Source: Pirellulaceae bacterium
GTDB lineage: Bacteria > Planctomycetota > Planctomycetia > Pirellulales > Pirellulaceae
DNA length: 39,061 nucleotides
Direction of reading: 5' to 3'
Assembly: GCA_028281725.1 (NCBI GenBank)
Contig: JANQJJ010000493.1
Location: forward strand, 1-39,061
The notes below the pieces were generated by a model. It did no database searches. It saw only the letters and a list, made by a program, of their open reading frames with translations, and was not told the origin of the DNA. This document shows positions 1 through 39,061 of the stretch, piece after piece; positions within the stretch are counted from its first letter, which is position 1, and every line of letters begins with the position of its first letter. The position numbers were made by a program, and so were the translations under genes.

Positions 1-216
1 TGGACCGCACGTGGCCAGATGCGAGAGACGGCCGGGGATCTGGGGCAAGCCCTGCAGAACTACCAGCAGAGTCTGGCCATCAACAGCCTGCAGCCTGACC
101 TGTACCAGCGGGTGGCGTCGCTCAACGTCAAAATCGCTCAAAACACGATCTCCGGTGCACCGGCGGGCGGCTGGACCGTCCAGAATCCGCAGGCCGGTGG
201 GGCCGCTCGGTACTAA
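1..216 (+). CDS. C-terminal end of a TPR-like protein (5' truncated)
   Basis: The frame is open from the first base and stops with TAA at 214-216, so only the last 71 residues are visible and the true start is outside the window. The visible part contains GQALQNYQQSLAINSLQPDLY, which resembles the second helix of a tetratricopeptide repeat and the start of the next. A short Gly/Ala/Pro-rich tail without a domain follows. TPR repeats usually mediate protein-protein contacts. In planctomycetes such tails are common on exported or membrane-associated proteins, but the N-terminus that would show this is missing. The ORF-track start at 19 is only an internal Met. Confidence 0.6.
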   Translation, partial: WTARGQMRETAGDLGQALQNYQQSLAINSLQPDLYQRVASLNVKIAQNTISGAPAGGWTVQNPQAGGAARY

Positions 217-509
217 TTCTCCGGTCACTGGGCATCGACCCAGGCATCCTGCAGGAGCCGACTGGCACATCGCCACAACGTAGCAAGCACGCTCCCATCG
301 CGCCGCAGCCCCTGAAATTCAGAGGGTTTCGCAAGCATCAGCGTGTGAGCCACCAAGGCCCCTGACTCACCGTGCGAACCCGACCGCATACCGTCTCTGT
401 CGGCTCGGCCCTGGGTTACCTTTTCTCCCGTTCTTCCGTGGTTCTGGGATGATCCGTAGAATAAGGCACTTGGTTAAGGTGAGAAGATTCTATCTAGGAC
501 ATTTAGGCC
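217..509. other. Intergenic region upstream of serC
   Basis: These 293 bases separate the TPR-like gene from serC. The short ORFs crossing them have no recognisable composition or motif. The serC promoter should lie in the last 100 bases, but I could not pick out a convincing -35/-10 pair. An AGGA about ten bases before the serC ATG can serve as ribosome binding site. Confidence 0.4.
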
Positions 510-1619
510 ATGGCCACTCAAATCGCTCAAGAGCGTATCTTCAATTTCTCTGCGGGACCCGCCGTACTCCCGGTCCCCGTTCTTCAGCGAATTCAAGAGG
601 AGATTCTCTGTTTGCCGGGCGCCGGAGCGTCGATTTTGGAGATTTCACACCGCAGCCGGCAGTACATCGCCATTCAGGAACAGGCGAAAGCCAGGCTGCA
701 GCGTCTGCTGGGACTCGGCGAAGACCATGAGGTCCTTTTTCTACAAGGTGGCGCGCGCCTCCAGTTTTCCATGGTGGCCATGAACCTGTTGGGCCGCGCT
801 GAACCGGCCGCCCAATACGTCTTGACCGGCTCGTGGGGAAAGAAGGCCCTTGAGGAAGCTCGGCGGCACGGCGCCGTCGACGTGATCTACGACTGCAAAG
901 AAACCAACTACGATCGGCTCCCCTCGCCTGGCCAGCTGGCCTTCAATCCGGACGCTTCGTATGTTCATATCACCAGCAACGAAACAATCCAGGGGGTTCA
1001 GTATCCGGGCGATCTCGACACCGGCGCGGCGCCGTTGGTGTGCGACGCGTCGAGTGACTTTCTGTACCGGCCTTATGACATCAGCCGCTATGGCCTGATG
1101 TACGCCTGTGCTCAAAAAAATGCGGGTCCGGCGGGTGTGACCGTCGCGATCATCAGGAAGGATCTGCTCGACCGATCGTCCGACGAGCTTCCCGGCTATC
1201 TGAGTTACAAAAACCATGCCGAAGCCGACTCCATGTGGAACACGCCCCCCACGTTTGCCGTGTATGTCCTGGGGCTGGTAACCGAATGGCTGGAAGACAC
1301 GGTGGGCGGGCTGGACAAGATGTATCAGCAAAATCAACTTAAGGCCAAACTGCTGTATGACGTGCTCGACGAATTCCCCGAGGTCTATAGGGGCCACGCC
1401 CAAAAACAAGATCGATCCCTGATGAACGTTACCTTCCGATTTAGCAGCGAAGAAGCTGAGAAGAGATTCCTGTCCGGTGCGTCCGAACATGGCATGGGTA
1501 ACTTGAAAGGGCACCGCAGTGTAGGCGGAATTCGCGCGAGTATCTACAACGCAATGCCCGTGGAGGGCGTTCAAGCACTGGCTAGCTACATGTCCGACTT
1601 TGCCAAGCAGAGCGTTTGA
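510..1619 (+). CDS. serC: Phosphoserine aminotransferase
   Basis: This PLP enzyme transaminates 3-phosphohydroxypyruvate with glutamate to O-phosphoserine, the second step of serine synthesis, in the cytosol. The 369-residue length fits the family (about 360). The N-terminal FNFSAGPAVLP is the SerC signature, the glycine-rich FLQGGARLQFSM contacts cofactor phosphate, and CAQKNAGPAG holds the Schiff-base lysine (K203). The C-terminal HRSVGGIRASIYNAM is the conserved substrate-binding Arg segment. The start is supported because the signature begins within 12 residues of Met1. The gene is followed on the same strand after about 230 bases by serA, which makes the preceding intermediate, so the two probably form a functional pair. 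The gap is long enough for separate promoters. Confidence 0.96.
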   Translation: MATQIAQERIFNFSAGPAVLPVPVLQRIQEEILCLPGAGASILEISHRSRQYIAIQEQAKARLQRLLGLGEDHEVLFLQGGARLQFSMVAMNLLGRAEPAAQYVLTGSWGKKALEEARRHGAVDVIYDCKETNYDRLPSPGQLAFNPDASYVHITSNETIQGVQYPGDLDTGAAPLVCDASSDFLYRPYDISRYGLMYACAQKNAGPAGVTVAIIRKDLLDRSSDELPGYLSYKNHAEADSMWNTPPTFAVYVLGLVTEWLEDTVGGLDKMYQQNQLKAKLLYDVLDEFPEVYRGHAQKQDRSLMNVTFRFSSEEAEKRFLSGASEHGMGNLKGHRSVGGIRASIYNAMPVEGVQALASYMSDFAKQSV

Positions 1620-1850
1620 CGCAACCGGTATGGGCGCGGTCGACTGGAGGCGACCGCCCCGGCGCAGCCAATCGCCGGCCTGGAATCCATGGTAGTTCAC
1701 CACCGGCCAGGCGCAAGCCCTTCCAGCAACATGCACCGGACCACAGTCGCGGCGACGCGTACCGGTCGCTGCGGCAACTCCCCGGCAGAGCACAGCTCAC
1801 GATTTAAACCTCACAATCCAGCAGACTACGCAATAAAGGCTCAGTAGCTC

Positions 1851-3482
1851 ATGACAAAGTTCCGCATTGGTGTTCTCGATCCGATTGCCAGCGAAGGCCT
1901 GGAGCTGCTCAGAGCAGCCAGCGATTTTGAATTCGAGGAGCGCGTGGGGCTGAAGGGGGACGAACTACGCAGTAGCTTGGCCGATTTCGATGGAGTCATT
2001 ATCCGTAGTGGTGTCAAAATCACGGCCGAATCGCTTACGGGCAACCGGCGGCTGAAAGCCATCGTGCGCGCCGGCGTCGGGACCGACAACATCGACAAAG
2101 AAGCCGCGACCCGCCTGGGCATCGTGGTCATGAACACGCCCTCGGGAAATACGCTTTCTACCGCCGAACACGCGTTTGCTTTGATGCTGGCTTTATCGCG
2201 TTCGGTCGCTCCGGCCTACGCGGGCCTGTGCAATGGCAAGTGGGATCGCAAGCTGTATATGGGAACGCAGCTGGCCGATAAAACGCTGGGGATCGTCGGA
2301 CTGGGGCGAATCGGCAGGGAAGTTGCCTTGAGAGGCTTGGCATTCCGGATGCGCGTGATCGCCTACGACCCGTTCTTAACGGACGAGCAGGCGACCAAAC
2401 TGGGGATAGAGCGAGTCGAAACCGTGGCGGAGATGCTTCCCAAGGTGGACTACCTCACGGTACACACCCCGCTGACTGGCGAGACCAAGCACTTAGTGGG
2501 AAAGAAAGAATTGGCCTCGCTCAAGCCGGGAATTCGCCTGATCAATTGTGCTCGCGGCGGCATCTATGACGAAGCGGCGCTGGTCGAAGGGCTAAAAAAT
2601 GGTCAGATCGCCGGCGTGGCGCTCGACGTGTTTGAAAGCGAACCGTGTACCGACAGCCCGCTGTTCGGCATGCCCGGTGTCGTTTGCACACCACACTTGG
2701 GAGCCAGCACCGAAGAAGCGCAAACCCAAGTTGCCGTCGAGGGCATCCAGCTGCTGCTGAACTACCTCGGTACCGGCGAAATCCGGCATGCGGTCAATGT
2801 CGCCGCGCTGGATCCCAAAACACTCGCTTCGCTTCGTAGCCAGCTCGATGTGGCTTACCGGCTCGGCCTGCTGGTCAGCCAATGGCATGGTGGTGCCGTC
2901 GCCGGCTGTAATCTGACCTATCGTGGCAATGTCGCCGACCGCGATACCAAACTGCTTACCAATGCGTTCTGCGTCGGGCTGATGGAGCGCTCGCTCGAGG
3001 AGGACATCAACATCATCAACGCCGAGATGCTGCTTCGCGAACGCGGTATCGAACTGAACGAGAATCGCAGCCATGAAATGGGCGCCTTTAGTTCTTCCAT
3101 TACCGCGGAAGTCCATGGAGGTCAGCGTAAGGTCAAGGCGGCTGGCACGGTCTTCGGACATCATATGCCGCGACTGGTGATGCTCGACGACTATCGGCTC
3201 GAAGCCTACATCGACGGGAATCTGCTGATTTTTACTCATCAGGATGTACCAGGTATCATCGGCAAAGTGGGGACGGCCTTCGGCCAACATGAAGTCAACA
3301 TCGCGCAAATGGCGGTCGGACGCGGCGGCAACCAGCCCGGTGGCCACGCGATCGGCGTGCTGAACCTGGACAGCCAGCCCACTCAGGATGCTTTGGATGA
3401 TATGTTGGCCATTGATGCCATCGATAAGATTCAAACTATTGAGCTGCCGCCCGCCGGCCAACTACCGGTCTGGTTGCAGTAG
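1851..3482 (+). CDS. serA: D-3-phosphoglycerate dehydrogenase, long ACT-domain form
   Basis: It oxidises 3-phosphoglycerate to 3-phosphohydroxypyruvate with NAD+, the committed step of serine synthesis. At 543 residues it is the long form, with a catalytic/NAD-binding half, an intervening ASB-like domain and a C-terminal ACT domain. The Rossmann motif GLGRIG is at about 150-155. Catalytic residues of the 2-hydroxyacid dehydrogenase family are visible as Arg235 (ARGGIYDE), Glu264 (FESEP) and His282 (PHLGAST). The ACT domain begins near residue 460 (HQDVPGIIGKVG) and is the usual serine-feedback or oligomerisation module, although feedback itself is inferred. The start is the Met directly before the conserved FRIGVLDPI strand, with AAGG about 11 bases upstream. 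Confidence 0.97.
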   Translation: MTKFRIGVLDPIASEGLELLRAASDFEFEERVGLKGDELRSSLADFDGVIIRSGVKITAESLTGNRRLKAIVRAGVGTDNIDKEAATRLGIVVMNTPSGNTLSTAEHAFALMLALSRSVAPAYAGLCNGKWDRKLYMGTQLADKTLGIVGLGRIGREVALRGLAFRMRVIAYDPFLTDEQATKLGIERVETVAEMLPKVDYLTVHTPLTGETKHLVGKKELASLKPGIRLINCARGGIYDEAALVEGLKNGQIAGVALDVFESEPCTDSPLFGMPGVVCTPHLGASTEEAQTQVAVEGIQLLLNYLGTGEIRHAVNVAALDPKTLASLRSQLDVAYRLGLLVSQWHGGAVAGCNLTYRGNVADRDTKLLTNAFCVGLMERSLEEDINIINAEMLLRERGIELNENRSHEMGAFSSSITAEVHGGQRKVKAAGTVFGHHMPRLVMLDDYRLEAYIDGNLLIFTHQDVPGIIGKVGTAFGQHEVNIAQMAVGRGGNQPGGHAIGVLNLDSQPTQDALDDMLAIDAIDKIQTIELPPAGQLPVWLQ

Positions 3483-3486
3483 CACA

Positions 3487-3516
3487 CTGGGTGCTTTCAA
3501 GCTGGGTGCCTTCAGG
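3487..3516 (+). repeat. 15-bp imperfect direct repeat, two copies, after serA
   Basis: CTGGGTGCTTTCAAG is followed directly by CTGGGTGCCTTCAGG, which differs at two positions. It lies four bases after the serA stop. It looks like a small tandem duplication; no function is suggested. Confidence 0.6.
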
Positions 3517-3564
3517 CTAGAGGTTCGCGCCGGATAGCCCAAGCCTTTCCGGCAAATCCTTCCT

Positions 3565-4539
3565 ATGAGTATCGACGGAACTCACCGCTGTGGCGTTTGT
3601 CGCTCCTACGTCGACGACGAAGACCTGTTTTGCGCCAACTGCGGCACCGAAAACATCGTAGTCGGCAACGCGGCCCAGCGGATCGAACATACCGCCAGTC
3701 ACCACAGTTTTGACTGCAGATCGTGCGGTGCGTCGATGAGCTACGATGCCTCGGCGCAGGCGCTACGGTGTCCGTTCTGTGGCGGTACGCAAATGGATGA
3801 GCGGCAGGGAGTTCGTTCGGTCCTGCCCGAAGGCGTCGTTCCAATCCAAATCACGCGCGCTGAGGCCGACGCTATTCTACGGAAGTGGCTGGGCAATGGC
3901 TTCTGGCGACCGGCCGACGCGGCCCGAGCAGCCCGCATTGGCGAAATCGCGGCGGTCTATGTGCCTTACTGGGTTTTTGAGGCATCGACCGACACGATGT
4001 GGACGGCCGATTCTTCACCGGCTCCAGCCGGAAGTCGCGGAGACTGGTATCCCGTCAGTGGAGAAAACTCATCCCACTACGATGGCATCCTGATCGGCGG
4101 CAGCCGTATCCTGACACCACAGGAAACCGCATCGATCGCACCGTTTCACATCGACAGCGCCGTGCGTCCCTCTCAGATTGATCTTACTCGCAGCATCGTC
4201 GAAGAATTCCGCGTTCCACGCAAGCTAGCCCGTCCGCTGGCGCGGGCGGCCATTGACCGGCTCGAGCACGTAACGTGTACACGGCATGTCCCGAACCGGT
4301 CTCGGAACGTCCGCGTCAACGTGCGTATCACCTCGATGCGGGGCTATCCCATGCTCTTGCCCGTTTGGATACTGGCCTATCAGTACAAGCGGCAGGTCCA
4401 CCGTGTGCTGCTCAACGGGCAAACGGGCAAAATAGCCGGTTCGGCCCCGTTCTCCTACGGCAAACTGGTAGCGGTCTTGCTGATTGTTGGCGCCCTGCTA
4501 GCCGCCATCTTCCTGGTGCTGATCCTGGCCAACCGCTGA
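3565..4539 (+). CDS. Double zinc-ribbon protein with C-terminal membrane anchor
   Basis: This 324-residue protein has two CxxC-CxxC zinc ribbons in its first 75 residues: C9/C12 with C23/C26, and C51/C54 with C69/C72. A middle region of about 190 residues contains YVPYWVFEAS and a stretch with conserved-looking Trp and Tyr that I cannot name. A single hydrophobic helix (about residues 300-320, LLIVGALLAAIFLVLIL) ends the protein, giving a tail-anchored arrangement with the ribbons presumably cytoplasmic. Proteins of this design are widespread but mostly uncharacterised. The zinc ribbons could bind protein or nucleic acid, and I assign no reaction. It precedes ruvB on the same strand by about 150 bases, which need not mean a shared function. 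Confidence 0.85.
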   Translation: MSIDGTHRCGVCRSYVDDEDLFCANCGTENIVVGNAAQRIEHTASHHSFDCRSCGASMSYDASAQALRCPFCGGTQMDERQGVRSVLPEGVVPIQITRAEADAILRKWLGNGFWRPADAARAARIGEIAAVYVPYWVFEASTDTMWTADSSPAPAGSRGDWYPVSGENSSHYDGILIGGSRILTPQETASIAPFHIDSAVRPSQIDLTRSIVEEFRVPRKLARPLARAAIDRLEHVTCTRHVPNRSRNVRVNVRITSMRGYPMLLPVWILAYQYKRQVHRVLLNGQTGKIAGSAPFSYGKLVAVLLIVGALLAAIFLVLILANR

Positions 4540-4692
4540 GCGTTTCCGGCGATGGGCCGCCTCCGATCGGCCGAACCGCAGGCTGAGACGGAGCTACGCG
4601 TTCTCGGCCAGAACCGATATCATAGGGAGAATTGCAGATCCGTTCAGAGCGGCAACCTGACACACAGAGCCTTCGTTTAGGGAGAAACATGC

Positions 4693-5730
4693 GTGGCTCG
4701 AGAATCCATGATTCAACCCGATCGACCCGATGATGAGCATGATTTCGCGTTGCGCCCCAAGTGCATCGCTGATATGGTCGGCCAGCGCGACGTCATCGAG
4801 GTACTGCGTATCGCCATCGATGCGGCCAGTAAGCGGGATGAACCTTTGGGACACATCCTCTTTGACGGTCCCCCCGGGCTGGGCAAGACAACCTTTGCGA
4901 CTTGCATTCCTCGCGAGATGGGGGTCACGGTTCAAATGGCGAGTGGACCGGCTCTCAAGGCACCCAAGGATATCATTCCCTATCTGACCAACCTCGAAGA
5001 CCGTTCGGTATTGTTTGTCGACGAAATCCATCGCCTTCCCAAAGCGGTCGAAGAGTATCTGTACACGGCGATGGAAGACTTTCGAATCGACATCGTTCTC
5101 GGTGAGGGCGTCAGCGCGCGCACGTTGAACCTTCAACTAAAACCATTCACCTTGATCGGTGCTACGACGCGGGCAGGCATGCTGAGTGGTCCGCTGCGCG
5201 ATCGGTTTCAGCTCCGCGAACACTTGGGTTTCTATTCGCTAGCGGAGCTGACCGAAATCATCGATCGCAACGCGCAGAAGTTGAATGTGGAAATCGAACC
5301 GGACGCTTCGGCGGAAATCTCCAGACGGAGCCGCGGTACTCCACGTGTCGCCAACAATCGTCTGCTGTGGGTTCGCGACTACGCCATGAGCAAAGCCGAC
5401 GGTAAAGTCTCCACGGCAATCGTGCATCACGCTATGAAAATGACTGGCATCGATCCGCTCGGACTCGATCGGCAGGATCGGCGTTACATCGAGACCTTGA
5501 TCCGAGTTTTCTCCGGTGGCCCTGCCGGCATCGAAGCCATCGCTCATACGATGAATGTGGCTTCCGACACACTGGTCGACGAGGTCGAACCCTTTCTACT
5601 GCGTAGTGAACTGATCATTCGCACATCGCGAGGCCGCTGCACGACTCCCAAGGCATACGAGCATCTCAAGATAACACCCGCGGCGGCTGACGAAACGGAC
5701 GACGATCTGCCGCTGTTTTCCGAAAGCTAG
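4693..5730 (+). CDS. ruvB: Holliday junction branch migration helicase RuvB
   Basis: This AAA+ ATPase powers RuvA-bound Holliday junction branch migration in recombination and repair. At 345 residues it has the usual RuvB length. Walker A is GPPGLGKTT at about 59-67 and Walker B is DEIH at 110-113. The RuvB signature GATTRAGMLSGPLRDRF at 156-172 includes sensor 1 and the arginine finger. The sensor 2 segment SRGTPR is near 213, and a winged-helix DNA-binding domain fills the C-terminus (RTSRGRCTTPKAYEHL). The chosen GTG at 4693 has GGGAGA seven bases upstream; an ATG at 4708 is a possible alternative. An upstream ATG at 4689 is out of frame. ruvA and ruvC are not in the window. Confidence 0.96.
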   Translation: MARESMIQPDRPDDEHDFALRPKCIADMVGQRDVIEVLRIAIDAASKRDEPLGHILFDGPPGLGKTTFATCIPREMGVTVQMASGPALKAPKDIIPYLTNLEDRSVLFVDEIHRLPKAVEEYLYTAMEDFRIDIVLGEGVSARTLNLQLKPFTLIGATTRAGMLSGPLRDRFQLREHLGFYSLAELTEIIDRNAQKLNVEIEPDASAEISRRSRGTPRVANNRLLWVRDYAMSKADGKVSTAIVHHAMKMTGIDPLGLDRQDRRYIETLIRVFSGGPAGIEAIAHTMNVASDTLVDEVEPFLLRSELIIRTSRGRCTTPKAYEHLKITPAAADETDDDLPLFSES

Positions 5731-5788
5731 GGGAGAGCCGCAAAACCCGCGATTCGCCTTCCTGCCTGTCAACTGTTGACTGCGTGCT

Positions 5789-5797
5789 TGGTATACT
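5789..5797 (+). promoter_or_regulatory. Extended -10 promoter candidate
   Basis: TGGTATACT fits an extended -10 element (TGn plus TATACT, five of six matches to TATAAT), 38 bases before the ATG at 5835. A TTGACT lies only ten bases upstream, too close to act as its -35 element. Confidence 0.4.
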
Positions 5798-5834
5798 GGG
5801 CCAGTTCGCATCACCATTCCAGGCAGGGCAAACT

Positions 5835-6711
5835 ATGGTTACACCGAGTCGTCGCAACTGGCTTGCAGGAACCGCGGGTGCCATCACCTGGGGCCTAGCG
5901 GCAAGTGATTTTGCCCAGGCCCAAGATCAGGATATCACCCCTCGTCACGGTCGAATTCGCCAATCCGTCATGGGCTGGTGCTTTAAACCGATGCCACCGG
6001 TCGAGCTAGCTCAACTCGGGAAGAGACTCGGGCTAGTCGGTATCGAAGGCGTCAGCAGCTCGGCATATCCGGACATCAAGAAACTCGGTCTGGACATTTC
6101 CCTGGTCAGTAGCCACGGCTTCGCGCGAGGCCCAGTCGACACGTCAAACCATGACTACGTGGAACAGACTCTTCGCAAATCGATTGATACGGCTGCCGAG
6201 TTCGGAAGCCCCAACGTAATCACCTTCACCGGGATGCGCCAGTCGGGAATGCGTGACGAGACCGCCAAGCAAAACTGCCTCGATTGTTGGAAACGTGTCA
6301 TTGATTACGCGGAAGAGAAGAACATCACCCTGTGCCTGGAACATCTCAACAGTCGTGATGACAGCCACCCCATGAAGGGACATCCCGGATACTTTGGCGA
6401 TGACGTCGATCTCTGTATCGAGCTGATCAAGCAGATGGACTCTCCGCGTTTCCGACTGCTGTTCGACATCTACCATGTACAAATCATGCACGGCGATGTC
6501 ATTCGACGAATCCGAGCGTTGCACCCATGGATAGCGCACTACCACACCGCTGGCAATCCGGGTCGCGGCGAGATCGACGAAAAACTACCCGCCCATCATG
6601 CGGGCCATTCTCGACACGGGATACACCGGCTTCGTCGCTCAAGAATTTATCCCAACTTGGCAAGATCACGCCCGATCGCTCGAACATGCTATTGGCGTAT
6701 GTGACGTCTAG
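5835..6711 (+). pseudogene. Tat-exported hydroxypyruvate isomerase-like TIM-barrel protein, frameshifted
   Basis: The first frame begins with a twin-arginine signal (SRRNWLAG followed by an Ala-rich segment) and continues as a sugar isomerase/hydroxypyruvate isomerase-like TIM barrel (MGWCFKPM, LCLEHLNSR with a metal-ligand Glu, FDIYHVQIMHGD, HYHTAGNPGRGEIDE). Just after GEIDE, at 6580-6585, the homologous reading moves to the +1 frame. There NYPPIMRAILDTGYTGFVAQEF continues the family sequence to a TAG at 6709-6711. Compared with the family pattern I remember (GEIDETQE-NYP), about 11 bases seem to be missing, which breaks the frame. The unshifted ORF runs to 6704 with an unrelated Arg/His-rich tail. 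The gene could be a recent pseudogene or an assembly error. ATG 5835 is chosen over the ORF-track start because it directly precedes the Tat motif. Confidence 0.8.
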
Positions 6712-7097
6712 CAGGCGACAGCCTCTGCCGATGAGGGTTTTTCCCGGTGGGGATTCCGCCCCCCTCTCAGGAAACGACTCCGCAGTCGATCCACTCGACC
6801 TGACAGCTCAAGCAAGGTCTATCAGTTGCGACGAATAACTGATTCGCCTCCTGAATCGAGAATTATCGGGAACCTAACTGACGAAGTCGCTGTCCAAGTT
6901 CTCGGAAGTATTTTGCAAAACGGTCGGTTTGCCCGAAGGCGTTCAGTCTTCCCTTAAGACATCCATACGGTCTTGCTGCCAGCCGAGCTTGAATGCGTTC
7001 CACTGGAGACGATTGGCGAGGTGCGAGACTGCAGGATTTTTCCCTTCGCGCGCCTCATATTCCCATCTATTCTGCCGAATAATACTTAGGGAGGTGT
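6712..7097. other. Gene-free stretch of 386 bases
   Basis: No convincing ORF, tRNA or strong hairpin was seen between the frameshifted isomerase gene and the J-like gene. It includes a C/G-run segment (CCCGGTGGGGATTCCGCCCC near 6740) that forms only weak pairing. A purine-rich AGGGAGG at 7088-7094 may be the ribosome binding site for the next gene. Confidence 0.4.
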
Positions 7098-7757
7098 GTG
7101 CCAAAGAAACCTCTTCCACCCTTCGGGGTTGATTCCGTATTGAACCCGTTTCTCGAACACAATCCCAATTGGAGCAATTTAGGCGATCGTAATCGCCCAA
7201 ACGATAGCAAGATGGTCGCCAGCTCTCCACAACCTGCCAGAGAATCTTCCCAGCGAACGTTGGCGACAACGCTAGGCTATGATTACGCGCTGTTGGGACT
7301 CAATGCACGCGAGGCAAGAGTGGAAGTGATTCGAAAGGCTGCAAAACAGACGGCCGCACGAATCCAGAAGGCCTCTTCGGAGGACCAGCAGAATCTTGAT
7401 TCGATGCTATCAGATTTGGCCACCAGCACCTATCGTCTGCTGGACCCACGTCGCAGAAACAAGCAGATCGAACGCATTCAGCTTTGCATTTTCAGCGAGG
7501 TTGACTTGGACCTGCAGAAAAATGCGCGGGTACCCTTGCTCCCCAGATCCGAATCCCTGCTTGCTGCCGACGGGGCGGAGTCCGGTCAAAAGGATAAAGA
7601 TTCTGACAGCCTCCAGTCGAATCGTGAAAGTCCCTGTATCGTGCGCGAGCTGGTCGGCAGAAGCAGCCAGGCCAAGTGCCGGTTGGGGGCGATTACGTTA
7701 AGCGCTGTCTGTCTGTTGGCAGCGGCTGTCGCTGTGCTGGCATTTGCGCTCAGCTAA
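7098..7757 (+). CDS. J-like-domain protein with C-terminal transmembrane helix
   Basis: This 219-residue protein is not a recognised named family. From about residue 55 the sequence YDYALLGLNAREARVEVI, then helices ending in YRLLDPRRRNKQIERIQL, follows the pattern of a J-like domain: an initial DYY-LLG-like turn and a final LLDP-R-xY-like end. It lacks an HPD tripeptide, so it is unlikely to stimulate DnaK in the usual way. Planctomycetes carry many such J-like segments, often on kinases or membrane proteins. The C-terminus has one hydrophobic helix (LSAVCLLAAAVAVLAFAL). The start is uncertain: GTG 7098 lies only three bases after AGGGAGG, while ATG 7212 would drop 38 residues with no obvious motif. 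Confidence 0.65.
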   Translation: MPKKPLPPFGVDSVLNPFLEHNPNWSNLGDRNRPNDSKMVASSPQPARESSQRTLATTLGYDYALLGLNAREARVEVIRKAAKQTAARIQKASSEDQQNLDSMLSDLATSTYRLLDPRRRNKQIERIQLCIFSEVDLDLQKNARVPLLPRSESLLAADGAESGQKDKDSDSLQSNRESPCIVRELVGRSSQAKCRLGAITLSAVCLLAAAVAVLAFALS

Positions 7758-7781
7758 GGACAGCCCTGCGGACCGCTCGCA

Positions 7782-7838
7782 TTCTACGGCTGCTCGCTTC
7801 TTCTACGGCTGCTCACTTCTTCTACGGCTGCTCACCCT
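7782..7838 (+). repeat. 19-bp tandem repeat, three copies
   Basis: The unit TTCTACGGCTGCTC-(G/A)-C-TTC occurs at 7782-7800, 7801-7819 and 7820-7838. The copies differ at one internal base, and the last copy diverges at its 3' end. It lies in the intergenic region after the J-like gene and before the AAA+ gene, about 80 bases upstream of the TATAAT. Confidence 0.85.
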
Positions 7839-7919
7839 GGATTCCTCCGTACGAGCCAATCGGCGTGCTTGGGGTCGTATCACACCATACCGGGTAGCGT
7901 TTGCGGCTAGTCGTTTCGG

Positions 7920-7925
7920 TATAAT
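7920..7925 (+). promoter_or_regulatory. Candidate -10 box upstream of the AAA+ gene
   Basis: A perfect TATAAT lies 45 bases before the ATG of the AAA+ gene. No good TTGACA is present at 16-18 bases upstream (the region reads AGCGTTTGCG), so any promoter here would be weak or activator-dependent. Confidence 0.4.
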
Positions 7926-7970
7926 GAACTGCGATGTTCGTGAGCTCTCTCCAAGGTACTGCAAACACAT

Positions 7971-9392
7971 ATGAGTCCTGCCACCAGTACGCGTCCCACC
8001 AGCCTAACTCAACTCCGTGAAAGTGGTTGGCAGTCGAAGACCGTCAAACAAGAGATCCTGGATAACTTCACGCGGCTGTTGGCTACTGAAGAACTGCTGT
8101 TTCCAGGGATCGTGGGCTATCAGGACACGGTCATTCCCGAAATCAGTATTGCCTTGCTAGCTGGCCACGACATGCTTTTCCTGGGCGAAAAGGGTCAAGC
8201 CAAAAGCCGACTCATGCGGTCACTGGTTCGATTCCTCGACGAAGAGATACCCTACCTGGACATCCCGGGCGTTCCCATTCATGAAGATCCGTTGGCACCC
8301 ATCACGTCCGTCGCCAGGCGTTTCCTGGCCGAACATTCTGAGGACGAATGTCCCATCGGATGGTGGCCGCGTGAAGAACGATATGCAGAGCGGCTCAGTC
8401 CGGGCACCAAATTCGCGGACGTGATCGGCGAAATCGATCCGTCAAAACTGACCGGTGGGGTCAGTATGAGTCGGGAGGAAGCGCTACACTTCGGTCTGAT
8501 CCCAAGAATGCACCGCGGCATATTCGCCATGAACGAGTTACCTGAACTAGACGAACTGGTTCAAGTGGGTTTGTTCAATATTCTTGAAGAACGCGATGTA
8601 CAGATCCGCGGATACCCGATTCGCTTCGATCTCGATATCTTCATCCTGTTTTCAGCCAATCCGAGTACCTACAACCGAAGTGGCAAAGTCATTCCGCAGC
8701 TCAAGGACCGCATCGGTTCCATCATCCAGACGCACTATCCGCGCGAGCGGTCTCTGGGCATTGAGATTATGCAGCAGGAGGCCGGCATCGACCTCGATGG
8801 GCCGTACCCGGTCCAGGTGCCGTACTTCATGGCGGAGCTCGTCGAAGAAATCACCCTGCAAGCCCGCCGCAGCAAGTACGTCGATCAGGCGTCCGGTGTC
8901 TCGGCGCGATTTAGTCTGGCGAACTATCGCGCGATGGTTGCCAGTGCTCGTCAACGGTCGATTTTGCTTGGGGAATCGCCGGCTGTTCCTCGAATCAGTG
9001 ACCTGGGCCATCTGTACTCCTCGTCGCTTGGCAAGCTGGAACTTGATTTGATGGGCAGCCATCAAATGTCGGAGCAGCAAGTACTCGACGCGCTGATTGC
9101 CGGCGCGGTGAAGTCCGTTTTCCAGCAGTACGTCGAAGAATATGGGCTGGAAGAGATCGCTGAGATCTTTAGCAAAGGTGTCCGTATCGAGGTCGGTGAC
9201 ATGTTGCCCAGTTCGGTCTATGCCGAACGTTTGCAAGTGGCGCCCCCCGCTTGGAACAAAGCTTTTGAAGTCAACGCGAGTGAGCACGAAGCCATCCGCG
9301 CGTCTTGCGTAGAATTTGTACTTGCCGGCCTGTATGCCATGGATCGCATTAGCCGCGGTCAAAAGCATGGCAAGATCCACTACGAAACGTAA
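7971..9392 (+). CDS. Chelatase/MoxR-type AAA+ ATPase
   Basis: The 473 residues match magnesium-chelatase-like/MoxR AAA+ ATPases that act with a VWA partner to remodel or load proteins or metal centres. The nucleotide-binding loop reads GEKGQAKSR, a Walker A with Ala for the last Gly, as in RavA-type ATPases. The Walker B region is [11 protein letters not shown], with Asn where Asp is usual; I recall this NE variant in the same subfamily, so it may not mean inactivity. [22 protein letters not shown] holds sensor 1 and the arginine-finger segment. The substrate is unknown. The VWA gene starts 95 bases downstream, and the two are almost certainly one functional unit. It is not a photosynthetic Mg-chelatase, since no other bacteriochlorophyll genes are seen. 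Confidence 0.88.
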
Positions 9393-9487
9393 CGTCGCCT
9401 GAACGCGGCCAGCGCGCCCCGCACTGCCGAGCAACAGCGATTGAGTCGACACCGATGTGACCGCACGCCACTGGAGCCACTGGAACC

Positions 9488-11194
9488 ATGTCCCACAGAC
9501 CCCATCTCGGCGGCGTTGTCCACACGTACCAAAAATACGACCCCGGACAATTTCCCAGTCCAACGAAGCCCCCCCCGGATTTGGTCTCGCCGGCTTTCGA
9601 ACACGCCATGATGTACGGACACTACCGCGAGCTAAGCGAAGAAGAGCTTGCGCGAGCCGTCGAGCTTGATCCGAGCCAGATTGCCGGGCTCGGACCGAGT
9701 ATCGATTTCCTACGAGCTCTGTTGGAGGAACGCAGACGCAAGATCTTGGAAAAATATGAAACGGATGCCGTCGAAAAGAAAGCCAACAAGGCTTTTGAGA
9801 ACACCGCGCGGCGGGCAGAACCACCCAGGAAACTGCGTAGTCTCTACCAGAAAGCGGTCACCGCGCAGCAGATCTACTTGCTTGAGCAGATCTACTACCA
9901 AGTCGGCAACGATACCGATCGGTTTGCCGGTCAGCTCGTCCATGTCATCGATCGCCTGGGAGACAAGTATCAAATCGATGAACTGGTTGCCAAATATGTG
10001 TTCACCGGTTCGGAGCGGATGACCGTCCCTCAAGCCATCGAGGTCAAACGCGAGCTCGAAACGATTGATGAACTACTTCGCCAGCTGGAGGAGGCAGCCA
10101 AAACCGCCCAAATTGGCCTCATCAACATGGAGCAACTTAGCGAGTTCGCATCCGCCGAAGATATGTCAGGACTGGAGGAACTTCGCGAACAGGTTGAGAA
10201 TCTAGTTCGAGAACAGGCAGAACGCCAAGGCCTGGATCGCGACGCGAACACCGGCGCTTTTCGACTCACACCCCAGGCCTACAAGCTGTTTCAGGGCCGC
10301 CTGCTAGAAAAAATATTCTCAAATCTCCAGCCGGGCCGAAGCGGTCGCCATACAGGCCGGATCGTTGGCGAAGGCAGCGTCGAACTGCCCCAGACAAAAC
10401 TGTATGAATTCGGCGATAGCTTGGCCAATATCGACACCACGCAGTCGGTGATTAACGCCTTACTACGTGACCCCACGGCCGACCCGGTACGGCTACGCAA
10501 TGAAGACATTGAAGTCCACCGCACACGCAACTCTCCGAAATGCGGCACGGTGGTAGTCATGGATATGAGTGGGTCGATGAGCTACGACGGCCAGTACATG
10601 AACGTCAAACGGATGGCTCTGGCGCTCCAAGGGTTGATAGCCAGCGAATATCCGGGTGACTTTCTACGATTTGTCGAGATGTATACCTTTGCCAAGCTAC
10701 GTCCGGCGGGTGAGATTATCGAACTGATGCCCAAGCCGGTGACCATCCGCGATCCTTGGGTTCGTCTGAGAGCTGACATGAGCCGCGATGACATCAGCGA
10801 GCAGCAGATCCATCCCCACTTTACCAACATTCAACACGCTTTGAGGCTATCGCGGCAAAATCTAGCCACAGTCGATACGCCCAATAAGCAGATCATCTTG
10901 ATCACCGATGGCCTGCCAACGGCTCATTTCGAAGACGCCATGCTCTATATGCTCTACCCTCCCGACCCGCAAACGGAGCAAGCCACGATCCGCGAAGGCA
11001 ATTTGTGCCAACGCGACGGCATCGTGATCAATATCTTCCTGGTGCCAAGTTGGTCGCAATCTGAGGAAGATATCCGATTTGCCTATCGCCTGGCGGAGAA
11101 TACGCGCGGCCGAGTCTTCTTCACCGCCGGTAAGGATCTTGATCGCTGTGTTGTGTGGGATTACATCGACCGCAAACGTGAGATTCTTGGCTAA
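9488..11194 (+). CDS. VWA-domain partner of the AAA+ ATPase
   Basis: This 568-residue soluble protein has no signal peptide. The N-terminal two thirds are helical and rich in charged residues, with coiled-coil-like stretches (EVKRELETIDELLRQLEEA near 190). The C-terminal third is a von Willebrand A domain: the MIDAS motif DMSGSMS, a threonine in HFTN, and ITDGLPT with the downstream Asp, so metal-ion binding is expected. The arrangement parallels BchD/CoxE-type partners of MoxR or chelatase ATPases, and its position directly after the AAA+ gene supports pairing. Met 9488 is chosen because the segment HLGGVVHTYQKYDP right after it looks conserved and the next Met is well inside. Confidence 0.88.
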   Translation: MSHRPHLGGVVHTYQKYDPGQFPSPTKPPPDLVSPAFEHAMMYGHYRELSEEELARAVELDPSQIAGLGPSIDFLRALLEERRRKILEKYETDAVEKKANKAFENTARRAEPPRKLRSLYQKAVTAQQIYLLEQIYYQVGNDTDRFAGQLVHVIDRLGDKYQIDELVAKYVFTGSERMTVPQAIEVKRELETIDELLRQLEEAAKTAQIGLINMEQLSEFASAEDMSGLEELREQVENLVREQAERQGLDRDANTGAFRLTPQAYKLFQGRLLEKIFSNLQPGRSGRHTGRIVGEGSVELPQTKLYEFGDSLANIDTTQSVINALLRDPTADPVRLRNEDIEVHRTRNSPKCGTVVVMDMSGSMSYDGQYMNVKRMALALQGLIASEYPGDFLRFVEMYTFAKLRPAGEIIELMPKPVTIRDPWVRLRADMSRDDISEQQIHPHFTNIQHALRLSRQNLATVDTPNKQIILITDGLPTAHFEDAMLYMLYPPDPQTEQATIREGNLCQRDGIVINIFLVPSWSQSEEDIRFAYRLAENTRGRVFFTAGKDLDRCVVWDYIDRKREILG

Positions 11195-11238
11195 CACGTC
11201 GCCCAACCTATGCATCCTGGAACCGACAACCAACTGCA

Positions 11239-12117
11239 GTGACAAGCACCGATTTGAACCTCCCCTGCCCTCCCCTACCGAAGCTTAAACCTCGCGAGGC
11301 CGATAGCCATAAAGGCACCTTCGGCAATGCGCTTCTGATCGGTGGCAGCCGAGGCATGTCAGGAGCCATCGCTCTGGCCGGATTGGCCGCGGCCCGCACG
11401 GGCGCGGGGCTCGTGCGGTTGGCAATCCCCGATCGTTGCCTGGAAACCGTCGCCGCCTTTTCACCTTGTACAATGACGATTCCACTAAACGACGATCCGC
11501 AGGGGCGATTGGCGGCGGCAGCCATCGAGGAACTCATTCCATTCGTTCGGCAAGCAACGTGCGTCGCGATCGGTCCTGGATTGAACCAATCCGCGGACTT
11601 GCGATCGCTGGTGTTGAAAATCATCCGCGAAGTTCGATGTCCGCTGGTCGTCGACGCCGACGGACTCAACAATTTGGCCTCCTCGCCCACCTGGCCGCAA
11701 AAGGCCGGTGGTCCTCTCATCCTGACGCCCCACCCGGGAGAATGGTCGCGGCAGGTCGGCGTAGCGGCCGGAGACCGGCAAGGTCAGTGCCAGAGCGCTA
11801 TCGATTTCGCTAAACGATTCGGCGCAGTCGTTGTGCTCAAGGGCCACCGGACGCTGGTGACCGACGGCCAAACCGCCGTGCTCAACTCAACCGGCACCCC
11901 CGCCATGGCGACCGGCGGCAGTGGTGACGTGCTGACCGGAATCATTACCGCATTGGTGTGCCAGGGACTCTCTCCGCGTGACGCAGCCCATCTAGGGATT
12001 CATGTCCATGGTCTGGCCGCCCAGCTGGCGGAGCAGGCACACCAGTCTCACGTCGTCTTGCCGACCGAGTTAATCGACGCTCTGCCACGTGCCTTCGCTC
12101 AACTCAAGACCACTTAA
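11239..12117 (+). CDS. nnrD: ADP/ATP-dependent NAD(P)H-hydrate dehydratase
   Basis: It repairs hydrated NAD(P)H by dehydration, driven by ADP or ATP hydrolysis. The 292 residues form a ribokinase-like YjeF C-terminal domain: KGTFGNALLIGGSRGMSGAIALA near the N-terminus, DADGLNNL in the middle, LTPHPGEWSRQVG, GHRTLVTDG, and the signature ATGGSGDVLTGIITALV with the catalytic Asp. There is no N-terminal epimerase (NnrE) domain, so this is the stand-alone form and an epimerase would be encoded elsewhere. The start is GTG 11239; no ATG is available before the conserved region. It lies 44 bases after the VWA gene on the same strand, possibly in one transcript, but the functions look unrelated. Confidence 0.93.
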   Translation: MTSTDLNLPCPPLPKLKPREADSHKGTFGNALLIGGSRGMSGAIALAGLAAARTGAGLVRLAIPDRCLETVAAFSPCTMTIPLNDDPQGRLAAAAIEELIPFVRQATCVAIGPGLNQSADLRSLVLKIIREVRCPLVVDADGLNNLASSPTWPQKAGGPLILTPHPGEWSRQVGVAAGDRQGQCQSAIDFAKRFGAVVVLKGHRTLVTDGQTAVLNSTGTPAMATGGSGDVLTGIITALVCQGLSPRDAAHLGIHVHGLAAQLAEQAHQSHVVLPTELIDALPRAFAQLKTT

Positions 12118-12206
12118 CGGATCGAACGGCTGCTACCCTTGCGGTAAAACACGATTTCGACGACAGTTGAGCGATTATTCGGCGGCGACACCTTGTCAGT
12201 ATCCCC

Positions 12207-13145
12207 ATGGTTCAGCTACTTACGAGTCTTAAAGAACTCCCCCAGGCGGTTCGTCGTGGCGCGGTGTCGATTGGCAACTTTGACGGTGTTCATCTTGGCC
12301 ACGCGCGTCTGATTCACGAACTCGTCCACTCGGCTGGGCAAGTCGGCGGACCGGCCGTGGTCTTGACCTTTGATCCACCGCCGGCGGCAATCCTATTCCC
12401 CGACAGGCCACTCTCAGCACCGCTGACGTCCATTGGGCGTCGCTCCGCTTTGCTCGGTGAGCTGGGTGTCGATTTCGTCGTGGCCTATCCAACCGACCGC
12501 CAGTTGCTGTCCCTGTCTGCGGACGCCTTTTTTCGGCAAACCATTGTGGAGACGCTGGCGGCCCGAGCCATGGTCGAGGGCCCCAACTTTCACTTCGGTC
12601 GCGATCGAAGCGGGGATACCAATGCGCTGCGGGAACTCTGCGATGCACACAGAATTTCGTTGCAAATTGTCGAGCCGAAAGCGGACAGCGGAGGCATGAT
12701 CTCCAGCACTCGCATCCGCGGACTACTCGCAGCGGGAGATCTCCTGGCTGCCAATCGGTTACTTACCGATCCGCTCCAGATCGAAGGCCTGGTATCTGAG
12801 GGCGCCGGACGCGGAAGGCAGTTGGGTTTCCCCACGGCCAACCTCACACAAATCCGGTCTTTGATTCCCGGAATGGGCGTCTACGCCGGCCGAGTGCAAC
12901 ACAGTGGCCAAACGATACCAGCCGCAGTCCACATTGGCCCGAATCCAACCTTCGGCGAAGGGCACACTAAAGTCGAAGTGCACCTGATCGGCTGGAGCGG
13001 CACCCTTTCGGGTAGCTCTTTGACATGCTCGTTGATCGCGAAAATTCGTGAAGTGCAAAAGTTCGACTCGGTCGATGCTTTGAAGCAACAAATTTTTCAG
13101 GACATCCAGGCGTGCTCCGGGATCGTCCTGCAAGCAGGCACCTAA
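12207..13145 (+). CDS. ribF: Bifunctional riboflavin kinase / FAD synthetase
   Basis: It phosphorylates riboflavin to FMN and adenylylates FMN to FAD. The N-terminal nucleotidyltransferase half shows GNFDGVHLGH at about 23-32 (the HxGH nucleotide-binding motif), GPNFHFGRDRSG, and ISSTRIRGLLAAGD. The C-terminal riboflavin kinase half shows GRGRQLGFPTANL near 201-213, then the beta-barrel segment VYAGRV and NPTFGEGHTKVEVHLI. The 312-residue length is usual for bacterial RibF. The ATG is close upstream of the first conserved strand. Neighbouring nnrD on the same strand deals with nicotinamide cofactors, but the link is only loose. Confidence 0.96.
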   Translation: MVQLLTSLKELPQAVRRGAVSIGNFDGVHLGHARLIHELVHSAGQVGGPAVVLTFDPPPAAILFPDRPLSAPLTSIGRRSALLGELGVDFVVAYPTDRQLLSLSADAFFRQTIVETLAARAMVEGPNFHFGRDRSGDTNALRELCDAHRISLQIVEPKADSGGMISSTRIRGLLAAGDLLAANRLLTDPLQIEGLVSEGAGRGRQLGFPTANLTQIRSLIPGMGVYAGRVQHSGQTIPAAVHIGPNPTFGEGHTKVEVHLIGWSGTLSGSSLTCSLIAKIREVQKFDSVDALKQQIFQDIQACSGIVLQAGT

Positions 13146-13273
13146 CAACATGCCAGACAAGATATCTCGTAGAATCAAATCTCCCTGCACCATACTGAGG
13201 TTGTCAACAACAGACTTCTCAACCAACATGGTGCTCTTTCCCCGAACTCTGCCTCAGTAAGACTGGCCTCGTT

Positions 13274-14260
13274 ATGTCACTGGATTGGGATTTACTCGCC
13301 GCGCACCTCCACAGCTGTCAAAGCTTCATTCTGTGCAGTCACATTCGCCCGGACTGCGACGCACTTGGCAGCGAGCTGGGACTGGCTGGTATCCTGACAC
13401 AGCTAGGAAAAAGTGTCCGAATCGTTAACGGACACCCGACCCCACCCACGCTGTCATTCCTTGACCCAGCTCAGACAATCGAGGTGATCGGCGAAACGGC
13501 CTCCCCCAGCGACGTAACCGGCGACTGCTTCATGGTTCTCGATACCAGCGCGTGGGCTCAACTGGGCCCCATGGGTGACGTTCTGCGAGGCTTCGCGGGC
13601 AAGAAGCTGTGCATTGATCACCATGTTGGAGAGGATGATCTCGGCACCGAGTTTTTCAAAGACACGCGAGCGGAAGCCACCGGACACCTGATCGCAAAAC
13701 TTGCCAAGAAACTCGGTGTTCCGATTACCAAGCCGATGGCGACCGCTCTGTACGCGGCGATCGCCACGGATACCGGATGGTTCCGCTTCAACTCAACCAC
13801 TAGTGACACCTACCGTGTTATCGCGGAGCTAGTCGATTGTGGAGCGGTTCCTTCGGAGATTTACGGCAACCTCTACGAACGCGATACAATCGGTCGCGTC
13901 CGCCTCCGAGGCCGCATCTTGTCGCGTACGGCAGATGAGCTCGGCGGACGATTGGTCTATACCTACGTGCTGCGGGAAGATTTCGCCGAAACCGGGGCCT
14001 TGGCCAGTGACACCGAAGATGCCATCAATCTGACACTCGCCATTGCCGGGACCCAGGTGGCGGTCATCTTTGTCGAGCAACCGACCGGTGGGTTCAAACT
14101 GAGCTTCCGAAGTCGCTGCGCGGTCGATTGCAGCCTTTTAGCGCGCCAGTTTGATGGAGGCGGCCACAAGGCAGCCGCTGGAGCGTTCCTAGAAGGCTCC
14201 TTCGCCGAAGTCACTGAGCGAGTCCTACCCGTTGTACGGGCTGCCATGCAGGACGGTTAG
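13274..14260 (+). CDS. DHH/DHHA1 phosphoesterase, NrnA-like (nanoRNase/pAp phosphatase)
   Basis: The family cleaves short oligoribonucleotides and/or 3'-phosphoadenosine 5'-phosphate in the cytosol using two metal ions. The 328 residues carry SHIRPDCDALGSELGL (the DxD metal motif), VLDTSAWAQLG, and the DHH motif in CIDHHVGEDD. ATDTGWFRF is a further metal-ligand segment, and the C-terminal DHHA1 domain has the GGGHKAAAGA signature that binds substrate. Length and motif order fit NrnA. Which substrate dominates cannot be read from sequence. It follows ribF by 128 bases. The next gene is convergent, so this ends a rightward gene group starting near 7971. Confidence 0.92.
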   Translation: MSLDWDLLAAHLHSCQSFILCSHIRPDCDALGSELGLAGILTQLGKSVRIVNGHPTPPTLSFLDPAQTIEVIGETASPSDVTGDCFMVLDTSAWAQLGPMGDVLRGFAGKKLCIDHHVGEDDLGTEFFKDTRAEATGHLIAKLAKKLGVPITKPMATALYAAIATDTGWFRFNSTTSDTYRVIAELVDCGAVPSEIYGNLYERDTIGRVRLRGRILSRTADELGGRLVYTYVLREDFAETGALASDTEDAINLTLAIAGTQVAVIFVEQPTGGFKLSFRSRCAVDCSLLARQFDGGGHKAAAGAFLEGSFAEVTERVLPVVRAAMQDG

Positions 14261-14318
14261 AGCACGTTTCCGTTGTCGATAGCCTCGCTCGGCTCGCGGT
14301 ACACGAGCCCGCTGAGTA

Positions 14319-14371
14319 ATCTTCGGGCGGAAGATCAGGTGGCTTGCGTTCGCCACCAGGGCTTCGCCCTG
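14319..14371. other. Three consecutive hairpins between convergent genes
   Basis: Three perfect stems follow one another: ATCTTC/GAAGAT (14319-14335), GGTGGC/GCCACC (14338-14357) and CAGGGC/GCCCTG with a TTC loop (14357-14371). They lie between the DHH gene and the convergent cytochrome gene. A bidirectional terminator is possible, but there is no T-run on either side. Confidence 0.5.
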
Positions 14372-14493
14372 AAATCCGCTGCCGGTGCAAAGCCGTACGG
14401 GTCTAATCACATGTCCAAGGCGACGCAATCGTTGGTCAATCGAAAGAGGGCGACGTACCACGGAACCCACGGCGCGGCTATCGTGTTCGATGC

Positions 14494-15750
14494 CTACGCG
14501 GGTGAACTCGGATCTTCCGGCTCCGGCTCCGGTTCACTCGCCTCTCCCGAGTTGGCTTCCTCGGAGCTACCTTTTTCTGATTCGGCCTCTGCCGAGCTAA
14601 CGTCATCGCTGTCGCGGGTGCCATCGGCCTCGCTGGCCGAACTGCCTTCCCCCTCAGGCTGCTGCTGATCACCTCCACCGGCAGCCTCGCCACCGGTCTG
14701 GACCGCTTCATCTGGCCCAGCTGGTTCGTCTGGCGCAGCTTCATCCGGTTCCGATGGTTCGTCTCCAGATTCACCAGAATCTTGGCTGACTTCCTCCGGC
14801 AAGACTTCTTCACTTGGAAATAGTCTTTCAAACTCTTTGAAATAGTGATCTTCCCCGTAAGTCAACTCCCCGCCTTGATAGCCAACGAGACTCACCCCAG
14901 CCATCAGTAACAACGAGCCGAAGAACCAGAGTGCCCGCGAGTTTCTTTCTCCGCTGCGGCGAGCGGAACTCGCCAGAGGAATCAGACACAGGGAGAGGAT
15001 AGCGACGACGATTCCCAGCCAACGATGGCGATCAATCGCACTATTTTCCAAGTCAAACGAATAGCCGGCACCATATCCTTCATGCCCCGCATAAGCCCAT
15101 CCCATCACACAGGAGGCCACCCCCGCCAGGGCTCCAATCCACAAGCAGTGGAAAGCCGCCGGCTCGAACGTCTCACGCTTGAAGAATGAAAGAAACACAA
15201 ACGCGGCAGACACAGAAACTAGCGCGATGGGGAAATGAACCGACGCGGGGTGGAAAAGGCCCTGGAACATCCAGATCCTGGCGGCTGTTGACTCGTCAGA
15301 GACCGACTCCTTTTCATCAGCGGCATCGCTGGTGATGTTCTCGGGCCACTTGGCTCCCTCTTCAATCCATAGCTTGATCGTCGCCAACTCGGCACCGCTG
15401 AGTGGTTCGTGCTCGTCGGCCCCGGGGGGCGGCATGCGCATATCCGGATCGTCAGTCACGAGATAGTCGGTCCAAAGCGAACTACTTTCCAGGTCTTCCG
15501 GCTCCAAATAGTCCAACACGGTCTCGGAATCATCCATCCGAAAATCGTTCTTGGCCTCGTCGGGACCGTGGCAAGCAACGCACTTGGCTTCAAAGATCGG
15601 CTGCACATCCTTCACGAAGTCAACCAGTGCGCCGACCTGGCTGAGTTGTGTGTCCGACTCGTCGGCGGTTTCTTCCTGGCTGAATGCGGACGGCAAACAA
15701 CACGTGCTCGCGGCAACGACAACCAGTGCCATGGTAATACGCACAGACAT
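14494..15750 (-). CDS. Exported planctomycete-type cytochrome c domain fused to DUF2231-like membrane domain
   Basis: The 418-residue product begins with a signal peptide (MALVVVAASTCCLPSAFS). A cytochrome c domain of the planctomycete PSC1 type follows: QPIFEAKCVACHGPDEAKNDFR with CxxCH at 57-61, and MPPPG supplying a likely axial Met at 106. From about residue 165, HPASVHFPIALV begins a DUF2231-like domain with about four transmembrane helices. The last 110 residues are a low-complexity Glu/Ser/Asp/Pro tail. Attached haem c implies a periplasmic redox role, though the partner is unknown. The start is placed at 15750 because AAGGA lies about eight bases upstream and the signal peptide begins there; the ORF-track start adds 23 non-hydrophobic residues. 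Confidence 0.87.
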   Translation of the reverse strand: MSVRITMALVVVAASTCCLPSAFSQEETADESDTQLSQVGALVDFVKDVQPIFEAKCVACHGPDEAKNDFRMDDSETVLDYLEPEDLESSSLWTDYLVTDDPDMRMPPPGADEHEPLSGAELATIKLWIEEGAKWPENITSDAADEKESVSDESTAARIWMFQGLFHPASVHFPIALVSVSAAFVFLSFFKRETFEPAAFHCLWIGALAGVASCVMGWAYAGHEGYGAGYSFDLENSAIDRHRWLGIVVAILSLCLIPLASSARRSGERNSRALWFFGSLLLMAGVSLVGYQGGELTYGEDHYFKEFERLFPSEEVLPEEVSQDSGESGDEPSEPDEAAPDEPAGPDEAVQTGGEAAGGGDQQQPEGEGSSASEADGTRDSDDVSSAEAESEKGSSEEANSGEASEPEPEPEDPSSPA

Positions 15751-15859
15751 CACGAAGTTCCTTGGGTTCAAGTTGGCCTGGTGGGATTTTTGAGGAGGCC
15801 ATGCGGGATGGTCAGTCACGAGTGGGATCGTGAATTCTCTTGATAGGCAGGAGGGCGGT

Positions 15860-16939
15860 CTATTCTAAGGAAACGAATTCTGTTTTTGAATCGGCCAGAC
15901 CGTCGTCCGGTAAACGCGGTGATGATAGCTGCTGTGCTCTGGTTAGAAAAATCTCGGATCGTTCTTTGTCGCCAGATAGCCGTAACCACGAACTGACCAT
16001 CTCCAGCGGTAACGCCTCCTCTGGTTTTGCCAGCGCGTAGGCTGCCAGCGATTCGGTCAATGAGCCCACCACTTCATCGCTTAATCCCAGCCCGACCAAC
16101 CGACTACCAGGGAGATCAGCGCGGCCGAGCTCGAATCCCGTGGCTGACGCGGACGCCAGCGTGATGGCAGCCTGCTCCAGATCCTTACTGGCAACTTGAG
16201 CAACAAAACGACGACCGTACAGTAAGTCGCTCGGCCCAAAACGCACGGCGAGTTGCGCGTATGCCGTCGCGGCCTCGTGATACCCTCCGGCCCGAAAAAT
16301 CGCGTCGGCTGCACCCAGGACATCCTCCGGCACGGAGCCAGACGGTTCATCGGTGACCGGTTTCTGAGATACCCGCCCATCGACCGCATGAGCGGTAAGC
16401 AGATGACTGCGTGTGGTGCCGACCAGCGCAGATCCGGCGCTCGGTGCGCGGGCACTCAGGCCAACCGAATAGTTCACCGTTGGCAATGAACAGCTTGGAT
16501 AGGAGTAGATGACCGGGTACTGAACGGGCGTATAAATCGTCGGAGTCACGTACGGGTAGGGCCAATAGCCAACCCCGTAAAAAGAAGAATAGGTGACCGG
16601 CAGGTGCCAAGCGTGCCAGGAATAGCCGGGAAACCAACCTCGGTAGGCAATCCGATGTCGATAGCCTCCCCCGTACCGAACGCGGGTCGTTGCCGAGAAG
16701 CCCAGGTTACCGTAGCCACCCCAGCCATAGGAGCGCGTGGTCCAGAGGCCACGATACGGAGCATGATAACCGCGGAATCGGCCATAACCGATCGAAGTCC
16801 TGTAGCCCACCGCCGGGCGATACGATCCGTAGACCCACGCCCCCCGTGGAGGATACCCATGCCACGCCTGGGCAAACTGGCCGGCGCCCACGAGCCCTAC
16901 AAAGGCAACCATACATATAGTGGCGCGAAAAATATTCAC
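15860..16939 (-). CDS. Exported Tyr/Gly/His-rich protein with helical C-terminal half
   Basis: I do not recognise this 359-residue protein. It has a clear signal peptide (ATICMVAFVGLVGAGQFAQA, cleavage after AQA). Residues 25-160 are a low-complexity stretch dominated by Tyr, Gly, Arg, Trp and His, with Pro/Tyr-rich segments (YPVIYSYPS). The second half (about 205-345) is helical, and AADAIFRAGGYHEAATAYAQLAVRFG looks like TPR-type helices. Many planctomycete genomes encode similar Y/G-rich exported proteins that often carry TPR-like ends. A structural cell-envelope role is a guess. It is transcribed from between glyS and the cytochrome gene and is probably monocistronic. Confidence 0.75.
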   Translation of the reverse strand: MNIFRATICMVAFVGLVGAGQFAQAWHGYPPRGAWVYGSYRPAVGYRTSIGYGRFRGYHAPYRGLWTTRSYGWGGYGNLGFSATTRVRYGGGYRHRIAYRGWFPGYSWHAWHLPVTYSSFYGVGYWPYPYVTPTIYTPVQYPVIYSYPSCSLPTVNYSVGLSARAPSAGSALVGTTRSHLLTAHAVDGRVSQKPVTDEPSGSVPEDVLGAADAIFRAGGYHEAATAYAQLAVRFGPSDLLYGRRFVAQVASKDLEQAAITLASASATGFELGRADLPGSRLVGLGLSDEVVGSLTESLAAYALAKPEEALPLEMVSSWLRLSGDKERSEIFLTRAQQLSSPRLPDDGLADSKTEFVSLE

Positions 16940-17008
16940 CTTCTATCCCTCCAACGAGTCACCATTCTTCTGAATTATCACTCAATTTCGTTGTCGGGGC
17001 AAGAAAAC

Positions 17009-17038
17009 CGGCCCTTTTCTTTCCACAGTTCCGGGCCG
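17009..17038 (-). terminator. Weak terminator candidate downstream of glyS
   Basis: On the minus strand CGGCCC and GGGCCG can pair across an 18-base loop and are followed by GTTTTCTT, 30 bases after the glyS stop. The long loop makes it weak. Confidence 0.3.
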
Positions 17039-17067
17039 AACCACTCTCCCGGTGGTGGATAATCCGG

Positions 17068-18750
17068 CTATTGGTTCACTCTGGCTTCGATGTCGCTCAC
17101 CACATCGTCTATTCTGACGCGCGATTGTTCCAAAGAGTCCCGATCGCGGATCGTCACGGTTTGGTCCTGCATAGTCTGGCCATCCACGGTAACACAGTAA
17201 GGAGTTCCCGCTTCGTCCTGGCGACGGTAGCGACGTCCAACGGCACCTTTCTCGTCGTAGAAAACATTGAATTTCTGCTTGAGTGCCCGGTAGATATCCT
17301 TGGCAACTTCCGGCATGCCATCTTTCTTCACCAGCGGAAACACGGCCGCCTTAATGGGAGCCAGTCTTGGATGAAGCTGCATGACGGTGCGCGTCTGCAG
17401 TTTGCCCTTGTCGTCTGGCGCCGAATCCTCCCGGTAAGCTTCGCACAAGAATGCCAGGGTCGCGCGGTCAGCTCCCGAAGAAGGTTCGATCACGTGAGGC
17501 GTAAAGCGTTCGTTACTTACTTCGTCACGATAGCTGAGATCCCTGCCGCTGCCTCGATACTTCGGCTTTCCGTTGACATCCAGCTCGAGCTCCAGCGGCT
17601 TGGTCTCCGGGTCAAGCTTGCCTTCCATGTGACTACGGAGATCAAAATCACCGCGGTGCGCAATGCCTTCCAACTCACCATATTCGCCCTCGGGCAGGAA
17701 CGGAAAAGCATACTCGATGTCGGCAGTCCCGACGGAATAGTGGCTCAGTTCGTCCGGGTCGTGCTCGCGAAGTTGCAGCCGGCTGCCATCGAGTCCCAGA
17801 TCCAGGTACCACTGCATGCGACGATCGCGCCAGTATCGATACCAGTCTTGCGACGAATTGGGATGGCAAAAAAATTCGATTTCCATCTGCTCAAACTCAC
17901 GTGAGCGAAACGTGAAGTTTCGGGGCGTGATCTCGTTGCGAAAGCTCTTACCGACTTGCGCGACACCAAACGGAATTCGAATCCGCGTGCTATCAAGCAC
18001 GTTCTTGAAATTGACAAAAATCCCTTGCGCAGTTTCCGGTCTCAAAAAGGCCGTCCCCTCCTCTCCGCTCAGAGCTCCGACATAGGTTTTAAACATCAGG
18101 TTGAACTCTCGCGGCTCCGTCAGAGTCCCCAACTCGGACGCATCGGGCCCCAGGACAACCGCAAAATCGTCAATCTCCGTCAGGTACGTAAACTCTCCAT
18201 CCCAGGCTAACTTTTCAGCATCCTTGGCTCTCAAGCCAAAGAACTTAAGAGCCCGCTTTTGCGCGTCGTCCTGCTCGGCGTCCGCTTCGGCCGTGGTCGT
18301 GACAAAGATCTTTTGCTCTTTGGCCTCGACCCAACGGCCACGAACCTGATCATGGCGATAGCGCCGGCGAGTCTGCCGGCAATCAACCATATGGTCATGA
18401 AATAGATCGTAGTGCCCCGAACATTTCCAAACCTGGGGATGCATGATAATGGAGCAATCCAAGCCCACCATTTCGTACGTGCTTGGCGCACCGGCGAGAA
18501 TCGACATCTCGTCATGGCCGGAAACCATGTCGCGCCACCAGGCTTCCTTAATGTTGCGTTTGAGCTCCACGCCCAGCGGACCATAATCCCAAAATCCGTT
18601 GAGACCACCGTAAATCTCACTCGACTGAAACATGTAACCACGGCGTTTACAGAGCGATACCAGCTTTTCCATCTGCATCATGTTGACGATCTTTAACTCT
18701 CGAGTGAGCGAGTACTTATCTTGGTTTGTTCTGTCTACTTGGGCGGCCAT
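17068..18750 (-). CDS. glyS: Glycyl-tRNA synthetase (single-chain alpha2 type)
   Basis: This class II synthetase charges tRNA-Gly. It is the homodimeric type, not the alpha2beta2 type: EKLVSLCKRRGYMFQSSEIYGG and GFWDYGPLGVELKRN at the N-terminus, the motif 2 region FRNEITPRNFTFRSREFEQ, FLRPETAQGIFVNF, and a C-terminal anticodon-binding domain (LAPIKAAVFPLVKK, then DEAGTPYCVTVD). Length is 560 residues. The start at 18750 is chosen because GAGGTGG lies about six bases upstream; the ORF-track start adds 20 residues lying mostly inside the prmC end. The prmC stop is 25 bases upstream, so prfA-prmC-glyS looks like one transcript. Confidence 0.95.
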   Translation of the reverse strand: MAAQVDRTNQDKYSLTRELKIVNMMQMEKLVSLCKRRGYMFQSSEIYGGLNGFWDYGPLGVELKRNIKEAWWRDMVSGHDEMSILAGAPSTYEMVGLDCSIIMHPQVWKCSGHYDLFHDHMVDCRQTRRRYRHDQVRGRWVEAKEQKIFVTTTAEADAEQDDAQKRALKFFGLRAKDAEKLAWDGEFTYLTEIDDFAVVLGPDASELGTLTEPREFNLMFKTYVGALSGEEGTAFLRPETAQGIFVNFKNVLDSTRIRIPFGVAQVGKSFRNEITPRNFTFRSREFEQMEIEFFCHPNSSQDWYRYWRDRRMQWYLDLGLDGSRLQLREHDPDELSHYSVGTADIEYAFPFLPEGEYGELEGIAHRGDFDLRSHMEGKLDPETKPLELELDVNGKPKYRGSGRDLSYRDEVSNERFTPHVIEPSSGADRATLAFLCEAYREDSAPDDKGKLQTRTVMQLHPRLAPIKAAVFPLVKKDGMPEVAKDIYRALKQKFNVFYDEKGAVGRRYRRQDEAGTPYCVTVDGQTMQDQTVTIRDRDSLEQSRVRIDDVVSDIEARVNQ

Positions 18751-18775
18751 GCCGGGCCACCTCGGCGGCGCCGAA

Positions 18776-19666
18776 TCAGCCAATCTTCTGCAAGGTGGCG
18801 ACGCGGGCAAGACCGGCTAAGTCCTTCGTAACCCAAGGCCCGGCCCACTGGCCGGATGTCAGGGCAACGAGGCTCTCGGCCAACCTTGGCGAGAGCTCGA
18901 ATATCAGATAACCGGCGGCGGCCAGGCACCGGAACGATTGGTCAATCAGTTTGGCAATCAACTCCGAGCCGTCCGGCCCAGCAACAAGCGCCTGCTTGGG
19001 CTCGAAGTCGCGGACGGTCCTGGGCAGGTGATCATACTCGGACTCGGACACGTAGGGCGGATTGCTTAGTATGAGATCAAACTGCTGCTGAGGTTCGCAG
19101 GCGGAAAGCAGGTCCCCTAGAATGAATTCGATGCGATCTTCACCCAGCTCATGCTGCGCGGCGTTTCGGCGGGCGACCTCCAAGGCAGCTTGGGATATAT
19201 CCACGGCCGTCACCCGGCAATCGGCGAACTGCTTGGCCAAGGTAATCGCGACAACGCCGCTGCCCGTTCCCACGTCTGCGATGCGGAGCGTCGTCGCCGC
19301 GCCGCGCTGCTCCACCATCTGCTTGGCGCGATCGAGCGCCTCGACGACCAGATGTTCTGTCTCTGGTCTTGGAATCAGCACATCCGTATTCACCTCGAAC
19401 GTCGCCGAGTAAAACTCCTTGTGCCCAACCAAATAGGCCACCGGAGTCCCTTCGGCGCGGCGACGCACCATCTCGCGAAAAGCAGCCTTCACCTCCTCGT
19501 CAGGCTCCTCGGCGAAGGCCGTGTACAACTCGATCCGCTGGCAGCTCCGCGCGTGAGCGAGCAGGACTTCCGTATCGAGTCGGGGCGACTGAGAACCGCT
19601 CTTCTTCAGATACTCGGTCGTCCATGTCAGCAGTTTGCCGATCGTCCATGTCTCGGTAGTACTCAT
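18776..19666 (-). CDS. prmC: Release factor glutamine methyltransferase
   Basis: It methylates the glutamine of the GGQ motif of peptide-release factors using S-adenosylmethionine. The 296 residues comprise an N-terminal helical substrate-binding domain and a Rossmann methyltransferase domain. DVGTGSG at about 131-137 is the SAM loop, and NPPY at 202-205 is the catalytic signature. The linking segment [20 protein letters not shown] is the typical PrmC hairpin. Its ATG overlaps the prfA stop in an ATGA arrangement at 19663-19666, indicating translational coupling with its own substrate, release factor 1. Confidence 0.95.
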
Positions 19667-20742
19667 CCAGCAGTCTCCGCGTCGCCCCGCAGCTGATCGC
19701 GCTCGTATTCGAGCAAGGCGCTGGTTACAGGCGTCAGGTCGCCGGCAATGACATGATCCAATTTATAGAGCGTCAAGTTGATCCGGTGGTCAGTGATTCG
19801 ATTCTGAGGAAAATTATAGGTTCGAATACGCTGGCTACGGTCCCCCGAACCGATCAAGCTCTTGCGCGCATCGGCACGCCTTTGGTTTTCCTGTTGTCGC
19901 ATGTGATCGTAGATACGACTTTTTAGAACCCGCAAAGCCTTGGCCAAGTTCTTCAACTGGCTCTTTTCATCCTGACATTGCACCACGATGCCGGTCTCAA
20001 AGTGGGTTAGGCGAATGGCCGATTCAGTCTTGTTCACATGCTGCCCACCAGGCCCGCTGGCACCGAATTTGTCGACGCGATAGTCTTCCTTCTTTAAATC
20101 GACCTCCACGTCTTCAGGCTCCGCCATCACCGCCACGGTAGCCGCCGAGGTGTGCACGCGGCCTTGAGTTTCTGTCTCGGGCACCCGTTGTACGCGATGG
20201 CCGCCGCTTTCGAATTGCAGTTCGCGATAGACCCCCTCCCCTTCAAGCCCCATTACGATTTCCTTGAAGCCGCCGCGCTCCGAAGCATTCATATCCATGA
20301 GCTCCGTTTTCCAACCCTTAGCCTCCGCGTTCCGCTTGTACATCTCATACAAATCTCGCGCGAAAAGAGCAGCCTCCTCGCCGCCGGTGCCGGCCCGAAT
20401 CTCCATCACGCAACGGCTACGATTGGCATCCTCGCCACCGATGGTCATCTCGAGCAACTCGTCCCACAATGACTCGCGGCCCGACTTCAACTTCTCCAGC
20501 TCCTCCTCGGCCATGGCGCGCTCTTCCGGGTCATCGCTGCCGGCCATCTCGCCCAACTCGCGAATATCGTCACTCATTTTTTTGTAACTGCGGAACTTGT
20601 TCGCCAAGCGTGCCAACGAACCATGTTCGCGCGCGCAGGCGGCCATCTTGCTGGAGTCGGACATGACTTCCGGTTGGCTCATCTGCCTTTCAAGCTCTTC
20701 GAAGCGGTCAAGCTTGGACTGGAGTTCCGCGCGAACGTTCAT
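19663..20742 (-). CDS. prfA: Peptide chain release factor 1
   Basis: It recognises UAA/UAG stop codons and triggers peptidyl-tRNA hydrolysis. The 359-residue length is typical. The hydrolysis motif GGQ is at 232-234 inside [19 protein letters not shown]. The stop-codon recognition tripeptide region reads [15 protein letters not shown], a P-x-T form as in RF1; RF2 would show SPF, and the usual RF2 frameshift is absent. The start is at [14 protein letters not shown]. It is first of the overlapping prfA-prmC-glyS set. rpmE lies upstream on the same strand but is separated by a good terminator. Confidence 0.96.
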
Positions 20743-20787
20743 GATAGGATCTTAGTCGAATAGGGTGGTGAGTAATCGACGTGCAAA

Positions 20788-20826
20788 AACAAATAAAGCC
20801 CGACGTGATCAAACAACACGACGGGC
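20788..20826 (-). terminator. Intrinsic terminator of rpmE
   Basis: On the minus strand GCCCGTCGTG pairs with CACGTCGGGC (ten positions, one mismatch) across a nine-base loop, and TTTATTTG follows, about 105 bases after the rpmE stop. It separates rpmE from prfA. Confidence 0.7.
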
Positions 20827-20932
20827 CATTTCGCTGACTTTTGGATGTGGGCTGCTTGCGTACAGTCCTAAGCGTGTTTGCTCAGTTGCCAGTAAGCCGG
20901 CCACGGGTCGTGCCGACAACAACCGAGCCCAG

Positions 20933-21172
20933 CTACTTCTTCTTGCCTTTCTTGGGTTGCAGGCTGGCGTAGGTTCCTGCCGCAAACTTGTTCTGAAACT
21001 TCTCGATGCGTCCGGCGGTGTCAACAAACTTCAGCTTGCCGGTGTAAAACGGGTGGCAAGCACTGCAGATATCGAGTTTCAACTCGGCACGTATGCTGCG
21101 AGTCGTAAACGAGTGGCCGCATCCACACGTGACTTGAGTCTCTTGATAGTTTGGGTGAATGTCAGTCTTCAT
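20933..21172 (-). CDS. rpmE: 50S ribosomal protein L31
   Basis: This 79-residue protein of the large ribosomal subunit starts [10 protein letters not shown] and contains [11 protein letters not shown], both L31 signatures. Four cysteines (C16, C18, C36, C39) are kept, so it is the zinc-binding form. The Lys-rich C-terminus (KKGKKK) is typical. The ORF-track entry begins far upstream at 21421; those extra 83 residues have no L31 character, and the canonical N-terminus fixes the start at 21172. It is followed by its own terminator and then by prfA. Confidence 0.95.
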
Positions 21173-21433
21173 CTCAATAACATCTCTATAAATCGACCTG
21201 GTCGCGAATTCGCTGTTTTTTGGGAAGTGAAACGCGCTCCCCCCTGTCTGGACCCTTGCCAGATGAGGTAATTTGGAAATCGTATACGGCCCAAGGCGAT
21301 CCCTCAATGCCAAACCAGCCTCGGCACCCGCTTGAGAAGCCCGGTCGTTTCGATTCCTGCCAAGATCCTGAAGCCGCCGAATCGTCCGGAAATCACGTTT
21401 CGGCCTCCAAGAACCGTCCATTTTGGGAATGTT

Positions 21434-22000
21434 ATGGACCGGACTGCCAATCTAGCGTTGCTGGACGAATACGTCGAAAACATCGCCCTAAAACGGCACA
21501 TGTACGCCGTCGAGGTGGCGGTTAGGGCCTACGCACGCCAGTTGGGGGCCGACGAAACGCTATGGGCCACCGTGGGCCTGCTGCATGACTTTGACTACGA
21601 ACGATGGCCGAATCCCCCTGATCATCCGCTCCAGGGGAGCAAGATCTTGCGTGAAAGAGGATACCCGGAGGAAGTCATCTATGCGATCCTCTCGCACGCG
21701 GACTACTTAACCGATCAATATCCGAGAAAATCGAAACTGGACAAGACACTTTACGCGTGCGACGAATTGTGCGGCTTCATTATGGCCTGCGGACTAGTCC
21801 GGCCCGGAGGACTTGCAGGCATCAAGGCCAAAAGCGTTCGAAAGAAAATGAAACAAGCCAGCTTCGCTGCCGCCGTCAACCGTGAAGATATCGTCCGGGG
21901 TGCCGAAGATTTGGGAGTCGACCTGAACGAACATATCGAATTCTGCGCGACGGCCATGCAACAGATCGCCGACGAACTCGGATTCGGCTCTCAGCAGTAG
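21434..22000 (+). CDS. HD-domain phosphohydrolase-like protein
   Basis: This is a 188-residue single-domain HD protein. [12 protein letters not shown] gives the first metal His (H22), [12 protein letters not shown] the HD pair (51-52), and AILSHADY a further His. HD proteins hydrolyse phosphate esters of nucleotides or related molecules; the substrate here is not known. The ORF track extends to 21332, but Met 21434 begins the protein-like region and GGGAA lies just upstream. It is transcribed divergently from rpmE and convergently with the first VWA gene. Confidence 0.85.
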
Positions 22001-22043
22001 CGCCGGCTGCCATCGTGTCGCGGAGACCGACCAAGATGCGAAC

Positions 22044-23018
22044 CTATCTGCCGTAGACCGGTGTGAAGGTTCCGCTGTTCTCTCTCGCAATGGCTTGAAG
22101 CATCTCCTGAGCCCCCCGTTCGATAACGCCCCGGCCACTGGATAGATGGACCGTATGAATAGGAATCTGTCGGCGCTCGGATGAGAGCCCATTGATCATC
22201 CGGAGCATCATCTGGGAGTTGTCTTTCAGTTCCCCGTCGGACAAGAAAAAAATAACATCCGGATTGAGAGCAAGGGCGTATCGGAATGCGTCCGCCGGCA
22301 GCGTGGAGTTGCCCAAGGTCTGCCCGCGAAGCCACCTCGAAACTCGAGTTACCGTATCATCGTCCGCTTCAAAAAATTTGATTCGCTTCGGAGCCGTTCT
22401 GAGTGACTTACCGAACAGCAACGTCGTTTCCGAGTCGAAGCAGATCACGAAAAACTCTTGGCCCGGTTTCAGGCCGTTGAGACTATCGATGAGCCGATTG
22501 CGCGCGTAAGTCCAACGTGTTCCGCTCGCGCTGGTGCGTTCAAGCATGCTTCGCGAGCTATCGACGATGTAAACGAATCGATTCCCTTCAGCATAGGCCC
22601 CGAAGAAATTGGCCCCTCGACCACGTCCGGCAAGTTGCAAACCATCTACGACTGAATCAACCGATACGGACGTCAGAGACGCTGCCAAACCACCTGGGGC
22701 AGGTACCGCCGCCGGACTGTCTAGCACATTGTCGAGGCTGACATCAAGCGAAAACTCGGGCTCGCTCAAGTCCTGCTCTTGTCCACTCGCCGGTGGCTGC
22801 AGCTCAAATGCCTGAGAAATCTCGAAGGCTGTATCGGTCGACTCACCAATATCCGCCGATAACAACAGGCCCTTGCTGGGCTTACCCACCGTGTAAAACC
22901 AACAGGCTAGGATCACCAACAGCCCGATGTGAAACACCAAGCTACAGAGGAAGGCGACGGCATTGCCTGCACGCTGCTCAAACCCCTGCCTGTCGTATCC
23001 GTCCGTCGACGTGCTCAC
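22044..23018 (-). CDS. Membrane-anchored VWA protein with TonB-like SxxxH helix
   Basis: The product has a short cytoplasmic N-terminus, one transmembrane helix (FLCSLVFHIGLLVILACWFY), a linker of about 90 residues, then a VWA domain. The MIDAS reads VDSSRSM, giving the DxSxS triad, and FFLSDGEL supplies the later Asp. The helix carries S-x3-H, the spacing of the functional Ser/His in the TonB helix that contacts ExbB/ExbD. The segment before the VWA domain (FFGAYAEGNRFVYIVD) is closely matched in the next gene, so they are paralogues. The start is uncertain: GTG 23018 is used, but an in-frame TTG at 23099 is possible. No exbBD-like gene is in the window, so energy coupling is inference. Confidence 0.8.
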   Translation of the reverse strand: MSTSTDGYDRQGFEQRAGNAVAFLCSLVFHIGLLVILACWFYTVGKPSKGLLLSADIGESTDTAFEISQAFELQPPASGQEQDLSEPEFSLDVSLDNVLDSPAAVPAPGGLAASLTSVSVDSVVDGLQLAGRGRGANFFGAYAEGNRFVYIVDSSRSMLERTSASGTRWTYARNRLIDSLNGLKPGQEFFVICFDSETTLLFGKSLRTAPKRIKFFEADDDTVTRVSRWLRGQTLGNSTLPADAFRYALALNPDVIFFLSDGELKDNSQMMLRMINGLSSERRQIPIHTVHLSSGRGVIERGAQEMLQAIARENSGTFTPVYGR

Positions 23019-23234
23019 GTTTATCTCGCTATGCGAATTCTTGGAAACAGACTTCGGTAATAGAAAAGAAGAACGTGGCTCTACCACGATTGGCGACAAG
23101 CTCGAGATGGTTTTCCAGATGAATACAGTGGTAGATCGAGTAACGTGGCAGTCGCGTACAGCGTCAATTATAGGGTTTACCGCCCAAAAGGAAAGGAATT
23201 CACCAGCCGGTGACCAGGACCGCGCCCGAAATGC

Positions 23235-24953
23235 CTACTTCCGGCGAGGATCTGCCACATAGATGAACTTTCCTCGGTTTTCCAAAGCTATCCTCTGGAG
23301 CAAGGCTTGCCCCTCAAGTGAGTAAAAGGCGATTGGGTGAATCGGAACACGAACCTGCTGGCCGTTGATCAGATCAGCAATTCGATTCCGGTCTCTCAGA
23401 AACTCGGCCACATCGACTTGGGTCACGCCGTCGGTCAGCAAATAGATCGCATCGGGTTCGCGGGAAATCGCGAATTCCAGCGCTTTGATGGGTGATGCAC
23501 CGATTCCGATGCGCAAGGTGTCAAGCCAGCGGCGGGCATGGGCCAAATTCTCCGGCGTCGCGTAGAGCGCTCGTGCAGCCGGCTCTTGCTCTCCAGGCAT
23601 CGGGATGACGCTCAACTGGCGGTTGAAAAAAATGATGGTGAACCTCTGGTTCTCATTCAAGCTGGCCAGTGACTTCTGCAACTCAGCTTTCGCGGCCTCC
23701 CAAGGTCCACCCCGCATGCTCCCCGAACCGTCAATCACATAGCAAAAACAATTGCCGCTGGCCGATGCTCCGAAGAAACTAGCGCCGGCGCCGATCGGAC
23801 GGGAACTCGATGAGCCAGCAGAAGAGGCAGCCAGCGCAGCGCTTGCCGAACTCGGCAGCCGCGCTCGTTCCAAGAGTGAGTCGCTCGGCAAAGGAGCAAC
23901 ATCGGTCAGACTCTCGGACAACTCGAATGACGTTTCCGCCGACGGCATGGGCTCGGCCACTTCTTCCGGAACCGTCATCTCCTGCGGTTGAGTCAGTTCC
24001 AGCAGTTCCTCAGGCTCATCGTAGGCTGTTGATTCAAGCGACAGGGAAGCAGGAGGTGTCGGCATTTTGAGCGTCATGAGGGCAAGAAATGCGACAAGGA
24101 GCACGTGCGCTCCAAAACTAGCCAACAGTCCGCTGGTGCGAGAGAAAACCAATAGTCTGTGCTGTTTTCTTGCTTGCTCATCCTGCTGGTGATCGCCGAA
24201 ACCTTTTGCGAGCTCGACCAGTTTTCTTTTGCTCTTGGGGCGCTCCGCGCGATTGCCTCTGTTGGCCTGCCTGAGTCCTCCTGCAGCCGACGGGTCGCTC
24301 AGCGGCAATATCGCGGCGGACGACGTCTTCTTTTGCCCCGGGGCTCCTGTGCTGCCGGTCGGCGGCCCAGCCTCACTGGCGACCGGTTTGGGAATGGATT
24401 CCGGCCCTGCTTCTGCCTGAGCCTTCTGTGCCAAGGGAGTCGTCCGATCGCCTCGGGAGGCAACGCTGGACCGCTGCTGGTCGCTCGGGTCGGCCGGAGA
24501 AACAAGGCTATGCGAGTGACCGTCCGCCCCCCCGCGCAGTTGCTCTGCGCGAGCTTGCAGGCGCCGGCGCGCTGTCGGAACCAACTCATCCCAGCTCGAG
24601 ACAACCTTCGTGGGGGTGGCAAGCGTCGGAGCGCCGGTCGATTCCCCTGAAGACGCTGGCTGGGCGGATGCCTGTTCCCTGCCCCCTTGCCCCCAGACAT
24701 CCCTTCGGTGGACCGGCTCGGCGCTTTCAGGTTGTTCGCTTGGCGTCGGCGGATCATTCTCGGAGAGCCAACGCTGCAGCTGCAGGGCATCCCCCTCCCG
24801 GGCTTGGGCCAGTGCCAGTTCTAGTTCAGCGCATTTTGCCTCGGCGCGGGCGGCTGCAGCCGCCCGCGAAAGCGACTCGAGCAGCAGAGTTCCGTGTGCT
24901 AGCAAATCATCGACTGGCGATCTCTTCTCGCCCGAACTCGTATTGCGAGACAT
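23235..24953 (-). CDS. Large membrane-anchored VWA protein with TonB-like SxxxH helix
   Basis: The 572 residues comprise a long, mostly disordered cytoplasmic N-terminus (1-270, Ala/Ser/Pro/Gln-rich) with an initial helical segment (AAAAARAEAKCAELELALAQ). A transmembrane helix at about 274-296 contains SFGAHVLL (S279-x3-H283, TonB-like). A Pro/Glu-rich periplasmic linker follows, and a C-terminal VWA domain from about 402 has MIDAS DGSGSM (D408, S410, S412) and LLTDGVTQ. It resembles the adjacent gene in its pre-VWA segment (FFGASASGNCFCYVID) and in its topology. ATG 24953 has TAGGGGGG upstream. It lies before the other VWA gene on the same strand with a gap of about 216 bases. Confidence 0.83.
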   Translation of the reverse strand: MSRNTSSGEKRSPVDDLLAHGTLLLESLSRAAAAARAEAKCAELELALAQAREGDALQLQRWLSENDPPTPSEQPESAEPVHRRDVWGQGGREQASAQPASSGESTGAPTLATPTKVVSSWDELVPTARRRLQARAEQLRGGADGHSHSLVSPADPSDQQRSSVASRGDRTTPLAQKAQAEAGPESIPKPVASEAGPPTGSTGAPGQKKTSSAAILPLSDPSAAGGLRQANRGNRAERPKSKRKLVELAKGFGDHQQDEQARKQHRLLVFSRTSGLLASFGAHVLLVAFLALMTLKMPTPPASLSLESTAYDEPEELLELTQPQEMTVPEEVAEPMPSAETSFELSESLTDVAPLPSDSLLERARLPSSASAALAASSAGSSSSRPIGAGASFFGASASGNCFCYVIDGSGSMRGGPWEAAKAELQKSLASLNENQRFTIIFFNRQLSVIPMPGEQEPAARALYATPENLAHARRWLDTLRIGIGASPIKALEFAISREPDAIYLLTDGVTQVDVAEFLRDRNRIADLINGQQVRVPIHPIAFYSLEGQALLQRIALENRGKFIYVADPRRK

Positions 24954-25053
24954 CCCACCCCCCTAACCACAGAAACCAGCACCCTCAATCAGACCAAACA
25001 GTGTCGAACATCTTTAACCCTTCGTCAACTATATTTTGCAACACCGATTGCCC

Positions 25054-25083
25054 TTGGCCTGGCCTGTCGGGATGCCCTATAAG
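25054..25083 (+). promoter_or_regulatory. Sigma70-like promoter candidate for the exported protein gene
   Basis: TTGGCC and TATAAG are separated by 18 bases. Transcription would begin near 25090, about 80 bases before the ATG at 25171. Confidence 0.4.
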
Positions 25084-25170
25084 TCCCGGTTAGTGCTCGA
25101 ACACTATCTTTCTCCTGGTTTTCCTTGCTTCCCCAACCGTCATCCCGCTCAGAAACTGGACAATTTGGCC

Positions 25171-26439
25171 ATGAATCTGAAACCGCCCTCTGACCTCGCT
25201 TGGCGTCAATTCGCCAACCAGGCAGCTTCGAGAACGGTTTGTTTCCATTGGATGTGTGGGCTCGGCCTGCTGTGGATAGCCACCTCCTCGCCGGCACAAG
25301 CGCAGCCCGGCCCAGCTGCTCAAGCCCCCCCCAGCTCCGTGCCGAGTTTGACAGCCGAGACGGCGACCGGCGCGGCGGTGGCCAGTTCCCCGCTGCAGGC
25401 CCGGCGGTCCGGTGGCGTGCCCAAGCTGCCCTCTGATGCTGGGCAATACTGGGAAGAATACGACTTGCGCCCCTACACGAAGGGACTGTCCAAGGTAGAC
25501 CGGCCTCAGCAAGCGATTATTGATTGGATTCTGCGCGAGACCGGCACAGATGCCTGGTTCACCGATCCCTTTGGATTCGTCAACGCCGACCGCAACACGC
25601 TCCGCGTCTACCACAACCAACAGATGCACCAAGTCGTGCGTGATGTGTATGAAAGATTCGTCAACGGTACCGGCGCTCCCCAGCTGTACGGCCTGCGATT
25701 GATGGCGGTTGGCAATCCAAATTGGCGTACGCGGGCCCATGCCTTGATGCGGAGCGTTCAAGCGCAATCCCCTGGTGTCCACGCCTATCTAGTCAGCAAA
25801 GAAAACTCCGCCATGCTGCTCGCCATGCTGCGTGGCCGCACCGATTTCAGGGAACTCAGTTCAGTAGATCTAGTCGTTCACAATGGACAGTCGCAGGTCC
25901 TTGAGCAAGTTCGCGGACGCAACTTTGTCCAAGACTTCCAGCCAGTTCAGGGCGCTTGGCCGCCGTATATGCCGACGACCGGAGAGATCAAGGAGGGCTA
26001 CCAATTGCAACTCAGCCCTCTGCTGAGCGTTGACAAACAGACGGTGGATCTGGTTGTGAAATGCGACATCGATCAAGTCGAGCGACTGGCCAACGTGAGC
26101 CTGGACCTGCCACTCCAGACCGGGCAGACGTTCACCGGTCAGATCAATGTTCCGCAGGTTGCCAGTTGGCGGCTACACGAACGTTTCCGATGGCCCGCAG
26201 ACCAGGTATTGCTACTCAGCTGCGGTGTCGTGGCCGCTCCCCAGGGTAAACCGAATGCGAGTCTCCTGGGCCAGGGCACGAGCTTGCTGGGCCTGGATCG
26301 CATTCTCTCTCCCGGGGGCGACCGAGCCGACGCGCTACTGCTCATCGAATATCGTGGAGATGCGACCGGTCGCGTTCCATCTGCCGGCGGCAACACGGCA
26401 CAGCAACCCACGAGTCCTCTCAGCCGAGGTCGCTACTAG
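25171..26439 (+). CDS. Exported protein with secretin-like features
   Basis: Not firmly recognised. The 422 residues from Met 25171 begin with an unusually long leader whose hydrophobic core MCGLGLLWIATSSPAQA ends in a plausible cleavage site (AQA). A low-complexity Ala/Pro/Ser stretch follows. The mature part has IIDWILRETGTDAWF and VYHNQQMHQVVRDVYERFV, like secretin N-domain helices. QVLEQVRGRNFVQDFQPVQ, then GEIKEGYQLQLSPLLSVDKQTVDLVV, resembles the strand pattern near secretin C-terminal domains. The end is Gly/Ser/Arg-rich. No other type II or III secretion genes are nearby, so a secretin role is only a hint. The ORF-track start at 25036 is a TTG and was rejected. Confidence 0.65.
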   Translation: MNLKPPSDLAWRQFANQAASRTVCFHWMCGLGLLWIATSSPAQAQPGPAAQAPPSSVPSLTAETATGAAVASSPLQARRSGGVPKLPSDAGQYWEEYDLRPYTKGLSKVDRPQQAIIDWILRETGTDAWFTDPFGFVNADRNTLRVYHNQQMHQVVRDVYERFVNGTGAPQLYGLRLMAVGNPNWRTRAHALMRSVQAQSPGVHAYLVSKENSAMLLAMLRGRTDFRELSSVDLVVHNGQSQVLEQVRGRNFVQDFQPVQGAWPPYMPTTGEIKEGYQLQLSPLLSVDKQTVDLVVKCDIDQVERLANVSLDLPLQTGQTFTGQINVPQVASWRLHERFRWPADQVLLLSCGVVAAPQGKPNASLLGQGTSLLGLDRILSPGGDRADALLLIEYRGDATGRVPSAGGNTAQQPTSPLSRGRY

Positions 26440-26690
26440 CATCGGGCTCCCGGCGGAAACGCTCTACTCGGCAGTCCAATTACCTTGGCAAAGTGACATC
26501 TCCGATAAAGCGACGCCCGCCTGCTTGTGGAACGCTCTATGAGGATAAGCCGGCGCCCAGCGACTCTTGGGCTACCGGCCCGATGCCATATTCCTGAGGA
26601 CGACTGGCCTACCTAGGTTGCCAGTCTTCGCTTGGTCAGCCACACTGGTCGCAATCGAAAATTGCACACCTTCACGTAGACTCCCCACCT

Positions 26691-28013
26691 ATGACCGCAC
26701 CTCGTAGCCAGCGCGTCGTCATCACCGGCCTGGGCATCATCAGTCCCATCGGTAACGATCTTGAAACGGCCTGGAACAATCTCAGCCAAGGCCATTCGGG
26801 CATTGCGCCGGTCGACCGTCTTCCCACGGATGATCTCCCGTTCAGGTCTGGCGGTGAGGTCAAGGACTTCACCGGTTCGATCGACGACTACGGCCCACTC
26901 GACAAAAAGCTCCAGCGGGCGATCAAGAAAAACATGAAGGTCATGTGCCGGGAGATTGAGATGGGAGTGGCTGCGGCCCAAAAGGCGCTGGTGCACAGCG
27001 GCCTTGGCAGCGATCGCGATCCCGACCGCTGTGGCTGCTTGTTTGGTTGTGACTACATTTTGACTCGGCCCGAGGAATACGCCGATGGCCTGAGAAATTG
27101 CCTCGAACTGGCAGGCAAGTTCGACATGGCGGATTGGCCTACCCGTGGACTACCCAAAGTCAATCCGCTGTGGCTACTAAAGTACCTACCCAATATGCCC
27201 AACAGCCACGTTGCCATCTACAACGATTTCCGAGGCCCCAACAACTCGCTAACCGTTCGCGAAGCGAGCATGAATCTATCGGTCGCCGAAGCAGCCGATA
27301 TCATTCGCCGGGACGCGGCGGACGTAATGCTCGTGGGCGCCACCGGAAGCCGACTCCATCCACTGCGAACTGCCCACGTGGCGCTCATAGACCGGCTCGC
27401 CAGCGAGCGTGCCGAACCGGCGGAGATGTCGCGTCCGTTTGACGAGAGCTGTGATGGGATGGTCTTGGGTGAAGGCGCCGGCGCCGTGATGCTCGAATCT
27501 TTAGAACATGCGCAGGCGCGAGGCGCCAAGATTTGGGGAGAGGTGATCGGTCATGGAGCGGCGATGGTGGGTCCTCTATCACCCGCTCAGGGTAAGCGGG
27601 ATTACCTTCGCATTTCGGTTCAAGCAGCCTTGTCCGCTGCGATCCGCAGCGCTGCCCAGCGGATGCCGGAGGCGTGGCACCTACATGCTCAAGGCCTCAG
27701 CTCACCGGAGCCGGATGCATCCGAAGCTCTCGCCATCGGTGATGTGCTTTCGCAGGTCGATCAACCGATCCCGGTCACGGCAGCCAAAAGCTACTTTGGG
27801 AATCTTGGCGCCGGTGGAGCGGCTGTGGAGCTGATTTGCAGCCTTTTGGCCCTCGAGCATGGCCCGCTCTTCCCCATTCGCAATCTGAACTCTCCCAACC
27901 CCCAGGTCACATGGACGCCGGCTCAGGCAGGTTGCGATGCTGGCAAAGCGGTCATTCACACAAGTTTTACACTTCAGGGGCAATCCAGTTCTCTGGTCGT
28001 GGCGGCTGCCTGA
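26691..28013 (+). CDS. Ketosynthase-fold protein without the catalytic triad
   Basis: The 440 residues clearly have the FabF-like thiolase fold: VVITGLGIISPIGNDLETAW at the N-terminus, RGPNNSLTVREASMNLSVAEA, RPFDESCDGMVLGEGAGAVMLE, and AAKSYFGNLGAGG. The catalytic positions are changed. The cysteine of TACA aligns with Glu191, the first histidine (AHGTSTP) with Gln334 (HAQGLSSP), and the second histidine (TGH) with Asn371 (FGN). The supporting Lys366 remains, and the gating GFGG loop is replaced by TLQG. It should not condense acyl groups by the known mechanism. By analogy with chain-length factors and KSQ domains it could be a partner or decarboxylase-like subunit. No acyl carrier protein or other fatty acid gene is adjacent. 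Confidence 0.85.
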   Translation: MTAPRSQRVVITGLGIISPIGNDLETAWNNLSQGHSGIAPVDRLPTDDLPFRSGGEVKDFTGSIDDYGPLDKKLQRAIKKNMKVMCREIEMGVAAAQKALVHSGLGSDRDPDRCGCLFGCDYILTRPEEYADGLRNCLELAGKFDMADWPTRGLPKVNPLWLLKYLPNMPNSHVAIYNDFRGPNNSLTVREASMNLSVAEAADIIRRDAADVMLVGATGSRLHPLRTAHVALIDRLASERAEPAEMSRPFDESCDGMVLGEGAGAVMLESLEHAQARGAKIWGEVIGHGAAMVGPLSPAQGKRDYLRISVQAALSAAIRSAAQRMPEAWHLHAQGLSSPEPDASEALAIGDVLSQVDQPIPVTAAKSYFGNLGAGGAAVELICSLLALEHGPLFPIRNLNSPNPQVTWTPAQAGCDAGKAVIHTSFTLQGQSSSLVVAAA

Positions 28014-28068
28014 ACGCCCAGTTCTCTTCAATGTGCCAAAACTCGCGCCCAGTCGGCTTCACACTGCG

Positions 28069-28097
28069 TTGACACCACTTGGGCACAGAAGTACGAT
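28069..28097 (+). promoter_or_regulatory. Sigma70-like promoter of the nusA-infB-rbfA group
   Basis: A perfect TTGACA is followed after 17 bases by TACGAT. Transcription would start near 28104, leaving a leader of about 185 bases before the nusA ATG at 28292. Confidence 0.65.
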
Positions 28098-28291
28098 TGT
28101 CCCGTTACTGATTGAACTTACTCATACATGTGGTAGGTTTTGTCGGCCGATTTCCGCCGATGTGTTTGGCTGGCGTGCTCAGACTGTAATCGAATTCGAT
28201 TGCACTTTCGCCTCGCTAGCGCTCTAAAAAAATGAGCCCTGTCGGTCGTGGGACTCCGGCCGCAGGACCGCCGCCAACCAAATCAGCAAGC

Positions 28292-29797
28292 ATGAATCCT
28301 ACCGAACTCCTAAGGCTTGTCGACTCACTTCATCGTGAGAAGAATATCGATAGTGAAATCGTATTCTCAGCCATTGAGGCTGCCTTGCTAACGGCAGTCC
28401 GCAAGCATCGTGGTGAGGAAGCCGATGTGACGGTCACCATTGACCGCGACAGTGGCAATATCTCCGCTTCATGCGATGGCGAGGAGCTAGATCAAGCGGA
28501 AATCGGGCGGATTGGCGCGCAAACCGCCAAACAAGTAATCATTCAGAAGATTAAAGAGGCCGAACGCGACTCGCTGCTCGACGAATTCCATGACCAGGTA
28601 GGGCAGTTGGTCACCGGAACCGTCCAGCGAAGCGATCGAGGCGTAACGACCGTCCAACTAGGCAATATGGAAGCCATCTTGCCTCGTGGTGAACAGATTT
28701 CCGGCGAGTCCTACCACAATGGCGACCGCATTCGAGCCGTCGTCTATGAGGTCAAGGCTGCCGGAAATCGGGTCAAAGTCATCTTGAGTCGAACCAAGCC
28801 GCAATTGGTTCAGCGGCTCTTTGAGCAGGAAATCCCCGAAATTAGTGAAGGGGTGATCGAGATCAACGCGATCAGCCGCGAGCCCGGTCACCGCAGCAAG
28901 GTCGCAGTCAGCAGCTCCGATCAACGCGTCGATTGCGTGGGAGCCTGCGTGGGGGTTCGCGGAAACCGTATCAAGAACATCACCAGCGAATTGGCCGGGG
29001 AGAGGATTGACATCGTTCGCTGGAGCGAAGACCCGCTGGTGCTCATTCCTAGCGCGCTGCAGCCGGCCGAAGTGGAACAGGTTCTGCTGTGTGACATGAT
29101 TGGCCGGGCCATCGTGCTGGTCAAGGACGACCAACTCTCGCAGGCCATCGGTAAATATGGGCAAAATGTCCGCTTAGCCAGCAAATTGGTAGGCTGGGAC
29201 ATCGAGATCATGACCGCAGGCGAGCTCGAAGAGCAGATCGACCGAGCTGTTGGCGCCTTCATGGAATTGGAAGGAATGACGGAGGATTTGGCACAAAGAC
29301 TAGTGGAACAAGGCTATTTGTCGTACGATGATCTGTCTGTCATCGAGCCGGATGCCCTCATGGAAATGGGGGGCATGACCGCCGAACAGGTCGACGCCAT
29401 CGTCGAACAAGCCGATGTGCGAGCCGAAGAGGCCGAGCGGATTGCGGAAGAACAAAAGAGACTGAAGAAAGAGCAGGAGATGGCCGATCGACTTGCCGCC
29501 GAGCAAGCGCCGCCGCCGAGTCCCGCCGCTGAAACAGATTCGGCCACCGAGACGTCGACTACCGAAGAGCCGGTAGCGGACCTGCTGACAGACAAGGCTG
29601 TAGACGAATCCAAACCTGTAGACGAATCGACCACCCCATCAGCAGAGGCTGACCAGCCGGAAAACACGGACAACGCAGACAAACCTGTAGACGAAGACCA
29701 AGACGAATCCGCAACTGAGCAGAAGGCCACCACACCTCCTGCAGCTAGTGCTCCAGAGGAAACTATGGACCAGACAAATGTCGCCGATCAGAATTAG
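28292..29797 (+). CDS. nusA: Transcription termination/antitermination factor NusA
   Basis: It binds RNA polymerase and nascent RNA, modulating pausing, termination and antitermination. From Met 28292 there are 501 residues. The N-terminal polymerase-binding domain ([28 protein letters not shown]) is followed by an S1 domain ([20 protein letters not shown]), KH1 ([27 protein letters not shown]), and KH2 ([27 protein letters not shown]). A helix-hairpin-helix-like region ([18 protein letters not shown]) and a long acidic Glu/Asp/Thr/Pro tail of about 120 residues end the protein. The start is chosen because the NusA N-terminus begins there; the ORF-track start adds 20 Gly/Pro residues. rimP, usually upstream of nusA, is absent. 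Confidence 0.95.
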
Positions 29798-29818
29798 TTC
29801 TCTGGTCGACAATGGCCG

Positions 29819-29841
29819 GTGGACTACCCAGGTAGTTCCAC
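29819..29841 (+). other. Hairpin in the nusA-infB spacer
   Basis: GTGGACTAC pairs with GTAGTTCCAC (one bulged T) across the loop CCAG, 22 bases after the nusA stop. No T-run follows, so it is unlikely to be a strong terminator. It may protect or separate the nusA message. Confidence 0.45.
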
Positions 29842-29997
29842 TAGGTTTCCGAATTGACGTTACTCTTTTAGCAGGGAGACGTCCATGTAGATGACACCCC
29901 CACGTGCGCCAGGTGGTCGTGTCAGAGCGCAGCGTCCGATAGGTTCGGCGCCGGTAGTTTGATGACCACTTTTTTGATTCCTTAGGAATAATTGCAC

Positions 29998-32727
29998 GTG
30001 CCGAAACGCATCTACGCGCTAGCCAAAGAACTGAAGATGGACAGCAAGGAACTGGTTGATCTTTGCTCCAAGATTGGGATCCAGAATAAGGGTTCTGCGT
30101 TAGCCAGCCTGGAAGACGACGAAGTCGAGCGCATCGAGAAGTATCTCGCCGGTGGTGAGGCTCAAGATTCTACTGAGGCACCACCAGAATCATCTACGGC
30201 CAGTGAAGCCCCCAGCAGCGCCAAGCCGGCCGCGTCGGGTGCTCCCTTGGCGGGCAGCAGAAAAAGCGCCCCCCCGCCAGTCACGCCGGCCAAGCCCGAG
30301 CCGGAATCGCCTAAGAAGCTCACTCGGGAAGATTATATCTCCCCAGCCGCCTCTGCGGCGGGTCGCGTACGCAGTCTGGATGCCAAGCGAACAGCGAGCA
30401 GCGATAGTTCTTCTGCCGTGGAAGAACGCAAAAAGCCACAACCTCAACAGCGTCGCGAACCGGTCATTAACTTGGCCCGCCTTCCCAAAGGCAATCAGCC
30501 GGTAGTCCCACCTCCGAAGTCGAACGAGCCGGCCCCCCAACGACCGGAGATCCGCTTCACCAAGGACGATATCAGCGGCCAGAAGCAGGGCATGAAGGCG
30601 CCCTTGCAAGATCTGGAAAAACAGCAGCAACAACCGAAGGAATCAGGACGCGGTAAAGGGAAGCCGAAGCAGGCTTCTGCCACACCGGCCGCCGGACCAG
30701 GTGGTCTCAGCCAGTTCACCAAAGCAGCGGCCGACCGCGCCAAAGGGCGCCATCGTCGAACCGAAGACGAGGATGAGAATCGCGGCAAGAAGGGCACTTC
30801 CGGAATCGCGGCGGCTCGCGCCGAACGGCGCCGCCGTGGACGAAGCGGTGGTGTCGAGAGCGATGATGACCGCCGGTCCTATCGCGGCGGCAGACGTCTG
30901 GTCCGCAAGGGAACCAATACCGCAGCGCCTCGCAAAGAAAATGCCGTGCTGGAACTGCCGTGCACGGTGCGCAGTTTTTCGGAAGCCACGGGTGTTCCCG
31001 CCGGACGCGTCCTGGGCACCCTGATGCAGATGGGCCATGGCGTCACGATCAACGCCAATCTGGAAGCAGAAATGGCCGAGTTGCTGGCCGTCGAACTGGG
31101 CGTCGAACTCGAATTCAAGTTGCCTCAGAGCTTGGAGGAAGGCATCATCGACAGTATCGAGGAGACGGAGGATTCAGCGGAGTCGCTCATCACCCGTCCT
31201 CCGATCGTGACCTTTCTCGGCCACGTCGATCACGGAAAGACTTCTTTGCTCGATTACTTGATTGGTACGCGAATCGTCACGGGCGAGGCAGGTGGCATCA
31301 CCCAGCACATCCGAGCCTATCAGGTCGAAAAAGATGGCCGAACAATCTCCTTTGTCGATACACCAGGCCACGAAGCGTTCACTGAAATGCGAGCCCGCGG
31401 TGCCAACGTAACCGATATTGCCGTACTGGTGATCGCCGCCGATGACGGCATCATGCCGCAAACCGAAGAAGCCATCAGTCACGCCAAGGCGGCCGAAGTG
31501 CCTATTGTGGTGGCGCTCAACAAGATTGATTTGGCCGGCGTAGACGCCAATCGCGCGCTAACCCAAATGACCGAACATGGCCTGACGCCCAGTGAATGGG
31601 GGGGCGATGTTGAAGTCGTGCGCACCAGCGCTATCTCTGGCGAAGGCATGGATGAGCTGCTGGAAACCTTGTTGACGGTAGCTGAGCTGCATGATTACCA
31701 GGCGAACCCCGACCGAGCAGCCATCGGTGTTTGCCTGGAAGCAGAACAGGCGTCCGACAAGGGTGTGATTGCCAAGGTCGTCGTTCAGAATGGAACACTG
31801 CATGTCGGAGATATTGTCCTGTGCGGCACCAGCTACGGCCGGGTGAAGGCCATGTACGACACTTTGAATCCTTCTCTGCAAGTAAAATCTGCCGGCCCCT
31901 CAGTACCGATCAATATTACGGGACTCGACTTCGCGCCGGGTGCCGGCGACCGGCTTTACGTCCTCGATAGTATTGCTCAGGCTCGCGAGTTGGCCGAAAC
32001 GCGATCGGACAAGTCGCGGGCCCAGTCGCTCTCCGGCTCGTCGCCCAAAGTCTCGTTTGAGGCCTTTCAAGACCTCTTGCAATCGGGCACGCTGGGGCAG
32101 GTTGAGGAGAAAGTCGAACTCAACCTCATCATTCGTGCGGATGCCCGCGGTAGCTTGGAAGCGATTGAAAAGGAGCTTTCGAAGCTGGAACACCCCGAAG
32201 TCGAAATCCGCGTTCTTCAAAAGAGCGTGGGCGGAATCACGGTAGCCGACGTCACCCTGGCGAGTGCTTCGCAGGCAGTCATCGTAGGTTTCAATGTCAT
32301 ACCGGACGAAAATGCTCGCGGGCTGGCAGACGAACGGAATGTAGAAATCCGTCGCTACGACATCATCTACAAACTGGCCGAGGATATCAAAGCCATTGTC
32401 GAAGGTCGCCTACGGCCCGAAGAACGCGTGGTCGAACTGGGACGCGCGTTGGTCAAAACGGTTTTCAATATCTCCCGCGTCGGAGCGGTGGCGGGTTGCT
32501 ACGTTGCCCAGGGCGCGATCGAACGTGGCTGCCGAATTCGTGTCCATCGCGATGGTCGAACCATCGGCGACTATGCTCTCGACTCACTCAAACGACATAA
32601 GGATGATGTCAAAGAAGTCCCACGTGGAATGGAATGTGGTATCAAACTAGCCGGCTTTAACGACTTAAAACAGGATGATGTACTCGAAGCTTATCGAATC
32701 GAAGAAGTAGCTCGAACACTCGACTAG
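29998..32727 (+). CDS. infB: Translation initiation factor IF-2
   Basis: This GTPase delivers initiator tRNA to the 30S subunit and promotes subunit joining. It has 909 residues from GTG 29998. Layout: an IF2N domain ([20 protein letters not shown]), a long charged, Ala/Pro/Lys-rich linker (about 50-310), a second IF2N-like segment ([25 protein letters not shown]), and the G domain with GHVDHGKTS (G1), DTPGH (G3), NKID (G4) and SAISG (G5). C-terminal domains follow, including [18 protein letters not shown] is preferred over TTG 29992 because the family N-terminus begins with Met-Pro-x-Arg-Ile-Tyr and AGGA is ten bases upstream. It is the middle gene of the conserved nusA-infB-rbfA order. Confidence 0.95.
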
Positions 32728-32792
32728 CCTCCCGCCCCCAACGTCCGCTTCCTATTCCCAGACCAGCGTTTTCCAAGACCAGGGTTTCATCG

Positions 32793-33224
32793 ATGGCCAG
32801 CCGTCGCATGCTCAAAGCCGCAGAGGCGATTCGAGAAGTCGTTAGCATGGCGATTTTGACGGAAATTCGCGATCCGCGCGTTCAACATGTCACCGTGACC
32901 GGCGTCGAAGTTACCCCCGACATGCGCTCGGCCAAGGTGAAGGTCAGTATTATGGGCGACGAGGGCCGGCAACAGTTGTGCTTGCGTGGCCTGAACAGCT
33001 CGGCAGGATTCTTGCAATCGAAGGTCGCCAAACGGATCGACACTCGGTATACGCCGCGCCTGACGTTTGAATTGGATCCAGGGGTCAAGAAGAGCCTCGA
33101 AGTCGGTCGCATTCTCCATGAATTAGAGCAGGAACGCGAACAACTCGCGGCTGAAAAACAACTCGCATCTGAAAAGCAGCCCCTGGCTGGCGACCTCCCG
33201 TCGCCCAACGAATCGACTGACTGA
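32793..33224 (+). CDS. rbfA: Ribosome-binding factor A
   Basis: It assists late maturation of the 30S subunit at the 16S rRNA 5' end. The 143 residues have the KH-like RbfA fold: [19 protein letters not shown], then [30 protein letters not shown], and [24 protein letters not shown]-terminal extension rich in Glu/Gln/Lys ([16 protein letters not shown]) carries a short repeat. It follows infB by 65 bases as in many bacteria. The next gene is not truB, so the classical operon ends here. Confidence 0.94.
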
Positions 33225-33235
33225 GCGACGGGGAT

Positions 33236-33256
33236 CCGGCCAATCGATTTGGCCGG
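33236..33256 (+). other. Perfect 8-bp hairpin after rbfA
   Basis: CCGGCCAA and TTGGCCGG pair around the loop TCGAT, 11 bases after the rbfA stop. There is no T-run, so it is a possible 3' protective hairpin or factor-dependent terminator. Confidence 0.5.
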
Positions 33257-33324
33257 CGGCGGACGCGGACTCAGACCAACTACCCACACCAAGCTTTATC
33301 AAAGACCAACTTCCAAGAACAGCC

Positions 33325-34257
33325 ATGAGTACCAAGAATCGCGGCGATCGTATTCAACTTTTGCACAAAGTCGTCTCCAAACACTTCACCCCCGTAGCCG
33401 CTCCAGAAGATCGATCCGTTCTCGAACACCTGATCTACGCTTGCTGCCTGGAAGACGCCAAATACGAGGCTACCGACGAAGCCTTTCATCGGCTACAAGA
33501 ATCTTACTTCGACTGGAACGAAATCCGCGTGACGACCGTCAGTGAATTGTGCGAAGCACTCCACAATTTGCCCAGCCCGAGCGCAGCGGCGCTGCGAATC
33601 AAGAAGAACCTGCAATCGCTCTTCGAAACCCGCTACAGTTTCGAAATTGATGACATGGTGAAAATGAATCAAGGAAAGGCCGTTCAGGAGCTGGAAAAGC
33701 TAAGCGGCATGACCAAATTTGTCCTCGGCTATGTCACGCAGAATGCACTCGGCGGACACTCGATTCCTGTCAGCGGCTCCATCATGCGAGTCTTGTTGGC
33801 AACCGAGGTAGTATCGGAAGCCGAAGCGGCCAAGGGACTCGCTCCCGGCCTGGAACGAACCGTGTCCAAATCGAAAGGGGCCAGCTTCGCGTCTTGCCTA
33901 CACCAGCTGGGCGTGATGTTCGCCACCACGCCGGGAGGCAAACAGGTCAAAGCGATTATGAAAGAAGCTGGTGCCGCTGAACCCAAGAAGAAAACCAAGG
34001 CTCCGGTCGCCAAGACTCCCGCCGCAAAGAGTTCTGCTGCGAAGAGTCCGGCCAAAAAAGTAGCCGCCTCCAAGGCGACTACTAAAAAGAAAGCGGCTGT
34101 GACCAAAGCAAAAGCAGCTAAGCGCGCGCCCGCTAAAAAGGCCGCTCCGAAGAAGACGGCTACCAAGAAAGCTGCCGCTAAAAAGCCGGCGAAAAAGGCG
34201 GCCGCCAAAAGCACCAAGGCGACTCCCAAGAAGATGTCAAAACGCAAACCACGTTAG
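33325..34257 (+). CDS. Endonuclease III-fold protein with histone H1-like tail, probably non-catalytic
   Basis: The 310 residues have two parts. Residues 1-215 resemble the helix-hairpin-helix glycosylase fold of endonuclease III: NLPSPSAAALRIKKNLQ, then KLSGMTKFVLGYVTQNALGG and IPVSGSIMRVL. In endonuclease III these are LPGVGRKTANVVL and IAVDTHIFRV, so the catalytic Lys aligns with Phe132 and the catalytic Asp with Ser150. The C-terminal Fe-S cysteine loop is missing. Residues 218-310 are a Lys/Ala/Pro/Thr tail with about one third lysine and AKK repeats, like histone H1 or HctB. The likely role is non-specific or structure-specific DNA binding, inferred from composition. The Lys/Ala tail may be elastic between strains. 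It follows rbfA and precedes the YebC gene by 66 bases. Confidence 0.78.
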   Translation: MSTKNRGDRIQLLHKVVSKHFTPVAAPEDRSVLEHLIYACCLEDAKYEATDEAFHRLQESYFDWNEIRVTTVSELCEALHNLPSPSAAALRIKKNLQSLFETRYSFEIDDMVKMNQGKAVQELEKLSGMTKFVLGYVTQNALGGHSIPVSGSIMRVLLATEVVSEAEAAKGLAPGLERTVSKSKGASFASCLHQLGVMFATTPGGKQVKAIMKEAGAAEPKKKTKAPVAKTPAAKSSAAKSPAKKVAASKATTKKKAAVTKAKAAKRAPAKKAAPKKTATKKAAAKKPAKKAAAKSTKATPKKMSKRKPR

Positions 34258-34323
34258 GTGCATCGCGCGGCGGGGAAGTTTCTCTTACAACTCGAAATAG
34301 TCGACGACGACGGTAGCAACACG

Positions 34324-35073
34324 ATGGCCGGACATTCCCATTGGGCTGGAATCAAACACAAGAAAGCACTCGTTGACAGCAAACGCAGCAAGCTTTGGTC
34401 CAAACTGTCCAAAGCCATTATCGTCGCAGCCAAGCTGGGCGGGGGTGATCCGGACGCCAATGTTCGCCTGCGAACCGCCATCCAAGATGCTAAGTCGCTT
34501 AGCATGCCTCGAGAAAACATCCAGCGGGCCATCAAAAAAGGGACCGGCGAACTCGATGGCGGCAATGTGGAAGAGGCCTTGTACGAAGGCTACGGACCGG
34601 CGGGAGTTGCGGTCATGTGTGACATCATGACGGACAACCGTAACCGGACGGCTCCGGAGATTCGCAAGATATTCGACGTGCACGGCGGCAATCTTGGAGG
34701 AACCGGTTGCGTCGCCTACCTATTTGATCGCAAGGGCATCATCGTCATCGCGGCCGCCGGCGACCGGGAAGAGCAGATTATGGAAATTGCGCTCGAAAAC
34801 GACGCGCAGGACATCCAAACGGTCGACGACCGGATTGAAATCTTCACCGCCCCGGAAGGCTTGACGCAACTGTCCGGTGCGATCGAGCAGGCGGGCATTG
34901 CCATGCAAGTCAGTGAAGTGTCCCGAGTTCCTCAGACCACCGTCGACGTCGACTCCGCGACAGCCAAAATTGCACTCAAACTGCTCGAAACGCTTGAGGA
35001 CCATGATGATGTCCAGAGCGTGGCAACCAACCTGAACTTTGAAAACGAGGCGGTAGCTCAGCTGCTCTCCTAG
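34324..35073 (+). CDS. yebC: YebC/PmpR-family regulator
   Basis: This 249-residue protein has the TACO1/YebC fold. MAGHSHWAGIKHKKALVDSKRSKLW is the family N-terminus, followed by AAKLGGGDPDANVRLRTAIQDAKSLSMPRENIQRAIKKG and YEGYGPAGVAVMCDIMTDNRNRT. Family members have been described as DNA-binding regulators and as translation factors acting at proline-rich stretches; which applies here cannot be seen. The start at 34324 is fixed by the conserved N-terminus; the ORF-track start adds 22 unrelated residues. Codons near the end form the first arm of the terminator. Confidence 0.94.
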   Translation: MAGHSHWAGIKHKKALVDSKRSKLWSKLSKAIIVAAKLGGGDPDANVRLRTAIQDAKSLSMPRENIQRAIKKGTGELDGGNVEEALYEGYGPAGVAVMCDIMTDNRNRTAPEIRKIFDVHGGNLGGTGCVAYLFDRKGIIVIAAAGDREEQIMEIALENDAQDIQTVDDRIEIFTAPEGLTQLSGAIEQAGIAMQVSEVSRVPQTTVDVDSATAKIALKLLETLEDHDDVQSVATNLNFENEAVAQLLS

Positions 35074-35086
35074 AAGAGCATTTTTT
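35063..35086 (+). terminator. Intrinsic terminator overlapping the yebC stop codon
   Basis: TGCTCT and AGAGCA pair around the loop CCTAGA and are followed immediately by TTTTTT. The yebC stop TAG (35071-35073) lies within the loop. The leuA gene converges from the other side. Confidence 0.8.
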
Positions 35087-35243
35087 ACTTTTGCTGTCGC
35101 CAGATTTCAGCGAGTTCGCGTTGAAGTACATGGGCGCACCAAGGCCGTGTGGGTGTGCGGACTTGCACGGCAGCGCCAGGCTCAAATTAGCAGCAGGACA
35201 TGCTCCGCCATACTGCGGCCACCCGTGCCCTCCCCCGCCCGGC

Positions 35244-36797
35244 TCACGCGTCCGCCGCAGGTACCGGCTTTTCAACCGCAGCGATTCGGTTAATGGAATT
35301 GAGCATCGCCAGAATGGTCGCCTCAACGGTATCGGTGGACACCCCAACCCCCTTATAGATTTGGCCGTCATGCTCTATCTCCAGCTGAACGTCGCCTTGC
35401 GCGTCCCTCCCCAGCGTCGCACTACGGACACGATAGTCCTTGCATACCACCTGGTAACCGGTCAACCGCTCTACCGCCCAGAAAGCCGCATCAACGGGTC
35501 CGTCCCCCTGCTCGACTTCGGTCGTGTACTCCTGAGCGTTGTGGACTAGAGTCAAACTGACGTGAGGCTGGCGTCCGGTGCCGCTGGCAACCTCGAACCG
35601 CGCTAACGTCCAAGACTCGTCCACTTGCCCGGAAATCTCTTGCTGAATCAGGGCGGCAATATCTCCGTCATAGATTTCTTTCTTCTTGTCGGCTAGTTCC
35701 TTGAAACGGTCGAATACGTGTTGAAGCTGCTCTGCGGTGATACTGAACCCCAACGCGTGAGCCCGATCGGCCAGTGCTGCTCGGCCACTATGCTTGCCAA
35801 GCACCAGATCGGTTTTCGAAAAACCGACATCCTCCGGCCTCATGATCTCGTAGGTACTCGGTTCTTTAAGCATTCCATCTTGGTGGATCCCCGATTCGTG
35901 AGCGAACGCATTGCGGCCCACCACCGACTTGTTGCGTTGCACGTCCATTCCCGTAATCGTGCTCACCAACCGGCTTGTCGGCACCAATCGCCGGGTATCG
36001 ATGCCGGTTTCGCAGCCGAACAATTCCTGACGAGTTTTCAAGGCCATGACCACCTCTTCCAGGGCGCAGTTGCCGGCTCGCTCCCCGATCCCATTGATCG
36101 TACACTCGACCTGTCCGCACCCGGCTTCGACGGCCGCCAATGTGTTGGCCAGGGCTAAACCGAGGTCGTCGTGACAATGCGTACTGAGCACCGCACGGTC
36201 CATATTGGGCACTCGATCCATCAGCGTACCGATGCAGGCCCGCATCTCACTGGGCGTCGTATAGCCCACGGTGTCCGGGATATTGATCGTGGTCGCCCCT
36301 GCCTTGATCGCAGCCTCGACGACGCGGCACAGAAAATCGCGCTCGGTTCTAGCGGCGTCCTCGGGCGAAAACTCGATGTCATCGCAAACCTTGGCTGCTT
36401 GCTTGACCCCTTGAATCGCTCGCTCGACAATCTCGTCTTGCGACATCCTCAACTTGAATTCGCGGTGAATGGCGCTGGTCGCCAAAAAGACGTGGATTCT
36501 CGGCTGCTCAGCTCCCCTGAGCGCCTCCCAGGCGCGATCGATGTCCTTCGGGTTGCAACGCGCCAGTCCGCAAACGGTAGCCCCTCGCACAACTTCGGCG
36601 ATCTCACGTACCGACTCAAAATCACCGGGCGATGCGATTGGGAACCCCGCTTCGATGACGTCCACCCCCAGGTTGACCAGCGCATGAGCCACTTCCAGCT
36701 TCTCAGCCCGGTTCATACTGGCGCCCGGCGATTGCTCGCCGTCGCGCAGAGTCGTGTCGAAAATTCGGATGCGACGTGTGTCGGTTTCACCACTCAT
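35244..36797 (-). CDS. leuA: 2-isopropylmalate synthase
   Basis: It condenses acetyl-CoA with 2-oxoisovalerate, the first step of leucine synthesis. The 517 residues contain a DRE-TIM barrel with [15 protein letters not shown] (metal Asp14) and the HxH metal ligands in STHCHDD (H207, H209). [15 protein letters not shown] and [12 protein letters not shown] form the signature of the subdomain region, and a C-terminal LeuA dimer/regulatory domain (about 390-510) usually mediates leucine feedback. The start at 36797 has AAGGT about nine bases upstream; the ORF-track start adds 15 residues. Expression is probably controlled by the leader attenuator upstream. No other leu genes are in the window. 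Confidence 0.96.
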
Positions 36798-36876
36798 GTC
36801 TTTACCTTGCTCTGTTGGTGCTAAACGGATACCGCGCGGCACGCGGCCCCCGATTCTCCAAGCCCCGCAGGAAATG

Positions 36877-36911
36877 AAAAAACCCCGAGGCTCATGGTGA
36901 GCTTCGGGGTT
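36877..36911 (-). terminator. Attenuator terminator upstream of leuA
   Basis: On the minus strand AACCCCGA-A-GCTCA pairs with TGAGC-C-TCGGGGTT (13 pairs, one mismatch) around CCA. The T-run TTTTTT overlaps the end of the stem. It stands 80 bases before the leuA ATG on the same strand, so it can only serve as an attenuator or a terminator of an upstream transcript. Confidence 0.85.
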
Positions 36912-37015
36912 TGAACTAAGTTTTTGTTGGATCTACGTAGACCGAACCCCTACCACTCGCTTTTGGCGAGGGCTAGTAGAAGCAGCCCGGTGAGGGTTCT
37001 TTGGTCTCGTGTCAC
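36881..37015 (-). promoter_or_regulatory. Leucine ribosome-mediated attenuator (leuA leader)
   Basis: Four segments with mutually exclusive pairing are visible on the minus strand. Segment 1, AACCCTCACC (36998-36989), lies just before the Leu codons. Segment 2, GGTAGGGGTT (36954-36945), overlaps the leader stop. Segment 3 is AACCCCGA (36911-36904) and segment 4 is TCGGGGTT (36888-36881). Segments 1 and 2 pair at nine of ten positions, counting one G-T. Segments 2 and 3 share only a six-base core (GGGGTT/AACCCC). Segments 3 and 4 form the terminator. In the expected model a ribosome stalled at the Leu codons frees segment 2 to capture segment 3. This is inference from sequence. Confidence 0.8.
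36950..37015 (-). CDS. leuA leader peptide, leucine-rich
   Basis: This 21-codon ORF, absent from the ORF track, starts at GTG 37015 and ends at TAG 36950. It reads MTRDQRTLTGLLLLALAKSEW. Six of 21 codons are leucine, with four in a row (CTG CTT CTA CTA). AAGGAA sits seven bases before the GTG, a good Shine-Dalgarno spacing. The TGLLLL block matches the leucine block of enterobacterial LeuL as I remember it. Its role would be to sense charged tRNA-Leu through ribosome stalling, not to make a functional protein. An in-frame TTG two codons upstream is too close to the Shine-Dalgarno. Confidence 0.82.
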   Translation of the reverse strand: MTRDQRTLTGLLLLALAKSEW

Positions 37016-37064
37016 GTACAATTTCCTTGGAATCTGCTGATTCGTGGATCTTTTCAGTACCAAG

Positions 37065-37093
37065 ACGTTAGCCCCCGGCGTCTTGCTCGTCAA
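37065..37093 (-). promoter_or_regulatory. Sigma70-like promoter for the leuA leader
   Basis: On the minus strand TTGACG (37093-37088) and TAACGT (37070-37065) are separated by 17 bases. Transcription would begin near 37058, about 43 bases before the leader GTG. The -10 is a weak match (three of six). Confidence 0.5.
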
Positions 37094-37262
37094 GCCATTT
37101 TTGCGGCTCTTTTAACAACTTTCCGAGTGCTTTGTGCGGAGAAAGTCTTGGCAGCGGGCGGTCGAAAGGATGCCGTCAGCCTGGCTGCCGACGATTCGGC
37201 CCTTGAAAATGGACTCTCCGCAGCATCGCGTCCCGACCTTCCATCCCCCGATGATGACGGCG

Positions 37263-37991
37263 TCAGGCAGACTCTTGAACGTCAGCAACGGGCTGTGCCC
37301 CCATTTTCAAGTGTTTGGGTCTGGGGCAACGATTTTGCGGCAGATTGAGCTGGTGAACTCCGTCTTGGCGAAAGTCATCTTGCCTGGCGAACACTTGCCT
37401 CAGGCGATCCAGACGATCGATCTTTCGAACTAAATCGGCAACATTGGCGGTCTGAAGTTTGCGGTAGACCTTGGCCCGACGCGACTCGATCGTCCTGATA
37501 CTCACATGAAGTCGCAGTGCGGTCTGCTTATTGGGAACCCCTTTGAGGACATAGTCCAAAACATCCAGCTCACGAGGCGTGAGATCTGAGAACAGGCTTT
37601 TCAGCCTCTGGTACTCTTCTTGATTGGCGATGAGCGCCTTGGCTTCCTCAACCAACTCGACAGCGCTGGCTGCCAACTGTTGGCTATCTAGGGGCTTCTC
37701 CAAGACCGAGCCAACGCCGCTGTGCATAAGACTCACCGCATCGGACACGGCAAGAGACGCTCCAGTCACAATCACCAGTTGATGCGGGCGATTGCGGCAA
37801 ATCTCAGCCGCCTTGGGCACCAATGGGCCTTCGAAAGCCGATTGATCCAAAACCAACAAGTTTGCCCAGTCAGAAAACTCATCTACGTCTTTCCAATACT
37901 CAGATGCACGAAACTGCAGCCCGTGAGCGGTCGCCAAATCCTGCCACAACTTCGCCGCCTCCGCATCTACGTCGAATAACATCAAATTCAC
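37263..37991 (-). CDS. LuxR/NarL-type response regulator
   Basis: The 242 residues comprise an N-terminal receiver domain and a C-terminal LuxR helix-turn-helix. Receiver features are present but divergent: an acidic pair in MLFDVDAEA, a candidate phospho-Asp in LLVLDQSAFEG, the Thr in VIVTGAS, and the Lys in LEKPLD. The HTH domain at about 137-190 is LTPRELDVLDYVLKGVPNKQTALRLHVSIRTIESRRAKVYRKL. A 45-residue basic/Gln-rich tail follows with no domain. The start is GTG 37991, and ATG 37982 is an alternative. No histidine kinase is adjacent. The leuA leader promoter lies downstream on the same strand, so cotranscription with leuA is possible but not required. Confidence 0.88.
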   Translation of the reverse strand: MNLMLFDVDAEAAKLWQDLATAHGLQFRASEYWKDVDEFSDWANLLVLDQSAFEGPLVPKAAEICRNRPHQLVIVTGASLAVSDAVSLMHSGVGSVLEKPLDSQQLAASAVELVEEAKALIANQEEYQRLKSLFSDLTPRELDVLDYVLKGVPNKQTALRLHVSIRTIESRRAKVYRKLQTANVADLVRKIDRLDRLRQVFARQDDFRQDGVHQLNLPQNRCPRPKHLKMGAQPVADVQESA

Positions 37992-38156
37992 TTTTCAGCA
38001 CTTTCGTATAAGACCAGATACCAATGATAGACAATTAAATCGGTGAAAAATCAGGCTGTTCATGGGTAAATGCGACATCAGAACGTACAATCCGCAGGTA
38101 TAAACCGCTCATTTTGTTCTGCCTGCTCCCCCTCAAAGAAGCCATCAGGGAGAATC

Positions 38157-38711
38157 ATGGCCTCCAAGCACGACTCGGCTCCGCTCGACGCCACCGGCGA
38201 TTCCCGCAAATGGATCGAGCACATGTACGATGATCTCCATAAAATGGCGTCGTCCTATATGCGTGATGAACAGAACACTATATCTCTCTCGCCAACCGTG
38301 CTGATTCACGAGCTCTACCTGCGGTTACCCGCGGAACAAAATCAAAGCCTGTCGCGAACCCACTTTTTTGCGTTGGCTGCCACTACCATGAGACGCGCGT
38401 TGGTGGATCAAGCGCGTTTTCGAAAGCGGAAAAAGCGAGGCGGCGAGTATTCAAAAAAACAACTTGGCGATTGGGACGCCATTAGTCCGGGCAATAGTGA
38501 CCACGTCTTGGCTGTCGACGAAGCCCTCACGGAGTTGGCCGAATTGGACGCTCGCCAAGCTAGCATCGTTGAAATGCGTTTCTTCGCCGGCATGACGGTG
38601 GCCGAGGTGGCCGAGCATCTGGGCGTTAGCAAACGCACGGTGGAGTCCGACTGGACGATGGCCAAAGCCTGGTTACGACGATGGTTTGATGTCGAAGGCT
38701 CAGATTCTTGA
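38157..38711 (+). CDS. ECF-type RNA polymerase sigma factor, planctomycete subfamily
   Basis: The 184 residues have region 2 (WIEHMYDDLHKMASSYMRDE, then LSPTVLIHELYLRL and FFALAATTMRRALVDQARFRKRKKRGG) and region 4 (LDARQASIVEMRFFAGMTVAEVAEHLGVSKRTVESDWTMAKAWLRR). This pattern fits the ECF subgroup I associate with planctomycetes and acidobacteria, typically paired with a membrane kinase and not with a classical anti-sigma factor. The start at 38157 has GGGAGA six bases upstream; the ORF-track start adds 29 residues. The stop overlaps the next gene's TTG (TTGA), implying translational coupling. Confidence 0.92.
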   Translation: MASKHDSAPLDATGDSRKWIEHMYDDLHKMASSYMRDEQNTISLSPTVLIHELYLRLPAEQNQSLSRTHFFALAATTMRRALVDQARFRKRKKRGGEYSKKQLGDWDAISPGNSDHVLAVDEALTELAELDARQASIVEMRFFAGMTVAEVAEHLGVSKRTVESDWTMAKAWLRRWFDVEGSDS

Positions 38712-39061
38712 CTGCCGATCTCTACCAGCAAGCCAAAGCGATTTTTACCAGCCTACTGGAGCTCGACGACCAGGCGCGTCACGATCGGCTCGAAGAACTT
38801 CGCCAAAGTTCGCCCGAATTAGCCAACGAAGTACGATCACTTCTAGATTATCACACAGCTCAGTCCCTGGTCGTCCCCCAGGCCATCCCCAAAATCCGCA
38901 CGCGCTCGACGCTGAGCACTACCTATCAGGCCCATTCCCTGGCTTGGCTTTACGGCCCGGCGCGCAGCCTGCTAATCGCCCTGCCGCTATTCGTGACGGC
39001 CTGGATCATTTCCTCCGTGGCGGATCAACGGGTTCGGTCCCGTTTGAAGACTTCGGTTGCC
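38708..39061 (+). CDS. N-terminal part of the ECF-coupled membrane protein (3' truncated)
   Basis: The frame starts with TTG 38708, overlapping the sigma factor stop, and is open to the window end (118 codons). The ORF track does not list it. The first 50 residues (YQQAKAIFTSLLELDDQARHDRLEEL, then SPELANEVRSLLDYH) match the helical N-terminal segment common on planctomycete Ser/Thr kinases encoded beside ECF sigma factors. A linker and a transmembrane helix (SLLIALPLFVTAWIISSV) follow. No kinase motif is reached, so kinase, cyclase or another sensor is possible. Its position suggests it controls or is controlled by the sigma factor. Confidence 0.75.
   Translation, partial: MTADLYQQAKAIFTSLLELDDQARHDRLEELRQSSPELANEVRSLLDYHTAQSLVVPQAIPKIRTRSTLSTTYQAHSLAWLYGPARSLLIALPLFVTAWIISSVADQRVRSRLKTSVA

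Follow-up and report, generated by a model that had tools for sequence, protein, structure and literature searches.

Gene content and conservation of the locus

The window, which designates here the whole stretch of 39,061 nt that was analysed from a Pirellulaceae bacterium, displays the gene order nusA-infB-rbfA-X-yebC with all genes on one strand. Gene X encodes a 310-aa protein combining a predicted endonuclease III (EndoIII) fold with a Lys/Ala tail. The features of the locus and the evidence supporting them are as follows.

28232..29797, + strand: ORF upstream of X, which we take to be nusA from inspection of its sequence
29992..32727, + strand: ORF, infB (IF2), conserved neighbour upstream of X
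32793..33224, + strand: ORF, rbfA, conserved neighbour directly upstream of X
33325..34257 (stop included), + strand: gene X, 310-aa protein with predicted EndoIII fold and Lys/Ala tail (ATG-started open frame; selection on the core; homologues)
33325..33969, + strand: folded core, residues 1-215, predicted HhH-GPD/EndoIII fold, net charge 0 (AlphaFold2, Foldseek, hhalign, charge count)
33451..33453, + strand: E43, at the position of the DNA-intercalating Gln of EndoIII (hhalign column; residue tally)
33511..33531, + strand: signature D63-W-N65-E-I-R68-V69, or DxNExRV (invariance in the alignment; per-sequence list)
33706..33720, + strand: degenerate HhH hairpin G128-M-T-K-F132, with F132 at the catalytic Lys site (hhalign; residue tally)
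33772..33774, + strand: S150, at the catalytic Asp site, just ahead of predicted helix 151-159 (AlphaFold2; hhalign; residue tally)
33970..34254, + strand: Lys/Ala-rich tail, residues 216-310, presumably disordered, net charge +34 (composition; sub-cut-off match to an H1-like NCBIfam model)
34240..34254, + strand: conserved C-terminal end KRKPR (pattern in 37/39 Pirellulales homologues)
34324..35073, + strand: yebC, directly downstream of X, from ATG 34324 (GTG 34258 being the listed start)

The yebC ORF as listed begins with the GTG that immediately follows the stop codon of X, while the conserved MAGHSHW start corresponds to the ATG at 34324, which is probably the true start.

A homologue of X was found in 145 of the 149 genomes of its class, nearly always as a single match, and a wider profile had a match in 279/294 genomes of the phylum, a figure that is an upper bound because this profile also catches true EndoIII paralogues. 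Gene X is phylum-wide in Planctomycetota and occurs in nearly every genome examined. When compared to congeners, its core displays a dN of about 0.14-0.21 with a dS of at least 2 or saturated (dN/dS < about 0.1) and is under strong purifying selection. On the same strand and directly upstream of X, rbfA occurs in all 40 sampled Planctomycetia loci and in 17/34 loci of other classes; yebC directly follows X in the genus of the window and in several loci devoid of rbfA. At one locus (L087, G195:C104), X is followed by yebC and a dnaA-type gene is also present.

An endonuclease III fold below the cut-offs of Pfam and NCBIfam models

The structure of residues 1-219 was modelled by AlphaFold2 with 30 homologues in the input and was predicted with a pLDDT of 94.7. 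The top Foldseek matches of the core (E 2e-6 to 1e-3) were D. radiodurans EndoIII-1, Arabidopsis ROS1, the EndoIII-DNA complexes 1orn and 1orp, MIG and MutY, and the model displays the two-domain all-helical fold of the endonuclease III/HhH-GPD superfamily. In profile-profile comparisons (hhalign), the X family aligned end-to-end with intact planctomycete EndoIII paralogues (99.7% probability, E 2e-26) and its profile also finds DrEndoIII-1 across the full length (E 2e-15). An earlier note, made from the sequence alone, had proposed that an HhH-GPD-like core aligns with endonuclease III and that structure prediction would be the way to check it; both approaches bear this out, and confirm the predicted EndoIII (HhH-GPD) fold of X.

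The window protein scores above the cut-off of no Pfam or NCBIfam model. It has no match to HhH-GPD (PF00730) above the gathering threshold, this model being matched at E <= 0.01 by only 6/48 members of the X family, and it reaches 26 bits for a cut-off of 400 with NF053634, which describes the monofunctional DNA glycosylase DR2438. The latter is the best library match for 37/48 members, with a best E of 4e-14. Lacking a usable family model, the window protein would be mistaken for a DNA-repair enzyme on the basis of its fold. A quick tree sets the X family apart from EndoIII paralogues with a support of 91, which is not decisive, and groups the Pirellulales homologues in a single clade.

As the earlier note had observed, the C-x6-C-x2-C-x5-C motif of the [4Fe-4S] cluster is absent from the window protein. 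This motif is carried by 39 of 107 X homologues, so that its absence is not a family trait. For one Fe-S-bearing homologue from another order, the predicted structure is nearer to EndoIII (TM 0.80), indicating that the branch of the window is more derived. Tails have a median of 34 aa and a net charge of +6 in homologues with the motif, versus 110 aa and +22 in those without. The idea that the Fe-S loop has been replaced by the basic tail was dropped, since the Fe-S state switches no more than about six times along the tree and a comparison of independent pairs does not support it.

Loss of the active site

In the hhalign alignment with the EndoIII paralogues, an ungapped stretch matches the catalytic Lys with F132 and the catalytic Asp with S150, and the two positions named in the earlier note are therefore exact; the window protein has neither catalytic residue of the endonuclease III enzyme. 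Residues at these sites were tallied in 107 homologues, all from Planctomycetota (39 Pirellulales, 34 other Planctomycetia and 34 from other classes). None has the catalytic Lys, most having F, Y or H at this site, with F in 39/39 Pirellulales. The catalytic Asp is kept in 66/107, namely in 34/34 non-Pirellulales Planctomycetia, 13/39 Pirellulales and 19/34 homologues of other classes, and is gone in 13 of the 14 sampled members of the genus of the window. The suggestion that Lys and Asp would be uniformly lost while the tail is kept thus holds for Lys, and for the tail throughout the Pirellulales, but not for Asp.

The usual helix N-cap residues are D, S, N, T and G, and one of these five occupies the Asp site in 101/106 homologues. 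Located immediately before a predicted helix, the site may be read as an N-cap at which capping has been kept and chemistry lost. Strict conservation of the Asp in non-Pirellulales Planctomycetia suggests that some constraint beyond capping operates there.

Other elements of the glycosylase apparatus have changed as well. The L-x-G-V-G motif of the HhH is not conserved in X, which has G-M-T in place of G-V-G, and the second HhH Gly is absent from 73/73 sampled Planctomycetia homologues. Only 1/107 homologues retains the His of the EndoIII DTH motif, and the site of the intercalating Gln is occupied by E in 68/73 Planctomycetia and is variable in other classes. Loss of the Lys alone would fit a monofunctional glycosylase; the summed losses argue against base flipping in the branch of the window.

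These data bear on the possibility that X acts in base excision, as a monofunctional glycosylase or as a sensor of lesions or AP sites that would function in lineages with the Asp and have degenerated in the genus of the window. MutY and other monofunctional glycosylases have no catalytic Lys and rely on the Asp, and the best library match is such an enzyme, DR2438. Many relatives retain Asp and Fe-S, with a model that fits EndoIII better, and DrEndoIII-3 binds damaged DNA while its activity is undetectable (PMC9268735). We nevertheless regard a role in base excision as quite unlikely: homologues that keep the Asp have nonetheless lost the Gly-x-Gly of the HhH, the DTH His, the intercalating Gln and the charge of the cleft, this Asp has itself nearly disappeared from the window's genus, and the same genome also carries intact EndoIII and MutY-type genes.

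Two minor observations concern this part of the fold. At loci L065 and L076 (G073 and G053), an insertion of ~20 residues that partly repeats the neighbouring KGLKQAAKQ is located right before the degenerate HhH hairpin. At locus L105 (G064:C5:320121-320759), a separate EndoIII-like paralogue from a genome of another Planctomycetia family occurs within a 600-aa open frame; with a Tyr at the Lys position, a conserved Asp (GIGKYAARR...PVDFH) and Fe-S cysteines, it is likely a monofunctional glycosylase as predicted from its sequence.

A family signature and a neutral core

Across the class, an alignment of 48 sequences shows no variation at D63, N65, R68, V69 or F100. The corresponding D-x-N-[ED]-x-R-V pattern was found again in other classes, while the D-x-N-E-x-R-V signature is not present in EndoIII paralogues. 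Judging from these alignments, the X family is defined by this near-invariant signature and not by an active site. The window protein, which has the signature and lies directly downstream of rbfA, belongs to this rbfA-linked planctomycete family. Its core has a net charge of 0, in line with a family median of about -1 to 0.5, whereas the median for intact EndoIII paralogues is +13; the core is therefore unlike a DNA-binding surface.

The Lys/Ala tail

The tail (95 aa) comprises 32 K, 30 A, 3 R and a single acidic residue, in agreement with the ~90 residues, one third lysine, described in the earlier note. Its Lys codons are a mixture of AAG and AAA, and no simple tandem repeat was found in it. 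Basic tails of roughly 80-220 residues occur throughout the Pirellulales homologues, which in 37/39 cases end at the C-terminus with a K-x-K-P-R/K pattern. Compared with congeners, the sequence of the tail diverges fast while its composition remains constant. Membership in the H1/Hc2 group was rejected, the matches to histone H1-like models being compositional and below cut-off (26 bits for 80 with NF038053 and 11.8 for 40 with PF07382).

Other Lys/Ala tails were located in the genome of the window by DNA pattern. A topoisomerase I-like ORF (G000:C448, locus L163), which by inspection we take to be TopA, ends in a tail of the same type (...KKKKKKKAAAKKAPKKKAAKKTAKKTSKKATAKKKAAKKES). Two small H1-like ORFs, both composed mostly of Lys/Ala and both under the Hc2 cut-off, were also detected: one at about 1381-1653 of G000:C462 (locus L164) and one at about 1498-1788 of G000:C256 (locus L158, minus strand). 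Tails of this type appear to be a recurrent trait of nucleic-acid-binding proteins in this genome and are not unique to X.

Loss of the catalytic residues and fast divergence of the tail could also be expected of a decaying gene whose tail is low-complexity sequence generated by drift. This explanation is refuted by the present data and has almost no chance of being correct: the core evolves under the constraint described above, the gene is present in 145/149 genomes of its class, its operon context is retained, the motif is invariant, the C-terminal end is conserved, and neither the mixed Lys codons nor the lack of a simple repeat fits drift.

The tail is more pertinent to a role of X as a nucleoid-associated architectural protein, in which it would neutralise DNA in the manner of histone H1 while the core bridges or positions DNA. 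The H1-like composition and charge of the tail, with its weak match to an H1-like model, speak for this role, as do the similar tails of TopA and of the two small ORFs and the descent of X from a DNA-binding enzyme. In G. obscuriglobus, the nucleoid is condensed and the condensing proteins were left unidentified (PMC3440768). Against it, the core is neutral and devoid of the EndoIII DNA-contact residues, HU is present too, and X is surrounded by translation genes. Moreover, the homologues of Gemmata-like families bear Fe-S and have only short tails, so that the tail and nucleoid condensation do not go together. Overall, a nucleoid function seems unlikely. Of the earlier proposal that a repair fold has been recycled as an architectural DNA-binding protein, the EndoIII fold, the lost chemistry and the basic tail are upheld, while the neutral core and the translation-gene neighbours count against the architectural role.

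A possible role in translation or ribosome assembly

The explanation that we favour, tentatively and at somewhat less than even odds, is that X descends from an EndoIII-type glycosylase, is no longer catalytic and has a housekeeping function in Planctomycetota, in which a neutral binding core and a nucleic-acid-binding tail would serve translation or ribosome assembly. Starting from an EndoIII-type glycosylase ancestor, X would have lost its chemistry and been kept across the phylum. Its core would neither flip nor cut bases and might instead bind a partner through its DxNExRV and GH (G144-H145) surfaces. The tail, presumably disordered, would bind nucleic acid non-specifically; X would most likely act at the machinery of translation or ribosome assembly, where its tail would hold rRNA or nascent RNA.

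This location is proposed because the gene sits in an operon for translation initiation and 30S maturation. YebC is in contact with 23S rRNA and aids translation (PMC12234827), and rbfA is up-regulated in the cold in R. baltica (PMC2754498). The conserved order nusA-infB-rbfA-X-yebC, the strongest functional clue obtained, favours translation over the nucleoid, and is a hint to the pathway of X, not to its binding partner. Against this explanation, half of the loci of other classes are not beside rbfA, a tail of the X type is also present on TopA, a DNA enzyme, in the same genome, and the Asp is strictly conserved in non-Pirellulales Planctomycetia. A more specific scenario, which we consider rather doubtful, is that a repair fold was converted once, early in Planctomycetota, to a non-catalytic, phylum-wide protein of the infB-rbfA operon acting in translation or ribosome assembly, with the histone-like tail as a tether to nucleic acid.

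Comparison with known systems

Catalytically dead glycosylase folds are already known. Mag2 of Schizosaccharomyces pombe is an inactive glycosylase homologue. According to the title of its PDB entry (4b21), Mag2 sculpts DNA at abasic sites; unlike X, it belongs to an AlkA-type subfamily and has no tail, and it is a weak structural match (E 2.6e-3). In the open-access literature, we found neither a described planctomycete pseudo-glycosylase or rbfA-linked EndoIII, nor a dead glycosylase fold that is phylum-universal, linked with the rbfA operon and extended by an H1-like tail.

By profile and by fold, the closest solved relative of X is D. radiodurans EndoIII-1 (DR2438; PDB 4unf and 8a5f; NF053634). 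To our knowledge, the gene of the D. radiodurans paralogue EndoIII-3 has no link to rbfA. EndoIII-1 differs from X in that its Lys, Asp, HhH and Fe-S cluster are all conserved; it is catalytically active, mostly as a monofunctional glycosylase (PMC9268735, PMC10523315). EndoIII-3 (PDB 4uob) resembles X in combining an EndoIII fold with undetectable glycosylase activity (PMC9268735), and has a TM of 0.81 with the Fe-S-bearing X homologue; it differs from X in that Lys, Asp and Fe-S are kept and no Lys/Ala tail was noted.

With respect to the tail, histone H1-like proteins such as chlamydial Hc2 and those of the Burkholderia type share the Lys/Ala-rich basic composition but have no EndoIII core. 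Finally, Arabidopsis ROS1 associates, as X does, a glycosylase fold with a Lys-rich disordered segment, which in ROS1 increases sliding and non-specific binding to DNA (PMC3526269); this segment is N-terminal in ROS1 and C-terminal in X, and ROS1 is catalytically active.
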